Below, piece by piece: positions 1 to 64,000 of a stretch of DNA of 64,000 bases. Numbering within the stretch: position 1 is the stretch's first letter; every line of letters starts with the position of its first letter. The position numbers and the translations under genes were made by a program. The notes under the pieces are model-generated. The model was not told the origin of the DNA. It saw only the letters and a program-made list of their open reading frames with translations, and did no database searches. The stretch is taken from NCBI GenBank assembly GCA_947468275.1, contig CANIKO010000001.1, positions 1 through 64,000 on the forward strand, in the 5' to 3' direction. This DNA is from Bacteroidota bacterium (GTDB lineage: Bacteria; Bacteroidota; Bacteroidia; NS11-12g; UBA9320).

Positions 1-923
1 TGAACCGGTTTAGTAACATCTTTCACTACTACCTTTTGAGTGGCAGTTTCGGTATTACAGTTACCATCGTAAAACGTCCAATTTATAGTATACTCCCCTT
101 GAGAAGTGTAAGTTAAAGCATCAGAAGTTGTTCCAGTAATAGTACCGGCGCAATTATCAGTGGTGGTAGGAGCGCTAGCCGTAGCTGAACACTCACCAGT
201 TGCATTAGGGATTGTTGGTTGAACAGGTTTAGTAACATCTTTAACGGTTACGGTAAAGGTGCAATTGTCGGTACCACAGCCATTTGTAGCTGTAGCCGTT
301 ACTGTAGTTGTTCCCACATTAAATGTACTTCCTGATGTTGGAGAATACGTGAAAGTTGAAGTGGTTCCGGTAGCCGTTGCACTAAATGTTACAGTGGCGC
401 CACATAGGCCTGTTTGATTATCTACAGTAATGTTAGTAGGACATGTAATCTCAGGTGCAGTGCAGCAATTGTTAATCTTATTAACTATGATATTAAATGT
501 AATTTCATCCTCATAAGTTTCATATTCATTATTATTATCATTTTTTTTACAACGCAATGAAGCTTTTAATGTGACTTTAGTTGATCCAATATTAAATGTT
601 ACGCCACTTGCATTTCCGCTACCGCTGCCAGTAGTTGCACCTTCTAATTTATAGGTAATTGAACCGTCTGACGTATAATAACCATCCCAAGTTACTGACG
701 TGGCAGCACAGGCGTCCACCGTTTTTGATCGGTTATTACTATTATTTTTGTTATTCTCGTTATTGTTGTTATTCTCGTTATTACTATTATTAGTAAACAC
801 GTTTTTAAATTGCACTTTACTTTTGCATTGGTCTTCATTGTCAGCATAAAGCCCACTGGAGAATGCTCCAATGGCAAGGGCCAGGAAAGTTAGTTTGATA
901 AATGTTGATTTAAATATTTTCAT
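1..923 (-). CDS. Secreted HYR-domain repeat protein, N-terminal part (cut by window edge)
   Basis: The minus-strand frame opens with ATG at 923 and stays open to base 1, so the C-terminus lies outside the window. It starts with a signal peptide (MKIFKSTFIKLTFLALAIGA, then a small-residue cleavage region). Next comes an Asn/Glu low-complexity stretch at about residues 44-63 built from AAT/AAC/GAG codons. After that are Ig-like modules of the HYR type, recognisable by 'CPTNITVDNQTG', 'GTTTVTATATNGCG' and a linker 'VTVKDVTKPVQPT' that recurs as 'VVVKDVTKPV'. The linker is a direct DNA repeat near bases 5-25 and 220-245. HYR repeats are common in large adhesin-like surface proteins of Bacteroidota, and a T9SS sorting domain may lie beyond the edge. 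The reading frame is certain; the adhesion role is inferred. Confidence 0.82.
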   Translation of the reverse strand, partial: MKIFKSTFIKLTFLALAIGAFSSGLYADNEDQCKSKVQFKNVFTNNSNNENNNNNENNKNNSNNRSKTVDACAATSVTWDGYYTSDGSITYKLEGATTGSGSGNASGVTFNIGSTKVTLKASLRCKKNDNNNEYETYEDEITFNIIVNKINNCCTAPEITCPTNITVDNQTGLCGATVTFSATATGTTSTFTYSPTSGSTFNVGTTTVTATATNGCGTDNCTFTVTVKDVTKPVQPTIPNATGECSATASAPTTTDNCAGTITGTTSDALTYTSQGEYTINWTFYDGNCNTETATQKVVVKDVTKPV

Positions 924-1172
924 TTTAGTTTGTTTTTTTTGCCTACTAATTCGCTGTTCGGCTTCTGCGTCCTTTTTTTGTGATTTAGGATTAATCATTT
1001 AAGTTTAGTTTATATCACTCTTGTGATAAATTGTTTTGCAAATATTCATTTATAGGTTTTTCAATATAGGATAAATGTTCTGAATCGAGGTATTATGTTA
1101 TTTTATAAATAATTTAACCATTTTAATATCCAAACCTTTTCTGTTGATTTGAATGCTTAATTATTAAAGAGA

Positions 1173-2321
1173 GTGTCGTTAACTATTAATTCCAAATTAC
1201 CCAATACGGGCGTTACTATTTTTACCGAAATGAGTGGCCTAGCAAGGCAGCATAACGCCGTCAACCTATCGCAAGGATTTCCTGATTTTGAGTGCTCGCC
1301 TCATTTAAGAGAGGCCTTAACCAAGGCTATGAACGATGGACACAATCAATATGCACCCATGCCCGGTATTATTGAACTTCGCACGTCTATTGCTGCCAAA
1401 ACTGAAAAATTATACGGCAAAAAATACAATCCAGAAACTGAAATAACAGTTATACCCGGAGCTACATTGGCCTTGTTTACCGCTATTACCGCGATAGTAA
1501 ATTATGGAGATGAAGTAATAGTGATTGAGCCAGCTTATGATTGCTATGTTCCTGCAATTGAATTGTGCGGCGGAAAACCTGTATACAGTAGTTTGCAATA
1601 TCCTGATTTTAGTATTAACTGGGATGAAATAGAATCGTTGATTAATGTCAAAACCAAAATGATTATTATCAATTCCCCTCAAAATCCGGGGACATCTGTG
1701 ATAGATAGCCATGATTTGGAACGATTGGCGGCTATAACCCGTGATACAAATATCGTTGTGATAAGTGATGAGGTTTATGAGCATATTATTTTTGATGGAT
1801 TAAAACATCAAAGTGTGGCATTGCATGAGGAATTGGCCGAACGAAGTTTTATTATCTCGTCGTTTGGGAAAACCTATCATGTAACCGGATGGAAAACAGG
1901 CTATGTGTTAGCCCCTGAACCATTAATGAAAGAATTTAGAAAAGTGTATCAATACAATGCCTTTTGCTCATTTGCTCCGGCCCAATGGGCCTTTAATACG
2001 ATGCTTCAAAATCCGGAGACGTATTTATCCGTCTCTCCATTTTATCAAGCCAAACGCGATAGGATGGAACAACTTTTAGCCCCCTCAAAATTTAAAGTTT
2101 TGCCATCTAGGGGTTCCTATTTTCAGCTGTTGGATTATTCGGCTATTTCTAACGAAAGCGATTATGAATTGGCCAAACGACTTACTATTGAACACAAAAT
2201 TGCGATGATTCCTCTATCTTCGTTTTATCATAATAAAAAAGATAATAAATTATTGCGAATATGCTTTGCTAAGCAAGATGAAACCTTAATAAAAGCTGCA
2301 GAAATATTAAATAGAATATAG
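1173..2321 (+). CDS. ybdL: Methionine-type PLP aminotransferase (YbdL-like)
   Basis: Class I/II aminotransferase of normal length (382 aa). The Schiff-base Lys233 lies in 'SSFGKTYHVTGWKTGY', which is close to the YbdL / kynurenine-aminotransferase-like signature. Asn171 in 'NSPQNPG' and Asp199 in 'SDEVYEH' are the other cofactor contacts. YbdL-type enzymes transaminate methionine and aromatic amino acids, often with glutamine as the partner. The start is GTG with the purine-rich 'aaagagag' just upstream; no suitable in-frame ATG lies nearby. The next gene, 37 bases downstream, is an omega-amidase, so the two probably form a glutamine transaminase / omega-amidase pair in methionine salvage. 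Family assignment is strong; the preferred amino acid is inferred. Confidence 0.88.
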   Translation: MSLTINSKLPNTGVTIFTEMSGLARQHNAVNLSQGFPDFECSPHLREALTKAMNDGHNQYAPMPGIIELRTSIAAKTEKLYGKKYNPETEITVIPGATLALFTAITAIVNYGDEVIVIEPAYDCYVPAIELCGGKPVYSSLQYPDFSINWDEIESLINVKTKMIIINSPQNPGTSVIDSHDLERLAAITRDTNIVVISDEVYEHIIFDGLKHQSVALHEELAERSFIISSFGKTYHVTGWKTGYVLAPEPLMKEFRKVYQYNAFCSFAPAQWAFNTMLQNPETYLSVSPFYQAKRDRMEQLLAPSKFKVLPSRGSYFQLLDYSAISNESDYELAKRLTIEHKIAMIPLSSFYHNKKDNKLLRICFAKQDETLIKAAEILNRI

Positions 2322-2358
2322 AAACTCAATTTTTGGCGTCTCAAAAGATAAATTAACT

Positions 2359-3159
2359 ATGAAAAGCATCCATTCTGAAGAACTGAGCATAGCTATCTTG
2401 CAACCAGATACTATTTGGGAAAACAAAGAAGATAATTTAACTCAACTCACCATTCATATAGATAAACTAAAAGAGGAACATCCTGTTATCGATATGATTG
2501 TGCTGCCTGAAATGTTTACCACTGGATTTACCATGAATCCTGAACAATTTGCCGAAACCATGGAAGGTGCAACTATAGAATGGATGCGTGAAATTGCCGT
2601 AGAACAAGAATTGGCCATTTGTGGTAGTTTGATTATTCGTGAAAATAAAAAATTCTATAATCGTTTTGTTTTTGTAAAACCTAATGGAGAAGTAGAATTT
2701 TACGACAAAAAACATCTGTTTAGTCATGCCGGAGAAAATGAAAATTATACCGCAGGCACTAAAAAAGTAACTATGGAATATAAAGGATGGAAAATAAATC
2801 CTTTTGTATGCTACGATTTGCGTTTCCCTGCATGGTGTCGGAATACCAATGCGGCCGATATTATGATTTTTGTGGCCAATTGGCCACAAACCCGAATTGG
2901 GCACTGGCAAAAATTGTTGCCGGCACGTGCCATCGAAAATCAATGTTTTGTAATTGCTGCCAACCGGGTTGGTTTAGATTTTAATAACCTATATTATAAT
3001 GGACAAAGTGCCGCCTACGATTCGATGGGAAATACTATTGTAAATATGAATGATAATTTAGGATATACTTTGTTTACGATTAATAAAGCTGATTTGTCTG
3101 CAACGCGTGAAAAAATCCCTTTTTTAAAAGATAAGGATAGGTTTGAATTTTTATTATAA
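2359..3159 (+). CDS. yafV: Omega-amidase, nitrilase superfamily (YafV-like)
   Basis: The 266-residue nitrilase fold shows the Glu-Lys-Cys triad: Glu51 in 'VLPEMFTTGF', Lys118 in 'YDKKHLFSH' and Cys151 in 'FVCYDLRFP'. 'EMFTTGF' and 'HLFSHAGE' are typical of the YafV / Nit2 omega-amidase branch. That branch hydrolyses alpha-ketoglutaramate (or ketosuccinamate) to the 2-oxo acid and ammonia in the cytoplasm. It directly follows the methionine aminotransferase, and omega-amidase pulls glutamine-dependent transamination forward by removing alpha-ketoglutaramate, so the pairing makes biochemical sense. A general carbon-nitrogen hydrolase is the alternative. Confidence 0.87.
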   Translation: MKSIHSEELSIAILQPDTIWENKEDNLTQLTIHIDKLKEEHPVIDMIVLPEMFTTGFTMNPEQFAETMEGATIEWMREIAVEQELAICGSLIIRENKKFYNRFVFVKPNGEVEFYDKKHLFSHAGENENYTAGTKKVTMEYKGWKINPFVCYDLRFPAWCRNTNAADIMIFVANWPQTRIGHWQKLLPARAIENQCFVIAANRVGLDFNNLYYNGQSAAYDSMGNTIVNMNDNLGYTLFTINKADLSATREKIPFLKDKDRFEFLL

Positions 3160-3213
3160 AAATTTTAACTATGAAAATGTATAAATTGCAACCTAATTAT
3201 TTTAAAATAAATT

Positions 3214-3687
3214 ATGAAATCAACCGTAAAGCTTCTCACATTTTTTGCTTTTGCAGCAATTTTAAATCTCACCAATTGTAAGGATAAGGGGCCAACTCCT
3301 ATAGCTCCCGACACTCGAACCAAATCGCAATTAATAACAGCCGCAGAATGGAAATGGACTGTAAGCACTTGTGATGTAGCAGTGGATACCGACGGGAAAG
3401 ATGGCGCCTCAACTGATTTGTTAATTCAGATGTTGCCTTGTGCAATCGATGATTCCTATACTTTTAAGTCAGATTCTACAACCCTTGAAAAAACAAATGT
3501 GAAATGTAAGACTGGCGAACCGCTGGCATGGAAAGGGACTTGGGTTTTTAGTAATAGCGAAAAAAACCTTCAGTGGAATGTAACTGATTTTAACATTATA
3601 GAACTTTCAGGTTCAAAACTTGTACTTAAACATGCAATTACTACGGGTGCAAATACTTACCAAATTACAGATACCTATACTCACTAA
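3214..3687 (+). CDS. Small lipoprotein, lipocalin-like
   Basis: A 157-residue protein with a type II signal peptide: a basic start, a hydrophobic stretch (LLTFFAFAAILN) and the lipobox LTNC with Cys23, followed by Lys-Asp. The mature part has alternating beta-type segments and four Cys, with 'LTFKSDSTTLE'-like and 'GTWVFSNSEKNLQWN'-like strands. This pattern resembles the short lipocalin-like lipoproteins (about 130-160 aa) common in Bacteroidota. It is followed at once by a strong terminator. No substrate can be assigned. Confidence 0.68.
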   Translation: MKSTVKLLTFFAFAAILNLTNCKDKGPTPIAPDTRTKSQLITAAEWKWTVSTCDVAVDTDGKDGASTDLLIQMLPCAIDDSYTFKSDSTTLEKTNVKCKTGEPLAWKGTWVFSNSEKNLQWNVTDFNIIELSGSKLVLKHAITTGANTYQITDTYTH

Positions 3688-3706
3688 ATTTATAGAACAT
3701 TTTGGA

Positions 3707-3740
3707 ATGGTTATCCTCAAAAAGGGTAACCATTTTTTTT
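3707..3740 (+). terminator. Rho-independent terminator after the lipoprotein gene
   Basis: The 10-bp stem atggttatcc / gggtaaccat has one G-T pair and a 7-base loop, and is followed by eight T. It closes the aminotransferase - omega-amidase - lipoprotein unit. Confidence 0.85.
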
Positions 3741-3809
3741 ATCTAAAAAAGAAATCCTTTTGTCCTCAATAATCCTTTGTCTATTGAAATTTGAACCTTT
3801 ATTTGTAAA

Positions 3810-5699
3810 ATGAATTTTAAACCCCTAAAAACAGTTTTTTTAAGCTTAATTCTAACTATGATCGGTATAAATACCTCGGCACAAGCCCCTATTCCATTAA
3901 AAGACTTTTTTAAAAATCCTGAAAAAAGCGGATACCAAATTTCTCCAGATGGTAAATATATATCCTATTTAGGACCATATAAAAAAAGGATGAATATTTT
4001 TGTAAGACCCATTGATGGTGAAAAAGCTAAACAAATTACAAAGGTAACTGACCGTGATTTGGGAGGATATTTTTGGAAATCAGGTTCTCGTTTGGTTTAT
4101 TTAAAGGATAATGCGGGAGATGAGAATTTTCATATTTACGCTGTAAATGCAGATGGTTCTGATTTGAAAGATCTTACACCCTTTGAAGGAGTAAAAGCTG
4201 ATTTTGTAGATGTGTTGGAAGATAATGAAAATGAAATGCTTATTCAGTTAAATAAAGAGAGTCGTGAGGTTTTTGATGTTTACCGACTTAATATTACTAC
4301 AGGAGAAATATTGAAAATTGCCAAAAATCCAGGCAATATTACAGGATGGGTAACTGACCATGAAGGTAAGTTGAGAGTTGCCACAACAACAGACGGGACC
4401 TATTCAAGCTTACTTTACCGCGAAACGGAGTCTGATACATTTGTGTCAATAATTACAACCAACTTTAAAGAATCTTTGAATCCTTTATTTTTTGATTTTG
4501 ATAATAAAAATTTATATGCGACCTCTAATGTTGGACGTGATAAAGCAGCGATAGTAAAAATAAATCCTCAAACCGGCTCAGAACTATCCGTACTGTTTGA
4601 ACACTCAGAGGTTGATGCTGGAAATCTATCATATTCACGTAAACGAAAGGTATTAACAGCTATTACATTTACTACTTGGAAAAAATATCGAAAATTTTTG
4701 GATGGAACAACTCTTGAAATGTTTGAAAATCTAGGGACATTGCTTCCAGGGTATGAAATTGCTATTTCTTCCTGCACCAAAGATGAAGATACTTATATAA
4801 TTAGAACCTATAGCGATAAAACATTAGGTGCCTACTATATATATACTTTTTCGACCAATAAATTAGTGTCGATAGGGGAGGTGAGTCCTTGGCTAAAAGA
4901 AGATCAAATGGCTGCGATGAAACCAATAAGTTTCAGCACCAGAGACGGTATTTATATTAACGGTTATTTGACCTTACCTCAGGGTAAAGATCCTAAAAAT
5001 TTGCCTGTAATTATAAATCCTCACGGTGGTCCTTGGGCCAGAGATAATTGGGGATTTAATCCAGAAGTACAGTTTTTAGCGAATCGCGGTTATGCTGTTT
5101 TGCAAATAAATTTCAGAGGATCTACCGGGTATGGACGTCAGTTTTGGGAGATGTCATTTAAGCAATGGGGGCTTACTATGCAAAATGACATTACAGATGG
5201 TGTTAACTATTTAATAAAGCAAGGGATTGCCGATCCAAAACGAGTGGCCATTTATGGTGGAAGTTATGGTGGTTACGCAACGCTTGCAGGTATTACTTAC
5301 ACACCCGATTTATATGCAGCTGCCATAGATTATGTTGGCGTTTCCAATTTATTATCTTTTATGCAAACGATTCCTCCGTATTGGAAACCGTATTTAGAAA
5401 TGATGCACGAAATGGTGGGGAATCCTGATACTGAACTTGAAATGTTAAAAGCAGCTTCGCCCGTATTTCACGTTGATAAAATAAAAACTCCACTTTTTGT
5501 AGCCCAAGGGGCCAAAGATCCTAGGGTAAATATTAACGAAAGCAATCAGATTGTAGAAGCCTTGAAAAAACGAGGTGTGGCAGTGGAATATATGGTTAAG
5601 AAAAATGAAGGTCATGGTTTTCATAATGAAGAAAATCAATTTGATTTTTATAAAGCGATGGAGAAGTTTCTAGCCAAGCATCTAGCATTAAAGGATTGA
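3810..5699 (+). CDS. S9-family prolyl oligopeptidase-type peptidase, secreted
   Basis: 629 residues: signal peptide ending in 'INTSAQA', then a WD40-like beta-propeller of about 340 residues ('YQISPDGKYISYLGP', 'IYAVNADGSDLKDLT'), then an alpha/beta-hydrolase domain. The triad is visible: Ser in 'YGGSYGGYA' (about residue 486), Asp in 'GAKDPRVN' (about 570) and His in 'NEGHGFHN' (about 603). This is the dipeptidyl/acylaminoacyl peptidase branch, which clips short peptides in the periplasm. It stands alone between a terminator and the efflux genes. The exact exopeptidase specificity cannot be read. Confidence 0.9.
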   Translation: MNFKPLKTVFLSLILTMIGINTSAQAPIPLKDFFKNPEKSGYQISPDGKYISYLGPYKKRMNIFVRPIDGEKAKQITKVTDRDLGGYFWKSGSRLVYLKDNAGDENFHIYAVNADGSDLKDLTPFEGVKADFVDVLEDNENEMLIQLNKESREVFDVYRLNITTGEILKIAKNPGNITGWVTDHEGKLRVATTTDGTYSSLLYRETESDTFVSIITTNFKESLNPLFFDFDNKNLYATSNVGRDKAAIVKINPQTGSELSVLFEHSEVDAGNLSYSRKRKVLTAITFTTWKKYRKFLDGTTLEMFENLGTLLPGYEIAISSCTKDEDTYIIRTYSDKTLGAYYIYTFSTNKLVSIGEVSPWLKEDQMAAMKPISFSTRDGIYINGYLTLPQGKDPKNLPVIINPHGGPWARDNWGFNPEVQFLANRGYAVLQINFRGSTGYGRQFWEMSFKQWGLTMQNDITDGVNYLIKQGIADPKRVAIYGGSYGGYATLAGITYTPDLYAAAIDYVGVSNLLSFMQTIPPYWKPYLEMMHEMVGNPDTELEMLKAASPVFHVDKIKTPLFVAQGAKDPRVNINESNQIVEALKKRGVAVEYMVKKNEGHGFHNEENQFDFYKAMEKFLAKHLALKD

Positions 5700-5784
5700 A
5701 ATTAGGATTGTCAGTTGTATTGCCAAGCGGTAAAAATAGACTAGAAGGTTTCTTTGAAAATTAAACCAAGATAATAAAGTTAAA

Positions 5785-7128
5785 ATGATAAGATTAACGG
5801 TTGTTTTATTTGTGATATTTGGTTGGCAACTAAGCTATGCCCAATCTAGTTGGACACTTCAGAAAAGTATAGAACATGCTTTAGAAAATAATCTTACCGT
5901 AAAGCAAGGTAAACTAGCGGTTAAAACCAGTGAGAATAATTTGTTGCAAAGCAAAGAGGCCGTTTTGCCTAGTGCCTCTGGTTTTGCAACCAATGGTTTA
6001 AATTTTGGTAGAAATATAAATCCTATCGATAATACTTATGTAATTAAACAAGTTCAGACTAGCTCATTCGGAGTAAGTTCTCAGTTGGTATTATTTAGTG
6101 GTTTTTCAATTGCCAATACGATAAAGCTAAATACCATTAATGAAGAGGCCAGTAAGAAGGATTTAGAAGTAATTGCCAATAACATCTCGCTGCAAATAGC
6201 TACACAATTTTTACAGATTTTATTTAATAAAGAGGCTATTAATGTTGTAAAAACCAGAATACTATCCACTGAAAAACAACTAGAAACCGCAAAAATTCTT
6301 TTTCAGGCCGGCAATACAAATCAAAGTTCCGTATTTGAACTAGAAGCAAAACTTTCTTCTGATAAATTAGATCTTGTAAATGCCGAAAATAGTTTAAATT
6401 TATCAACGCTAGGACTTGCCAACATGCTTCAAGTTCCCTACGATGATAATTTTAAAGTTGAAAGCCCAGATGTAATAATTCCGAAGGAAATAGTAGTGGA
6501 AGGTACAAAAACTCTTTATGATAATGCCAGTAAAATTATGCCAGAAATTGAACTCTCAATTTTGCGCCATAAGGCATCTTTAATGCAGCAAAATGTTTCA
6601 AAAGCCGGTTATTATCCAACAATTAGTTTAGGGGCAAACATTAATACGTTGTATTCCGATAATTTTAAGATTCCAACAGGAGTTGGCACATATAAAACTA
6701 TTCCATTCTCCGATCAGGTTAATAATAATTTAGGAAAATCTTTAAGCCTAAATTTGAATGTGCCACTTTACAGTAAGGGCAAAGTTAGAAGTTCTGTGAA
6801 GCAAGCAAATATTGCTACTGAGCAACAAAAACTAAATATGCAGCAGGCTCAAAATACATTGTATACATCAGTAGCTAATGCGGTAGCCAATTACAAGGCC
6901 GCTCAAGCAAAATATACAGCATTAAATGAGGCATTAGCTTCTCAGAAAAAAAATTATGAATTTAATGTAATGCGTTTTGAAGCCGGCGCTTTATCCTCTA
7001 GCGATATGATAGTTTCAAAAAATAATTATGAGGCGGCAGAAGCCAATTTGGTTCAGGGTAAATACGATTTGGTATTTAGAAAAGTGCTGCTTGATTTTTA
7101 TCGCGGCAAACCGTTGGTTTTAAAATAA
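5785..7128 (+). CDS. TolC-family outer-membrane efflux protein
   Basis: 447 residues with a signal peptide (ending 'LSYAQS') and the duplicated long coiled-coil organisation of TolC proteins: 'SIEHALENNLTVKQG' at the start of repeat 1, 'NISLQIATQFLQILFN', then the second half with 'LSLNLNVPLYSKGKVRSSVKQA' and 'LNMQQAQNTLYTSVANAV'. It forms the outer-membrane channel-tunnel of a tripartite pump. The adaptor gene follows 100 bases downstream; the inner-membrane pump gene is not present in this window. Confidence 0.92.
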   Translation: MIRLTVVLFVIFGWQLSYAQSSWTLQKSIEHALENNLTVKQGKLAVKTSENNLLQSKEAVLPSASGFATNGLNFGRNINPIDNTYVIKQVQTSSFGVSSQLVLFSGFSIANTIKLNTINEEASKKDLEVIANNISLQIATQFLQILFNKEAINVVKTRILSTEKQLETAKILFQAGNTNQSSVFELEAKLSSDKLDLVNAENSLNLSTLGLANMLQVPYDDNFKVESPDVIIPKEIVVEGTKTLYDNASKIMPEIELSILRHKASLMQQNVSKAGYYPTISLGANINTLYSDNFKIPTGVGTYKTIPFSDQVNNNLGKSLSLNLNVPLYSKGKVRSSVKQANIATEQQKLNMQQAQNTLYTSVANAVANYKAAQAKYTALNEALASQKKNYEFNVMRFEAGALSSSDMIVSKNNYEAAEANLVQGKYDLVFRKVLLDFYRGKPLVLK

Positions 7129-7228
7129 GTTATAAGTGTATTATGTAATTAGTTATTAGGTTTTAACCAATTTAAGCATTTAGACAAAACAAGTTAACAA
7201 TACGTCAATTTAGCAATTTATATCTTCA

Positions 7229-8515
7229 ATGAAAAAACGAATAATTATAATAGGAAGCATCGTAATATTAACCGTTACTTTACTTTTGGTATTTAAAGGC
7301 AAAGGCAGAAAGGAACTAAAAGTGTCAGTAGAGGAAGCTACAAAACGGTCGATTATTCAAACGGTTACGGCCACCGGTAAAGTTCAGCCTGAAATTGAAT
7401 TAGCCATAAGCCCAGATGTATCGGGCGAAATTACTGACATATTCGTTCAAGAAGGCGATACTGTGAAAGAAGGTCAAATGCTTTTAAAAATTAAACCTGA
7501 TTTGTATGTTTCCTCTGTTGATAGAGCCAATGCTGGGGTAAGTTCAGCTCAATCCGGTAAAAAATTAGATTTAGTATTGTTAGGACAAGCCAAATCAAGA
7601 TTAGCCGAAGCTACCTCCAATTATAATCGCTCAAAGGATCTTTATAATAAAAAAGCCATTAGCAAAGCTGAGTTTGAAAAGGCAGAATCGGCCTTCCAAA
7701 TTGCCTCAGCGGATGTAGAATCGGCCAATGAAAAAATAGCCTCCTCCAATTTTACGATTGATAATGCACAGGCCAATCTTCGCGAAGCAAAACAAAACCT
7801 GGCCCGAACCATTATTTATGCTCCTACTGATGGAACGGTATCGAAAATTAATAACAAACGTGGCGAACGAGTTGTTGGTACGGCCACCATGCAAGGGACT
7901 GAAATTATGAGAATTTCTAATTTTACCAATGTGGAAGTGAGAGTAGATGTGAACGAAAACGATATATTGAAAATTAAAAAAGGCGACTCGGCGGTGATAG
8001 AAGTGGATGCCTACGGCGATCGAATATTTAAAGGTATTGTTACTCAAATAGCAAAAGCTTCCAATAAATCAGCAGCAAGCATGAGTACCGATGCTGTAAC
8101 TACATTTGAGGTAAAGATACGAATGCTGAAAATTTCGTATCAGGATTTAATGGTGAATAATACCATTCCCTTTTTACCCGGTCTCTCGGCCAATGTGGAT
8201 ATTCAAACCAACCGCGGCGATGACCTCATCAGTTTGCCTATTGAAAGTGTAACTACCCGCGTTAATAAAAGTGGCAGTGCAAAGTCTAAAGATCAAAAAG
8301 ATGAAATAGTATTTGTGGTAGATAAAGGAAAAGCAGTTCGCCGCAAGGTGGTAACCGGCATACAAGACAATATGTACATTGAGATTAAATCGGGAATTAA
8401 GCTAAAAGATAAAGTAATTACAGGACCCTACGATATTTTATCAACCACATTGGATAGCGGCAGAAAAGTGAAAGTGGTAGCCAAGGAAGATTTATTTGAA
8501 CCGGAGAAAAAGTAG
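7229..8515 (+). CDS. Periplasmic adaptor (membrane fusion protein) of a tripartite efflux system, MacA-like
   Basis: 428 residues with an N-terminal membrane anchor (IIIIGSIVILTVTLLLV, residues 4-20). A split biotinyl-lipoyl domain follows: 'VSGEITDIFVQEGDTVKEGQ' in the first half and 'IYAPTDGTVSKINNKRGERV' in the second. Between them is a helical hairpin at about residues 95-190 rich in Ala, Lys and Glu, and the beta-barrel and membrane-proximal domains close the chain. The layout matches MacA/HlyD adaptors that serve ABC transporters. A MacB-type permease would be expected next, but the following gene is an unrelated DUF1569 protein, so the pump must be encoded elsewhere or the set is partial. 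Confidence 0.9.
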   Translation: MKKRIIIIGSIVILTVTLLLVFKGKGRKELKVSVEEATKRSIIQTVTATGKVQPEIELAISPDVSGEITDIFVQEGDTVKEGQMLLKIKPDLYVSSVDRANAGVSSAQSGKKLDLVLLGQAKSRLAEATSNYNRSKDLYNKKAISKAEFEKAESAFQIASADVESANEKIASSNFTIDNAQANLREAKQNLARTIIYAPTDGTVSKINNKRGERVVGTATMQGTEIMRISNFTNVEVRVDVNENDILKIKKGDSAVIEVDAYGDRIFKGIVTQIAKASNKSAASMSTDAVTTFEVKIRMLKISYQDLMVNNTIPFLPGLSANVDIQTNRGDDLISLPIESVTTRVNKSGSAKSKDQKDEIVFVVDKGKAVRRKVVTGIQDNMYIEIKSGIKLKDKVITGPYDILSTTLDSGRKVKVVAKEDLFEPEKK

Positions 8516-8523
8516 ACCAAAAA

Positions 8524-8973
8524 ATGCAAAGCTTATTTGATTCAAAAACCAACGAGGAGATAATTAACCGTATAAATTCACTTGCGGTAGATAGCAAAAA
8601 TGAATGGGGAAAAATGAATGTTTCTCAAATGCTGAAACATTCGCAGCAGCCTTTATTGGTGGCCTTTGGTGATAAAAAACTAAAACGAGGATTGATGGGA
8701 ATCTTATTTGGCAACATGGCTAAAAAAGCATTTTTAAAACCCGGAGATTTTAAAAAAAACCTACCAACCGACCCTAGTTTTTTGGTAAAAGACCAAAAAG
8801 AATTTGAGGAAGAAAAACAAAAACTCATTGAACTGGTAAAACGGTTTGCAGCTTCAGGCTCGGCAAGTATTAGCAAAGACCCACATCCTTTTTTTGGGAA
8901 ACTAACTGTGGACGAATGGGATACCCTGCAAATAAAACACCTGGACCATCACTTACGTCAGTTTGGGGTTTAG
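8524..8973 (+). CDS. DUF1569 / DinB-like four-helix protein
   Basis: A 149-residue protein beginning 8 bases after the adaptor gene. The pattern 'INSLAVDSKNEWGKMNVSQMLKHSQQPL' and the closing 'LTVDEWDTLQIKHLDHHLRQFG' is that of the DUF1569 branch of the DinB/YfiT-like metalloenzyme superfamily. In that superfamily three His residues (here within 'KHSQQ' and 'KHLDHH') bind a metal. DinB-like proteins are often thiol transferases, but no substrate is known for this subgroup. It is probably co-transcribed with the efflux genes and ends at a strong terminator. Confidence 0.82.
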   Translation: MQSLFDSKTNEEIINRINSLAVDSKNEWGKMNVSQMLKHSQQPLLVAFGDKKLKRGLMGILFGNMAKKAFLKPGDFKKNLPTDPSFLVKDQKEFEEEKQKLIELVKRFAASGSASISKDPHPFFGKLTVDEWDTLQIKHLDHHLRQFGV

Positions 8974-8981
8974 ATAAAATA

Positions 8982-9016
8982 AAAAGAGCCGCGATAGTAA
9001 CTATCGCGGCTCTTTT
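8982..9016. terminator. Bidirectional terminator between convergent genes
   Basis: A perfect 16-bp stem (aaaagagccgcgatag / ctatcgcggctctttt) with a 3-base loop. A-rich and T-rich ends lie on both sides, so it can stop the efflux operon on the plus strand and the T9SS gene on the minus strand. Confidence 0.92.
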
Positions 9017-9033
9017 GGTTATTGGCATTTTGT

Positions 9034-9855
9034 TTACTTTATTTCAACCTTTTGGGTGGCTTGCGTGCCATTATCAAATAAAATAGTTACGAAATACAAT
9101 CCTGATTTAAGACTTTCTACATTTAATTCATCCTCCCCTATATTAGCCATTACAAGCCTTCCTGTATAATCAAACAACTGAATTTTCTTAGGTTTTAAAA
9201 ATGATTCATACTTAAATTTTAAAATATCAGAAGCAGGGTTAGGATATACTTCAAATGTAGATTTTGAAATTTGGTTAGTTGAAGCATAAACCCCACTTAA
9301 AAAAATCTCATCAATTACTGCCATCTTATTAAATGAATCATAAGGATGCATAGGATTGTAATGGAATGTTATTGTCATGCTATCCACCTTCTGCCATAAG
9401 GTGTCATTTTTATCTGGCAATTGATCAGATGATCCTATAATATTTGTGGCATCTTTATAACAATAAATTGGGGCAATAAAATAGTGAATTGATTTTTTAT
9501 TTTTATCAAACAGATTATAGCTGTAAGTGAAGTAATCACCTAAACTGTCATTTGAGAAAAAAGAGAACCTAAAATGAATGTCATTTGAAGGAATTGCTTT
9601 AAAAGTTTTTGATAAATTAAATCCGTAATTCCAGTTAAATGTAGTATCATAGAAAATGAAAAATGAATCCTTTTCCGGTTTATAATAAGTAATACCATTG
9701 TATGAGAAATGATTGGTATGCTTTATTATTCCATTATTTTTCACTTTCCAACCATTTATTGAATTTTTAGAATCGAAAGTCTCTAAAAACACCTTTTGAC
9801 CAAATGAATTAAAATAATTTAATGCTATAAGAATAAAAATAAATAGTTTTCTCAT
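9034..9855 (-). CDS. Secreted protein with T9SS type A sorting domain
   Basis: 273 residues with a signal peptide (MRKLFIFILIALNYFNSFGQ). The middle is beta-rich and resembles carbohydrate-binding or jelly-roll modules ('VFLETFDSKNSINGWKVKN' is typical of 'damage'-type beta-sandwich starts), with no catalytic motif recognised. The C-terminal 75 residues are a T9SS type A domain: 'FEVYPNPASDILKF' ... 'IQLFDYTGRLVM' ... 'LKSGLYFVTILFDNG' ... 'QKVEIK'. The protein is therefore exported by the Por/T9SS machinery and released or anchored at the surface. Confidence 0.85.
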   Translation of the reverse strand: MRKLFIFILIALNYFNSFGQKVFLETFDSKNSINGWKVKNNGIIKHTNHFSYNGITYYKPEKDSFFIFYDTTFNWNYGFNLSKTFKAIPSNDIHFRFSFFSNDSLGDYFTYSYNLFDKNKKSIHYFIAPIYCYKDATNIIGSSDQLPDKNDTLWQKVDSMTITFHYNPMHPYDSFNKMAVIDEIFLSGVYASTNQISKSTFEVYPNPASDILKFKYESFLKPKKIQLFDYTGRLVMANIGEDELNVESLKSGLYFVTILFDNGTQATQKVEIK

Positions 9856-9885
9856 GGTATATTAGCGAAGGTAAATCAAAATTAA

Positions 9886-10461
9886 TTATTCCCCAGGAAT
9901 ACCATAAGTAATAATATTGAAATTGAATGTTGATGATGTACCGCTTAATCGAGTTAATCGAGTGTACCAAGTTGCTCCTTCTAGGCAATTATCATGTATA
10001 TTCCTAAAATTTCCAGATACTGGGAAATGATTATCCATATTAGAAGTTAATGTCGCAGCATGTCCAACAACTTTCATTGTTATATCAACATCCCAGCAAT
10101 CTGTTATAGGAGTGCTTGTTGTTGGAATATTGATACATTGAGTTTGACCAACAGCAATTGTGACACAATAAGTTGACCAGTAACCATCGGGACTTGCGTA
10201 ATTACAATTTGGGAAACAACTTAGTTTGGGTTTAATTTTTACACAAATTTCATAATCACAACCGTCTCCCGGAACCGGAATATTGTTAAAGGTGACGTCA
10301 GAATTATTTGTAAAGCAAAAAGTCGCAGTTTCTGGAAAATTGGAAGGACATGGATCTGGTCCATTACCATTTCCGCCATCTTCAATTTGAGCAAAACTCA
10401 ATGAAGAAAAAAACAACACTGCCGTAAAGGCCATTAGATAGTTAGTGAATTTTGATTTCAT
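9886..10461 (-). CDS. Secreted cysteine-containing protein of unknown function
   Basis: The Met at 10461 is chosen because it places a clean signal peptide at the N-terminus (MKSKFTNYLMAFTAVLFFSS ... SFA-Q); a longer frame from 10509 would bury it. The mature part (about 165 aa) has at least nine Cys, with 'PDPCPSNFPETATFCF', 'GDGCDYEICVKIKP' and 'LSCFPNCNYASPDGYW', and looks like a beta-sandwich. It lacks a T9SS tail. It lies 30 bases upstream of the T9SS gene on the same strand, so the two may be co-expressed. The family is not recognised. Confidence 0.6.
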   Translation of the reverse strand: MKSKFTNYLMAFTAVLFFSSLSFAQIEDGGNGNGPDPCPSNFPETATFCFTNNSDVTFNNIPVPGDGCDYEICVKIKPKLSCFPNCNYASPDGYWSTYCVTIAVGQTQCINIPTTSTPITDCWDVDITMKVVGHAATLTSNMDNHFPVSGNFRNIHDNCLEGATWYTRLTRLSGTSSTFNFNIITYGIPGE

Positions 10462-10556
10462 ATATTTTTTTGTTGACATCAATGCTAGTCTATTTTTAAA
10501 GATAAACAATAGATTTATTACAAATGATTATAATATACTGAGCAATAGATGTATTA

Positions 10557-11036
10557 TTAAATTATGGCTAACCCCTCCACTTCCTTTTGATAATCAAACT
10601 GCAAATCTTCGTGCAGTTTTTCAATAGCTTTATTAATTTTTATTAGTTGTTGGTCATATAGATTAGTGAGCAAGGTATTGCTGGTATTGGCATATCCTGC
10701 GGTTTTCATTTTCAGGCTAAAGTAAATTAACAGTTCCACCTCTGTTTGTTTAATGCCTGAAAATTTAATGTATTTGGTAACCGACTTTAAAATTTTGCGC
10801 AGTGATTTTTTAACAATATACAGATTGCCTTTGGGCATTATTTCAAATTGTTCATCCATGTCTTCTTTCACTTTTGCAATAAAAGCGGCTTCATCATGGG
10901 CTTCAAAAAGAAGGTAACTCAGCAACTCTTTATTTTCCCGTTTATAGCGCGATAGCCTCAAACACAGTTCAGCCAATTGCTCAGGCGGTAAAAAATTTAA
11001 CTCTTTTTTTATGTCGTTTAACTTCGGCGAAAGCAT
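10557..11036 (-). CDS. Conserved hypothetical helical protein
   Basis: 159 residues, almost entirely alpha-helical by appearance ('MLSPKLNDIKKELNFLPPEQ', 'LCLRLSRYKRENKELLSYLL', 'LRKILKSVTKYIKFSGIKQTEVELL'), with no signal peptide. Its ATG overlaps the stop codon of the upstream membrane gene by one base (TAATG), so the two are translationally coupled. The function is unknown; the coupling suggests a soluble partner of the membrane protein. Confidence 0.65.
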   Translation of the reverse strand: MLSPKLNDIKKELNFLPPEQLAELCLRLSRYKRENKELLSYLLFEAHDEAAFIAKVKEDMDEQFEIMPKGNLYIVKKSLRKILKSVTKYIKFSGIKQTEVELLIYFSLKMKTAGYANTSNTLLTNLYDQQLIKINKAIEKLHEDLQFDYQKEVEGLAII

Positions 11037-11707
11037 TAAAAACGGATTTTAAATTTATGAAAACGGTGATAATCGTTTAAGTGAACCATCATATACCACA
11101 CCACCACACTTATCAAAGCTGCAAAGAAACACCAAACGGAAATTACAAACTGTGAATAAATTAATTTGGCAGCCAAAAAGGAAATAAGCGTAACCGTGCT
11201 AACCAACCACATTCGGTTAATACTGGAGAAAAAAGGTATGAAAATAATGGCAAGTAAATACATGGCCACTCCAATACTGGCAAGACCTGAAGGGTAATTA
11301 AGGGTATAATCAATATGATGTTCTCTCGTTTGAACGTTTACAGGATAATTGGCTAAACAATAGCCTAAATAAATAGAAACTAAAATGCCCATTGTACTAA
11401 ACACATAGAGCAGCTTTCGTCTTGTATTTTTCTTTTCCATTAATAAAATGGATAATGGCACCCAAAAAGGCCAAATTACCTGGGCAAAGGTTATAAATAC
11501 ATATACAAAAAACGATTTATGATGGGAATATTCAGGATTGCTGAGAGCCAGCCATAGCATACCTTCACAAAATTGTTGTATTCCAAAAATTAATGGAATA
11601 CCTGCAAATATAAATTGGGAGGAGGAATCTGCTTTTTTTAAAGTAATTAACCCTACAGTAGAAAGGGCTAAACTTGCGGTAAAACTTGCTGTTGCTGAAA
11701 AATACAT
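11036..11707 (-). CDS. Multi-pass membrane protein, DUF6629-like
   Basis: 223 residues with about seven hydrophobic helices. The N-terminus 'MYFSATASFTASLALSTVGL' and 'IFAGIPLIFGIQQFCEGMLW' matches my recollection of the DUF6629 family of small integral membrane proteins. No catalytic or transport motif is visible. It is first in a two-gene unit with the helical protein at 10557-11036. Confidence 0.65.
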   Translation of the reverse strand: MYFSATASFTASLALSTVGLITLKKADSSSQFIFAGIPLIFGIQQFCEGMLWLALSNPEYSHHKSFFVYVFITFAQVIWPFWVPLSILLMEKKNTRRKLLYVFSTMGILVSIYLGYCLANYPVNVQTREHHIDYTLNYPSGLASIGVAMYLLAIIFIPFFSSINRMWLVSTVTLISFLAAKLIYSQFVISVWCFFAALISVVVWYMMVHLNDYHRFHKFKIRF

Positions 11708-11785
11708 ATTCTATTAATTCGGGTAAAAGTACTCTTTTGTTATGGGTTAATATTTTTTGTTTTTTTGGTCTGAAATAAAGGGTTA

Positions 11786-11823
11786 CACAGAGCTGCACAG
11801 ATAAGTCACAGAGGTTCACAGAG
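11786..11823. repeat. Short direct repeat CACAGAG with about 10-bp period
   Basis: Four copies of CACAGA(G/T) begin at 11786, 11796, 11807 and 11817. They lie in the gap between the divergent membrane-protein and alkB genes. Similar CACAGAG-rich intergenic tracts occur in many genomes; no function is assigned. Confidence 0.5.
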
Positions 11824-11897
11824 TTATTTTTGCCGGTAACCCTTGGTGTGAACTATAAGAACCACCGCGCAATATCTTAATTTCGCAATTGAAAAAC

Positions 11898-12500
11898 ATG
11901 ATTCAAATATCTGAAAATAAATATCAAAACCTGTTGCCCAAAGACGGGGAAGTTTTTTATTTGCCGGATTTTTTTACCAAGGAAGAAAACAAACGGTATT
12001 ATAATGCCTTGCTTCAAAAAATAGAATGGCAGCAGGATAAAATAAAACTCTTTGGAAAGACACACGATGTTCCTAGGCTTACGGCCTTGTATGGCAATGC
12101 TGATAAACCCTACACCTATTCAAGCATTACAATGAAGTCAACTGCCTGGCTGCCAGAACTTTTAGAAATTAAGAATAAAATAGAAGAGGTTGTAAAATCA
12201 GATTTTACAACTGTACTGCTCAATCTTTATAGAACTGGTAAGGACAGCATGGGCTGGCACAGCGATGATGAAAAAGAATTGGGATTGAACCCTCTAATCG
12301 TTTCGGTAAGTTTTGGGGCCACCCGCATTTTTAAATTGCAACATAACAACGACAAAAGTTTAAGACAAAGCCTAGAGCTTACGGATGGAAGTTTACTTTT
12401 AATGCAAGGCCAAACGCAACATTTTTGGAAGCATGCCATTCCTAAAACTTCAAAAATTACAGAGCCAAGAATTAATTTAACCTTTCGGGTGATTCAATAA
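11898..12500 (+). CDS. alkB: AlkB-type 2-oxoglutarate/Fe(II) dioxygenase (DNA alkylation repair)
   Basis: About 200 residues. The iron triad is His121-x-Asp123 in 'MGWHSDDEKELG' and His179 in 'FWKHAIPK'; the 2-oxoglutarate-binding Arg is in 'PRINLTFR'. 'NLYRTGKDSMGWHSDDE' and 'SVSFGATRIFKL' are classic AlkB/ABH2 elements. It reverses N-alkyl damage such as 1-methyladenine and 3-methylcytosine by oxidative demethylation. The ATG at 11898 is preferred to the TTG three codons earlier. It stands alone, 2.5 kb from the DNA-damage block at 14-20 kb. Confidence 0.93.
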   Translation: MIQISENKYQNLLPKDGEVFYLPDFFTKEENKRYYNALLQKIEWQQDKIKLFGKTHDVPRLTALYGNADKPYTYSSITMKSTAWLPELLEIKNKIEEVVKSDFTTVLLNLYRTGKDSMGWHSDDEKELGLNPLIVSVSFGATRIFKLQHNNDKSLRQSLELTDGSLLLMQGQTQHFWKHAIPKTSKITEPRINLTFRVIQ

Positions 12501-12527
12501 TTTCAATTTTAACAATCTTTTAGTTCT

Positions 12528-12633
12528 GCTCCGCAGGAGCTACCTGTTTGTAACAATTGAATTTGTATTTATTTTTTTGCCCCGAAGGGGCTACCCAATT
12601 GCCACTAATTTTTATAGGTAGCTCCTACGGAGC
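12528..12633. repeat. Palindromic intergenic repeats (REP-like), cluster 1
   Basis: Three copies of a short palindrome followed by TACC. They are GCTCCGCAGGAGC-TACCTG (12528-12540), GCCCCGAAGGGGC-TACCCA (12579-12591) and an inverted copy TAGGTA-GCTCCTACGGAGC (12615-12633). The same element recurs at 20758-21012. The mix of direct and inverted copies is typical of REP/BIME-like elements. Confidence 0.8.
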
Positions 12634-12641
12634 ATCTAAAA

Positions 12642-12767
12642 TTATTTCCTCCTCCCCAATTTTTCATCAATCCCCGTCAGCTTATACAGCACCAGTTCAT
12701 TGGTAATAAGCTCATCCGGCATTTCATTGGTAAAATAATATTTGAATTTCCAGATTTCTTTAACATC
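12642..12767 (-). pseudogene. Remnant of the C-terminus of a LexA-like XRE/S24 regulator
   Basis: Reading the minus strand into the TAA at 12642 gives about 41 residues ending 'ELVLYKLTGIDEKLGRRK'. They are nearly identical to the last 41 residues of the regulator at 14153-14950 ('...LTGIDEKLGRMK'). DNA identity is high up to about 12767 and then stops abruptly. Upstream the frame hits a stop with no start codon. It is the tail of a duplicated gene whose front has been replaced. Confidence 0.82.
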
Positions 12768-12824
12768 GCTAATTGTAGAATTAAAGATCAATTTGACATT
12801 TAAGGTGACTATAAACTTATTAGA

Positions 12825-12867
12825 TAAAAACGCTATACCACCGCCAAATTAGAGGGATATAGCGTTT
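12825..12867 (-). terminator. Terminator of the lipoprotein / small membrane protein unit
   Basis: On the minus strand a perfect 10-bp stem AAACGCTATA / TATAGCGTTT encloses about 20 bases and is followed by a T-run. It lies 10 bases after the stop of the 58-residue gene. Confidence 0.75.
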
Positions 12868-12877
12868 GTTTTAGTAA

Positions 12878-13054
12878 CTATGGTTTCCTTATTTTTCTTT
12901 TGAATAATAATGGAACAAAAAATACACATGATGCACTAATTAATCCATATATCATACTTTTAAAATAACTTCCATTATATTGAAACTGATATATTGCCTG
13001 AATTATGGCCAATGGTATAAAAACAACTAAACTTTTTTTAAATTCGACATTCAT
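12878..13054 (-). CDS. 58-residue two-helix membrane protein
   Basis: The short frame starts at ATG 13054 and ends at TAG 12878. It reads MNVEFKKSLVVFIPLAIIQA, a polar Tyr/Gln/Asn turn, a second hydrophobic helix (MIYGLISASCVFFVPLLF) and a basic tail KRKIRKP. It begins 15 bases after the stop of the lipoprotein at 13070-13876 and is followed directly by a terminator, so it is the last gene of that unit. The size, two helices and basic end are like those of bacteriocin-immunity proteins, but no family is recognised. Confidence 0.62.
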   Translation of the reverse strand: MNVEFKKSLVVFIPLAIIQAIYQFQYNGSYFKSMIYGLISASCVFFVPLLFKRKIRKP

Positions 13055-13069
13055 GATTTAAAAAATTAA

Positions 13070-13876
13070 TTATTCCCATAATTGTGAAAGTATTGCATAA
13101 CCTGATCCCCAAGCACATCCCCAGCCTATTGCGCCAACAATAGACCCCCAAGATAAGGGTCCAAAACCTGCCATATACCAAGTTCTTAGTAAAACACCAC
13201 AAGCGGCACGACCATCAGCCTCAACTATATCTCCCCAATTTATAGCTACTCCAGGATTTGCTTCCTCTAAATCAATTAAGAAAGCAGATCCTACACCAGA
13301 ACCTCCTTTAAGAAAGGGCATCCAAAGGTAACTGGATTTTTCAAAAGTGGCTAAGAAGGCTAAGGCAATAACCAAATCTGATCCTGCAATATTTGAATTA
13401 GCAAATGTTTTTTCATCATCAATAAAATCCTGAATATCTGAAAAATTACAACTTGGGTTATTCACTAAAAACAGATGAGCATCATCCATAATAATTATAA
13501 CATCGGCATCATCAGAATGGTTAGCAACAAATTGATAATTATTATTATTTGAAGAATCTAGAAAAGCTAGCCTTCCCGATGCACTTAAGCTAAAGTTATT
13601 AATTCCTATAGTAATGAAATGGGAAAGCATTTCAGAATCATTATTAGTTGTTAGTAAATCATAATTAGAAATAACTTCTATTAAAAAATTATTATGCATA
13701 ATTGCGATTGAATCAATTTGAACATTAGTTAATTGTCTTCCAGGTAAACTGTAAGCAACTGATGAATAATCAATTTTATTGGAATCCGATTTAGGATTTT
13801 CATTAAATTGATCTTTTTTACATGCGGAAAAACATAATACTGCAAAAATTAAAATGTACTTTTTTGAATTTTTCAT
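13070..13876 (-). CDS. Lipoprotein with glycine-zipper-like, bacteriocin-like C-terminus
   Basis: 268 residues with lipobox 'VLCFSACKKD' (Cys19). The middle contains 'SIAIMHNNFLIEVISNYD', a pattern seen near the start of a family of Bacteroidota lipoproteins. The last 45 residues are Gly/Ala/Trp-rich with small-residue spacing ('GFGPLSWGSIVGAIGWGC', 'AWGSGYAILSQLWE'), like the hydrophobic glycine-zipper tails of class II bacteriocins and of related Bacteroidota lipoproteins. Several canonical Gly positions are replaced by bulky or polar residues. It is followed by the 58-residue membrane protein. A toxin role is a hypothesis only. Confidence 0.6.
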   Translation of the reverse strand: MKNSKKYILIFAVLCFSACKKDQFNENPKSDSNKIDYSSVAYSLPGRQLTNVQIDSIAIMHNNFLIEVISNYDLLTTNNDSEMLSHFITIGINNFSLSASGRLAFLDSSNNNNYQFVANHSDDADVIIIMDDAHLFLVNNPSCNFSDIQDFIDDEKTFANSNIAGSDLVIALAFLATFEKSSYLWMPFLKGGSGVGSAFLIDLEEANPGVAINWGDIVEADGRAACGVLLRTWYMAGFGPLSWGSIVGAIGWGCAWGSGYAILSQLWE

Positions 13877-14152
13877 TTTTTAAAATTAAGAAGGTGAGAA
13901 TTGTTTTGGCGTTGTAGTAGTCCCCGCATATGTTTCAAAGTAAAATACTTGAACTTTTATGGGTAATAGCCTCCTTTTTATTTTTATAAAATGTCAAACT
14001 TCTAAAGCAATCCCGGTTTTTATAATCCTTTATTTTTCCGAGTTTTAAAACTTGAATGAATTTTAATAGTACAATGGTAATCATATTTATACTACTTTGG
14101 TACTAATAAGCAGATAATTAATACATGGGAGGTTTTTCTTGTAATAATATCA

Positions 14153-14950
14153 CTATTTCATCCTCCCCAATTTTTCATCAATCCCTGTAAGTTTATAAAG
14201 CACCAGTTCATTGGTACTTAACTCATCAGGCATTTCATTGGTAAAGTAATATTTGAATTTCCAGATTTCTTTTACCTCCCCAATTTTTACCTCATAGGGA
14301 GTAAACAAAGGATTGAGCGATTTTAAAAGCAGGTTTTGTTTTTTGCGTATTTGGTTATAAATAATTTTAAATACCGCCCCGTCATTTTCGGTAAGTACAA
14401 TACAGGCATCGCCATCTTTTACCCCGTCCCAATCCTGCACAAATTCAGTTATGACATATGAGCCCGATTTTATGGGCAACATCGAATCCCCTTCAATCTG
14501 AAATGCTCGGTAATTGCGGTCCTGCGATAAAAAAGGCAACTGGAATACAGGGAGTTTTTTTATAAACTGAGGATCGTTGTAGCCTGCTGTATATCCTGCC
14601 CGGGCTTTAATGGGAACCAATTCAATATTTTCTTTATTCTCACTGTTTACCGTAGTGGCTAGCACCCGCAACCTGCCGCCTGATATGTATACATCCTCGC
14701 CCGATTGCAATTGCCGCAGGTGCAGTTCGCCCAGCTTTGATAAGTCAACGGTGAGCAGGGTATCAATGGTAAATTTAAAAAATTCTGCCATTTTTATTAG
14801 TGGCTCTATGGGCGGGGTGGTATTGCCCAATTCATAGCTGGCCAGTTGGGTTCGTTTTATTCCCAAATTGTCAGCTAATTGTTGTTGACTTTGTTTTAGT
14901 CTGGTTCTCAGGAACTTTAAATTATTGTTAAAAAAAAACTGGTTTGCCAT
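14153..14950 (-). CDS. LexA-like transcriptional regulator (XRE helix-turn-helix plus S24 peptidase)
   Basis: 265 residues. An XRE-type HTH lies at residues 8-68 ('LRTRLKQSQQQLADNLGI', 'LASYELGNTTPPIEPLIKM'). A LexA/CI-type self-cleaving domain follows, with Ser156 in 'FQIEGDSMLPI', Lys195 in 'GAVFKIIYN' and a candidate Ala118-Gly119 scissile bond in 'KARAGY'. Such repressors self-cleave when RecA is active. The gene is divergent from dinB and dnaE-type polymerase genes. Two matching palindromes (14961-14998) sit just before its start, as expected for autoregulation. It is probably the local damage-response repressor rather than canonical LexA, which has a winged-helix DNA-binding domain. Confidence 0.88.
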   Translation of the reverse strand: MANQFFFNNNLKFLRTRLKQSQQQLADNLGIKRTQLASYELGNTTPPIEPLIKMAEFFKFTIDTLLTVDLSKLGELHLRQLQSGEDVYISGGRLRVLATTVNSENKENIELVPIKARAGYTAGYNDPQFIKKLPVFQLPFLSQDRNYRAFQIEGDSMLPIKSGSYVITEFVQDWDGVKDGDACIVLTENDGAVFKIIYNQIRKKQNLLLKSLNPLFTPYEVKIGEVKEIWKFKYYFTNEMPDELSTNELVLYKLTGIDEKLGRMK

Positions 14951-14960
14951 TTATTTTATT

Positions 14961-14998
14961 GTTATAATTGATAACAAAATTATGTTATTTTAAATAAC
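14961..14998. promoter_or_regulatory. Two operator-like palindromes, GTTAT-N5-ATAAC
   Basis: GTTATAATTGATAAC at 14961-14975 and GTTATTTTAAATAAC at 14984-14998 share the same half-sites and spacer length. Their centres are 23 bp apart. They begin 10 bases upstream of the repressor's ATG, in the promoter region it shares with the divergent dinB side. They are the likely binding sites of the XRE/S24 protein. Confidence 0.7.
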
Positions 14999-15394
14999 AA
15001 AACAAACGAAAAATTATCGGTTAGCTATATTTCGGTTGGTGAAGACACCAACCGATAAGAGGAAGAAATATTATTTCACTTTGCTGCTTATCAAGTGAGA
15101 ATACTTGTTTAACCAGCGAGGTTTTGGATTAAGGTGCGGTGGGTTTGTCAAAACCAAAGGTTCGCGAATGCCTTTGAAAATTGGAATAAATTAATTCGCA
15201 AACGGCGGGGGTGTGATGGGATTGCGTTTGGGAGCTTCGTTTTGCCTTGATTTTTTTGGTTACTTTTTTCATCTACGGACACCGAAGGTTCGCGAATGCT
15301 TATAAATAAAATAAGAAAGCGAATGAGCAAAAAAGTGACAATAAACAATTTGACTGAAATCTAAGGTTATTAAAGAATTATAAAGGCTTATTTA
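14999..15394. other. Intergenic region between the repressor and dinB
   Basis: No convincing gene. It contains a hairpin CGGTTGGTG-AAGA-CACCAACCG (15033-15054) without a T-run, and a 15-base direct repeat AAGGTTCGCGAATGC at 15157-15171 and 15295-15309, 138 bases apart. A minus-strand frame at 15148-15348 has low-complexity, repeat-like content (KSNQKNQGKTKLPN) and is not treated as a gene. The dinB promoter must lie here. Confidence 0.5.
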
Positions 15395-16579
15395 ATGAAC
15401 CGCAACATCGTCCATATTGACCTCGACTCTTTCTTCGTATCGGTAGAAAGATTAACCAATCCTGCATTGGTGGGTAAGCCCGTATTGGTTGGCGGTACCA
15501 GCGACCGAGGTGTAGTGGCTTCGTGCAGTTATGAGGCCCGAAGCTTTGGCATTCACTCCGCCATGCCTATGAAAATGGCCCGACAACTTTGTCCTGAAGC
15601 CATTATTGTACGTGGCGACCACGGCGAGTACAGCAAGTATTCCGACATTATTACCGAAATAATAAGCGAGGATGTCCCACTTTATGAAAAACCTTCCATT
15701 GATGAATTTTATATTGACTTTACCGGAATGGACAAGTTTTTTGGGTGCTACAAACTGGCCACCGAGCTGCGACAAAAAATTACGAGGAACACAGGATTAC
15801 CTATTTCCTTTGCTCTATCCACCAACAAAACGGTATCGAAAGTAGGAACCGGCGAAGCCAAACCCAACGGGCAAAAGGAAATTCCATTTGGTACCGAAAA
15901 AGATTTTTTGGCTCCCTTGTCCATTCGCAAAATCCCCATGGTGGGAGATAAAACCTATCAGCTACTGCGAGGAATGGGAATAGCCTGGATACACACCTTA
16001 CAGGAAATGCCGATAGAACTGATGCAACAGGTATTGGGCGAAAACGGAACGGTGATTTGGCGTAAAGCCAACGGGATTGATAATTCGCCGGTAGTGCCTT
16101 ACTCGGAACGCAAGTCCATTAGTACCGAACGCACGTTTGATAAAGATACCATTGATGTAAAAGCTTTAAAAAATTTGCTGATTGGGATGACGGAAAAACT
16201 GACGTTTCAATTGCGAAGCGAAGACAAACTGACGGCTTGCGTAACGGTAAAAATCAGGTACTCCGATTTTAATACCTATACCATGCAAGCCCGCATTCCA
16301 TATACAGCCCTCGATCATGTACTAATAGAAAAAGTAACCACTTTATTTGACAAACTTTACCAAAAACGAATGCTGATTCGCCTAATCGGAATCCGGTTTA
16401 GCCACTTGGTACAAGGCGGCCACCAATACAGTTTGTTTGAAGAAACCATTGAGCAAATAAACTTGTATCAGGCCATGGATAAAATACGGAAACGCTATGG
16501 CAAAAACTCTGTGAGTCGGGCTGCAGGTATGGATTTTGAACCGCATGATTTTAATCCGTTTAATGGGGGGAGGAAATGA
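15395..16579 (+). CDS. dinB: Y-family translesion DNA polymerase (Pol IV type)
   Basis: 394 residues. Catalytic residues are visible: Asp9 in 'VHIDLDSFFVSVE', and Asp103-Glu104 in 'KPSIDEFYIDF'. 'SCSYEARSFGI' gives the fingers contact, and the thumb helix-hairpin-helix region and little finger follow. It lacks an obvious C-terminal beta-clamp motif of the QLxLF type, although 'YSLFEE' near residue 350 may serve. It copies past lesions. It is followed 151 bases later by a DnaE-type polymerase and is divergent from the LexA-like repressor. Confidence 0.93.
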   Translation: MNRNIVHIDLDSFFVSVERLTNPALVGKPVLVGGTSDRGVVASCSYEARSFGIHSAMPMKMARQLCPEAIIVRGDHGEYSKYSDIITEIISEDVPLYEKPSIDEFYIDFTGMDKFFGCYKLATELRQKITRNTGLPISFALSTNKTVSKVGTGEAKPNGQKEIPFGTEKDFLAPLSIRKIPMVGDKTYQLLRGMGIAWIHTLQEMPIELMQQVLGENGTVIWRKANGIDNSPVVPYSERKSISTERTFDKDTIDVKALKNLLIGMTEKLTFQLRSEDKLTACVTVKIRYSDFNTYTMQARIPYTALDHVLIEKVTTLFDKLYQKRMLIRLIGIRFSHLVQGGHQYSLFEETIEQINLYQAMDKIRKRYGKNSVSRAAGMDFEPHDFNPFNGGRK

Positions 16580-16623
16580 GACGATTTGAAAATTTGGAGA
16601 TTTGGAAATGTTTGAACTTCACG

Positions 16624-16691
16624 TTTTGTCATTCCGAGGTACGAGGAATCTTTTTTGTAAAAAGAGATGCTTCCTTCGTCAGCATAACAAA
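16624..16691. repeat. Palindromic interspersed repeat (MITE/REP-like)
   Basis: The 68-base element starts TTTTGTCATTCCGAGG and ends CGTCAGCATAACAAA, with imperfect inverted ends (TTTGTcAT / ATaACAAA) and internal inverted segments AGGAATCT / AGATGCTTCCT. Sequences of this 'GTCATTCCGAG...GGAATC...GATGCTTC' type are familiar intergenic repeats in bacterial genomes. It lies between dinB and the DnaE-type gene. Confidence 0.6.
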
Positions 16692-16730
16692 CCCAAAAAC
16701 CATTCATAACTTATAATTCATAACTCATAA

Positions 16731-19730
16731 TTGCTATTAAACTGCCACACATATTACAGCTTTTGCTACGGTACTTTTTCAATAGAAGGCCTGATACTCG
16801 AGGTACAAAAAAACGGGTATGATGCCTTTATGTTAACCGATATTAATAATACGTCGGCTTGTTTGGAAACCATTCGTTTATCGCAAACAGAAGAGTATAA
16901 AGATAAAATAAAACCCATTGTTGGTATTGATTTTAGAAACAATGCCCAACAACAATACATAGGAATTGCCCGAAACAATGAAGGCTTTCAGGAACTGAAC
17001 GAACACCTTTCCACCCATTTGCACAGTGGCGAAGATTTTGATGCTATTGCCCCCGAATTTAATAATGCTTTTATCATTTATCCCCTCAATGCTTACAAAA
17101 ACTGGAAGCTTAGAGACAATGAATTTATCGGTGTTTCGATAGCTGACCTGGCCACATTGCCTTTTTTATCGGCAAAACATCAGGCTAATATGTTGGTGGT
17201 TTTACAAACGGTAACCTTTGCCGGCAAAAGCCGCTTCAATGCCCACCGCCTGTTGCGGGCCATTGATACCAATACGTTATTGAGCAAACTGCCATTGGAA
17301 CAGCAAGCCAAAGGAATGGAAATAATGCTCCCTAAAGCGGAACTCTATGCTGCTTTTGCCGGCTACCCCACTATCATATCCAATACCGAACGGCTTATAA
17401 ACGATTGCTCCATTGATTTTACATACGGCAAACTGGCCAATAAAAATTTAAAGCATTACACAGGCAGTATAGCCGATGATGTTAACCTGTTGCGAAGCGA
17501 GTGTTTAAAAGGGTTACATTACCGCTACCCCAACCCCACTCCCGAAATTTTGCAACGCATAGACAAGGAACTGGATGTTATTACCCAACTCAATTTCTCC
17601 TCCTATTTTTTGATTAACTGGGATATTGTGAACTATGCCCAACGCCAAGGTTATTACTATGTGGGCCGGGGAAGCGGAGCCAATAGCATTTTGGCTTATC
17701 TGTTAGGAATTACGGATGTTGACCCCATTGAACTGGATTTATATTTTGAACGGTTTATAAATATTTACCGGCAAAATGCGCCTGATTTTGACATGGATTT
17801 TTCGTGGACCGACCGGGATGATATTGCCAATTATATTTTTAAAACCTTTAACCGAAACAATAATGTAGCATTGCTTGGGGCTTACAACACCTTTCAGCAT
17901 GATGCCGTAATCAGGGAATTGGGAAAAGTGTTTGGTTTGCCCCCCGGCGAAATTGACCGGTTGCAACTGGCAGCCAAATACCCCAACCCCAAAGTGGACG
18001 ACATTGGAAAATTTGTCATTCAGTACAGCCATTTAATTAAAGGTTTCCCCAGCCATTTAACGGTCCATTCCTGCGGTATCATTATTTCCGAAAATCCCAT
18101 CACCTGCTATACCGCCACCAGTATGATGCCCAAAGGCCACCCTACCACACAGTTCAGTATGGTGGAAGCTGAGGATGTAGGCTTGTATAAATTTGATATT
18201 CTTAGCCAGCGGGGTTTGGGTAAAATTAAAGATTGCATAAGTATCGTTAAAGAAAACAAAGGCGTTGACCTGGATATTCACAATGTGGCTGCGTTTAAAA
18301 ATGATGATGCTGTAAAAAAGCTATTGCGGGTGGGCAATACCATTGGGTGTTTTTATGTAGAATCTCCCGCCATGCGCATGTTGCTGGCCAAGTTGCAAGC
18401 CGATGATTATCTGCGACTGGTGGCAGCCAGTTCTATTATACGGCCGGGTGTGGCCAAAAGCGGTATGATGCGGGAGTATATTATACGCTACCGCGATGAA
18501 ACCCTTCGGGAAAAAGCCAGAGCGGCCATGCCTGCTTTGTATGATTTATTAAAGGAAACCTATGGCGTAATGGTGTATCAGGAAGATGTGTTAAAAATAG
18601 CCCATTATTTTGCAGGCCTCACGCTGGCCGAGGCTGATATACTTCGGCGAGGCATGTCGTGGAAATTTAAAGACCGTGTAGAATTTAAGGTAATAAAAGA
18701 GAAATTTTTTGACAACTGCCGCACCAAAGGCTATGACATGAAACAGGTGGCCGACATTTGGACACAGATTGAAACCTTTGCCAATTTTGCGTTTTCCAAA
18801 GGCCACTCGGCCAGTTATGCGGTGGAGAGTTATCAGGCATTGTTTCTTAAAGCCTATTATCCGCTGGAATATTTGGTGGCCACGCTTAATAATGGCGGCG
18901 GGTTTTACCGGCAGGAACTCTACATCCACGAAGCCCGTATGCACGGGGCCACTATTGTAGCACCCTGCCTCAACAATAGCAGTGCACTTTGCACCATACA
19001 GGGCAACACCATTTATCTTGGGCTGTGTATGATTGGCGAATTGCAACACCAAAACATTGTGCAAATTTTAGAAGAACGGCAGCAAGACGGACCGTTTCGC
19101 GATATGTATGATTTTGCCAAACGGGTGCCGCTGTCCATTGAGCAAATGCGGCTGCTTATACGAGCCAAAACATTTCAGTTTACCGGCCGCAATAAAAAGG
19201 AACTGCTATGGGAAATACACGCCATGCTGCAACCTGTAAAAACCCAAAAGCCCACAAAACAACTGTTTGAAACCGAAGTGAAAACCTGGAAACTCCCCAC
19301 GCTGATTGACTCCAAAGTGGATGAAGCCTTTGATGAAATAGAATTGCTGGGGTTTTCCTTGTGTTCGCCGTTTGAGTTATTAAAAGATACAATGCCTTGC
19401 CTGCTTACGGCTGCCGATTTAAAAACGTATTTGCATAAAAGAGTAATGATAGTGGGCTACCTTATTACCGTAAAATACACCCGAACCAGCAAAGGCGACC
19501 GCATGTATTTTGGCACCTTTATAGATACGGCAGGGCGGTGGATTGATACCGTTCATTTTCCGCCAAGTGCCAAAACCTGCCCGTTTACCGGGCCGGGCTG
19601 CTATGAGCTAAAGGGTAAAGTGGTGGAAGAATATGATTTTGTAAGTATAGAAGTGGAGTATATGAAACGCCTGGCTACGGTGGATAGGGAAACAATGGAT
19701 ACGAAAGTAAAAGAGGCGGGGGTGGTGTAA
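16731..19730 (+). CDS. DnaE-type DNA polymerase III alpha subunit, short error-prone form
   Basis: 999 residues, shorter than replicative DnaE (about 1160). The PHP domain at the N-terminus ('LLNCHTYYSFCYGTFS') is degenerate for metal binding. The polymerase palm has 'VGRGSGANSILAYLLGITDVDP' region signatures and the catalytic 'PDFDMDF' at about residues 350-356. A helix-hairpin-helix and an OB fold follow ('VMIVGYLITVKYTRTSKGD'). The TTG at 16731 directly follows an in-frame TAA, so no longer start is possible, and the first Met is too deep in the PHP domain. It partners dinB under the LexA-like repressor as a translesion cassette. Confidence 0.9.
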   Translation: MLLNCHTYYSFCYGTFSIEGLILEVQKNGYDAFMLTDINNTSACLETIRLSQTEEYKDKIKPIVGIDFRNNAQQQYIGIARNNEGFQELNEHLSTHLHSGEDFDAIAPEFNNAFIIYPLNAYKNWKLRDNEFIGVSIADLATLPFLSAKHQANMLVVLQTVTFAGKSRFNAHRLLRAIDTNTLLSKLPLEQQAKGMEIMLPKAELYAAFAGYPTIISNTERLINDCSIDFTYGKLANKNLKHYTGSIADDVNLLRSECLKGLHYRYPNPTPEILQRIDKELDVITQLNFSSYFLINWDIVNYAQRQGYYYVGRGSGANSILAYLLGITDVDPIELDLYFERFINIYRQNAPDFDMDFSWTDRDDIANYIFKTFNRNNNVALLGAYNTFQHDAVIRELGKVFGLPPGEIDRLQLAAKYPNPKVDDIGKFVIQYSHLIKGFPSHLTVHSCGIIISENPITCYTATSMMPKGHPTTQFSMVEAEDVGLYKFDILSQRGLGKIKDCISIVKENKGVDLDIHNVAAFKNDDAVKKLLRVGNTIGCFYVESPAMRMLLAKLQADDYLRLVAASSIIRPGVAKSGMMREYIIRYRDETLREKARAAMPALYDLLKETYGVMVYQEDVLKIAHYFAGLTLAEADILRRGMSWKFKDRVEFKVIKEKFFDNCRTKGYDMKQVADIWTQIETFANFAFSKGHSASYAVESYQALFLKAYYPLEYLVATLNNGGGFYRQELYIHEARMHGATIVAPCLNNSSALCTIQGNTIYLGLCMIGELQHQNIVQILEERQQDGPFRDMYDFAKRVPLSIEQMRLLIRAKTFQFTGRNKKELLWEIHAMLQPVKTQKPTKQLFETEVKTWKLPTLIDSKVDEAFDEIELLGFSLCSPFELLKDTMPCLLTAADLKTYLHKRVMIVGYLITVKYTRTSKGDRMYFGTFIDTAGRWIDTVHFPPSAKTCPFTGPGCYELKGKVVEEYDFVSIEVEYMKRLATVDRETMDTKVKEAGVV

Positions 19731-19739
19731 TAATAATTT

Positions 19740-20015
19740 GCTGGTGCGAGTTTTTAACTCGTTCCTCAGCCTTTATTTATGGTTACGAGTTGCAAACTCG
19801 CACCAGCATGGGAAGTGAAGGAGGCGAGAATAAAGTAAGTAATTTAAATGCCTTATTATTCTTAGTTGATTTAAATCAGCGTTGTAAACGCTTGTCTCAT
19901 AAATCCTCGTTGCAAACGAGGACTAGCTTGGGGGTAATCATAATTTGCTAGGCGAGTTTTTAACTCGTTCCTCAACTGTTATTTTAATGGTTACAAGTTG
20001 AAATTTCGCACCAGC
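19740..20015. repeat. Cluster of foldback repeats with GTTNNNAAC cores
   Basis: Element 1 (19740-19807) has 14-bp perfect terminal inverted repeats GCTGGTGCGAGTTT / AAACTCGCACCAGC. Each arm contains its own mini-palindrome (CGAGTT-TTT-AACTCG and CGAGTT-GCA-AACTCG), so it can fold as a cloverleaf. Element 2 (19946-20015) is a degraded copy. Between them lie the palindromes AGCGTTGTAAACGCT (about 19878) and CCTCGTTGCAAACGAGG (19905-19921). No gene is present in this 300-base gap. Confidence 0.78.
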
Positions 20016-20033
20016 GGGGAATCAACGAATTGA

Positions 20034-20648
20034 TTATAGAAGGATAGCGATCAATTCGATTGGTATTTGCTTGAAATCGTCTATTGGTCCGAGATTTAGC
20101 CAATGGCTTTCATAATCGGGCGGCAGTATTACCGGCATGCGTTTTTTTGTATTGTGTATTTCGGCCATCATTTCATTGGCCCCAGTGGTTACAATTGTAT
20201 AGGTGCGGTAGGTTTCACCAGTTTGCTTGTTGGTGTAATCACTGTAGATGCCTGCAAAGGCAAACAGTTCCTGATTGGGGATAGTGATAAAATACTTTTC
20301 CTTTTGCTTGCCTTTTTTATCCAGCCATTTCCATTCATAAAATCCGTCGGCAATAATAAGGCAGCGGTTTTTTACATAATTTTTAAACGAAGGCAATTCG
20401 GTAATGGTTTCAATTTTGGCGTTCAGGGTGTTTTTTTGAAACGAGGTGTCTTTAGCCCATGAAGGAAAGAGGCCCCATTGTGCCAGGGTAATAAAATTAC
20501 TGTCGTCCACCGGAATAATTGGGGTAAAATTATGAGAGAAACCGAGATTAGCCGTCATAGGGTGAAACTCCAAACCTAATTTAAACTGGTGGTTAAAATG
20601 CTTTTGAATATCCTGTTCCTCTTTTTGAATACTGGTGGTGTAGCACAT
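20034..20648 (-). CDS. yedK: SOS response-associated peptidase (SRAP; YedK/HMCES)
   Basis: The start at 20648 gives Met-Cys-Tyr at the N-terminus. Cys2 becomes the N-terminal residue that crosslinks to abasic sites, so this start is preferred to one nine codons earlier. Other active-site elements: Asn and Glu in 'NAKIETITELPSF', Glu in 'LIIADGFYEWKW', and His in 'EIHNTKKRMPVIL'. SRAP proteins shield abasic sites in single-stranded DNA by forming a thiazolidine DNA-protein crosslink. It lies just after the translesion polymerase genes, in the opposite direction. Confidence 0.93.
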   Translation of the reverse strand: MCYTTSIQKEEQDIQKHFNHQFKLGLEFHPMTANLGFSHNFTPIIPVDDSNFITLAQWGLFPSWAKDTSFQKNTLNAKIETITELPSFKNYVKNRCLIIADGFYEWKWLDKKGKQKEKYFITIPNQELFAFAGIYSDYTNKQTGETYRTYTIVTTGANEMMAEIHNTKKRMPVILPPDYESHWLNLGPIDDFKQIPIELIAILL

Positions 20649-20757
20649 GATTTTTTTTAAACAATTACCTTTCAAAAATACTAAAAATTTGATTTTATGA
20701 ATTGAAATGCGGAATGTATGAAACTTCCGGAAACGGTGGACAGGGAGGCATTATAAA

Positions 20758-21012
20758 TTGGGTAGCCCCTACGGGGCAAAAAAGCAACTATTGGTCTTTT
20801 CTACAAATAGGTAGCCCTTACAGGGCAATAGGTTGATGACGTTTATCCTTGTTTTTTTTTAAATACTTTATGGTAATTATCCTTTCAGCCTTAAAGAACA
20901 ACAGATTTTGAATGTTTTATTTTTCTATTTTAAAAAATGCCGCATAGCGGCTACCTGTTTGTAGAAGATTGTTTAATTTAAAATTATGCCCCGCAGGGGC
21001 TACCCCAATGGC
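20758..21012. repeat. Palindromic intergenic repeats (REP-like), cluster 2
   Basis: Four more copies of the element at 12528-12633. Two are on the minus strand (GGTAGCCCCTACGGGGC at 20761-20777, GGTAGCCCTTACAGGGC at 20810-20826). Two are on the plus strand (GCCGCATAGCGGC-TACCTGTTTGTAG from 20939, GCCCCGCAGGGGC-TACCCC from 20988). The heads point towards each other. Nothing else is seen between the SRAP and carotenoid genes. Confidence 0.8.
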
Positions 21013-21089
21013 AGAAGGATAATAATATCATTTTGTTTTCCTTTAACCAATGAATTTAGTTTAAAGGGCTTTTGTAATAGGAAATCAGA

Positions 21090-21785
21090 CTAAGCCTTTT
21101 TATTCTGTTTGCTTTTAAAAAATTCAAAAAAGAAGATATTTAATACGATTAATTCAAATCCATAAAAAATATCTTCGATAGGAATGGTTAGCAATCGGAA
21201 GTTTAGATTTTCGGTATTATTATACCAAACCACCGGATTTTCAAGGCCTGTTCCGGTAAGTATTCCGTTTACAATAAAAAAAGGAATTAGCAGAATTGGG
21301 TATATGCTTAAAAGTTTACCCAGCCAATTAACCTTAATACCAAATTTTAAAACCAGGAGCAGAGTAGCCAAACTGATAAACGTAGTTGAGGTATATAAAT
21401 GGTTATAAAAAAGTGTACCTAAACTATATAACAAAGCTGCAAGAATAATGATTAGAAGAGATTCTGCTTTTTCAAGACTGTTAAGTTTAAAAAACAGTGT
21501 GAGGCAATGATAAGTAAACACGCAGGCATAGGGAATACAAATAAAAAACAGAACTTCTTCAATGGGTAAATTATAAAAATAAATGCCAGTAATATAATCG
21601 GGATTAAAGCCCCAAACTCCTATTTTGGTAAAGGCTATATCCCAAAGTATAAAGATACTTGCCACTATACTATTAGCAAGTAAGAAGGGTTTCCAATATT
21701 TATAAAAATTAAGTTTTGGGTGAAATGAAAAAAGAAAAGGGACAATTACTGTAAAAAAATTGATGAGAAGGTAAAGGGTTTTCAT
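21090..21785 (-). CDS. crtYcd: Lycopene beta-cyclase, CrtYcd-type membrane protein
   Basis: About 231 residues with six to seven membrane helices in two similar halves. Each half carries the lycopene-cyclase-domain pattern: 'GIYFYNLPIEEVLFFICIPY' (PxEE) in the first and 'LLTIPIEDIFYGFELIVLN' (PxED) in the second. The Met at 21785 is chosen because it starts the first helix and leaves a 4-base gap after crtZ; an upstream extension would overlap crtZ. It cyclises lycopene to beta-carotene and is the last gene of the carotenoid operon. Confidence 0.88.
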   Translation of the reverse strand: MKTLYLLINFFTVIVPFLFSFHPKLNFYKYWKPFLLANSIVASIFILWDIAFTKIGVWGFNPDYITGIYFYNLPIEEVLFFICIPYACVFTYHCLTLFFKLNSLEKAESLLIIILAALLYSLGTLFYNHLYTSTTFISLATLLLVLKFGIKVNWLGKLLSIYPILLIPFFIVNGILTGTGLENPVVWYNNTENLNFRLLTIPIEDIFYGFELIVLNIFFFEFFKSKQNKKA

Positions 21786-21789
21786 GCAT

Positions 21790-22254
21790 TTACTTAGAAT
21801 TTGGATTCCGAAAATACTTGAATGGAACCCATAACATTCCAAAGCATTCACCGTGTTCTTTGCTCAAATGTTTGTGGTGCATTTTATGGGCTCGTCTGAT
21901 TGCTTTAAAATAATTTGTATCCAGGTTTCTAATTATTTTAAACCTCTGATGAATAAAAATATCATGAACAAAAAAGTAGGTAAACCCATAGATTGTAATT
22001 CCTAATCCTATCCAAAAAAGAAAATTATAATTGTGTTGCATGCCAAAAAATAGTCCGGCAATTCCGGGTAAGGCAAAGATTAAAAAGAAATAATCGTTCT
22101 TTTCAAAGAAACCATAGACATCTTTTTTATGATGGTCGCGGTGCAATGACCACAGTAAACCATGCATAACAAATTTATGGGTAAACCATGCCACACATTC
22201 CATACTCAGGAAGGCAGATAAAACAATTAAAAAATTAGTAACCGCTGACAACAT
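21790..22254 (-). CDS. crtZ: Beta-carotene hydroxylase (CrtZ)
   Basis: 154 residues of the fatty-acid-hydroxylase/sterol-desaturase superfamily. It has four membrane helices and the histidine clusters 'HKFVMH', 'HRDHHKKD', 'HDIFIHQRF' and 'HKMHHKHL' that bind the di-iron centre. It adds 3- and 3'-hydroxyl groups to beta-carotene to give zeaxanthin. It lies in the crt operon, 48 bases after the 166-residue gene. Confidence 0.92.
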   Translation of the reverse strand: MLSAVTNFLIVLSAFLSMECVAWFTHKFVMHGLLWSLHRDHHKKDVYGFFEKNDYFFLIFALPGIAGLFFGMQHNYNFLFWIGLGITIYGFTYFFVHDIFIHQRFKIIRNLDTNYFKAIRRAHKMHHKHLSKEHGECFGMLWVPFKYFRNPNSK

Positions 22255-22302
22255 TTTTATTTTTTTTTGTAAAATTAATAGTGTGCAAATATATTTTTAA
22301 AC

Positions 22303-22803
22303 TCATTTAATTAAGTTTAGTTTTTCGGTGGATGTAAGGTGTTCTGAATTTTTTAAAAAGGATACAATTAGTTCTTTGAGTTCAGTATCCTTTATATCTG
22401 AAATTGAATTTATAAGAATCTGTTTATCGCTTTTAATGGAGGATTTATACCCCAAAAGTGAGGGGGCTTTAGTTTGAACAGAAAATCGAAGAAATCGTAG
22501 TTCTATATTTTTACTTTCAGCTTTAATGCATTTTTCCAACAAATTTTTTCCTTCGTTAAAGTTTGAGAGTTTACTATAGGGATTAATAACATAATTAGCC
22601 ATCATCATTCTAGCACAGGCTTTGTAACCACCAAGCAATGCATTATTTTTTTCATTGTATATATCTAAAAGCGTAAGGATTTTATGACAAGATTGGGATT
22701 CATAGGCTGCTTTTTGGTATAGATTTCTAACTTCAGTTGTTGATGGAACCATTGCAAAAGTTTTAAATGACGATAATAGCATTAACAGAAATAAATTCTT
22801 CAT
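22303..22803 (-). CDS. Exported helical protein of the carotenoid operon, unknown function
   Basis: 166 residues with a short signal peptide (MKNLFLLMLLSSFKTFA) and an alpha-helical, TPR-like body ('LYQKAAYESQSCHKILTLL', 'NEGKNLLEKCIKAESKNIE', 'LRFLRFSVQTKAPSLLGY'). Its start overlaps the crtB stop by four bases (ATGA), so it is translated together with the carotenoid enzymes. Similar 150-170-residue proteins occur, from memory, beside crt genes in other Bacteroidota. No catalytic residues are evident; a role in carotenoid placement or enzyme scaffolding is speculation. Confidence 0.72.
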   Translation of the reverse strand: MKNLFLLMLLSSFKTFAMVPSTTEVRNLYQKAAYESQSCHKILTLLDIYNEKNNALLGGYKACARMMMANYVINPYSKLSNFNEGKNLLEKCIKAESKNIELRFLRFSVQTKAPSLLGYKSSIKSDKQILINSISDIKDTELKELIVSFLKNSEHLTSTEKLNLIK

Positions 22804-23636
22804 AAAAGATTCATTTTGTATTGCACCATGCTGTTAAGCATTAACCCTATTTTTTTTCCATTACTTATTCTAATTCTTTCAGTCAAAACTTTATGGGCAG
22901 GCACTGTTTTTATTTTTTTGAACAACGAATAATAATAAACATATGCCAGGTAAACGCCACCACGAGAAGATGCAGGCAATTTTTTAATGCCAATTAATGC
23001 CTCGTTAAAATCAATTTGTATTTCATTCTCAATTTCTTTTTTAGCATGTGTGGTAAATTTTGTAATGTCAATATTTGGAAAATAGGAGCGGCCCAAATCC
23101 TGATAGTCCGCTTTGAGATCTCTTAAAAAATTGATTTTTTGGAAGGCTGCTCCTAGTTTCATAGAATAAGGTTTAAGCTCCTCGTACATTATTTTATTTC
23201 CCTCAGTAAAAACGTGAAGACACATTAAACCCACTACCTCTGCTGAGCCCAAAATGTATTGTTCATATTTGTCTTTGGAGTAATTGGTTTTTTCTAAATC
23301 CATTTCCATGCTATAGAGGAAGGTATCTATTAAATCGTGGTTTATCTTATATTGATTAACCACCTGTTGAAATGAATTTAAAATAGGGTTTAGGGATATG
23401 CCTTTGTATATCGCTTCATACGTGTCGGTTTTAAATTTTTCTAATAAATATTTTTTGTCGTACCCTTCAAAACTATCGACAATTTCATCTGCAAATCTTA
23501 CAAAACCATAAATAGCATAAATAGGGTTTCGCAGTCGATGATTTAGGAAATATATTCCTAATGAAAAGCTAGTGCTATATGAAGTTGTAGTTAATTTACT
23601 GCATTTGGCAGAGACTTCATCAAAGAGTGATTTCAT
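22800..23636 (-). CDS. crtB: Phytoene synthase
   Basis: 278 residues of the squalene/phytoene synthase family. It has the first Asp-rich motif 'RFADEIVDSF' (DxxxD) at about residue 47-54 and the second 'INFLRDLKADYQDLGRSYFP' around residue 165-180. It joins two geranylgeranyl diphosphates to phytoene. Its ATG overlaps the crtI stop by four bases, and its own stop overlaps the next gene, showing tight coupling. Confidence 0.93.
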   Translation of the reverse strand: MKSLFDEVSAKCSKLTTTSYSTSFSLGIYFLNHRLRNPIYAIYGFVRFADEIVDSFEGYDKKYLLEKFKTDTYEAIYKGISLNPILNSFQQVVNQYKINHDLIDTFLYSMEMDLEKTNYSKDKYEQYILGSAEVVGLMCLHVFTEGNKIMYEELKPYSMKLGAAFQKINFLRDLKADYQDLGRSYFPNIDITKFTTHAKKEIENEIQIDFNEALIGIKKLPASSRGGVYLAYVYYYSLFKKIKTVPAHKVLTERIRISNGKKIGLMLNSMVQYKMNLL

Positions 23637-25111
23637 GTGTTTTTTATATGTTTTAGTAATTGTGTAGCGGCTACTTTACCTGAAATAATAGACGGCGGAA
23701 CGCCTGGTCCAGGAACTGTGAGTTGACCGGTATAAAAGAGGTTTTTTATTTTTTTATTTCTAATTTTAGGTTTTAGATTAGCAGTTTGTTTGAGTGTGTT
23801 GGCAAGTCCATAAGCATTTCCTTTAAAGGAATTGTAGTCTAATATGAAATCGTTTACACAATAGCTTTTTTTGTAATCAATATGGCTTTTGATTTCTTGT
23901 CCAGTTTGTTTTTCCAATCGTTCTAATATTATATTGAAGTACTTTTCCCTAAGTTCTTCGGTATCTTTTAATCCCGTGGCAATAGGCATTAGTAGGAATA
24001 AATTTTCGTGTCCGGTTGGAGCTATTTCATTATCCGTTTTGGATGGACAGCAAACATAAAATAGTGGCTTGGTCGGCCATTGTGGAGTTTTGTAAATTTC
24101 TTTGGAGTGTAAATCTAAATCTTCATCAAAAAATAAAGTATGGTGTTCCAAAGAATTGATTCGTTTATTAACACCTAGATAAAAAATCAAAGAGGATGGT
24201 GCAAAGGTTTTTTTATCCCAGTATGCTTCGGTATAATTTCTATATTCAACTGGCAATAATTTGCTTTCAACGTGATGATAATCAGCTGAGGCAACTACTG
24301 CGTCACATTCAAATTCTTTGCCATTGTAAATAATCTTACTCGCCTGATTATTTTCAATTTCAATTTTTTCAACTGGAGAATTATAATGAAAGATAACACC
24401 ATTTCTTTTCGCTACTTCTGTCATACCATCTATCACTTTTCCAAACCCCCCCATTGGATAATAGGTCCCTAATTTTAGTCCTGCATAATTCATTAGACTA
24501 TACAAAGCTGGTGTTTCACTTGGCATAGCACCTAAAAATAATACAGGAAATTCCATCAAAGCAATAAGTTTTGGGTTCGAAAAATACTTCCTAACATGTT
24601 TGCTAAAGGAGGAAAATACTTGTAAACGAAAGGCGCCTTTTATAAGGTCCAAGTCAATAAATTCAGTAACTGACAGCCCTGGTTTATAAACGATATTCTC
24701 AATTCCAGTTTTATATTTGTATTCGGCTTCCACCATAAATTTATTAAGTTGAGTAGAACTTCCTTGCTCCATAGATTCAAATAAATCACATAATTCATCG
24801 TAGTTTTCAGGAATACTCATTGTGTCATTTTTACCAAATACAATTTCAAATGACGGGTTCAGTAATTTTAAGTCATAAAAGTCGGAAACTGAAAAACCGA
24901 AGTCCTTAAAAAACGTTTCAAATACATTCGGCATCCAATACCAGCTCGGTCCCATATCAAATACATAACCTGATTCTGTTTTTAGTTGCCTTGCTCTTCC
25001 TCCACCCTGTATGTTTTTCTCAAAAACATGGACCTCGTTACCTGCTGCAGCTAAATAGGCAGCGGCACTTAATCCTGAAAACCCAGATCCTATTATGGCT
25101 ATTTTGTGCAT
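23633..25111 (-). CDS. crtI: Phytoene desaturase
   Basis: About 492 residues. FAD-binding Rossmann motif at the N-terminus ('IAIIGSGFSGLSAAAYLAAA', then 'VHVFEKN'), the conserved 'YVFDMGPSWYWMP' and the C-terminal 'NLFYTGQLTVPGPGVPPSII' signature of CrtI-type desaturases. It converts phytoene to lycopene in four steps. The Met at 25111 starts the flavin motif directly and is preferred over one 12 codons upstream. First gene of the crt operon; its promoter lies in the 190-base divergent gap before the MBL/rhodanese gene. Confidence 0.94.
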   Translation of the reverse strand: MHKIAIIGSGFSGLSAAAYLAAAGNEVHVFEKNIQGGGRARQLKTESGYVFDMGPSWYWMPNVFETFFKDFGFSVSDFYDLKLLNPSFEIVFGKNDTMSIPENYDELCDLFESMEQGSSTQLNKFMVEAEYKYKTGIENIVYKPGLSVTEFIDLDLIKGAFRLQVFSSFSKHVRKYFSNPKLIALMEFPVLFLGAMPSETPALYSLMNYAGLKLGTYYPMGGFGKVIDGMTEVAKRNGVIFHYNSPVEKIEIENNQASKIIYNGKEFECDAVVASADYHHVESKLLPVEYRNYTEAYWDKKTFAPSSLIFYLGVNKRINSLEHHTLFFDEDLDLHSKEIYKTPQWPTKPLFYVCCPSKTDNEIAPTGHENLFLLMPIATGLKDTEELREKYFNIILERLEKQTGQEIKSHIDYKKSYCVNDFILDYNSFKGNAYGLANTLKQTANLKPKIRNKKIKNLFYTGQLTVPGPGVPPSIISGKVAATQLLKHIKNT

Positions 25112-25286
25112 TTTATTGTTTAGCGAAATATTTAAATGATTAAACAAAAATATGGCGTTATTGTTTTTAATTCAAGGAAAAAAAATAGAATTAGCTGTTT
25201 TTTTTAATGGGGGGTGTTATGCATTGAATGATTTGAGACTGATTAAAATCATATAAAGATAAAAAGGCCTTAAAATAAAATTAAGA

Positions 25287-25294
25287 TATTTTTG
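25287..25294 (+). promoter_or_regulatory. Candidate Bacteroidota -7 box
   Basis: TATTTTTG fits the Bacteroidota -7 consensus TAnnTTTG and lies 8 bases before the ATG at 25303, implying a very short leader. No clear -33 TTTG is seen. Confidence 0.35.
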
Positions 25295-25302
25295 CCAAAT
25301 CG

Positions 25303-26715
25303 ATGAAAATTGAACAAATTTATACCGAGTGCTTAGCTCATGCCGCCTATTATATAGAAAGCGATGGCGAAGCCGCCATTGTTGATCCTCTAAGAGAAGT
25401 GCAACCATACATTGATAGAGCTGCAAAGGATAAAGCTAAAATTAAGTATGTTTTTGAAACCCATTTTCATGCTGATTTTGTAAGTGGGCATCTTGATTTG
25501 GCGCACAAAACTGGGGCGCAAATTATTTATGGTCCTACGGCAAAACCTGGATTTGATGCAATTGTTGCGGAAGATAATCAGGTGTTTCATATAGGTAAAT
25601 ATACTGTTAAAACGATTCATACTCCAGGTCATACTTTAGAAAGTACGACCTATTTACTTATCGATGAAAAAGGTAAAGAACATGGAATTATTTCTGGAGA
25701 TACATTGTTTATAGGTGATGTTGGACGACCTGATTTAGCGCAACATATAATTGCTAATTTAACGGAAGAGAAACTAGCAGGAATGCTTTACGATTCACTT
25801 CGAAATAAGATTTTGCCGTTGAATGATGATCTTATAGTTTATCCAAATCACGGAGCAGGAAGTGCCTGTGGTAAGAATATGAGCAAGGAAACGACTGATA
25901 CTTTGGGCCACCAAAAACAAGTGAATTATGCTTTGAATCCTAAATTGACTAAAGAAGAATTTATTAGAGTATTACTTACCGGCCTCACTCCTCCTCCTGG
26001 TTATTTTCCCAGTAACGTATTATTAAATATAAAAGGATATGAAAGTTTTGATGACGTCATAAAAAGAGGGCTGCAACCTTTAAATGTTTATGAATTTGAA
26101 ATTCTAAATCATGAACGGAATATTTTGATTTTGGATACCCGAAATGCTGAAGATTTTTCAAAAGGATTTATTCCTCACAGTATAAATATTGGTTTAAATG
26201 GGAGTTTTGCTCAATGGGTTGGCGAAATGATCGGTGATATTAAACAGCAAATGCTTTTGATTACTGAATTAGGACGGGAAGAGGAAGCAATAACTCGCCT
26301 TGCTCGAGTAGGTTATGACGGAGTTGTCGGCTATTTAAAGGGCGGCTTTGATACTTGGGAAAATGCAGACAAACCAATGAATTCTATACATAGGATAAGT
26401 GTGGAAGAATTTGAAAAAGAATATGCTTCAAAATCCTTGATTATTGATGTGAGAAAAAAAAGCGAATTCGAATCAGAGCATATAATAGATGCCATTAATA
26501 TTCCAGCTAATCAAATAACTAAATGTTTGGCCCAAATCCCAAAAGATAAACCATTCATATTACATTGTGCTGGCGGATACCGCAGCATGATTGTCGCATC
26601 AATTCTTATGCAAAATGGTTGGGAGTATTTTTCCGAAGTGAGGGGCGGTTTTGCTGCAATTACTAAAACTGGAGTGCCTACAACGGATTACGTTTGCCCA
26701 ATAACCTTATTATAA
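25303..26715 (+). CDS. Metallo-beta-lactamase-fold hydrolase fused to two rhodanese domains
   Basis: 470 residues. The MBL domain (1-230) has 'THFHADFVSGH' (HxHxDxxxGH), 'HTPGHT' and 'GDTLFIGDVGRPDL', as in persulfide dioxygenase (ETHE1)-like proteins. Two rhodanese domains follow, at about 260-360 and 370-465. The second has the active-site Cys in 'FILHCAGGYRS' (about residue 422). The first has 'LLITELGREEEA' there and lacks the Cys, so it is probably structural. The likely role is glutathione- or thiol-persulfide oxidation and sulfur transfer in the cytoplasm. It is 15 bases upstream of hmgA. Confidence 0.87.
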   Translation: MKIEQIYTECLAHAAYYIESDGEAAIVDPLREVQPYIDRAAKDKAKIKYVFETHFHADFVSGHLDLAHKTGAQIIYGPTAKPGFDAIVAEDNQVFHIGKYTVKTIHTPGHTLESTTYLLIDEKGKEHGIISGDTLFIGDVGRPDLAQHIIANLTEEKLAGMLYDSLRNKILPLNDDLIVYPNHGAGSACGKNMSKETTDTLGHQKQVNYALNPKLTKEEFIRVLLTGLTPPPGYFPSNVLLNIKGYESFDDVIKRGLQPLNVYEFEILNHERNILILDTRNAEDFSKGFIPHSINIGLNGSFAQWVGEMIGDIKQQMLLITELGREEEAITRLARVGYDGVVGYLKGGFDTWENADKPMNSIHRISVEEFEKEYASKSLIIDVRKKSEFESEHIIDAINIPANQITKCLAQIPKDKPFILHCAGGYRSMIVASILMQNGWEYFSEVRGGFAAITKTGVPTTDYVCPITLL

Positions 26716-26730
26716 AACCACTAAAATTAT

Positions 26731-27894
26731 ATGCCAATATATCGCCAGGTAGGAAAAATACCAAATAAGCGTCACGTCGTATTTCGTCAGCCAAACGGAA
26801 ATTTGTATCACGAAGAATTATTTGGAACCGAAGGTTTTGTCGGAGTTTCATCATTATTATATCACTTATATCCACCAACAATAGTTAAAGAGAAAGGCCA
26901 GCCATACAGTATTCGCCCAGAAGTAGCTATTGAAGATAACTTGCAAAATCGAAGCTATTTAGGTTTTGAAGCCACGCCTGAAGATGATTATATTAAAAGC
27001 CGCAAAGTGCTATTTGTAAATGATGACATGCATATTGGTGTAGCTGCTCCTCGAAAAAGTGTTGCCGATTATTTCTTTAAAAATGCCGATGCCGATGAAA
27101 TGATTTTTATTCATAAAGGGTCAGGGAAATTGAGAACTATGTATGGTAAAATTGATTTTGAATATGGGGATTATCTTATTATTCCAAGAGGTACCACGTA
27201 TCAAATGGAATTTGATTCAACGGATAATAAATTGCTGTTTATTGAGTCGTTTAGTGCCATTGAAACCCCTTCTAAATATAGAAACCAATACGGTCAGTTT
27301 TTGGAACATTCCCCATTTTGTGAACGGGATTTAAAACTTCCTTATGATTTAGAAACACACGATGAAAAAGGTGAGTTTTTAATAAATATTAAAAAACGCG
27401 GTTTAATTTATCCTTACATATATGAAACCCATCCTTTTGATTTGGTAGGCTATGATGGATGCTCTTATCCTTATGGAATTTCCATTCATAATTTTGAACC
27501 TATAACGGGTCGCATACACATGCCTCCACCTGTACATCAGCAGTTTCAAGGTAATAATTTTGTAATTTGTTCTTTTGTGCCTCGGATGTATGATTACCAT
27601 CCAAAGGCTGTCCCAGCTCCTTATCACCATAGTAATATTGATAGCGATGAGCTTTTGTATTATGTAGCCGGTGATTTTATGAGCCGCAATGATATTAAGC
27701 AAGGACAAATTACGCTTCACCCAGGAGGGTTAACACATGGGCCTCATCCAGGAGCCATTGAACGCAGTATTGGTAAAAAGGAAACCAATGAACTAGCTGT
27801 TATGATAGATCCCTTCAATCCCGTGAAAATAACCAAAGAAGCTTTGAAAATTGAAATTAAGGAGTATTATAAATCATGGCATTATGATTTGTAA
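26731..27894 (+). CDS. hmgA: Homogentisate 1,2-dioxygenase
   Basis: 387 residues, cupin fold. The N-terminal part has 'MPIYRQVGKIPNKRHVVFRQ' and 'FIHKGSGKLRTMYGKIDFEYGDY'-region cupin motifs. The iron site lies in the C-terminal part: His residues around 'PAPYHHSNIDSDELLYYVAG' and 'GLTHGPHPGAIE'. It opens the ring of homogentisate to maleylacetoacetate in tyrosine breakdown. The next gene makes homogentisate. The downstream isomerase and fumarylacetoacetase are not in this window. Confidence 0.94.
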   Translation: MPIYRQVGKIPNKRHVVFRQPNGNLYHEELFGTEGFVGVSSLLYHLYPPTIVKEKGQPYSIRPEVAIEDNLQNRSYLGFEATPEDDYIKSRKVLFVNDDMHIGVAAPRKSVADYFFKNADADEMIFIHKGSGKLRTMYGKIDFEYGDYLIIPRGTTYQMEFDSTDNKLLFIESFSAIETPSKYRNQYGQFLEHSPFCERDLKLPYDLETHDEKGEFLINIKKRGLIYPYIYETHPFDLVGYDGCSYPYGISIHNFEPITGRIHMPPPVHQQFQGNNFVICSFVPRMYDYHPKAVPAPYHHSNIDSDELLYYVAGDFMSRNDIKQGQITLHPGGLTHGPHPGAIERSIGKKETNELAVMIDPFNPVKITKEALKIEIKEYYKSWHYDL

Positions 27895-27930
27895 TAATCA
27901 CAACGTAATAAAAATATTTAAAATTTAACA

Positions 27931-29091
27931 ATGAACATATACGATTTAACCTCAGTTAAAAATTACCAATATTCCGAAACGGAAAAAATATTTTCGGAAG
28001 CAAAAGACTTTTTACCAATAAACGGTACCGATTATGTTGAACTGTATGTTGGAAATGCAAAGCAAGCTGCTCACTATTATAAAACGGCTTTTGGATTTCA
28101 GGATCTAGCTTATGCCGGATTAGAAACGGGCACAAGAGATAAAACCTCATATGTCTTAAAACAAGGGAAAATTCGATTAGTTTTAACAACTCCTTTTGAA
28201 CCTGAAAGTGAAATTTCAAGGCATTTAATAAAACATGGAGACGGTGTAAAAGTGATAGCTCTGTGGGTCAATGATGCCTATGATGCGTTTGACCAAACTG
28301 TTTCAAGAGGAGCTGTTCCTTATCTTCAACCTGAAACTATTGAAGATATAGATGGAACAATACGCCGCTCTGGTATTCATACTTATGGCGATACAGTTCA
28401 TGTTTTTATTGAACGAAAAAACTATAACGGCTTGTTTTTGCCTGGCTATGAAAAAATGGAAACGGAATACAATCCGGTTTCTACAGGCTTAAAATACATT
28501 GACCATATGGTGGGTAATGTGGAGTTGGGAGATATGAATAAATGGGCCAATTTTTATGGTTCGGTCATGGGTTTTGCCAATTTGGTAACCTTTGATGATA
28601 AGGATATTTCCACCGATTATACGGCCTTAATGAGTAAGGTTATGAGTAATGGAAACGGGTATATTAAATTTCCGATAAATGAACCCGCTGCTGGAAAAAA
28701 GAAATCACAGATAGAAGAGTATTTGGATTTTTACAGAGGGCCAGGATGCCAGCATATAGCTGTGGCTACTGATGATATTGTCATGACTATTTCAGAAATG
28801 CGTAAACGTGGCGTAGAATTTTTATATGTTCCTGGAACCTATTATGATAGCGTTTTGGACCGGGTCGGAATAATTGAAGAAGATATGAACGAACTTAAAA
28901 AATGGGGAATAATGGTGGACAGGGACGAAGAAGGGTATTTGCTTCAAATATTTACCAAACCTGTGGAGGATAGGCCAACTTTGTTTTTTGAAATTATTCA
29001 AAGAAAAGGTGCCAAGTCATTTGGAAAAGGTAATTTTCAGGCCTTGTTTAAGTCGATTGAAGCAGAACAAGCAAGACGAGGAACTTTGTAA
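27931..29091 (+). CDS. hppD: 4-hydroxyphenylpyruvate dioxygenase
   Basis: 386 residues with two vicinal-oxygen-chelate domains. Iron ligands are His in 'LKYIDHMVGNV' (about residue 191), His in 'PGCQHIAVATDD' (about 274) and Glu in 'TLFFEIIQRKG' (about 354). It converts 4-hydroxyphenylpyruvate to homogentisate, the step before HmgA. It is 36 bases after hmgA and probably in one transcript with it. Confidence 0.95.
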   Translation: MNIYDLTSVKNYQYSETEKIFSEAKDFLPINGTDYVELYVGNAKQAAHYYKTAFGFQDLAYAGLETGTRDKTSYVLKQGKIRLVLTTPFEPESEISRHLIKHGDGVKVIALWVNDAYDAFDQTVSRGAVPYLQPETIEDIDGTIRRSGIHTYGDTVHVFIERKNYNGLFLPGYEKMETEYNPVSTGLKYIDHMVGNVELGDMNKWANFYGSVMGFANLVTFDDKDISTDYTALMSKVMSNGNGYIKFPINEPAAGKKKSQIEEYLDFYRGPGCQHIAVATDDIVMTISEMRKRGVEFLYVPGTYYDSVLDRVGIIEEDMNELKKWGIMVDRDEEGYLLQIFTKPVEDRPTLFFEIIQRKGAKSFGKGNFQALFKSIEAEQARRGTL

Positions 29092-29100
29092 TCTTTAGTA

Positions 29101-29108
29101 TAAATTTG
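29101..29108 (+). promoter_or_regulatory. Candidate Bacteroidota -7 box upstream of the desaturase
   Basis: TAAATTTG matches TAnnTTTG and lies 77 bases before the desaturase ATG. No -33 element at the usual distance. It could start a transcript covering the desaturase to queD. Confidence 0.35.
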
Positions 29109-29185
29109 CGGCGCAATAAATTTCAATTCTATTGAAATAGTTGCGCACAAATAAAATTAATTATACAATTACAAGAATAACTTAT

Positions 29186-30262
29186 ATGGAAAATGTTAAA
29201 TTCACAAGTAGTAGCAAAATAGAAAAAGAGTTTGCTATAACATTAAGAAAAAATGTCAACAATTATTTTAAAGAAAATCATATTAGTATTGCAGCTAATG
29301 CCACAATGGTCATTAAAACTATTTTACTGATAAGTATGTATGTTGTTCCTTTTATCTTACTATTAACTATTCCAATGTCATTAATATTTGCATTCTGCTT
29401 AACCATTGTGATGGGTATTGGAATTGCAGGTGTTGGAATGGGGGTAATGCATGATGCTTGTCATGGAGCATATTCTAAAAAACCTTGGGTGAATGATTTG
29501 CTATCGGGTACCATCTATTTATTAGGAAGTAATATGTTGAATTGGAAAATTCAACACAATGTTCTACATCATACTTTTACCAATATTTCTGGACTAGATG
29601 AAGACATAGATGATAAAGGCCCATTGCGATTGTCTTTTAATAGTCCCTTGAAAAAGATTCATAAATTTCAATTTATCTATGCATTTTTCTTTTATGGATT
29701 AATGACAATGTCAATGTTAGTGAATGATTTTACCCGATTGTTTGGTTACAACAGAAAAGGATTAGTAAAACATATGAATAAAAAATTGACTGGGGAGTAC
29801 ATCAAAATGGCAATCAGAAAAGTAATTTACTTATTTGTAATTATAGGTTTTCCACTTTGGTTCACGGATTTTACCTGGTACCAAATAGTTTTAGGGTTTT
29901 TTGCTATGCATTGGGTAGCAAGTATAATTTTAAGCCTTATTTTTCAAATGGCACATGTGGTAGAAGGTGCTGATCAAATAGAATTTGAGCCTACTGTGAA
30001 TTCCGATTGGCATGTTCATCAACTTAAAACAACCTCCGATTTTGCGCATGATAACAAACTTTTGGGTTGGTATGTAGGTGGTCTCAATTTTCAAATAGAA
30101 CATCATTTGTTCCCAAATATTTGTCACGTACATTATAGTAAAATTGCTCCAATTGTTGAAAAAACAGCCAAAGAGTTTGGCGTTAAATACAACCTTAAGC
30201 CCACTTTTTTTAATGCCTTATATTCTCATTTCCTTACCTTAAAAGAATTAGGAACTCACTAA
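29186..30262 (+). CDS. Membrane fatty-acid (acyl-lipid/acyl-CoA) desaturase
   Basis: About 358 residues with four membrane helices and the three histidine boxes: 'HDACHGAYS' (HxxxH), 'HNVLHHTFTN' (HxxHH) and 'NFQIEHHLFPN' (QxEHH). The QIEHHLF box belongs to front-end/delta-type desaturases common in Bacteroidota. ATG 29186 is chosen; an upstream TTG gives a poor N-terminus. It introduces a double bond in membrane fatty acids. It is 16 bases upstream of the tryptophan dioxygenase gene; its link with aromatic catabolism is unclear beyond shared need for iron and oxygen. Confidence 0.9.
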   Translation: MENVKFTSSSKIEKEFAITLRKNVNNYFKENHISIAANATMVIKTILLISMYVVPFILLLTIPMSLIFAFCLTIVMGIGIAGVGMGVMHDACHGAYSKKPWVNDLLSGTIYLLGSNMLNWKIQHNVLHHTFTNISGLDEDIDDKGPLRLSFNSPLKKIHKFQFIYAFFFYGLMTMSMLVNDFTRLFGYNRKGLVKHMNKKLTGEYIKMAIRKVIYLFVIIGFPLWFTDFTWYQIVLGFFAMHWVASIILSLIFQMAHVVEGADQIEFEPTVNSDWHVHQLKTTSDFAHDNKLLGWYVGGLNFQIEHHLFPNICHVHYSKIAPIVEKTAKEFGVKYNLKPTFFNALYSHFLTLKELGTH

Positions 30263-30277
30263 TCCATTGAAAGAATT

Positions 30278-31192
30278 ATGACAGGGACTCGCGAATCAAT
30301 CCACAATCGGATAGAAGAAAAATTTAACTCCATAGGTCAAAATCATGAAACACATTTAGAGGGTTTGATTTGGGCAAAACCAATGAATTATTGGGATTAT
30401 ATAATGCCTGATGCTCTGTTAAATCTTCAGATACAGCGAACCACATTGCCTGATGAAATGGTATTTATCATGTATCATCAGATTAATGAGTTGTTATTTA
30501 AAATGATTTTATGGGAAATAGATCAGGTAAGCGATAGTATTGAAATTGAAGCTGCTTTTTTTACAGAAAAATTAAGACGAATTAGTAGATATTTTGATAT
30601 GCTTTCAACTTCATTTGACATCATGGGAGAAGGCATGGAAATGGAGCAATACATGAAATTTAGAACCACTTTAACTCCTGCAAGTGGGTTTCAAAGTGCT
30701 CAATATCGCTTAATAGAATTTTCATCAACCGAGTTAATTAACTTAATTGACTATAGGTTCCGTTCTACAATAAATAGGGATACTCTTTATGAGCATGCCT
30801 TTGAGCATTTATATTGGCAGGCAGCTGGAAAAGATTATTCTACTGGTAAGAAAAATACAATGATTCAATTGTTTGAAAAACGTTATAAATCTGAATTTTT
30901 GCTGAGTATGGAAAAATACAATACAACAAATTTATGGACAAAATTCAAACAACTTCCTGATGAGATAAAAACAGATATTGAATTGGTGAAAGCGATGCGC
31001 CATTATGATTACACTGTAAATGTATCTTGGGTGATGGCACATTACCACGCTGCTGGTAAATATTTGGGAAATGCTGGAGCCACCGGTGGAAGTGATTGGA
31101 GAAAATATATGCATCCAAAGTATCAACGCCGCATTTTCTTCCCCGAACTTTGGTCCAAAGAAGAGTTGGAGCATTGGGGTGAAAATGTTTAG
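30278..31192 (+). CDS. kynA: Tryptophan 2,3-dioxygenase
   Basis: 304 residues. 'QIQRTTLPDEMVFIMYHQIN' and 'LFKMILWEIDQV' near the N-terminus, 'TLTPASGFQSAQYRLIEF' in the middle and 'HAAGKYLGNAGATGGSDWRKY' near the C-terminus are TDO signatures. The proximal haem His lies just before the GATGGS loop. It opens the indole ring of tryptophan to N-formylkynurenine. No other kynurenine-pathway gene is present here. It ends 5 bases before chorismate mutase. Confidence 0.92.
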   Translation: MTGTRESIHNRIEEKFNSIGQNHETHLEGLIWAKPMNYWDYIMPDALLNLQIQRTTLPDEMVFIMYHQINELLFKMILWEIDQVSDSIEIEAAFFTEKLRRISRYFDMLSTSFDIMGEGMEMEQYMKFRTTLTPASGFQSAQYRLIEFSSTELINLIDYRFRSTINRDTLYEHAFEHLYWQAAGKDYSTGKKNTMIQLFEKRYKSEFLLSMEKYNTTNLWTKFKQLPDEIKTDIELVKAMRHYDYTVNVSWVMAHYHAAGKYLGNAGATGGSDWRKYMHPKYQRRIFFPELWSKEELEHWGENV

Positions 31193-31197
31193 TAACC

Positions 31198-31467
31198 ATG
31201 AGTATCGATTCAATTTCTGACATTCGTAAAAAATTTGAAGCTATTGATAAAGAGTTGTTAATTATTTTAGGAAAAAGGCAGGAATTATCTAAACAAATTG
31301 CCATTCTAAAAAAGAAGAATTCCATTACTATTTTACAAACAAATATTTGGGAACATCAGTTTCAAAAAAGGTTAAAAGAAAGTGAAGCATTGAATATTAA
31401 TGCTGAATTTTTGAAAGCTTTATTTACAATTATCCACGAAGAATCCATTCGTATTCAAACAGAATAA
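31198..31467 (+). CDS. Chorismate mutase, AroQ class (monofunctional)
   Basis: 89 residues, all helical: 'SISDIRKKFEAIDKELLIIL' begins helix 1, 'GKRQELSKQIAILKKKN' carries the expected basic active-site residues, and 'IIHEESIRIQTE' closes helix 3. This is the length of a stand-alone AroQ enzyme, which rearranges chorismate to prephenate. It lies 5 bases after the tryptophan dioxygenase and 13 bases before the U32-family gene, away from any aromatic biosynthesis gene. The position suggests it supplies prephenate to the next enzyme (see findings). Confidence 0.85.
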   Translation: MSIDSISDIRKKFEAIDKELLIILGKRQELSKQIAILKKKNSITILQTNIWEHQFQKRLKESEALNINAEFLKALFTIIHEESIRIQTE

Positions 31468-31480
31468 TTAGCATAACAGG

Positions 31481-32719
31481 ATGAAGCGCTCTATTGAATT
31501 AATGTCGCCTGCCGGTTCCTATGAGGCCTTAATGGCTGCAATTAATGCAGGTTGTAACTCGGTATATTTTGGGGTTGAGCAATTGAATATGCGAGCCCGT
31601 TCTAGCAATAATTTTTCGTTAGAAGATTTAAAACGAATTACTGAAATAGGAAAAGAACACGATGTGAAAACCTATCTAACTCTTAATACCATTTTATATG
31701 ATCATGATATTTCTTTAATGAAAGGCATTGTTAATGCTGCTAAAGAAAATGGGGTTACAGCTATAATAGCCTCCGATCATGCGGTAATGAACTATGCCAA
31801 AAAGATTGGAATGGAAATTCATATTTCGACACAAGCTAATGTGTCGAATATTGATACGGTTGAGTTTTATGCGAATTTTGCGGATGTGGTTGTTTTAGCC
31901 CGTGAACTTAGTTTGAAACAAGTGGCTGAAATTAGTAGAGAAATAAAAAGAAGAAATATTACAGGGCCTGCCGGTAAGTTGATTGAGCTTGAAATATTTG
32001 CCCATGGGGCCTTGTGTATGGCAGTTTCAGGTAAGTGTTATCTAAGCTTGCATTCACATTTTGCTTCAGCAAACAGAGGGGCATGTATTCAAAATTGCCG
32101 CAGAAGTTATATTGTGACAGATAAAGATGAAGGAATTGAGTTTGAGGTTGATAATGAATATATCATGTCAGCCAAGGATTTGTGCACAATTGATTTTATT
32201 GATAAAGTGCTTGATGCCGGAGTGAGTGTGTTAAAACTAGAAGGTCGTGGCCGTTCAGTGGATTATGTCCATACGGTTACCAAATGCTATAATGAAGCTA
32301 TAAATGCCTATCTTGAAGGCTCTTATTCGCAACAAAAAGCTGAAAACTGGAAAACCCAATTGGCCACAGTTTATAACCGAGGATTTTGGGATGGATATTA
32401 TTTGGGACGAAAAATGGGAGAGTGGAATAATGAATACGGTTCTAAATCTTCTGTTAAAAAAATATATTTAGCCAAAGGAATAAAATATTTTGAGCAAGCC
32501 CGTGTTGGAGAGTTTAAATGCGAATCGCAAAGTTTAATGATTGGTGATGAAATAATGATAACAGGCCCAACTACTGGTTATATTCAAATGACAGTAGAGG
32601 AAATAAGATTGGATGGTATTTTCACGGATAAAGTTAAAAAAGGGGATGTTTTTTCCATCAGGGTTAAGGACAAAATAAGGCCTTCTGATAAGTTGTATAA
32701 AATGGTTTCTGATAATTAA
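31481..32719 (+). CDS. Peptidase U32-family protein, probable RNA 5-hydroxylation enzyme (TrhP-like)
   Basis: 412 residues. The N-terminal TIM-barrel part has 'MSPAGSYEALMAAINAGCNS' and 'YFGVEQLNMRARSSN'. The conserved 'HGALCMAVSGKCYLS' and 'NRGACIQNCRRSY' give four Cys (about 178, 185, 201, 205) of the U32 Fe-S site. 'LKLEGRGRSVDYV' and a C-terminal beta domain follow. E. coli members TrhP and RlhA make 5-hydroxyuridine in tRNA and 5-hydroxycytidine in 23S rRNA and need prephenate and Fe-S biogenesis. The flanking chorismate mutase and ferredoxin fit that chemistry. Length favours TrhP (about 450 aa) over RlhA (about 650). A peptidase role is the older, weaker annotation. Confidence 0.85.
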   Translation: MKRSIELMSPAGSYEALMAAINAGCNSVYFGVEQLNMRARSSNNFSLEDLKRITEIGKEHDVKTYLTLNTILYDHDISLMKGIVNAAKENGVTAIIASDHAVMNYAKKIGMEIHISTQANVSNIDTVEFYANFADVVVLARELSLKQVAEISREIKRRNITGPAGKLIELEIFAHGALCMAVSGKCYLSLHSHFASANRGACIQNCRRSYIVTDKDEGIEFEVDNEYIMSAKDLCTIDFIDKVLDAGVSVLKLEGRGRSVDYVHTVTKCYNEAINAYLEGSYSQQKAENWKTQLATVYNRGFWDGYYLGRKMGEWNNEYGSKSSVKKIYLAKGIKYFEQARVGEFKCESQSLMIGDEIMITGPTTGYIQMTVEEIRLDGIFTDKVKKGDVFSIRVKDKIRPSDKLYKMVSDN

Positions 32720-32947
32720 ATGATTCGAATTATACAGCATCGCATTAAATGCATCGGTTGCAATGCCTGTGTTGAAGCAGCTGATTTTCGCTGGCGAATA
32801 TCTAAAAAAGATGGAAAATGTACGTTGGTAGGAGGTCTTGAAAAAGGCGGATTTTATTCCATTGTTGTTGACGATGATGAGCTTGGTCCCAATTTATTAG
32901 CTTCTAAAAATTGTCCTGTTAAAATCATTAAAATCATTAAATTATAA
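32720..32947 (+). CDS. Single-cluster ferredoxin
   Basis: 75 residues with Cys11, Cys14 and Cys17 in 'CIGCNAC' and Cys65 in 'SKNCPVKII', the ligand set of a one-[4Fe-4S] ferredoxin; Cys34 is extra. The ATG follows the U32 stop codon without a gap, and QueD starts 2 bases after its own stop. This direct abutment suggests it is the electron donor for the U32 enzyme. Confidence 0.87.
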   Translation: MIRIIQHRIKCIGCNACVEAADFRWRISKKDGKCTLVGGLEKGGFYSIVVDDDELGPNLLASKNCPVKIIKIIKL

Positions 32948-32949
32948 TT

Positions 32950-33411
32950 ATGTCATTTAAAAATAATCATTTCATACGCGTCACCAAACAATTTACTTTC
33001 GATATGGCCCATGCTTTATACGGTTACGATGGTCCTTGTAAAAATATTCATGGACATACGTATAAATTAAGTATTACTTTAAAAGGAAAAGTGATTGAAA
33101 ATCCGAATGATCCCAAAGATGGAATGGTGATAGATTTTACCGATTTTAAAAGAATTGTAGCCAATAATATTATCAGCATTTTTGATCATTCATTGGTTCT
33201 CAATTCGAAGGCGCCTTATGGAGATTTAAAAATTTTAAATGAAAATTTTGAAAGAATAAATTTTGTTCCTTACCAACCTAGTTGTGAAAATTTATTAGTT
33301 GATTTCCTTAATAAAATGAGTGATAAACTGCCTGAAGGAGTTAATGTTAATAGTATCAAATTAGAGGAAACACCCACTTCTTTTGCAGAATGGTTTGCTG
33401 AAGATAATTGA
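32950..33411 (+). CDS. queD: 6-carboxy-5,6,7,8-tetrahydropterin synthase (QueD / PTPS family)
   Basis: 153 residues. Zinc-binding His in 'FDMAHAL' and 'NIHGHTYKL', catalytic Cys in 'GPCKNIHGH', 'MVIDFTDFKR', 'IFDHSLVLN' and the closing 'LEETPTSFAEW' are all present. QueD converts 7,8-dihydroneopterin triphosphate to 6-carboxytetrahydropterin in queuosine synthesis. Queuosine sits at wobble position 34 of tRNA, like the product of TrhP, which supports a common theme. Biopterin synthesis is an alternative for PTPS proteins but less common in bacteria. Confidence 0.88.
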   Translation: MSFKNNHFIRVTKQFTFDMAHALYGYDGPCKNIHGHTYKLSITLKGKVIENPNDPKDGMVIDFTDFKRIVANNIISIFDHSLVLNSKAPYGDLKILNENFERINFVPYQPSCENLLVDFLNKMSDKLPEGVNVNSIKLEETPTSFAEWFAEDN

Positions 33412-33417
33412 AAATTG

Positions 33418-34476
33418 TTATTGAACTAAATCCTTTGGAGGGCTTTTTACCTCATCAGAAACAGTTCCTGTAAGTGAATTAAGAAACGCAACTATTTCAC
33501 CCGCCTCAGCATCTGCCAAGTTTTTATTCAACTGTAATTTGCCCATTATTACCACGGCTTGTTTTAAATCCTTTATACTTCCATCATGAAAATAAGGAGA
33601 AGTTTTTTCAATATTTCTTAGGGAGGGAACTTTGAACATATCCTTATCCGCATCGGATTTGGTAACTTTTTTTCTTCCTTCATCATTATTTTTGCTTAAA
33701 GTTAAGGTGCGATAATCTGCAAAAACCCCAAATTTTTGGAACATTGAACCTCCTAACAACGTCCCGCCATGACAGGAAATACAACCACTATTTATAAATG
33801 TTTTTAGTCCGCTCAACTGTTCAGTTGTAAGTGCTGAATAATCGCCTTTCAAGTAGTTATCAAAAGGCGATGGGGTGATCATTGTGCGCTCAAAGACGCC
33901 GATTGATTTTTGGATATTTAGATAGGTTAGAGGGGCTTTTTCAGAAGGATATGCCAATTTAAAAAGGTTGACATATTCGGTAATTCCTTTTAATTTTTTA
34001 ATCAAAAATTCTTTGGAAGGTATAGCCATTTCATCCGGATTTAAGATTGGTCCACCTGCTTGTTCTTCCACATCTTTAGCCCTACCATCCCAAAACTGTG
34101 TGGCATGCAATGCGGCATTTAGAACGGTTGGTGAATTTCTATCCCCAAATTTTCCGGCATCGCCTTTTGAAGTTGCTAAATTATCAACCCCAAATGTGGC
34201 AAGATTGTGGCAGGAGTTGCAACTATTATTCCCTGTTTTACTTAGTCGGGTATCAAAAAAAAGTAATTTTCCGAGTTTTACTTTTTCGGCTGTAATAGGA
34301 TTTTCAGTGCTTTCAGCTCGGTCGGGTAGCGACTTGAAAAGACCCTGTGCTTGTAGCAGTAAATTCTTTTCATTCTGTGAAACGGTAGTAACGGTCTGGT
34401 GTTTTGTGTCTTTTTGATTATTGCAACCAACAAATACCATAAATAATAAACCAATCGGTAAAATTATTTTTTTCAT
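33418..34476 (-). CDS. Di-haem cytochrome c peroxidase-type lipoprotein
   Basis: 352 residues. Lipobox 'LLFMVFVGCNNQ' puts a lipidated Cys near residue 18. Two haem c motifs: 'CNSCHNLATFG' and 'CISCHGGTLLGG'. 'LGKLLFFDTRLSKTGNNSC' and 'SPTVLNAALHATQFWDGRA' are typical of the CcpA/MauG-like family. It reduces hydrogen peroxide in the periplasm, or, in MauG-like members, oxidises proteins. It is convergent with queD with a 6-base gap and no terminator between. Confidence 0.9.
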   Translation of the reverse strand: MKKIILPIGLLFMVFVGCNNQKDTKHQTVTTVSQNEKNLLLQAQGLFKSLPDRAESTENPITAEKVKLGKLLFFDTRLSKTGNNSCNSCHNLATFGVDNLATSKGDAGKFGDRNSPTVLNAALHATQFWDGRAKDVEEQAGGPILNPDEMAIPSKEFLIKKLKGITEYVNLFKLAYPSEKAPLTYLNIQKSIGVFERTMITPSPFDNYLKGDYSALTTEQLSGLKTFINSGCISCHGGTLLGGSMFQKFGVFADYRTLTLSKNNDEGRKKVTKSDADKDMFKVPSLRNIEKTSPYFHDGSIKDLKQAVVIMGKLQLNKNLADAEAGEIVAFLNSLTGTVSDEVKSPPKDLVQ

Positions 34477-34875
34477 TATTTTGATTTTAGGTGCTACAAA
34501 TGTAAATAGGTAAATTCATTTTTAAAGTGATTTTAATCACCATTACATACATAGTATTCTCACCTTCTTTAGCGACAGCGAAAGCGAATAACTTATAGTA
34601 GGTCCATTACAATGAGTGTCCAGAGTAAAGACGAAGATCCGCTTTTTAAAATTATTTATTTCCAAAATAGATTCTACAGGATTGAAGATTGAGATTTTTT
34701 AAATATTCAACTCCTAAAGGTTTTATCATTTATGGTTTTACCTTCTATTGATTATTTTTCTATTTGCAAACTCCGATGTTATTGACCATCTTTGACAGGC
34801 TAATGGTGGTTTAATGCTAGTTTTCTTAGTGGTCCTTAAAATCATATAATTAGGGAAGTAAATAAATAAAATACA
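34477..34875. other. Intergenic region, no gene recognised
   Basis: About 400 AT-rich bases between the divergent peroxidase and the repeat protein. It must hold both promoters. A 26-codon frame near 34612 is too short to support. No repeat or hairpin stands out. Confidence 0.5.
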
Positions 34876-35316
34876 ATGAAACTATTTCTTATTACGGCTG
34901 TAATACTTTTGACATTTGGAGCAGTAAATGCTCAAACTAATGTTAGACAAGGGGCGAGTTCATATGGTGACGTTTTATACAATTGGGACGGGAAAAATCT
35001 TCGCCAAGGCTCAAGTTCCTATGGTAATGTAATTGCAAATTGGGACGGTAAAAATATTCGTAAAGGCTCAAGTTCATATGGTAATATTCTGTATAATTGG
35101 GAAGGAACAAGTCTGAGACAAGGGTCGAGTTCATACAATGAGATTATATACAACTGGGATGGGAAAAATATAAGACAAGGTTCTAGTACATATAATGAGG
35201 TTATTTATAATTATGATGGCAAAAATGTTCGTAAGGGTTCTAGCTCATACGGAAGTGTCATTTATAATACTGACGGGAAGCTTCCAATTGCCATTCTAAT
35301 CTACATAATTGAATAA
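34876..35316 (+). CDS. Secreted protein of six 19-residue repeats (beta-flower-like)
   Basis: 146 residues: signal peptide ending 'AVNAQT', then six 19-residue units of the form RQGSSSYGNVIxNWDGKNI. The repeat core is Ser-Ser-Tyr ... Tyr-Asn-x-(D/E)-Gly, with R(Q/K)G at each start. The pattern suggests a closed beta structure like the '5-fold beta-flower' proteins of Bacteroidota. The 57-base units are similar at DNA level too. The function is unknown. Next comes another repeat protein with different units. Confidence 0.75.
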   Translation: MKLFLITAVILLTFGAVNAQTNVRQGASSYGDVLYNWDGKNLRQGSSSYGNVIANWDGKNIRKGSSSYGNILYNWEGTSLRQGSSSYNEIIYNWDGKNIRQGSSTYNEVIYNYDGKNVRKGSSSYGSVIYNTDGKLPIAILIYIIE

Positions 35317-35432
35317 ACATAGTCTGAGCAGCTAAGACTTCGAAGCTAGGTGGGGCAAGAAACGCTTTATCTGCAATTATTCTTATCAATAAGTTATTCT
35401 ATTTATTTGAATTTCTGCAAAAGTAAACTCCT

Positions 35433-35558
35433 ATGGGGCAAGTTTTAAAAACGACTGAAACGAATAGTTATCATATTGCAATTAATCAATTACATTTGGA
35501 ACAACAAAAGTTGAGACGCATCATTATTTTTTTAAAAAATAGGGTGTATTCTAAATAG
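35433..35558 (+). CDS. Possible 41-residue peptide
   Basis: A short frame from ATG 35433 to TAG 35556-35558 (MGQVLKTTETNSYHIAINQL...) lies in the 275-base gap between the two repeat proteins. It has no recognisable motif or clear ribosome site. It may be a remnant or chance frame. Confidence 0.2.
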   Translation: MGQVLKTTETNSYHIAINQLHLEQQKLRRIIIFLKNRVYSK

Positions 35559-35591
35559 CATAAAAGTATAAAAATAAATTAAATACAAAAA

Positions 35592-35927
35592 ATGAAACAA
35601 TTAATTTTAATCGCAGTTATGTTGGCCACTTTTAATTTTGCTAAAGCTCAAAAGGTTTGTTCCGTTGATTACGAGAATCAAGCGGACTTGAAGGTATTTG
35701 TTGTTCAATATGAAAACCAAGCCGACCTAAATGTTTATAAGGTGAAATACGAAAATCAAGCCGGTAATAATGATGGGAAATGGTATTTTACAGACTATTC
35801 GAATCAAGCAAAAAAGAAAATATATTTCGTAAAATATGAAAACCAAGCCGATTTGAAAATTTATTTTGTTGACTATGAAAATCAAACAGGTTGGAGAAAA
35901 TCATCCAAGAAAAGTTTAATGTATTAG
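35592..35927 (+). CDS. DUF6150-like secreted repeat protein
   Basis: 111 residues with a signal peptide ending 'NFAKAQ', followed by five to six short units of the form YENQADLKVFVVQ. The motif (Y/D)-E-N-Q-A-D-(L/x)-K-(I/V)-Y-(F/x)-V is characteristic of DUF6150 proteins. One unit carries an insertion ('GNNDGKWYFTDYSNQAK'). The alternating pattern suggests a small beta-repeat fold. It lies between another repeat protein and a secreted nuclease. Function unknown. Confidence 0.75.
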   Translation: MKQLILIAVMLATFNFAKAQKVCSVDYENQADLKVFVVQYENQADLNVYKVKYENQAGNNDGKWYFTDYSNQAKKKIYFVKYENQADLKIYFVDYENQTGWRKSSKKSLMY

Positions 35928-36092
35928 CCTGTCGATATGCGCAAGTAGCGATTCCATTAATCGCCTTTTGTTGACCTAGAATTGATCATCCAGAAATATA
36001 CAAGGTTCCATTTTTGTATCTATTCTATTGAAATATCATTAAGACCTTATAAATTCACTGCATTTTTGCCCAATCTTAACAATATACGTTCA

Positions 36093-37223
36093 ATGAGAAA
36101 AATAATTTTATCAATAATAATTGCTTTTTCAATTCAACTCTTTTCTTATGGACAACAAGAGGTAAGAACAGCAGATGGGAAGTTGATTATATTGTATAAT
36201 GATGGGACCTGGCTATACGGGGACAGTATATCCTCTAATAAACTAATTGTTACATCCATACCCAAATTAGAAATTCCAAAAATTGATACTCATGAAATTA
36301 TTATAAATCATACAGGTTATTCGCTTGTATATGCTGAAGCATACGAACAATCAAAATGGGTGGCATATAACCTTACGGATAAGGAGACGATTAAACTTTA
36401 TGTAAGAACAAATAAATTTATTATTGATCCGGAAATTAGCACTGGTACTGCAAATAATAACGATTATAATGGGTCGGGGTATGATAGAGGACATTTAGCT
36501 CCGGCTTCAGATATGGGATGGTCTTCAACAGCAATGGCTGAGTCTTTCTTTTTTAGTAATATGAGTCCACAAGTGCCAAATTTTAATAGAGGCATTTGGA
36601 AAAAATTAGAGGAATTAGTTCGCACTTGGGCAGTTGAAAATAAAAATATTTATATCGTTACCGGACCTGTTTTGACGAGCGGACTGAAGACCATTGGAGC
36701 CAATCACGTGTCTGTTCCTAATTATTTTTACAAAGTTATTTTGGATTATACTGAACCCGATATCAAAGGGATAGGTTTTATTATCTCTAATCAGGGCTCA
36801 AAAGAATCCTTAATGAATTTTGCAGTTTCGATTGACAGTGTTGAAAAATTGACTGGAATAGATTTTTTTCCATTATTACCCAACCCGCAGGAAATGTTAA
36901 TTGATAAAACGTTATGTAAAAACTGTTGGACTTGGAATATTTCAAAACCAACAACGGTTAGGGGGAAATCTGGAAGTTCTGTTCAATGCAAGGGCACAAC
37001 TAAGGTTGGTGATCGTTGCAAAAAAAAGACGCTCAGTACAAGTGGGTATTGTAACCTCCATGAGTACCAATTTAATACTAACTTAAATAATGCTACTGTA
37101 TCAACAAAGAAGCAAAAAATATCCCAATCGGTTCAGTGTTCAGGTCTTACCAAATCTGGGAATAGATGCAAACATATGACTTATAGCCCCAATGGAAAAT
37201 GCTTTCAACATGGAGGGAATTAA
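36093..37223 (+). CDS. Secreted DNA/RNA non-specific endonuclease with two C-terminal Cys/His modules
   Basis: 376 residues from ATG 36093, which starts a signal peptide (MRKIILSIIIAFSIQLFSYG); a longer frame upstream has no sense as a leader. The nuclease domain carries the betabetaalpha-metal motif 'YDRGHLAPASDMGW' (His about 134) and 'FFFSNMSPQVPNFNRGIWK' with the catalytic Asn. Two copies of a zinc-finger-like module follow: 'QCKGTTKVGDRCKKKT...GYCNLH' (about 297-322) and 'QCSGLTKSGNRCKHMT...GKCFQH' (about 348-373), each C-x9-C-xn-C-x2-H. The domain just before them is a short (SH3-like) N-terminal segment 'TADGKLIILYNDGTWLYGD'. It probably degrades extracellular nucleic acid. Confidence 0.88.
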   Translation: MRKIILSIIIAFSIQLFSYGQQEVRTADGKLIILYNDGTWLYGDSISSNKLIVTSIPKLEIPKIDTHEIIINHTGYSLVYAEAYEQSKWVAYNLTDKETIKLYVRTNKFIIDPEISTGTANNNDYNGSGYDRGHLAPASDMGWSSTAMAESFFFSNMSPQVPNFNRGIWKKLEELVRTWAVENKNIYIVTGPVLTSGLKTIGANHVSVPNYFYKVILDYTEPDIKGIGFIISNQGSKESLMNFAVSIDSVEKLTGIDFFPLLPNPQEMLIDKTLCKNCWTWNISKPTTVRGKSGSSVQCKGTTKVGDRCKKKTLSTSGYCNLHEYQFNTNLNNATVSTKKQKISQSVQCSGLTKSGNRCKHMTYSPNGKCFQHGGN

Positions 37224-37273
37224 GGGGTTAATTATTTTTACATTTTATAAGTTTTACAAAAAAGATAGGCAAC

Positions 37274-37301
37274 AAAAAAAACCAGTATTGTTGGTTTTTT
37301 T
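37274..37301 (+). terminator. Possible terminator after the nuclease gene
   Basis: A-rich tract and AACCA ... TGGTT stem with a short loop followed by T7, 50 bases after the stop codon. The stem is short. Confidence 0.5.
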
Positions 37302-37340
37302 GTAAAAACTTGTAAAATCCAATAAAGTCTTTTAGTGATC

Positions 37341-37740
37341 CCGAAGGAATTACAGACGACTCAAATTCAAAAGAACATCAAAGTTTTAGAAATCCTTATC
37401 GGGAATAGCATGGAAACAATAACCAATAGCGAGCAGTTAGACGCAATGGGATTTGATATTAAAACTTTCTCAAGTAGATACTACCAAGAGTAGGATGATA
37501 GCATCTCGCTTATTATTGGTTCTTATAAATTAGATTGGGTCGATTCAATTGAACAAATACATAGTTTTAAAATTTCAAGAATATTAATTTAACTGAAGTC
37601 CAAGCATCATTTAACAGATTAACTCCAGATGTGCCAAAAAACAAGCATATAATTCCAATTTTTTTTCGGTGCTGATTTTAATTGCAGTCACTGGAGGCGT
37701 TTATATTCTGCACAAACAATCTCGAGATAAAGAAGAGTAG
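37341..37740 (+). pseudogene. Decayed gene for a small membrane-anchored protein
   Basis: Protein-like text continues across lesions. A frame through ATG 37410 (METITNSEQLDAMGFDIKTF...) hits a TAG at about 37491, then reads on in the same frame (DDSISLIIGSYKLDWVDSIE...). It next shifts frame to 'LTEVQASFNRLTPDVPKNKH', and again to a typical membrane helix 'SVLILIAVTGGVYILHKQSR' ending at TAG 37738-37740. One stop and two frameshifts over about 330 bases indicate a dead gene. The family is not recognised. Confidence 0.5.
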
Positions 37741-37762
37741 AATTTAGGCAATTCTTTTAAAA

Positions 37763-39328
37763 TCAAAACTCTTTTATAAATCGCTTCACCACGGTGCCGT
37801 TTTTAGTTTTAAATTGAAGAAAATAAATGCCTGCGGTAAGATTTTTTATCATTAGCTGCTCATTACCGCTGCCAACAATAATTTCAGTTTGCACTGTTTC
37901 TCCAAACACATTTATTACAGAAATTGTCACTTCTTTATCTAGGACAACTGATGAATAAATAGTAAGTTGGTTATTGGCAGGATTTGGGAAAATGGATATT
38001 GAATTCTCTTCAATTAGTGGTTCTTTAATACCAACACCACCACCTATACGTGGTGATAATTTCACAATCCAATAATCACGATATGTGTGATTCCCTGTTA
38101 CATCCCCATCCTTTGATTTAGAATCGCCTACAACAATGCACCCGCCATCATTAGTTTGCTGAATGGACGTAGCTGATTCTTCATCTGTTCCGCCTAAGCA
38201 CTTCTGCCATTGAATAGCACCTATACTGTCTAATTTTACAATCCAGTAATCCCCGCCTCCTTTATTACCTATTACATTCACATCATTCGAAGAAGAATTT
38301 CCCGCAACAATAAAACCCTTATCGGCCGTTTGCTGAATAGAACTTGCATTATCTTGACTAGTTCCACCTAAGCACTTCTGCCATTGAATAGCTCCAACTT
38401 TGTCTAATTTCACAATCCAATAATCACCACCTCCATGATTGCCTGTTACATCTCCATCATTTGAAAAAGAAATCCCTGCGACAATATACCCCCCTTCGGT
38501 AGTTTGCTGAATAGAACTTGCCAACTGAGCAATTGTACCTCCTAAGCACTTCTGCCATTCAATTTCACCTACAATATCAAGTTTTACAATCCAATAATCA
38601 GCGGTTCCGTGTAAACCTGTTACATCCCCATCATTTGATTTAGAATACCCTGCAACAATATATCCTCCTTCGGTAGTTTGCTGAATGCTTGCAGCCGATT
38701 CTTCATCTTTTCCACCTAAGCACTTCTGCCATTCAATATCGCCTATATTATCAAGTTTTACAATCCAATAATCACCGCCTCCGTGATTACCTGTTACATC
38801 CCCATTATTTGAGGAAGAATTTCCCGCAACGATATACCCGCCATCAGTAGTTTGCTTAATTGAGCTTGCCTCTTCATAAGCATTCCCACCTAAGCATTTC
38901 TGCCATTGAATAATGCCTATGCTATCTAATTTCACAACCCAATAATCACTACCTCCGTGATTACCTGTTACATCCCCATTATTTGACCAAGCTTTTCCCG
39001 CTACTATATACCCGCCATCGGTGGTTTGCTGAATAGATCTTGCCAATTCTATGTCAGTTCCACCTAAGCACTTCTGCCATTTAATAGCACCCAAACTATC
39101 AATTTTAACAATCCAATAATCCATAGAAACCAAACCATGCAAACCTGTTACAGCACCATCGCTTGAGGAAGCGTAACCTGAAACAATATAGCAACCATCT
39201 GTAGTTTGCTGAATAGAGGTTGCACCCTCAAATGATGTTCCACCTAAGCACTTCTGCCATTGAATTGTTGGCTGGGCATTGGCATTAATTGATAAAATTA
39301 AGGTGATAATTAAAATTTTTATTTTCAT
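37763..39328 (-). CDS. T9SS-sorted protein of seven 58-residue repeats, probable beta-propeller
   Basis: 521 residues with signal peptide ending 'NANAQP'. Seven units of about 58 residues follow, each beginning (I)xWQKCLGGT and containing 'SIQQTTDGGYIVAG', 'GDVTGNHGGGDYWIVKLD'. The Cys in each WQKCLGG is invariant. Seven units match a seven-bladed propeller. The C-terminus is a T9SS type A domain ('ISIFPNPANNQLTIYSS' ... 'LTAGIYFLQFKTKNG'). The repeats are very similar at DNA level (174-base units), so gene conversion or recent amplification is likely. The protein is secreted to the surface; ligand unknown. Confidence 0.88.
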   Translation of the reverse strand: MKIKILIITLILSINANAQPTIQWQKCLGGTSFEGATSIQQTTDGCYIVSGYASSSDGAVTGLHGLVSMDYWIVKIDSLGAIKWQKCLGGTDIELARSIQQTTDGGYIVAGKAWSNNGDVTGNHGGSDYWVVKLDSIGIIQWQKCLGGNAYEEASSIKQTTDGGYIVAGNSSSNNGDVTGNHGGGDYWIVKLDNIGDIEWQKCLGGKDEESAASIQQTTEGGYIVAGYSKSNDGDVTGLHGTADYWIVKLDIVGEIEWQKCLGGTIAQLASSIQQTTEGGYIVAGISFSNDGDVTGNHGGGDYWIVKLDKVGAIQWQKCLGGTSQDNASSIQQTADKGFIVAGNSSSNDVNVIGNKGGGDYWIVKLDSIGAIQWQKCLGGTDEESATSIQQTNDGGCIVVGDSKSKDGDVTGNHTYRDYWIVKLSPRIGGGVGIKEPLIEENSISIFPNPANNQLTIYSSVVLDKEVTISVINVFGETVQTEIIVGSGNEQLMIKNLTAGIYFLQFKTKNGTVVKRFIKEF

Positions 39329-39738
39329 TTTGCGTAGTCGCCACTTTTTTTTCCGTTTTTTTTGTGGGTTCTGGTCTCCACTTTTATTTCAAAGCCTATA
39401 TTCAAGTTTTAATTTGAGCAATATTAATTTAAATTCTTTGTAATTTTAAAAAAAAATATACTGAAACGGAGCTTTGATCTTAGGGTATAGCATGAAATTT
39501 TTACTATTAAAAGAAACAGCTATGGGGGTAAGATTGTAAGTCTAAAACTGGAACCTTTTGAATATGAATTGAAAAATAGAAATGAAAAGAAATTAATTGA
39601 TATTATTTGTAGAGTTTTTTTACATTAATTTCAAAAAATCACCCTTCCTATCGCTTCCATTTTTTGAATTATTAGTTCATTTTTCCATCAAAATTAAACC
39701 CCGAAAAATCTTGGACTAAACATGGACTTAGTGCTAAA
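39329..39738. other. Intergenic region, no gene recognised
   Basis: About 410 AT-rich bases between the T9SS gene and the tRNA cluster. A start-less frame near 39490-39627 reads IVSLKLEPFEYELKNRNEKK and may be a gene scrap. The promoter of the T9SS gene should lie at the left end. Confidence 0.4.
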
Positions 39739-39778
39739 ATAAAAAGCGCAAAACATTTATTAACAATGGTTTGCGCTT
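39739..39778 (-). terminator. Terminator downstream of tRNA-Arg
   Basis: On the minus strand a 9-bp stem AAGCGCAAA / TTTGCGCTT, extended by ACCAT / ATGTT partial pairing, is followed by TTTTTATTTT. It is 9 bases past the tRNA-Arg 3' end. Confidence 0.75.
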
Positions 39779-39786
39779 ACTCTTCG

Positions 39787-39860
39787 TGATCCGGAAGGGA
39801 TTCGAACCCCCGACCCACAGATTAGAAATCTGTTGCTCTATCCAACTGAGCTACCGGACC
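39787..39860 (-). tRNA. tRNA-Arg (anticodon TCT)
   Basis: 74 nt. Acceptor GGTCCGG / CCGGATC with discriminator A, D-loop region AGCTCAGTTGGAT, anticodon stem CAGAT-TTCTAAT-ATCTG region with TCT, and T-arm GGGGGTTCGAATCCC. No encoded CCA. Confidence 0.95.
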
Positions 39861-39862
39861 AT

Positions 39863-39890
39863 AAAAAAACCCCCTCCGAAGCGAAGGGGG
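39863..39890 (-). terminator. Intrinsic terminator between tRNA-Pro and tRNA-Arg
   Basis: On the minus strand CCCCCT-TCGCTTCGG-AGGGGG is followed directly by TTTTTTT, ending 2 bases before tRNA-Arg. It would end transcripts from the Ser-Pro pair. Confidence 0.8.
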
Positions 39891-39893
39891 TAG

Positions 39894-39967
39894 TCGGGGT
39901 GGCAGGATTCGAACCTACGACCTCCTGCTCCCAAAGCAGGCGCGATACCGGGCTACGCTACACCCCG
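39894..39967 (-). tRNA. tRNA-Pro (anticodon TGG)
   Basis: 74 nt. Acceptor CGGGGTG / CACCCCG with discriminator A, anticodon loop CTTTGGGAG with TGG, T-arm with GGTTCGAATCC. No encoded CCA. Confidence 0.95.
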
Positions 39968-39981
39968 AAATAAACTCGGTG

Positions 39982-40068
39982 CGGTGAGGGAGGGATTCGA
40001 ACCCTCGGTACAGTTTCCCGTACGGCAGTTTAGCAAACTGCTACTTTCGGCCACTCAGTCACCTCACC
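39982..40068 (-). tRNA. tRNA-Ser (anticodon GCT)
   Basis: 87 nt with a long variable arm (GTACGGGAAACTGTAC). Acceptor GGTGAGG / CCTCACC with discriminator G, anticodon GCT in the loop TTGCTAA, T-arm GAGGGTTCGAATCCCTC. No encoded CCA. Confidence 0.95.
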
Positions 40069-40338
40069 AGTATTTCATTTCCTTGCGGAATCTTTTAAAT
40101 GAAGCTGGTTAAATTTTTATTTCAAAAATTGAACTTACTTCCATCCTTAAATTATTGTGTTTTTAAAAGTCATTCAACTTATAAAAACACGTTTTTTTAG
40201 GAGGCGCAAATATAAAGGAATTTATTTGTGACTATCAATAAAAAAAAACAGCTAAATTTTTGCAACTTTTTTCAACCCTTAATTTATTCTAAGGAATATT
40301 CCCTAATCTTGCCTTATCAAATTTTAAGAAAAAAAGAA

Positions 40339-42993
40339 ATGAGTCAAAATAAGGCATTATATCAAACTATAGATTTAAGGATATATGCTTCTACAGAGTG
40401 GTTGGCCGATAATAAAAAAAAATATCGTACTGTATTTGAATTAGAAGAATGTTCCTATGTGTATTGCGAATTTTCTTTTTATAATTTAAAATTTAAAGAA
40501 GCAGATTGGAGTTTAAAACTTAGAATAGTATGCATTGATAATGAAAATAATGAAATGTGCAATCTTAATTGTGATCGCATTATTGCATTGGATGATAATA
40601 TTATTTATGTGAGAGAAGGATGGGGTACAAAAAATAAAGGCAGTTTTTGGAAACCGGGAATTTATAAATGGCAGGCTATTATTGATGAAACTGTTGTAAT
40701 TGAAAAACCATTTTATATTCAAAATTTTGGCAAGACCAATGAAAATGGTGAGCCGTATTTTAAGATTGAAAATTTAAAGCTTTATGAAGGACCTGATGCC
40801 AATGTAAAGATAAATGACCGTACTTACTATTCGGTTTTTAATTTCAATTATACCCGCTATGTATGGGTGGAGCTGAATGCTAAAAATTTAATTAAAGATG
40901 TTAATTATTGGGCGTGTGAACTAACCTTTAATTTTAGAACAAGTAATTATTTACTCAAAGGCTCCATTTCAAAATTGTTTTTTGTTTATCCTCAGGATAA
41001 CGAATTCTCAGTTACCATTGGATGGGGGTCTGACAAGATAGGTACTTGGGGAAAGGATGATTATATTGTTGACGTATTGTTTATGGATAAATTGCTTTTG
41101 AGCAAAGTATTTACAATAGGGGATGATTATTTAGAAGCAACTGAAGACGATTTTGTGATTCCTGTGTTTGGTGATTTTGAAACTATGGAAAATGTCGTTT
41201 TTGATGATGATTTTGAAACAACTAGCGATGATGCTGGGAAAATTCATCAAACCAATGAAACGGTTGAAGTCATTATGAAGGAATTAGAAGGGTTGATTGG
41301 CTTATCGGATATTAAAAACAAAATTAAAGAGTATAGCAATTATCTTGGATTTATATCACTTCGCAAGGACAGAGGTCTTAAAGAAAAAGAAAAAATCAGT
41401 CTTCATGCTATTTTTCGCGGTAATCCTGGAACCGGTAAAACAACAGTGGCCAGGAAGCTTGGTAAAATTTATCACAGTTTAGGTTTGCTTTCTAAAGGGC
41501 ATGTATACGAAGTAGATAGAGGTGATTTAGTGGCTGAATTTATTGGTCAAACTGCTCCAAAAACGAAAGCAGCTTTGAAAAAGGCCAAGGGAGGCATTTT
41601 ATTTATTGATGAAGCATATTCCTTAGCACGCAAAGACGATGATGCTAAAGATTTTGGAAAGGAAGTTATTGAAATTTTATTAAAAGAATTGTCCGATAAT
41701 GAAGATATTGCCATTATTTGTGCGGGCTATCCTGCAGAAATGGATAACTTTTTAGAATCCAATCCAGGTTTAAAATCAAGATTTACGATGTCCTATGATT
41801 TTCCTGATTATTTGCCGCAAGAACTTATTAAAATAGCCGACTATGCCTGCGAAAGACGCGGAATAAGATTAAATGAAAAGGCCTCGGAATTGCTTTATAA
41901 AAAATTGGTAGAAACCTACCGCGAACGGGACAAGTTTTTTGGAAATGCCAGATTGGTTAATAGCCTTATTGATGAGGCTAAAATGAATTTGGGATTGCGG
42001 GTCATGAATACCCAATTTCCAGAAAAACTCACCCCTGATGAGCTTTCGGTAATAATGCCTGATGATATTGAAAAACTTTCTTTCAAAAAGAAACACCCTA
42101 CAGCAGATATACCAATTGATGAAGATTTATTAAAAGAATCAGTAGGGAAAATCAAGAGAATGATAGGTCTTGAGACCGTAAAAGAGGACATTGATGACTT
42201 AGTGAAGCTAGTGCGTTTTTATAATGAAACAGGTAAGGATGTTCGACAGTCATTTTCACTTCATACTGTTTTTACCGGTAATCCTGGTACAGGAAAAACT
42301 ACTGTAGCTCGTATTTTGGCGCAGATTTACAAAGCATTGGGGATTTTGGAGCGTGGGCATTTAATTGAATGTGACCGTCAAAGTTTAGTGGGAGGATATG
42401 TAGGTCAAACGGCCATTAAAACTGCTGAGATAATAGACAGAGCCATGGGGGGAGTTTTGTTTGTTGATGAAGCTTATTCCTTAACAGAAGGAGGTCAAAG
42501 TGATTTTGGTAAAGAAGCAATTGAAATATTACTGAAACGCATGGAAGACCGACGCGGCGAGTTTATAGTTATTGCCGCTGGATATACAGATAATATGAAG
42601 CGCTTTATCGAATCTAATCCGGGTTTGAAATCAAGATTTGACAGAACCTTTCATTTTGAGGATTTCAAGGCTGCCGAACTACTTGAAATTGCGAATAACC
42701 AGATTTCTGAAAATAATTTAAAACCAGATGAAGGGGCTGAAAAAGAACTGAAGAGAGTCATGGAACTTATGTACGACAGTCGTGATAAGTTTTTTGGTAA
42801 TGGACGAGCCGTCAGAAAACTGGTGGAAGAGATTGTTAGGAATCAGCATTTACGAATGTCTGAAATTGCCGCATCTAAGCGTACTATAGATTTAATATCA
42901 ACGCTTACTATCGAAGATATAAAAGAAATAAATGTAAAAGAGATTATTCAGAAAACCAAAACTACAAGTATTGGATTTCAGCAAAATTCTTAG
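40339..42993 (+). CDS. Twin AAA+ ATPase (CbbX/SpoVK-like) with duplicated N-terminal beta domain
   Basis: 884 residues from ATG 40339; an upstream extension with no leader character is rejected. Residues about 10-130 and 145-275 are two related beta-rich domains. Each has a Y-R/Y-S-V-F strand, a 'YVYCEFSFYNL' / 'YVWVELNAKNL' strand, a '(R/I)GWGT(K)/GWGSDKxG' turn and a 'K(P/D)G/DxYxxxxxxD' strand. Two AAA+ modules follow: Walker A 'GNPGTGKTTVARKLG' (about 360) and 'GNPGTGKTTVARILA' (about 646), Walker B 'GGILFIDEAYSL' and 'GGVLFVDEAYSL', and 'NPGLKSRF' sensor/arginine-finger regions. CbbX-type ATPases remodel protein complexes. The target is unknown. Confidence 0.88.
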   Translation: MSQNKALYQTIDLRIYASTEWLADNKKKYRTVFELEECSYVYCEFSFYNLKFKEADWSLKLRIVCIDNENNEMCNLNCDRIIALDDNIIYVREGWGTKNKGSFWKPGIYKWQAIIDETVVIEKPFYIQNFGKTNENGEPYFKIENLKLYEGPDANVKINDRTYYSVFNFNYTRYVWVELNAKNLIKDVNYWACELTFNFRTSNYLLKGSISKLFFVYPQDNEFSVTIGWGSDKIGTWGKDDYIVDVLFMDKLLLSKVFTIGDDYLEATEDDFVIPVFGDFETMENVVFDDDFETTSDDAGKIHQTNETVEVIMKELEGLIGLSDIKNKIKEYSNYLGFISLRKDRGLKEKEKISLHAIFRGNPGTGKTTVARKLGKIYHSLGLLSKGHVYEVDRGDLVAEFIGQTAPKTKAALKKAKGGILFIDEAYSLARKDDDAKDFGKEVIEILLKELSDNEDIAIICAGYPAEMDNFLESNPGLKSRFTMSYDFPDYLPQELIKIADYACERRGIRLNEKASELLYKKLVETYRERDKFFGNARLVNSLIDEAKMNLGLRVMNTQFPEKLTPDELSVIMPDDIEKLSFKKKHPTADIPIDEDLLKESVGKIKRMIGLETVKEDIDDLVKLVRFYNETGKDVRQSFSLHTVFTGNPGTGKTTVARILAQIYKALGILERGHLIECDRQSLVGGYVGQTAIKTAEIIDRAMGGVLFVDEAYSLTEGGQSDFGKEAIEILLKRMEDRRGEFIVIAAGYTDNMKRFIESNPGLKSRFDRTFHFEDFKAAELLEIANNQISENNLKPDEGAEKELKRVMELMYDSRDKFFGNGRAVRKLVEEIVRNQHLRMSEIAASKRTIDLISTLTIEDIKEINVKEIIQKTKTTSIGFQQNS

Positions 42994-43045
42994 GGTTAGG
43001 TAATCTTCTACCCCTAATAACCTTTTAAATTTTCCCAAAAATCTC

Positions 43046-43077
43046 CTTTGCCTAAATAGAATAGAAGACCTATTTTC
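43046..43077 (+). promoter_or_regulatory. Candidate promoter of the pyrophosphatase gene
   Basis: TTTG (43046-43049), 20 bases, TATTTTCG (43070-43077). This is close to the Bacteroidota TTTG-N19-TAnnTTTG pattern, with one mismatch in the -7 box. The ATG follows 30 bases later. Confidence 0.5.
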
Positions 43078-43107
43078 GCGGACTTTAAAAAATCTTAAAT
43101 AATTATT

Positions 43108-45624
43108 ATGAATTCTTTTATTTATCTAGTTCCCTTATTGGGTATTGTTGGTTTGATTGTAATGGCTTTCAAAAGTGCTTGGGTTAGTAAACAAGATGCT
43201 GGTGATGCTAATATGCAGGAACTTGCCGGTTATATAGCCGATGGTGCAATGGCTTTTTTAAAAGCTGAGTGGAAAGTGTTAAGCATTTTTGTTGTTTTTG
43301 CAGCATCTTTATTAGCCTATTCAGGTACAATTCATGAAGTCAATGGAATCGAAATCCATTCTAGTTGGGTGATATCTATAGCATTTATTATTGGCGCAGT
43401 TTTTTCTGCAACAGCAGGATATATTGGTATGAAAGTAGCAACTAAAGCTAACGTTCGTACAACTCAAGCAGCTCGTACAAGTTTAAAACAAGCTTTAAAA
43501 GTTTCTTTTACTGGTGGTACAGTAATGGGATTAGGTGTTGCTGGTTTAGCAGTATTTGGTTTAGGTGGTTTATTCATCGTTTTCTTAAAAATGTTTAATG
43601 TAGTTGAAGTAAATAGCAATGAAATGAAAACAGCTATTGAAGTGTTAACTGGTTTCTCTTTAGGAGCTGAGTCTATTGCTTTGTTTGCTCGTGTTGGTGG
43701 AGGTATTTATACAAAAGCAGCTGACGTAGGAGCTGACTTAGTGGGAAAAGTTGAAGCGGGTATTCCTGAAGATGATGTTCGCAATCCTGCAACTATTGCA
43801 GATAATGTAGGTGATAACGTAGGTGACGTTGCCGGTATGGGTGCCGATTTATTCGGATCTTATGTAGCAACTATTTTAGCTACAATGGTATTAGGTCAAG
43901 AAATTGTTATTGAAAAAGTAAACGGTATTTATGCAGACGGATTTAATGGATTCTCTCCAGTTTTATTACCAATGGTAATTTGTGGTTTAGGTATTTTATT
44001 TTCAATTGTTGGTACTTGGTTTGTTCGTATTAAAGATGACAAATCAAATGTTCAAATGGCTTTAAATATGGGTAATTGGGCTTCAATGGCTTTAACAGTT
44101 ATTGCTTCTTATTTTATCGTCATGTATATGTTGCCTGAAGGTGTAATTTCTTTACGTGGTGTAGAGTTTACTAAAATGGGTGTATTTGGCGCTATTTTAG
44201 TTGGAACTATTGTTGGGGCGGTCATGAGTATTGTTACAGAGTATTACACAGCGATGGGTAAACCTCCAGTTATGTCAATTATTCAACAATCTTCTACAGG
44301 TCATGCTACTAATATTATTGGTGGTTTAGCAGTTGGTATGAAATCTACTGTAATTCCTATTTTAACTTTAGCTGCTGGTATTATGGGTTCATATTACTGT
44401 GCGGGTTTATATGGTGTAGCTATTGCAGCTGCAGGTATGATGGCCACAACGGCTATGCAATTAGCAATTGATGCATTCGGACCAATTGCTGATAACGCTG
44501 GTGGTATTGCTGAAATGAGTCAATTGCCACCTGAAGTTCGTGAGCGTACTGATAATTTAGATGCTGTTGGTAATACAACTGCTGCTACAGGAAAAGGATT
44601 TGCCATTGCTTCTGCAGCTTTAACATCGCTAGCTCTATTTGCTGCCTTTGTTGGTATTGCAGGTATTGATGCAATTGATATTTACAAAGCTCCAGTGTTA
44701 TCAGGCTTATTTGTTGGTGGTATGATTCCGTTTATTTTTTCTGCATTATGTATTCAAGCAGTTGGTAAAGCTGCAATGGACATGGTTCAAGAAGTTCGTC
44801 GTCAGTTTCGTGAAATTCCAGGAATTATGGAATACACAGCAAAACCTGAATATGATAAATGTGTCGCTATTTCTACAAAAGCTTCTATTCGCGAAATGAT
44901 GTTGCCTGGTGCAATTGCTTTGATTACCCCTATTATCGTAGGATTTATTTTTGGTCCTGAGGTTTTAGGAGGGTTATTAGCTGGAGTAACAGTTTCAGGA
45001 GTTTTGATGGGTATTTTTCAAAGTAATGCGGGTGGTGCTTGGGATAATGCTAAAAAATCATTTGAACAAGGTGTTGAGATTAATGGTGAAATGTTCTATA
45101 AAAAATCAGAACCACATAAGGCTTCAGTAACAGGAGATACAGTTGGTGATCCATTTAAAGATACTTCAGGTCCGTCAATGAACATTCTTATCAAGTTAAT
45201 GAGCATTGTTTCTTTAGTAATTGCGCCATATATTTCAGGTATTGGTAGTACTACTGCTTCTGAAATGGAATGTTGTGCTGAACATGGTGCAAAAACTGAA
45301 ATGAAATGCACCTATAACTCAGGACACGATACAATGGCTGAAGGCTGTGATATGAGCAAATGTCCTAGCATGACCAAAGAGGAGTGTGCAAAAATGTGTG
45401 ATGAAAAAGGGTGTTCACCTGAGCAAAAAGCTGAATGCATGTCAATGTATGGTAAAGATGGAAAATGCACTATGGGTAAAGGTTGTGATATGGATAAATG
45501 TGCTACCATGACTAAAGAAGAGTGTGCTAAAATGTGCAACGATAATAAATGCTCACCTGAGCAAAAAGCGAAGTGCATGAATATGTATGATAAGGACGGA
45601 AAATATATCGGTCCTAAAAAGTAG
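43108..45624 (+). CDS. hppA: Membrane-bound proton/sodium-pumping pyrophosphatase with Cys/Met-rich C-terminal extension
   Basis: 838 residues. The first about 715 form the 16-helix pump: '[18 protein letters not shown]', '[20 protein letters not shown]' (pyrophosphate and Mg binding), and '[11 protein letters not shown]', whose Ala (not Lys) marks the K-dependent class. It pumps H+ and/or Na+ using pyrophosphate. After the last helix, residues about 720-838 are an extra tail with 16 Cys and many Met. It holds two units, 746-786 and 792-832, of the form [20 protein letters not shown]4-CSPEQKAxCM. Known pyrophosphatases end near the last helix, so the tail is unusual. Codon use in the tail resembles the rest of the gene. 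Confidence 0.95.
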
Positions 45625-45705
45625 TAAAGAGTTGAAAAACTAAAAGTTGAAAATAGTTTAATGGAAGATTAATTTAACTTTTAACTTTGAGCTTATAACT
45701 TAAAC

Positions 45706-46500
45706 ATGCAAATTATATACAAATTTAGAGTTCATTTTGAAGACCATGACGACGTTGTAAGGTTTATTGACATAGATTCTACTTCAAGTTTTTTAGATTT
45801 TCATAAAATAATTCAGGAGTCTATTGGATTTGATAGTTCAAAAGCCTTTACTTTTCAAATGTCTAACGATTTTTGGAGAACAGATGCTCAAATTTGTGAT
45901 TCAGATCCACGTGAAGAATCAACCGTAAAACTGCCTAAACAAACCATTTTAAATAGATTTATAAACGATCCTCATCAGCGATTTATTTATATGTTTGATC
46001 CGGATTTGGTTTGGACATTTTTCATTGAATTGGTTAAAATTCAAAAAGCAGAACCTAATAAGAAATATCCTTTAGTAGCCCGGAAAGAAGGAGAAGCACC
46101 AAAGCAATATAAACTTAAAGGTAAATTGCCTGGAGCCACCGCAAATCTTAACGAATACGATAAAATGGCAGATATGCTTATTGCCAGTCGTATGATGGAT
46201 GATTTAATAGCTGTGGATGATGACGAGGTGTTGGATGGTGAAGATTTGGAGATTGACGAAATTAATACCGAACTTCCTGATATTAAAATACCTGAAATAA
46301 TAAAACCACCAGTGGCAAGAGAACGAGTTTCTTTTGACTTAAAATTTGACGAAGAAGAACTTAAGATTGATGCAGACGATTTGGACTTTTTAGAAGGGGA
46401 GGAAGTAGATGAAGAAGAAAAGGAATTGGATGAAGACGATGAATTAGGTTTCGAAGATTTGGGATATGGTGGCTCGGATGATAATAACGACGATTATTAG
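45706..46500 (+). CDS. pRiA4b ORF-3-like protein with acidic tail
   Basis: 264 residues. The N-terminal two thirds match the pRiA4b ORF-3 family ('IYKFRVHFEDHDDVVRFIDI', 'FLDFHKIIQESIGFDSSKAF', 'QMSNDFWRTDAQI'), a group of unknown role often found on plasmids and in chromosomes. The last 90 residues are strongly acidic and disordered ('EEVDEEEKELDEDDELGFED'). It lies 8 bases before miaA and may share its transcript. Confidence 0.75.
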   Translation: MQIIYKFRVHFEDHDDVVRFIDIDSTSSFLDFHKIIQESIGFDSSKAFTFQMSNDFWRTDAQICDSDPREESTVKLPKQTILNRFINDPHQRFIYMFDPDLVWTFFIELVKIQKAEPNKKYPLVARKEGEAPKQYKLKGKLPGATANLNEYDKMADMLIASRMMDDLIAVDDDEVLDGEDLEIDEINTELPDIKIPEIIKPPVARERVSFDLKFDEEELKIDADDLDFLEGEEVDEEEKELDEDDELGFEDLGYGGSDDNNDDY

Positions 46501-46508
46501 CCAATGAC

Positions 46509-47393
46509 ATGGCTATTTCCCAACCAGTATTAATTGTTGTTTGCGGCCCTACCGCATCGGGCAAAACGGATTATGCCATTGAACTTGCCCAATACTTTAA
46601 TACTGAAATAATATCTGCCGACAGCCGACAAGTTTATAACGAAATTAACATTGGCACTGCCAAACCTTCAGCAGAAAAATTAGCTTTAATTCCCCATCAT
46701 TTTATTAATCATTGCTCCATTCATGATACTTATAACGCGGGTATTTTTGAAAAGGAAGCCTTACAATTATTAGAAAATTTATTTAAAAAACACAAGGTAG
46801 TAATAGCTGCCGGAGGAACTGGTTTGTATATAAAAGCACTTTGTGAAGGGTTGGATGATTTACCTAAAGCCGATGAAAAGTTGAGACTACAACTTCAAAA
46901 GGAATTAAATGAATATGGAGTGGATTATTTATTTAATAAGCTTCAAAAATTAGATAATGAAGGTAGTAAAACTATTGACAGCAAAAATCCGCATCGCATC
47001 ATGCGGGCTTTAGAATTGGTAATTGAAACCGGCCAATCTGTTTTAGAAATTAAAACAAATCCTAAAATTGAACGACCCTTTAAAATTATTAAAATAATGA
47101 TGGACGTTGACCGAGAAACCCTATATCAGCGAATAAATAGCCGAGTGGATGAAATGATACAAGAAGGGTTGGTAGAGGAAGTAAAAAAAGTATATCCTTT
47201 TAAAAATTTAAAAGCCCTACAAACTGTTGGCTATAATGAACTCTTCGATTTTTTTGAAGGTAAATGTTCATTGTCGGAAGCTATTGAAAAAATAAAACAA
47301 CATACTCGAAACTACGCTAAACGGCAATTGACTTGGTTTAGAAATGAGAAGGATTTAATTCTGCATTATCAGTTTAAAAAAGAAACTATTTAG
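46509..47393 (+). CDS. miaA: tRNA dimethylallyltransferase
   Basis: 294 residues with the P-loop 'VCGPTASGKTDYAIELA', 'IISADSRQVYNEINIGTAKP', 'AGGTGLYIKALCEGL' and 'YAKRQLTWFRNE'. It transfers the dimethylallyl group from DMAPP to A37 of tRNAs that read codons starting with U. Length is normal. Confidence 0.95.
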   Translation: MAISQPVLIVVCGPTASGKTDYAIELAQYFNTEIISADSRQVYNEINIGTAKPSAEKLALIPHHFINHCSIHDTYNAGIFEKEALQLLENLFKKHKVVIAAGGTGLYIKALCEGLDDLPKADEKLRLQLQKELNEYGVDYLFNKLQKLDNEGSKTIDSKNPHRIMRALELVIETGQSVLEIKTNPKIERPFKIIKIMMDVDRETLYQRINSRVDEMIQEGLVEEVKKVYPFKNLKALQTVGYNELFDFFEGKCSLSEAIEKIKQHTRNYAKRQLTWFRNEKDLILHYQFKKETI

Positions 47394-47398
47394 AAGCC

Positions 47399-47593
47399 TT
47401 AAACTTTATTTAACTGTTTTTTCTTTGCACTATTTTTAAAAAAATATGGGACAAAGAATATTGCAAAGAAACCAACATAACTGAAAAGTATAATCTTAAT
47501 AGGGTTGTGTTCATCAAATAAAAAATAAGCGGAAACAGAACCTAAAACACAAACAAATACTAAACTAATCAGGAATTCTTTTTTGTGATTCAT
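47399..47593 (-). CDS. Small two-helix membrane protein
   Basis: 64 residues: MNHKKEFLISLVFVCVLGSV, a short polar loop (FDEHNPIK), then a second hydrophobic helix (IILFSYVGFFAIFFVPYFF) and a Lys-rich end. The charge pattern supports a real membrane protein with both ends inside. It is convergent with miaA, with a gap of 5 bases. No family recognised. Confidence 0.5.
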   Translation of the reverse strand: MNHKKEFLISLVFVCVLGSVSAYFLFDEHNPIKIILFSYVGFFAIFFVPYFFKNSAKKKQLNKV

Positions 47594-47750
47594 CTTATGC
47601 TTCTTTCAAATTGTATTTCAAATGTTCCGATTAATTTTTTGTTTAAACAAGACAAAATGTAAATAATTTGTATAGATATTTTGAAGATTAATAAACACTT
47701 TTAAAAACTATCGTTGAAATCTTTTAGTATCTATTAGTAATTGGTTGCAA

Positions 47751-47758
47751 TAAATTTG
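47751..47758 (+). promoter_or_regulatory. Candidate -7 box of the glycosyltransferase gene
   Basis: TAAATTTG fits TAnnTTTG and ends 8 bases before ATG 47767, implying a very short leader. No clean -33 element. Confidence 0.35.
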
Positions 47759-47766
47759 CGGCTGTG

Positions 47767-48882
47767 ATGATAATACTAATTTGGGCGTTGATAGGACTTA
47801 CGGCATTATTTGCGCTTATTCATATTTGCTATTATTTGTTTGTGTTTTCAAAATTTGCTTTTGATAAAACGAATGACAGTAGGATTAACTCAAAAGTTCC
47901 TGTAAGTGTAATTATTTCGGCCAAAAACGAAATTAAAAACCTTCACGAATTTTTACCAATTATTTTAAATCAAAATTATCCTGATTTTGAAGTATTGGTT
48001 GTAAATGATGGCTCATGGGATGATACCGGAGAATATATCGAGGAGCTGATGAAATTGGAGCCAAGGCTAAGATTGGTGGATGTAAAGGTGGAAGAGAAAT
48101 ACCAGAAGGGGAAAAAGTTGGCACTTACGCTGGGAATAAAAGCTGCAACTCATGAGTGGTTGTTATTTACGGATGCCGATTGCAAACCAATTTCTGAAAA
48201 TTGGATTAAAGAAATGAGTGCTGGTATGAGGGATGACAAGGAAATTGTATTGGGTTATTCTCGGTATAAACGGAAAAACTCTTTTCTAAATCTTTTCATC
48301 CGTTGGGAAACGTTTTATACTGCCATGCAGTATTTTTCCTATGCGTTATCAGGCAAACCATACATGGGTGTTGGTCGTAATTTGGCGTATCGCAAAAGTT
48401 TATTTTTTAAAGTTAAAGGTTTTGCAAGTCACCTGCACATTTTGTCGGGTGATGATGATTTATTTGTGAATGAAACTGCCAACAAATCAAATGTTGCTAT
48501 CGTCTATTCTCGTGATTCGTTTGTCGAATCTCAGCCTAAACTTACTTGGGGGAAATGGTGGAATCAAAAGAAACGACATTTTTATACAGGTAAATTTTAC
48601 AAAAGTTCACACAAACGTCTACTCGGATTTTTTAATATTAGTCATATTTTGTTTTATACGTTTCTATCATTAGCACTAGTATTTGCATACAGTTATTGGT
48701 ATATAATAATATGTATTTACTCCTTTAGGCTTATTGTTCAGGGTATCGTTATTTTTAAGAGCATGGATAAATTAAGAATTTCTAAAATATTTAGCTTCTT
48801 TTTGCTGTTTGATATTTTGATGGTCCCTTATTATTTAACAGTCGGTTTTGCCGGCTTGGTTACCAAAAAGTTGAAATGGTGA
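47767..48882 (+). CDS. Family 2 glycosyltransferase, membrane-bound
   Basis: About 371 residues. An N-terminal membrane helix, then a GT-A domain: 'VSVIISAKNEIKNLHEFLP', 'VLVVNDGSWDDT', the metal-binding 'FTDADCKPIS' and the acceptor region 'GDDDLFVNE'. 'QPKLTWGKWWNQKKRH' follows, a (Q/R)xxRW-like motif of processive enzymes. Two to three helices close the chain. It transfers sugars to a lipid or polysaccharide. ATG 47767 is preferred to the GTG one codon earlier. It is a single gene without surface-polysaccharide neighbours. Confidence 0.85.
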   Translation: MIILIWALIGLTALFALIHICYYLFVFSKFAFDKTNDSRINSKVPVSVIISAKNEIKNLHEFLPIILNQNYPDFEVLVVNDGSWDDTGEYIEELMKLEPRLRLVDVKVEEKYQKGKKLALTLGIKAATHEWLLFTDADCKPISENWIKEMSAGMRDDKEIVLGYSRYKRKNSFLNLFIRWETFYTAMQYFSYALSGKPYMGVGRNLAYRKSLFFKVKGFASHLHILSGDDDLFVNETANKSNVAIVYSRDSFVESQPKLTWGKWWNQKKRHFYTGKFYKSSHKRLLGFFNISHILFYTFLSLALVFAYSYWYIIICIYSFRLIVQGIVIFKSMDKLRISKIFSFFLLFDILMVPYYLTVGFAGLVTKKLKW

Positions 48883-48913
48883 TTATCTTAAGGGTGTGAA
48901 ATTTTAATACACT

Positions 48914-49282
48914 TTAATAAACTCCGGTTCTCACCATTACCAAAGTACAAGCTTCCTCCACTTCAATTCCTTTTTCCTCCAGCATTTCTTCAAATTCCGG
49001 ATTTTCAGTGCCCGGATTAAAGATCACCCGCTTAGGATTTAAATCTAAAATTTGTTTATACCAGTGAGTCTGATTTGTAGGATTTACATAAAGTGTAACC
49101 GTATGTACATCCTCATTTTTAAGATGTGAAAAATCTTGCAGAATTGGCAAGCCTTTAACTTCTCCCGGTCTTATTCCTACCGGAAAGACAGGTTGATGAA
49201 TGGACTGTAAAAACTCTACTGCTTTATAAGCATATTTTTCAGGATTGGTATTGGCTCCTAGAACTACCGTTGGTTTGTTCAT
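48914..49282 (-). CDS. CoA-binding domain protein (YccU-like)
   Basis: 122 residues with a Rossmann-type CoA-binding pattern: 'KPTVVLGANTNPEKYAYKAV', 'QPVFPVGIRPGEVKGLPI' and 'VIFNPGTENPEFEEMLEEKG'. Small CoA-binding proteins of this kind are widespread; no reaction is established. The ATG follows the purB stop codon with no gap, so it is coupled to purB. Confidence 0.85.
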   Translation of the reverse strand: MNKPTVVLGANTNPEKYAYKAVEFLQSIHQPVFPVGIRPGEVKGLPILQDFSHLKNEDVHTVTLYVNPTNQTHWYKQILDLNPKRVIFNPGTENPEFEEMLEEKGIEVEEACTLVMVRTGVY

Positions 49283-50623
49283 CTATTTACCTATAAAATT
49301 ATATGGAGAAATATTCATTAGTTCAACTTTTACAGTATCCGAAACCTTTAAATTTTGGATAAACTCGTGAATAGATTCTTTGGTAATTTTAGAATTGGTG
49401 CGGGTTAAATCCTTTAATAATTCGTAAGGTTTTTCAATCTGTTCACGTCTTAGGATAGTTTGAATTGCCTCAGCTACCACCGCCCAATTGTTTTCTAAAT
49501 CGTCTTCAATTTTTGAAGTATTTACAATCAGTTTATTCAATCCCTTCATTATCGATTTATAAGCAATAAGTGAATGAGCCAATGGTACTCCAAGATTTCG
49601 TAGCACTGTAGAATCTGTTAAATCCCTTTGTAGTCTTGACACAGGAAGTTTGGCTGCTAAAAATTCAAACATGCTGTTGGCCATCATTAGGTTGCCTTCA
49701 GCATTTTCAAAATCAATAGGATTTACTTTGTGCGGCATAGCCGAGCTTCCAATTTCACCTTCTTTTATTTTTTGTTTAAAATAATCAAAGGAAATGTAGC
49801 TCCAAATATCCCTGCATAAATCTATCAGGATTGTATTGATGCGTTTAAACGTATCGCATTGTGCGGCTAAATTATCGTAATGCTCAATTTGAGTGGTAGG
49901 AAATGAACGTTTCAATCCTAAACTTTCAACAAACGAGTTGGCAAAACCATGCCAGTTTTTATCAGGATAGGCTATATAATGAGCGTTAAGATTTCCCGTG
50001 GCTCCGCCAAATTTAGCTGAGTAAGGAATATTATTATATTGCTCAATTTGTGTAATAAGGCGATTTGTAAAAACATCTATTTCTTTTCCTAAGCGAGTTG
50101 GAGAAGCTGGCTGTCCATGAGTACGGGCTAATAATGAAATGTTTGTCCATTCGGCCGATAGTGATTGAAGTTTGATAAGCAAATCATCTAAGGCAGGGAA
50201 AATAGTTGAATTATTGGCTTCTTTAAACGATAAAGGAATGGCTGTATTATTGATATCCTGCGAGGTAAGCCCAAAATGAACAAATTCCGCATAATTCCCC
50301 AAACCAAGTTCTTCCAGTTTTTTCTTTACAAAATATTCAACCGCCTTAACATCGTGGTTTGTTATTTTTTCGGTCGCTTTTATTTCTAAGGCATCGGCTT
50401 CAGAAAAGTTTTCGTAAATAGCTTTTAACTTTGGGTATACTTCCGAAATATTTATAGAAGATAATTGAGGTACCGTTTTACATAACTGCGTAAAATATTC
50501 AATTTCCACCTTTACCCTGTATTTTATAAGTCCCCATTCAGAAAGATAAGGGGCCAAATCGGAAGTGGCTTTTCGGTAACGCCCGTCTATCGGGCTAATG
50601 GCAGTTAATTCATTCAATTGCAT
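49283..50623 (-). CDS. purB: Adenylosuccinate lyase
   Basis: About 446 residues of the fumarase/aspartase superfamily. 'LTAISPIDGRYR' at the N-terminus, 'THGQPASPTRLGKEI', 'GATGNLNAHYIAYP' and the signature 'GSSAMPHKVNPIDFENAEGN' show the E. coli-type PurB. It splits SAICAR and adenylosuccinate, releasing fumarate, in purine synthesis. ATG 50623 gives the usual start MQLNELTAI; a TTG four codons earlier is rejected. Confidence 0.96.
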   Translation of the reverse strand: MQLNELTAISPIDGRYRKATSDLAPYLSEWGLIKYRVKVEIEYFTQLCKTVPQLSSINISEVYPKLKAIYENFSEADALEIKATEKITNHDVKAVEYFVKKKLEELGLGNYAEFVHFGLTSQDINNTAIPLSFKEANNSTIFPALDDLLIKLQSLSAEWTNISLLARTHGQPASPTRLGKEIDVFTNRLITQIEQYNNIPYSAKFGGATGNLNAHYIAYPDKNWHGFANSFVESLGLKRSFPTTQIEHYDNLAAQCDTFKRINTILIDLCRDIWSYISFDYFKQKIKEGEIGSSAMPHKVNPIDFENAEGNLMMANSMFEFLAAKLPVSRLQRDLTDSTVLRNLGVPLAHSLIAYKSIMKGLNKLIVNTSKIEDDLENNWAVVAEAIQTILRREQIEKPYELLKDLTRTNSKITKESIHEFIQNLKVSDTVKVELMNISPYNFIGK

Positions 50624-50675
50624 GACGTGGTGCAAAGGTAATTAATTTGGTTGGTTACTTAGGCTTCAAAATTTA

Positions 50676-50903
50676 TCAAGGATCATACTGATTCTTCGGC
50701 TTATCATCCTGCCTCTGTTCTTCAGTTTTTACTCTGAAATCAAGATTGCATTCAAAACAATGGTAAGTCCTTTTTAAAAATGGTAGAGGAAAACCTAATA
50801 CAAAAAAAGAAATAATTATCCCTTTGCCGTTGGGAAGTTTTTGTTTAAAAATTTCTGTTGAACCACATTGGGGGCAACTTATAAGCTGTTTTTCATTTGC
50901 CAT
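50676..50903 (-). CDS. Small zinc-ribbon protein with hydrophobic middle
   Basis: 75 residues. Two CxxC pairs: 'CPQCGST' (about 10-13) and 'CFECNLDF' (about 49-52), separated by a hydrophobic stretch 'GIIISFFVLGFPLPFLK'. This is probably a zinc ribbon on either side of a membrane-associated hairpin. It lies 26 bases downstream of the DUF2007 gene on the same strand. Function unknown. Confidence 0.62.
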   Translation of the reverse strand: MANEKQLISCPQCGSTEIFKQKLPNGKGIIISFFVLGFPLPFLKRTYHCFECNLDFRVKTEEQRQDDKPKNQYDP

Positions 50904-50929
50904 TTTTTAGTAAGAAATAATTCTATCCA

Positions 50930-51307
50930 TTAATAGATTTTTAGTATCAAATAGGCAAGCATGCAAATACCAAAAATCATGAATGAGAAAAATATTATTA
51001 GCCTTTGATTATTTTTATTATTACCAAAATATTTGTTAAATAATCTATTAAAAAGGGAATCTACAACCTTGAAATCTTCACCTTCAGGAACATATCCCCC
51101 TTCCCTTAAAACTCCTTTTGCTTGCTCTGCATCCTCTTTTTTTACCTGCAATCTCACTCCGCCAATAGCATTTGAATAAAATGGATTAGTTTGAAGGGTT
51201 AGTTCGTCCTGTACAAAACACTCTATATTTTCAGATTCAAGCCTTGCTCGCAATACAAGAACGTCCTGAGGATACATGGCTATATAGATGGTTACTAAAT
51301 CTTGCAT
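50930..51307 (-). CDS. DUF2007-like signal protein with C-terminal membrane helix
   Basis: About 125 residues from ATG 51307. 'VTIYIAMYPQDVLVLRARLE' and 'IECFVQDELTLQTNPFYSNA', then 'GGVRLQVKKEDAEQAKGVL', match the DUF2007 (putative signal-transducing) fold, which resembles PII proteins. One C-terminal helix (RLIIFFSFMIFGICMLAYLI) anchors it. The upstream extension is rejected because it adds no domain. Confidence 0.75.
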   Translation of the reverse strand: MQDLVTIYIAMYPQDVLVLRARLESENIECFVQDELTLQTNPFYSNAIGGVRLQVKKEDAEQAKGVLREGGYVPEGEDFKVVDSLFNRLFNKYFGNNKNNQRLIIFFSFMIFGICMLAYLILKIY

Positions 51308-51391
51308 TAAAGCAAAAATAAGTTTTAATGATGTGTTATTAAAAGTGATAGTTTTAATGATTAAATAAGTCTTTAAATAAACCCACAAAAT

Positions 51392-51421
51392 TTTGAAATT
51401 TGTTTATTAAAATTATATTTG
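51392..51421 (+). promoter_or_regulatory. Candidate promoter of the three-gene surface operon
   Basis: TTTG (51392-51395), 18 bases, TATATTTG (51414-51421), a close fit to TTTG-N19-TAnnTTTG. The -7 box ends one base before the ATG at 51423, so transcription should begin inside the first codons and the ATG at 51432 may be the true start. Confidence 0.5.
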
Positions 51422-51422
51422 T

Positions 51423-53168
51423 ATGAGCCTTATGATAAATCTACATTTCATATTGTTATTACAAAAAAGGTTTATCTCTTTTCTGATACTTTTAACTTTT
51501 TTGTCTCAATTTTCTTTTGGCCAACAAAAAAAGAAACCAGTAAATATTTCAGGGGATATGGGAGTTTATGGAGATTTTTATCACATGAATTCTGATACAT
51601 TGGGAGCTGTAGCACCTCGCAGGCCTGATGCTTTGGGTAGATTAGTTGTAAATGTTTCTATAAATATTAAGGACTTTTCAATGCCAATATCAATGGCTTT
51701 ACCCACCGGGCAATTTGGAGTTATACTGCCCAGTGTTCCTAAAATTCCGAATGCTCCATATCTAAATTTTAAAGAACTTGTAAAAAATCCATTAAACCGC
51801 ATTGGAATTGCTCCAAAATATAAATGGTGTCAAGTTTTATTAGGTTCTCAAATTCCTCACTACTCAGAATTAAGTGTTGGCGATTTGGCAGTGTTTGGGG
51901 CAGGTGTTAATTTAACTCCAGGCAAATTTAGGCTTTCTGTTTTTTCAGGTACTTCTCAAATGGCGGTGCAGCAGGATACTACAAAAAATATACAAGGTAT
52001 TTATGCTAGAAAAATTCATTCAGCCAAAATTGGATTTGGTCATGAGGATTCATCCCACTTTTATTTAATTGGAAGTATGATGAAGGATGATACATCCTCT
52101 TTAAAATTTAAACCCACAACCTTAATGCCTCAAACCGGGATTTTAACAGCCATTGACTTTAGGATTAAATTAAGTAAAAAGTCTTATGTAAAAGGAGAAG
52201 TGGCTGGTTCCGCATTTACAAGAGATATGCGTTCTAAGGAATTGCCTTCTTTTTCGCCATCTCCTCCAAAGGATCTTTTTAATCCAAAGGAATCTAGTCG
52301 ATTTGATTATGCCTCGGTTCTTAGCATTGGCCGTGACGGAAAAAACTTTGGAATTAAGGCAACAGGCCGTTATTATGGTGATGGCTTTGTCCCAATGGGT
52401 TACCCTTTTTTACAAACTGACCGATTGGAGTTAACTGTTGATCCAAGATTTCTGTTGTTTAAAAATAAGATTCAACTTTCTGGTTCTATAGGAATAAGGG
52501 TAAATAACCTTTCTGGAATTAGAGCTACAACAACAACTCAAACCATCGGTTCGGCCAACCTAAATTTACAAGTAACCGAAAATTTATCACTGGCAGGTTC
52601 TTATTCCAACTTTGGATTTAGAAACTCTGTTTTGAACGACACGTTTCGGGTTGAAATGGTTACTGAATCTTGGAGCGTTAGTCCATCCTATAATTTACAG
52701 ACCAAATCAAGTATGCATAATTTCACACTTATGTATGCCCAAAATGTGTTCAATGATTTTAATACAGTTACGGGTAAATTAAACAACAACGATGCCAGCA
52801 ACGGAGCATTTTCATACATGCTTTCCATGTTAAAATCGCCTTTTTCGGCCAATACTTTGATTAGTTATTTTGAAAATAATACTTCCTATGGAAAGCTAAT
52901 GACCAAAGCAGTAAACGTTGGTTTTGGTTACAAATTTTTTAAAAAGAAACTAAGCACAACAGCAGGACTTACTTATGCTGATAATACTTTAGGCGCCACT
53001 TCATCCGGCTCACAAATTATGACTTTACTTGGAGTGAAATATACAGTTAAGAAGAAAATATCATTTGCTCTAAACGGCTCGATAAATCTATTTGAATTTG
53101 GAGACAGCCGCCCGGGTATATCCTATCGCGAAAATTTATTAAGAACCTCTATTACTTATAAATTATAA
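51423..53168 (+). CDS. Outer-membrane beta-barrel-like protein of a surface operon
   Basis: 581 residues (or 578 from ATG 51432). Signal peptide with cleavage near 'FSFGQ'. The mature protein starts 'KKKPVNISGDMGVYGDFYHM' and then shows repeated amphipathic beta strands such as 'FGIKATGRYYGDGFVPMGYP', 'LSLAGSYSNFGFRNSVL' and 'SFALNGSINLFEFGDS'. The last residues 'LLRTSITYKL' end in an aromatic-type strand, as in outer-membrane barrels. No TonB box or OmpA domain. It is 5 bases before the TANFOR-like gene. It may be the outer-membrane partner of the two secreted proteins downstream. Family not recognised. Confidence 0.7.
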   Translation: MSLMINLHFILLLQKRFISFLILLTFLSQFSFGQQKKKPVNISGDMGVYGDFYHMNSDTLGAVAPRRPDALGRLVVNVSINIKDFSMPISMALPTGQFGVILPSVPKIPNAPYLNFKELVKNPLNRIGIAPKYKWCQVLLGSQIPHYSELSVGDLAVFGAGVNLTPGKFRLSVFSGTSQMAVQQDTTKNIQGIYARKIHSAKIGFGHEDSSHFYLIGSMMKDDTSSLKFKPTTLMPQTGILTAIDFRIKLSKKSYVKGEVAGSAFTRDMRSKELPSFSPSPPKDLFNPKESSRFDYASVLSIGRDGKNFGIKATGRYYGDGFVPMGYPFLQTDRLELTVDPRFLLFKNKIQLSGSIGIRVNNLSGIRATTTTQTIGSANLNLQVTENLSLAGSYSNFGFRNSVLNDTFRVEMVTESWSVSPSYNLQTKSSMHNFTLMYAQNVFNDFNTVTGKLNNNDASNGAFSYMLSMLKSPFSANTLISYFENNTSYGKLMTKAVNVGFGYKFFKKKLSTTAGLTYADNTLGATSSGSQIMTLLGVKYTVKKKISFALNGSINLFEFGDSRPGISYRENLLRTSITYKL

Positions 53169-53173
53169 AACTT

Positions 53174-54790
53174 ATGTACAACAAAATTAAATTACTTGTA
53201 GTTGTCTTCCTCCTGTCTTCAGGTGGTATTCTGGCTCAAAACATTCAAGTGCTTATGAGTCCAAAGCCTTCGCCTTATATTTCAGATTGGCAGCAGCGAA
53301 CAGAAACAGTTAAACTTTTAGTAATTAACTCCGGTACAAAGGATATTCAGGTGAAAATAAAAACTGAATTATTTGATGGTAAAGGTGGTTTGGTGGCAAA
53401 TACCGATAACGCAAAAATGCCTGTATTAACAATTCCTCCCGGTAGCACAACCTATAATCCTGAGGATATTATTCCAACAAATGCCGTAAATTACAAAGGT
53501 AACTTAGAAAAAACCGCTATAACCACGGGACGTATACCTGATGATAACTATAGAATTTGTGTTGCCCTTATAGATCCTGTCACAGGTGCCCCGGTTGGAA
53601 CATCAGGGACTGTTTGTAAAACATTTAGTATTGTGGCTTATCAGGCTCCAACGCTTGTTAATCCTAAAGACAAAGAAGCTATTTCTGAATCGGGCATGAA
53701 AGGAATCTTTTTTCGTTGGACGCCAGTTACTCCATCCCCTACAACTATAGTTACTTATAGGTTACAGATTTGGGAGGTAATGCCGGGTCAAGATAATATG
53801 ACAGCTTTAAGAAGTAATCAACCAATTGTAGAAAAAGATTTAAAAGGTATGGTTCAAACTCAATGGCCGGTAGAATTTGCAATGCCAGAACTTGGGAAAA
53901 AATATGTTTGGACAGTTACTCCATTAGACGATCAGGAGCGGAAATTAGTTGATGGACTTGGGTTTGCCCAACCTTTTGTATTTAGTATGCAAACACAGTA
54001 TATTATTCAATTGGATTCTTTAAAAGTTAAGTGCACTAATATTCCCGGCCAGTATACATTTTCATATATTATCACAAATCAAAATAATTCTATAGCCGAT
54101 TTTTTAAATATTAGTATTTATAGCAGTGTTCCGGGTGGAGCAACCATATCTAGTTATACTCCTCCATTAGGTACAACAATAGCGGCATCTGGCGGTACAC
54201 TTTTGGTTACTGGTGTTATAACTGCAAGTAGTTCATTAAGTTTTATTTGTATAAAAACTAAAATTCAGAAACAAGGTGATCCGAACAAAAATGCTGAAGA
54301 TTATTTATGCGACAGTGTTAAAGCTTGCAGATGTGCCGACTGCGATGATAAACATTTTACCTTAACAGCAAATACACCCGCTCAAATAAATTATACGAAT
54401 AATACACTTTCTTATTCTCAGTCAGTTTCAATTACCACAGCCCCTCCTAAAACCATTAAAAATATTAAGGCCGAACTGGTTTATTTTGAAATGACTCCTG
54501 AAAATAACTTTTGTTTACCATGTAATAAAGAAGCCGCTACTTATGGTCATTTTACCAATGGCACCAATAGCCTTACTTGGAGTTCAGGCAATAATCCTCC
54601 ACCTTTAAATATTAATATTACCACGCCCCAATTAACGCCTTGTTGCAGTTCTGTTTTTAGATGGTGCATTCGATACAAAATTGAATTTACCGATTGTACT
54701 ACTTGCAATAAATTGGTTTGTTATGAAAAGAAAAAAGAGGGTTGTAATGACCAGATAAATCATGATCCATTAAATAAAAATGCTAAATAA
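53174..54790 (+). CDS. TANFOR-like secreted protein with eight-cysteine C-terminal module
   Basis: 538 residues with a signal peptide ending 'GGILAQN'. The N-terminal half follows the TANFOR pattern: 'SPKPSPYISDWQQRTETVKL', 'TIPPGSTTYNPEDI', 'GRIPDDNYRICVALIDPVTG' and 'VCKTFSIVAYQAPTLVNPKD'. Next is a fibronectin III-like unit with 'GIFFRWTPVTPSPTT' and 'GKKYVWTVTPLDD'. The C-terminal 150 residues hold eight Cys, CLPC at 447-450, CC at 490-491, Cys498, and C-x2-C-x4-C at 508-516. The same layout ends the next protein. No T9SS type A tail is recognisable. Confidence 0.72.
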   Translation: MYNKIKLLVVVFLLSSGGILAQNIQVLMSPKPSPYISDWQQRTETVKLLVINSGTKDIQVKIKTELFDGKGGLVANTDNAKMPVLTIPPGSTTYNPEDIIPTNAVNYKGNLEKTAITTGRIPDDNYRICVALIDPVTGAPVGTSGTVCKTFSIVAYQAPTLVNPKDKEAISESGMKGIFFRWTPVTPSPTTIVTYRLQIWEVMPGQDNMTALRSNQPIVEKDLKGMVQTQWPVEFAMPELGKKYVWTVTPLDDQERKLVDGLGFAQPFVFSMQTQYIIQLDSLKVKCTNIPGQYTFSYIITNQNNSIADFLNISIYSSVPGGATISSYTPPLGTTIAASGGTLLVTGVITASSSLSFICIKTKIQKQGDPNKNAEDYLCDSVKACRCADCDDKHFTLTANTPAQINYTNNTLSYSQSVSITTAPPKTIKNIKAELVYFEMTPENNFCLPCNKEAATYGHFTNGTNSLTWSSGNNPPPLNINITTPQLTPCCSSVFRWCIRYKIEFTDCTTCNKLVCYEKKKEGCNDQINHDPLNKNAK

Positions 54791-54792
54791 TT

Positions 54793-57700
54793 ATGAAATC
54801 GAAGATTCACGAATACCCATATTTAAAAAATATAATGATGAGTAAAAACTTATTATTTATCATCTTATTTCTGTTGTCTTTTATAAATGCAAAAGCTCAG
54901 AATCAACCTGCCGGTTGTTGTCCAAAATTTGATTTAGTTTCAAACGTAATTCGCCCTTGTGATGATGCCGCCTGTAAGCAGGTTCATGCCAACCCTGATG
55001 GGGGAGCCGGAAGTTCCGGTAAATTATTAATAGCTTGTAAAAATCAACAACAAAGTTATTTGGTAATTCCAAATCTTACCGGGTTTACATACAGTTGGAT
55101 CATTGTTGGTGGAACAATAGCAGCTTCACCTGCAAATCCGGGAGTAATAACTTGGGGAACTAATTCTCAAGGCTTTATTCAAGTAATTGTTTCAAGTGCT
55201 GATGGTAAATGTAGAGATACAATAAGAAGGACAGTGTGTTTAGTGGATGGTCCAACAGCCGGAATAACATTTAGTCCTAATCCTGTTTGTTTATTAACAC
55301 CAGTAAATTTCAGTGGAGCAACATCTCTTGTGGCTTCAGGATATTATTGGGATTTTGGAGATGGAACAACGGATAATGTTCAAAATCCACCTCCACATTA
55401 TTATGCCACAAGTGGTGTCAAAACTGTAATTTTAACAGTTTTCAATCTTATACTAAATAGCAAAGGTGAACTTGTGGAATGTGGTTGTAAAGACACAGCT
55501 ATGGTTAAAATTACTGTAGGAAATAAAAAGGGAATTGATATTCATACGGATGATTGCCGAAAGATGCTTTGCCCGGGGGATACTATAAAATATTGCACTA
55601 GTACAGTTGGATGCACGGGATTAAATTGGGTTGTAAACGGTGGAACAATTATAGGTGCAACTAATTTAACCTGTGTAAAAGTTGTATGGAATATGCCAAG
55701 TACCTACCCAACAACTGTAACCCTAAATGCTACTTGCCCAAATACTTGTGGCAATTCGGCTACTATAAATGTTCCTGTGCTTTATCCTAATTTGCCAATC
55801 CAAGGGCCAACACCAGTATGTCCAAGTTCAACAACTTCATATTCTTTACCAGCCTTACCGGGTACATTTTATAAATGGACATTAAGTGGAGGTGGCACAA
55901 TTGCCGGGGTAGATAGTAATCATAATGTAATAAATATTACTTGGAATTCTTCACCTGGCGGGCCTTATTTTTTGGTTTGCAATTACAAAAATCCTTACAG
56001 CGGATGCAGCGGTTCCAGTACATTTAAAATTTATATAAAACCTAAATTTCAAATTTTCGGACCTTCGCCTATCTGCACCAACGTTACCTCATCTTATTCT
56101 GTAACGGGTGGAGGAAATGCCAATTGGAATCTTACCCCAACTTCGGGTTATACTCCTCCGGGCTCTCCTGCCGGGACATTTTCAAGTGTTTCAAGTATTT
56201 CTATTACATGGAACTTGGCAGGTAGCTACTCTATTTACGCAGTGCCTATTAATGCTGCAAATTATTGTACTCCTTCTGATTTACTTAATGTCCTTGTAAA
56301 TCCAACTCCTATTTTAAATCCCATAGTGGGAAATATAATTGTTTGCCCCACTCAATTATATAGCTATTCCGTGAGCAGTAATGTTGCAGGTGGAAATTTT
56401 GCATGGAGTTTTAGTTTAGGCACAGGAATAATTGCACCATACGGCCCCAATAACTCATCAGCATCTATTCAGTTTACAGGTGCTGGCCCATGGACTTTAC
56501 AGGCTTCGCAAACAGTTGCTGGCTGCACCGGGACAAAAACACTTTCAATAACTAAAGTGCCTGCTCCACCGGCAATTACACTTTCACCGGGTGCCAGCAC
56601 TTGCAGCGGTGGAACTATTACCGCTACTGTGGTAGGAGCAATTCCTCCGGGTGGATATACTTGGAGTGCTACACCAGGTGCAGTACTTACAGGTGGACAA
56701 GGAACGACTTCAGCTACTTTTACAATTAATAGCAATGCCACACTTACAATAACAAGTTGTGGAGGAAGCAGTAATATAAACGTAACAGCAACTGCTGCAA
56801 CTGTTAACATTACAAAAGTTAACGGAGCTTGTTCTGCAACTTTAACCGCCTCACCGGGCGGTGGAACCTACAATTGGTTTTTAAATGGAAGTCCTGTTGG
56901 TTCAGGAAGTCCTTTTACTGTTACCCAAAATGGAACATATGTGTTACAGGCCACTTATCCTGGGCCTTGCATTGCAACTAACCAAATTATAGTAACTGGT
57001 ATTACTCCTGTTGTTGCTACAATTTCAGCTATTGGAAATATTTGCAATGGTGGTTCGGTAACCATGCAGGCTCCTATACCTGCAAATTGTCTTGGAGCTA
57101 CTTTTTTATGGAGTAACGGAGCTACGGGCCCAACAATGACAACAAATTTACAGGGAAGTTATTTTGTAACTGTGAGTTGCAGCAATGGATGCAGCGATGT
57201 GTCGAATGTAATTGTTATAAGTCCTTGTGTTAACGCACCGGGATGCATTCCGGATTTAGTAATCAGCACAAGCAATTGCCCAAATCCAGTTTCTTTAACC
57301 ACAAATATTCCTGCCGGATGCACTCCGGTTTCAACAGCATGGTATTACGGAGATGGATTTGGTGGGTCAACGGGCAATCATCTTTATGCTGATGCCGGAG
57401 CTTATCAGGTATACGCAGTGATGACCTGCAGTAACGGAACAAAGCATTGTGATACAGTGATTGTTAAAGTGCCAATGGTAGATTCATTCACAAGTGTGAT
57501 AAGTTGCGGTGGATCAAATAACTGGACTATCCAATTGCAGGATGCTTCCAGATTTTTAGCTGCTTATGCAGGCTATTCAATTACTTGGTCAACTTCACCC
57601 TGCGCAACGTTGAGTGCTACAAATATACCCAATCCAATATTAACTGTGCCATTTGGTTGTAACCCAACAATTACTCTTACCATCTCAAAAAACGGTTGCA

Positions 57701-59880
57701 CTCTTACCAAATCGTTCACTTTTAATTTTCCAACTACAACATTTTCGATAATAGGTGGACCGAGAGTTTGTAAGGATGCAACAACAATGTTTAACGGTAA
57801 TTTTACCTCTGGGGTTATTTCATATGCTTGGAATTTTGGAGATTTAACTACCGGAGTTACCAATCCGATTTACCATACCTATAATGGAACGCCAAACAAT
57901 CCTACAATTTCTTTAACTATAAAAGATAGGTACGGATGTATTTTCACTACCTCAAAACCTATAACTGTTAAAATTCCAACAGCATTAACAATTACTCCTG
58001 CGCCATTGGTAAAAATATGTCCTGATTGTTTGCCTCCCCTTACTTTAAATACCAATCCTTGGGGCAGTTTTACAGGATTTCAATGGTATCAAAACGGAGC
58101 GGCACTTGGTGGAGCCACAAATTCAACCTATCAATTATGCAATTTTAATGCATCCGGAAATTATACAGTAACAGCAATAAGTAACAACGATACCTGTGCG
58201 GTAAAATCAGATACAGTAATGGTGGTTTATTTACCAAAACCTGTTGCTGATATTCAAGGACAAACCGTCCAGTGTGCCAGCGGAAGTTCACCTTGGACTA
58301 TTGGTGTACAAAATGCCGGAGGTAATAATCCAAACTATACCTATAACTGGACTTGCAACGGACCTGGAGGTGTAACTTTTAGTCCTGATAATCTTCAATA
58401 TTATGCAAGTGTGTCCGTTACACAATTAGGAACGTATCAGTTTATTTTAACGGTAACGGATACTACAGGTTGCGTTGCCAAAGATACTTTCTGTGTTTAT
58501 TTATATCTAAGTCCATCTGTAACCATAGCCCCAACCGGGTATTTATGTGAAGGAATAAATCATACCTATACCGCAACTGCCACCCCAGCAAACCCTAGTT
58601 ATATTTACACTTGGAGCAATGGAGCTAACGGACAAACCATGACTACCGCACAAGCAGGAAGTTATTATGTGATAGTGACGGATCCTGTTAGCGGATGTTC
58701 AGGAATTAGCAATACCGTAATTATTAAAAAACGGCCATATTTAGCATTGTTTCCAATAGGTTGCGATACCTTATGTGATACCGCTAAAATTATCCCACCT
58801 CTGCCTTTAGGCCCGGGCCAAACATACAATGGCGTCTACGTTATAAAATGGTTCGTGGATGGAGTTTATAATTCTACAGGTCCAAGTTTAAGTCTTACAG
58901 GATTAACCCTTGGTCAACACCAAATTACAATTCAGGTAAGTTACCTTAACGATAGTTGTACTACAAAATCAGGCAAATATGAATTATATATAAAAAATTG
59001 TAACTGCAGTTGCAAAGGCAGCAATTGGGGTGAAATAACATTGAATAAAACTGACAATCCTGATATTAAAGCCAATATTGGTGTTGGTAATTCTAAAAAA
59101 CTAGAATGCAAAAAAACGTATGATGTAGTTTGTAATCAAACCTATTTAATAAATGGCAAGTATAAATGTGCTGATTCCACTTGTAACGGCGTTGTTAAAT
59201 ACAAATTGCAACCGCCAACTGGAGGTGCAATTACCGGTAGTTTGCAATTAACCTTTGTTCCAAGTTTACCGGGTATTTATATTTTAACCCTTTATGGCTG
59301 GTGTGGAGATAAAATTTGTGACAGTTGTGTTATCAAGTTTAAAACCGATTGCGACCCAAGTTCTTGCTGTCCTTATGAAATTAAGATAAACCCAAAAAAT
59401 CCAACGTACACTGCAGGTATTAATTCCACTTTGGTAAATAACAATTTCTCAATAACTATTCCGACAACCATTAATATTACTGAGGTCAGAGCGAACGTGG
59501 TGAGTTACACTATTGATGACAATTACAAAAAAGAATGTATGCAATGTGTAAATCTGCCTTTTACTTGGGCAAGTGTGGCTTCAGCTTTAAATATAAATAC
59601 TGCTCCGCCTAAAATTACAATGTATGGTGGTGCAACAGTTTCTTCTTTTAACGGAAGCGGTTCGGGCGTTTATCAAAATCCGAGAGAAATAATTTGGAAC
59701 AATGGAAGCAATTTAAATGCTCCAAATATTACCAATATTGGAATGACATTTATTTTACCTCCCAAACCGGCCATTGATTGTTGCGAATTGAAAGGCAAGA
59801 TTTGTGTGAAGTTTATTTTCACAGATAATAATTGCAAGGAATGTGAAATTATAACTTGCTTTGATTTTAAGATTAAATAG
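54793..59880 (+). CDS. Giant PKD/Ig-like surface protein (1695 residues) with eight-cysteine C-terminal module
   Basis: A signal peptide (starting at an internal Met near residue 15-16: MMSKNLLFIILFLLSFINAK) suggests the real start may be 54835-54838. The body is a string of Ig/PKD-like domains of about 80-90 residues with conserved 'YxWxxx' strands. Clear PKD motifs are 'YYWDFGDGTTD' (about 186), 'WYYGDGFGGSTG' (about 850) and 'WNFGDLTTGVT' (about 1013). It is rich in Thr, Pro, Gly and paired Cys. The C-terminus repeats the module of the previous gene: CMQC 1582-1585, CC 1663-1664, Cys1671, C-x2-C-x4-C 1681-1689. Probably an adhesin or sheath protein; its export route is unknown. It is followed by a strong terminator. 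Confidence 0.85.
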   Translation: MKSKIHEYPYLKNIMMSKNLLFIILFLLSFINAKAQNQPAGCCPKFDLVSNVIRPCDDAACKQVHANPDGGAGSSGKLLIACKNQQQSYLVIPNLTGFTYSWIIVGGTIAASPANPGVITWGTNSQGFIQVIVSSADGKCRDTIRRTVCLVDGPTAGITFSPNPVCLLTPVNFSGATSLVASGYYWDFGDGTTDNVQNPPPHYYATSGVKTVILTVFNLILNSKGELVECGCKDTAMVKITVGNKKGIDIHTDDCRKMLCPGDTIKYCTSTVGCTGLNWVVNGGTIIGATNLTCVKVVWNMPSTYPTTVTLNATCPNTCGNSATINVPVLYPNLPIQGPTPVCPSSTTSYSLPALPGTFYKWTLSGGGTIAGVDSNHNVINITWNSSPGGPYFLVCNYKNPYSGCSGSSTFKIYIKPKFQIFGPSPICTNVTSSYSVTGGGNANWNLTPTSGYTPPGSPAGTFSSVSSISITWNLAGSYSIYAVPINAANYCTPSDLLNVLVNPTPILNPIVGNIIVCPTQLYSYSVSSNVAGGNFAWSFSLGTGIIAPYGPNNSSASIQFTGAGPWTLQASQTVAGCTGTKTLSITKVPAPPAITLSPGASTCSGGTITATVVGAIPPGGYTWSATPGAVLTGGQGTTSATFTINSNATLTITSCGGSSNINVTATAATVNITKVNGACSATLTASPGGGTYNWFLNGSPVGSGSPFTVTQNGTYVLQATYPGPCIATNQIIVTGITPVVATISAIGNICNGGSVTMQAPIPANCLGATFLWSNGATGPTMTTNLQGSYFVTVSCSNGCSDVSNVIVISPCVNAPGCIPDLVISTSNCPNPVSLTTNIPAGCTPVSTAWYYGDGFGGSTGNHLYADAGAYQVYAVMTCSNGTKHCDTVIVKVPMVDSFTSVISCGGSNNWTIQLQDASRFLAAYAGYSITWSTSPCATLSATNIPNPILTVPFGCNPTITLTISKNGCTLTKSFTFNFPTTTFSIIGGPRVCKDATTMFNGNFTSGVISYAWNFGDLTTGVTNPIYHTYNGTPNNPTISLTIKDRYGCIFTTSKPITVKIPTALTITPAPLVKICPDCLPPLTLNTNPWGSFTGFQWYQNGAALGGATNSTYQLCNFNASGNYTVTAISNNDTCAVKSDTVMVVYLPKPVADIQGQTVQCASGSSPWTIGVQNAGGNNPNYTYNWTCNGPGGVTFSPDNLQYYASVSVTQLGTYQFILTVTDTTGCVAKDTFCVYLYLSPSVTIAPTGYLCEGINHTYTATATPANPSYIYTWSNGANGQTMTTAQAGSYYVIVTDPVSGCSGISNTVIIKKRPYLALFPIGCDTLCDTAKIIPPLPLGPGQTYNGVYVIKWFVDGVYNSTGPSLSLTGLTLGQHQITIQVSYLNDSCTTKSGKYELYIKNCNCSCKGSNWGEITLNKTDNPDIKANIGVGNSKKLECKKTYDVVCNQTYLINGKYKCADSTCNGVVKYKLQPPTGGAITGSLQLTFVPSLPGIYILTLYGWCGDKICDSCVIKFKTDCDPSSCCPYEIKINPKNPTYTAGINSTLVNNNFSITIPTTINITEVRANVVSYTIDDNYKKECMQCVNLPFTWASVASALNINTAPPKITMYGGATVSSFNGSGSGVYQNPREIIWNNGSNLNAPNITNIGMTFILPPKPAIDCCELKGKICVKFIFTDNNCKECEIITCFDFKIK

Positions 59881-59900
59881 AATTTTTATATTTTTTTAAC

Positions 59901-59940
59901 AAAGATGGTCTCAAGATTTCTTGAGACCATCTTTGTTTTT
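59901..59940. terminator. Bidirectional terminator between the surface operon and the cobalamin operon
   Basis: A perfect 15-bp stem (aaagatggtctcaag / cttgagaccatcttt) with a 4-base loop and T-rich flanks on both strands. It overlaps the last two bases of the minus-strand gene that ends at 59939. Confidence 0.92.
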
Positions 59941-61042
59941 ACCACCACAAAAACTCTCCAGGAGTTACACCGGTTTTATAAGATTTTATAAAAATACCTT
60001 TAGGGGTATAGGCCGAAACCTTGCCATGACTTACGAAGTCTGCTGCATCCGATACAAAAAGATTCCCATTCGAAGATTGTACGGTTAGTCCATAAAACGC
60101 CGAGCTTGAAGCCTGGAATATTAAAGGATTGGCTGGTAGACTACTTGCTGATTTAGGGAACCCGAAAATCCCCTGATTTATAAAATACAAGCTATCATTG
60201 GCGGGGTTTTGTTTAAGTTTAATCGGGTTAAAATCAACTTTATCAAATAACCATTGCTTTTCGATTTTTAAAGTATTTGCATTTATGCAAAATAATCCAC
60301 CGATGCGTTTTTTTATAAAATCGCCCGAACATAAAACCCACACTTTTCCATCCTTATCAGATAATAGACTTGAACCACCATAGGCCAAAGAAATGCTATC
60401 TGTGATGAAGTCGGTGGAAGGATTAATAATGTAAAGATAATCGCTGTAGTGATTGGTTACCCAAACTTTATTTTGAAACAAAATCAATTCTTCCGTCCAG
60501 CCTTTGCACTTTATTTCTCCGGTTTTAGTATAGGAATTAGCATCTACAATACTTATTGAATTGGCATACAGGTCAGAAACATACACTTTGCCGGGCTTAA
60601 CTTCCAAAGCATAACGTGGAGATTTCAGATTTTTAATAGTAGCGATTGATTTTGAAGTCTCAGGATTTATGACTTCTATTTTCCCTGAATTGTTTACTAC
60701 CATCCATACATTTTTATTAATCAAACTCATGCTTTGAAAAATATCACCCAAAGGAAGGTTGTTAGTGGTTTTAAAAAGGTCTGCATCTGTGTTTAGCGAA
60801 TCGTTTTCAAGATCAATATAAGTTAGCGAAGCGTTGCCCATTCCAAAAGTTCCTTCGTTAGAAACAAACAAACCTTTGCCTTGGCTTATAGAAGTTGCAT
60901 GTATTTTGGGGTGCTCATCTTTGCAGTTTGTGAATTGGACCACGGAGAAGCAGAGGACGCCAAAAATCATGGATTTTGTATAAAATCTTCTCCAAGTGAT
61001 TTTATTATTTAAATCTCTTTGTTCGGATAATTTTTTCCTCAT
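59939..61042 (-). CDS. Surface lipoprotein beta-propeller, DUF5074/YncE-like (BtuG-like)
   Basis: 367 residues from the ATG that overlaps the upstream stop by four bases (ATGA). A signal anchor and lipobox occur at about residues 25-40 ('MIFGVLCFSVVQFTNC', Cys40). Repeated propeller strands follow: 'GKGLFVSNEGTFGMGNASLT', 'NNSGKIEVINPETSKSIATI', 'KVYVSDLYANSISIVDANSY' and 'KVWVTNHYSDYLYIINPS'. This is the YncE/DUF5074 group. BtuG, a seven-bladed lipoprotein that captures cobalamin for BtuB in Bacteroides, has this fold. Neighbouring TonB receptor and surface protein support that role. If translation begins at the internal Met (60970) the lipobox would be at the usual distance. Confidence 0.78.
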   Translation of the reverse strand: MRKKLSEQRDLNNKITWRRFYTKSMIFGVLCFSVVQFTNCKDEHPKIHATSISQGKGLFVSNEGTFGMGNASLTYIDLENDSLNTDADLFKTTNNLPLGDIFQSMSLINKNVWMVVNNSGKIEVINPETSKSIATIKNLKSPRYALEVKPGKVYVSDLYANSISIVDANSYTKTGEIKCKGWTEELILFQNKVWVTNHYSDYLYIINPSTDFITDSISLAYGGSSLLSDKDGKVWVLCSGDFIKKRIGGLFCINANTLKIEKQWLFDKVDFNPIKLKQNPANDSLYFINQGIFGFPKSASSLPANPLIFQASSSAFYGLTVQSSNGNLFVSDAADFVSHGKVSAYTPKGIFIKSYKTGVTPGEFLWW

Positions 61043-62031
61043 AATTTTAAACCTTTATAAATGCTAGAAACAGACGTTCCGGAAAAATAAATATAAAATA
61101 ATCCGGTTGGTAATTCATTGGCCTCAATTATTGAAGATGAACTACTTATTTCTTTATATAATTTACCAACGGCATCAAAAACTTTTATGGTTGAAATTAG
61201 ATTTTCAGAATGATCAATTCTTAATTTTTGGGATTCTTTAATTGGATTTGGACCATTTATAAAGCAGTTGGAAGCAAGAGTGAAAATACCCGAAATAGCT
61301 TGTTCATGAATAACTCCAATGGCATCCAAATCAAAACCACTCGAGGCAAATGGAGTCGGCCAAGGGTCATTTATTTTTCGCATGGCGGTGTCAAAGCTTG
61401 CAAATTTTGAATTTAAACTTCCGACAACGTCTACAATTTTCACAAATCGAATATTGTTTTTGTTAAGGTCTTTGTAATCCGGTATGTCACTAAAGTCAAA
61501 CGGAGTGCCGTATCCGGCCCTATATTTTCCTGCCAAGTTGTTAATATTCTCAGGTTCTGTATATCCAAAGGCTCCTGTTTGATTTAACGTATCGGTTAAT
61601 GAATGGCACGGAAACTTAAAATAACGCCACCCATCTGAACTCACTTCTACAAAAGCCAGTTCCAAATATCGGTCGTCAAATGTGTTTTCAAAAACTGCAA
61701 AATCCCAACCTTCACCATTTATTAAAGGTTTATAAAATTGACAAATAGCAATACCGCTATCCCCCAAACTTACCACCCCGTTTTCTCCGGCTTTACTAAT
61801 AGCCGATAAGCTATCACCGATGGTGGCATAGCCTGAATCTTTTTGGGCAATATTTTTCCAACCTCTATACACAGTGCATTGTTTAGCCCAGTTTACAAAA
61901 ATGGATGAATCTTTATAAAGAGCGGAACTTCCTGGCTTTCCTGCTGCCGGACCATATTGTGAAAATCCTTTAATTCCCAAAAAGAGGAATAAAAGGATAA
62001 ATACCAGTTCTTTTATTTTATCAAAATTCAC
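61039..62031 (-). CDS. T9SS-sorted surface protein of the TonB-receptor operon
   Basis: 330 residues with a signal peptide ending 'GIKGFSQ'. The body has 'GAAGKPGSSAL'-like start, 'VSLGDSGIAICQFYKPLING' and 'WDFAVFENTFDDRYLELAFV', the pattern of a cell-surface protein found beside BtuB-like receptors in Bacteroidota. A degenerate T9SS domain ends the chain ('INGPNPIKESQKLRIDHSEN', 'TIKVFDAVGKLYKEI', 'LPTGLFYIYF'). It lies 5 bases after the receptor and overlaps the propeller gene. Ligand binding is inferred. Confidence 0.76.
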   Translation of the reverse strand: MNFDKIKELVFILLFLFLGIKGFSQYGPAAGKPGSSALYKDSSIFVNWAKQCTVYRGWKNIAQKDSGYATIGDSLSAISKAGENGVVSLGDSGIAICQFYKPLINGEGWDFAVFENTFDDRYLELAFVEVSSDGWRYFKFPCHSLTDTLNQTGAFGYTEPENINNLAGKYRAGYGTPFDFSDIPDYKDLNKNNIRFVKIVDVVGSLNSKFASFDTAMRKINDPWPTPFASSGFDLDAIGVIHEQAISGIFTLASNCFINGPNPIKESQKLRIDHSENLISTIKVFDAVGKLYKEISSSSSIIEANELPTGLFYIYFSGTSVSSIYKGLKL

Positions 62032-62036
62032 TTAAA

Positions 62037-63956
62037 TCAACGGTTAATAATTACATTAATTCCAAATTCATAATTAATACCTGGCATGGGCCGCCAAACA
62101 ATCGCCTCATAGCCTTTATTAAAAATATTGTTAATCCTTATAAATGCAGTGCTACTAGTTTTTTTATAGTTGAAATAATGATTTATGGCTAAATTTAATA
62201 ACCCATAATGAGGTATCGAATCTAAATTGTCAGAACTGATATAGCGTTTACCAACCCATACCCCTTGAAGCATTATAATGGTATTTTTTATTCCAAAAGC
62301 TATAAAACTCGATGATTTTAAAAATGGAATATAAATTAATTGCTTTTGATAATTAGGGTTGGATGCATCCATATTTTCGGATTTGGTATAGTCCACATTT
62401 AAACCTGCTTTGCCAAAGAGCTTATTGGTTAAACTGATTTTTAAAGTACTTCTTAACTCCAACCCACGACTGTTTACTTTGCCTATATTTACAGGACTCC
62501 ATATTTGTGAAGAAACAGGCTGCCATTGAATCCAGTTGGTTATAAGGCGACTATAACCTGTAAGTGAAGTTGTTAAATAAATGCGTTCATTTTTTTGATT
62601 AAACTCCATACTTAATTCATTGGCCCAGCCTGACTCTGGTTTTAATTGAGGGTTTCCTCCCGGAACCCAATTCAGGTCGTTTAGGGTTGGAATTCGATAA
62701 ACCCGGCTCGTTTGGCCATAAATATCAAGGCTTTTATGAAGGTGTGTTTTAAATCCAAGTGAAGGAATTAATGGTAAAAATTTTGTATCCACCAATTCCA
62801 GTCTCAAGCTGGCTGAAATACTGGTTCTTAGTTTAAGTATCTGATGAAAATGACTCGCCCAAATGGCTATTTGATTTCTATCCGATTCATTTAAGGTAGT
62901 TGTTCCTGTATTTAAAACATTGGCCACCTTAGCTTTGGTAAACGATTGAACAACACCAATGCTTGAAGTTGAATTTTTAAAGCTTTTAAATCGCAACTCA
63001 GCATCATTGGTAATAAATATGGACTTAGAAATGGAATTGATGTCCATCTCTTTTTCAGTATATTTTAAATAATCATTTTGAAAAAGAGAGTGAAATTTCA
63101 AGGTTATTTTTTTAAACGATTTGTCCCATTGCAGCATTGTTTTTTGAATATTGTCAAATTGCCTTGCTGTGCTACTTTCCATTAATAGGGTAGGAGGTAT
63201 TTGCCGATTGGCAAAGGTTCCCCAATAGTTAATTTTAAAAACTCCGGCCTTTTGAGATTGGTAAGAGGTTTGGTGCAAAGCCGAATAATTTACTCCTTGG
63301 GCATTTGTTAAATTTTCTTTAGGATTTCCAGATTCGGCGCGGTTGTTAAATGGATAATTGTTATTTGTTTTTGAATAATACCCTTTGGTGGAATGACTCC
63401 ACTTGTTTTTTGCATAGTTGAGTTTCAAACCTCCTGTGTAGGTTCCAAAACTTCCAACCGTTTGCATCAGTTCGGTTGAAAATCCTTCTTTTTTTAAGGC
63501 AGAATTGTTTAAATTTATTCCGCCGCCAATAGCGCCACTTCCTTGCAGGCTGCCGGCTAACCCCGGTAAAACCGAAACCGCATCAAATAAAAAAGATGGC
63601 ACAAGATTCAAATCACTCAATCCGTTTACAGGGCTGTTGATGGATAATCCATTCCAAGTCATTGCAGTTTGCTGGGCATTTCCTCCTCTAAGTGATGAGG
63701 TGGCCAGTATTCCCGGCCCATAATTGCGAATAACCAAGCCACTTGAGGCATCAAGTAATGAGCCTATTGGCGAAGATTTAAAAATACGTTGTAAAAGGCT
63801 GTCGGGTTTGTCAATTCTGTTTCCTAAGGTGTATACTTCTATACGGTCGGCAGTTATCGTTATTTCCTTTAGATTTTTTTTCCAAAGTGTGTCCTTTTGC
63901 GCTATTGCAGGCAAACATAAAAGGGATAAAAAAGAGATAATTATATATCTGTTCAT
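62037..63956 (-). CDS. TonB-dependent outer-membrane receptor, BtuB-like
   Basis: About 639 residues. ATG 63956 gives a clean signal peptide (MNRYIIISFLSLLCLPAIAQ); the longer frame starting near 63986 is rejected. The plug has 'LKEITITADRIEVY' (TonB box region), 'LLDASSGLVIRNYGPG', 'SSLRGGNAQQTAMTWNGLSI' and 'GSGAIGGGINL'. The barrel follows and ends 'GINYEFGINVIINR'. BtuB-type receptors import cobalamin. The context (propeller lipoprotein, T9SS partner) fits that substrate, though iron-chelate or other substrates are possible. A cobalamin riboswitch, if present, would lie beyond base 64000. Confidence 0.88.
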   Translation of the reverse strand: MNRYIIISFLSLLCLPAIAQKDTLWKKNLKEITITADRIEVYTLGNRIDKPDSLLQRIFKSSPIGSLLDASSGLVIRNYGPGILATSSLRGGNAQQTAMTWNGLSINSPVNGLSDLNLVPSFLFDAVSVLPGLAGSLQGSGAIGGGINLNNSALKKEGFSTELMQTVGSFGTYTGGLKLNYAKNKWSHSTKGYYSKTNNNYPFNNRAESGNPKENLTNAQGVNYSALHQTSYQSQKAGVFKINYWGTFANRQIPPTLLMESSTARQFDNIQKTMLQWDKSFKKITLKFHSLFQNDYLKYTEKEMDINSISKSIFITNDAELRFKSFKNSTSSIGVVQSFTKAKVANVLNTGTTTLNESDRNQIAIWASHFHQILKLRTSISASLRLELVDTKFLPLIPSLGFKTHLHKSLDIYGQTSRVYRIPTLNDLNWVPGGNPQLKPESGWANELSMEFNQKNERIYLTTSLTGYSRLITNWIQWQPVSSQIWSPVNIGKVNSRGLELRSTLKISLTNKLFGKAGLNVDYTKSENMDASNPNYQKQLIYIPFLKSSSFIAFGIKNTIIMLQGVWVGKRYISSDNLDSIPHYGLLNLAINHYFNYKKTSSTAFIRINNIFNKGYEAIVWRPMPGINYEFGINVIINR

Positions 63957-64000
63957 AAATACCGTTGCTTTTATTCCCGAAAGCAAAGCGTTGTTAAATG

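Follow-up and report, generated by a model that had tools for sequence, protein, structure and literature searches.

Three adjacent genes at positions 51,423–59,880 of the window (the whole stretch of 64,000 nucleotides analyzed here) may encode a single surface display unit, in which the barrel protein A partners protein B through a TANFOR region and B couples the long PKD protein C, a reading to which we assign a probability of about one half. A would be a wide outer-membrane barrel and the dedicated partner of B, as anchor or carrier, and would be contacted by the N-terminal TANFOR-like domain of B. B would in turn join C, probably via their homologous C-terminal cysteine modules, with the long PKD stalk of C held at the cell surface through B. 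The module would be a disulfide-stapled beta-sandwich domain and not an export signal, and export of B and C would probably take place by the T9SS, because SprA occurs in each of the 87 genomes with a strong barrel match. The unit of barrel, linker and long surface protein, whose parts apparently work together, recurs in distant relatives. How TANFOR proteins, described as polymorphic toxins with no known sorting tail, exit the cell is left open in the sections of Jana, Salomon and Bosis (2020; PMC7073777) considered here. The barrel gene, located near TANFOR at most strong-barrel loci and in eight genomes fused to it, offers a concrete candidate for a partner of these proteins.

Organization of the operon and its proteins

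All three genes are ORFs of the forward strand, namely A (51,423–53,168, 581 aa), B (53,174–54,790, 538 aa, a secreted protein) and C (54,793–59,880, 1,695 aa or about 1,680 aa, a secreted PKD-repeat protein). The gaps of 5 and 2 bases given by the first-pass annotation hold if the first ATG of C is its start; the start chosen in the congener G005 aligns beside the ATGATG at 54,835/54,838 of the window, so the gap between B and C may be 44–47 bases instead. G005 has the same operon (locus L038) with 89, 87 and 90% identity for A, B and C, respectively, flanking genes kept on both sides, and a cysteine opposite a cysteine at all 17 positions of B and at all 78 of C, which carries 78 in total. 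Five further congeners (one genome only 77% complete) were searched and yielded no match to A or B. The first reading of this locus as an operon with a shared cysteine module is confirmed and its interpretation is partly supported. On the opposite strand, the stretch at 59,939–63,986 encodes a DUF5074/YVTN-type propeller, a TIGR04183-tailed protein and a TonB receptor (nearest to the vitamin B12 type, under cut-off), all of which are also kept in G005.

Protein A has a signal peptide by eye and no curated family match. Its description as barrel-like is borne out by an AlphaFold2 model with about 24–26 barrel strands (pLDDT 86, pTM 0.73). The top structural match in the PDB is MtrB of the Mtr complex (6r2q_B, Z 20.1 over 459 residues, rmsd 5.3), yet with only 11% identity, followed by porins, TonB receptors and ushers (FimD, Z 17.2 over 349 residues). 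No cytochrome family of Pfam or NCBIfam was matched in A, B or C, and the barrel size common to A and MtrB shows no shared function. Pfam and NCBIfam gave no family for A at E ≤ 1, including POTRA or any other extra domain of Pfam; among 37 members of the A family, none matched NCBIfam at E ≤ 0.01, PorP/SprF model included, and one had a single weak match in Pfam at the same threshold. The barrel profile returned four weak matches among PDB sequences, all of them phage proteins. A periplasmic tail of the SprF/PorG type, which is the subject of the T9SS cysteine study as far as its consulted sections go (PMC12635249), was not found on A by eye. Barrel homologues of 810–848 aa (L133, L135–L140, L145 and L148) are extended at the C-terminus by about 250 residues, which by eye look helical and charged.

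Concerning B, three regions can be distinguished. Residues 1–300 (53,174–54,073, forward strand) comprise a signal peptide, seen by eye, and a TANFOR-like region, delimited by profiles, model and fold matches and modelled as two Ig/Fn3-like sandwiches (AlphaFold2 model of B with pLDDT 82.5 and pTM 0.57). Residues 278–385 (54,005–54,328, forward strand) form a DUF11-like middle domain with strands in the model, which matches PF01345 under cut-off (E 0.0097, 16.7 bits). Finally, residues 387–522 (54,332–54,739, forward strand) constitute the eight-cysteine module (profile A2, E 3.1e-31). B had been called TANFOR-like, and the name stands in a qualified form: B itself misses TIGR02542 at E ≤ 1, and in the alignment of B with 35 other rows, 11 of them module-only, 10 do match (best E 2.8e-13), hence the term TANFOR-like. 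The TANFOR profile built here covers residues 3–300 of B, that is, the N-terminal part of a Sec-exported protein, judging by eye from its signal peptide. B could be aligned over most of its length with L088_4, L089_2, L087_3, L087_4 and L191_4 (E 6e-31 to 1e-14). For B, Foldseek and VIA returned generic Ig/Fn3 proteins, and the search of PDB sequences with the TANFOR profile gave nothing useful.

Protein C bears PKD repeats (PKD_4, E 1.5e-18) and has a nearly full-length homologue in L191_3, with 35% identity over 744 aa (E 1e-104) and 28% over another 585. Residues 1405–1522 (59,005–59,358, forward strand) form a pre-module domain that L087_3 and L087_4 also possess, at about 41% identity by blastp (E 3e-21 and 5e-21), and residues 1523–1695 (59,359–59,877, forward strand) are the eight-cysteine module at the extreme C-terminus (profile A2, E 6.7e-45).

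Pairing of the barrel with TANFOR across Bacteroidota

The barrel profile (A3) matched 162 of 395 Bacteroidota genomes, 87 of them at E ≤ 1e-30 (the strong class), and the TANFOR profile (A4) matched 109 of the 395; rows of both profiles came partly from the sampled genomes and linked loci, a mild circularity. Among the matches listed, TANFOR is present in 87 of 87 strong-barrel genomes vs. 22 of the 308 others. It lies within 10 kb of the barrel at no fewer than 96 of the 116 strong-barrel loci, on the same strand in 96 of 96 cases, and within 300 bases downstream at 46 or more of the 116, these counts being lower bounds with at most 3 barrel and 6 TANFOR candidates first scored per genome. 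The pairing counts omit eight further barrel rows of counted genomes, mostly second pieces of split genes, as well as the five weakest listed barrel rows and five listed TANFOR rows. At 20 of the 116 strong-barrel loci no TANFOR was located within 10 kb among the matches listed, and each of these genomes has TANFOR. For the weaker barrel loci, 19 of 21 lacked a nearby TANFOR among the matches listed, and the weak matches may thus represent a different family.

Eight genomes encode TANFOR and the barrel within a single open frame, TANFOR being N-terminal every time. The termini of outer-membrane barrels normally face the periplasm, and with this order in all eight fusions TANFOR could sit inside rather than outside. 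In two of the fused proteins (L087_5 and L088_6) visual inspection showed a charged, coiled-coil-like stretch that lies within the barrel part or precedes it. The association between barrel and TANFOR is a stronger signal than the linkage between module and barrel. The N-terminal TANFOR-like region of B is a better candidate for docking than the module, given the occurrence of TANFOR in all the strong-barrel genomes and the one-frame fusions. No report of this pairing was found in the open-access literature searched; the main text of PMC7073777 has 0 uses of the word "barrel", and TANFOR occurs once in PMC11796102.

Homologues of A, B and C are found side by side in L191, and a third module protein (L191:12662–16120, 1,152 aa, with DUF11/DUF7507) is seen there between the B homologue and the barrel, which indicates that the unit is able to carry more than one. 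In L087_3 and L087_4, a B-like part (TANFOR, middle domain and module) and a C-like part are united in one chain, the C-like parts matching residues 1405–1692 (E 5e-28) and 1375–1692 (E 2e-27) of C, respectively. Natural fusions consequently join TANFOR with the barrel as well as B-like with C-like parts. C has no TANFOR domain, so the proposed contact between B and C draws on their common module, their operon and the fusions in L087.

In the order to which the window belongs, a TANFOR match was present at 11 of 18 other barrel loci fetched, and none was found in the stretch read at the other 7. In ten of those 11, TANFOR is part of a 1,908–2,446-aa protein encoded directly after the barrel, often followed by a gene with Fn3 repeats. 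Such giants, being relatives of the operon, bring up the explanation that we are dealing with a polymorphic toxin system of a divergent TANFOR type, its effector being C or some domain not yet seen, since TANFOR proteins are called polymorphic toxins and their toxin is sometimes encoded by the next gene (PMC7073777, sections considered). We regard this as highly improbable: no toxin domain was matched in B or C (Pfam and NCBIfam, E ≤ 1), the next gene lies on the opposite strand and encodes the DUF5074 propeller, and C ends in the cysteine module.

A cysteine module with and without a T9SS tail

B and C end in exactly the layout that had been reported for them, C-x2-C ... C-C ... C ... C-x2-C-x4-C, formed by C447-x2-C450, C490-C491, C498 and C508-x2-C511-x4-C516 in B and by C1582-x2-C1585, C1663-C1664, C1671 and C1681-x2-C1684-x4-C1689 in C. 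Their C-termini match with a blastp E-value of 3e-4 and a Smith-Waterman score of 84 against a shuffle mean of 40.5; this score was reached by 0 of 1,000 full shuffles and by 1 of 1,000 with the cysteines fixed in place. On this similarity, the two modules are homologous. The proposal of a new module also held after a profile had been built and searched, as the domain recurs and neither Pfam nor NCBIfam has a model for it. None of 19 members matched a known domain of either collection (E ≤ 0.01), and no PDB sequence matched at E ≤ 1. Among 36 aligned copies, many of them from related genomes and with rows gapped at either column set aside, columns 137 and 155 (C498 and C516 in B, C1671 and C1689 in C) both hold cysteine in 23 rows and both lack it in 12, with no row having one alone; for the alternative pair of columns 106 and 145 the counts are 8, 23 and 0, respectively. 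With regard to the disulfide-linked assembly domain that had also been suggested, the pairwise co-variation of the cysteines points to intradomain disulfides, and the module looks like a sturdy building block, not an export tag.

A first module profile, made from two B/C pairs, matched 17 of 395 Bacteroidota genomes (E ≤ 0.01) and the wider profile A2 matched 18 of 395 (E ≤ 0.001). Within the 108 genomes of the window's order only G000 and G005 have the module, apart from a chance match in G004 (E 0.004), which was rejected as it falls in a PKD protein (L065_7); the C-terminus of that protein resembles a type B tail by eye. A restriction of the module to the genus, true among these 108 genomes, is untrue across the phylum.

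The suspected linkage of the module to homologues of A was recovered repeatedly, with barrel, TANFOR-like and module genes at eight loci: the window, L038 (G005), L087 (G247), L088 (G413), L089 (G233), L189, L191 and L192. Some six of these loci can be regarded as well separated, as L038 belongs to the congener of the window and L189 to a close relative of L088. L188 and L189 are labelled Ignavibacteria and L192 a Chitinophagaceae MAG; L188, L190 and L194 hold the same proteins as L088, L087 and L090, respectively. TANFOR and module are located in one protein at seven of the eight loci, and the first module ORF of L192 is cut by the contig end. For 14 of the 18 module genomes, a few with short contigs, there is no barrel within 15 kb of the module among the matches listed. 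Among the same matches, the module of G150 has a TANFOR but no barrel neighbor, and G114, G464 and G496 have neither barrel nor TANFOR.

As the first-pass annotation had stated, B and C are devoid of a type A tail (Por_Secre_tail and TIGR04183 absent at E ≤ 1), and neither matched a known T9SS type B domain at E ≤ 1. Four other secreted proteins of the window had been credited with such tails; this was upheld for the one at 61,039–62,031 (TIGR04183, 23.3 bits with the cut-off at 23), to which our result is confined. Module proteins beside a barrel had Por_Secre_tail in 0 of 12 scanned (Pfam; B, C, L087_3, L087_4, L088_4 via its copy L188_5, L088_5, L089_2, L089_3, L191_3, L191_4, L191_5 and L192_1), vs. 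10 of 12 scanned without a nearby barrel. The match exceeds the Pfam cut-off in L093, L094, L095, L097, L101, L102 and L193 and is under it in L090, L092 and L096; it lies some 300 residues beyond the module, which ends 369–390 residues ahead of the C-terminus in the ten tailed proteins. The two tail-less proteins are a tandem pair of G114 (L091_2 and L091_3) with C-terminal modules. The contrast is marked (Fisher p = 7e-5, shared ancestry ignored), although the events are not independent, as it derives mainly from a single set of CTD-bearing proteins that resemble each other, and L087_3 is seemingly cut short. The scan covered module proteins other than L098_1, L100_0, L118_0 and L119_1; the tails of L118_0 and L098_1 appear type A-like by eye. 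L087_3 (L087:3022–8610) ends inside an apparent LamG domain and is followed by an ORF of the same strand, as if frameshifted, whose end is not type A-like by eye. One G114 protein (L091:1705–3921) starts with about 300 residues resembling a small beta-barrel by eye, followed by an Ig-like part and the module, and gave nothing in Pfam at E ≤ 0.1.

These data bear on the earlier suggestion that barrel A reads the module as a signal for docking or sorting. The C-terminal or nearly C-terminal position of the module in B and C and the lack of a type A tail on all 12 scanned module proteins beside barrels are in line with it. The suggestion is nevertheless unlikely and was not supported by the wider search, given the 14 of 18 module genomes without a listed barrel within 15 kb, the internal and doubled modules of the L087 proteins, and a barrel profile that matches 162 of 395 genomes vs. 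18 for the module. Furthermore, the module stands upstream of Por_Secre_tail in 10 of the 12 scanned proteins without a nearby barrel, and with a type A-like tail downstream the module itself is not the sorting signal. The module is rather a building block of two kinds of surface proteins, those that have a T9SS tail and those that have a barrel as partner, and this family without a curated model allows two surface routes to be compared.

T9SS context and known partner systems

SprA was identified in the genome of the window (2369.8 bits) and in all 86 remaining genomes of the strong-barrel class, hence in 87 of 87, a count that covers the strong class (87 of 162 barrel genomes). It was also present in 43 of 74 control genomes, which had been selected because neither barrel nor TANFOR was matched in them. 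Thirty of the 31 controls without SprA belong to family f20, and apart from f20 and G109 all controls have it (43 of 43). The contrast comes almost wholly from f20 and is therefore phylogenetically confounded, so that the groups cannot be told apart by SprA and the contrast shows hardly more than compatibility with T9SS.

TANFOR (TIGR02542) characterizes secreted Bacteroidota proteins with the domain at their N-terminus; the sections considered of PMC7073777 give PKD proteins, Fn3 proteins and T9SS substrates as neighbors, report T9SS in most such genomes and hypothesize export of TANFOR proteins by it. B is like these proteins in being secreted and in its N-terminal TANFOR region, but it is short, misses TIGR02542, has no toxin domain that we could find and ends in the cysteine module. 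PorP/SprF offers a second comparison, as a dedicated barrel gene clusters there with a surface protein proposed as its anchored cargo (PMC10202324, sections considered). The operon resembles PorP/SprF and its adhesins with a type B CTD in having a dedicated barrel gene clustered with a surface protein. In contrast, A matches no PorP model (NCBIfam, E ≤ 1) and is much longer than PorP, the conserved partner domain here is the N-terminal TANFOR, and B and C are without a type B CTD.

In two-partner secretion of the CdiB/CdiA type, a barrel gene is accompanied by that of a large protein whose N-terminal domain is conserved, and the operon is similar in this respect. A could accordingly be viewed as an exit pore, with TANFOR as the address and the upstream barrel as the translocator of a T9SS-independent Bacteroidota analogue of two-partner secretion. 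TANFOR follows the barrel within 300 bases at 46 or more of the 116 strong-barrel loci, its N-terminal domain is conserved while the downstream part varies between loci, A is close in size to MtrB and to ushers such as FimD, and the TANFOR giants L039_3 and L049_2 have no T9SS tail (NCBIfam, E ≤ 0.05). We consider the exit pore doubtful, as neither POTRA nor another added domain was matched in A, no two-partner domain of Pfam was matched in A or B, and SprA, which an autonomous system would not need, accompanies all 87 strong barrels, a weak objection since SprA is common outside f20.

A display unit of A, B and C remains our preferred reading. By extension, and more tentatively, an unnamed family of wide barrels might handle the TANFOR proteins of Bacteroidota, with TANFOR as an N-terminal address, and form a new export or display route beside PorV and PorP/SprF; the operon of the window would then represent a branch whose TANFOR adaptor is coupled to a long adhesin by a disulfide-stapled module. 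Elsewhere in the window, a large AAA protein with two SpoVK/CbbX-like domains was observed at 40,228–42,993.
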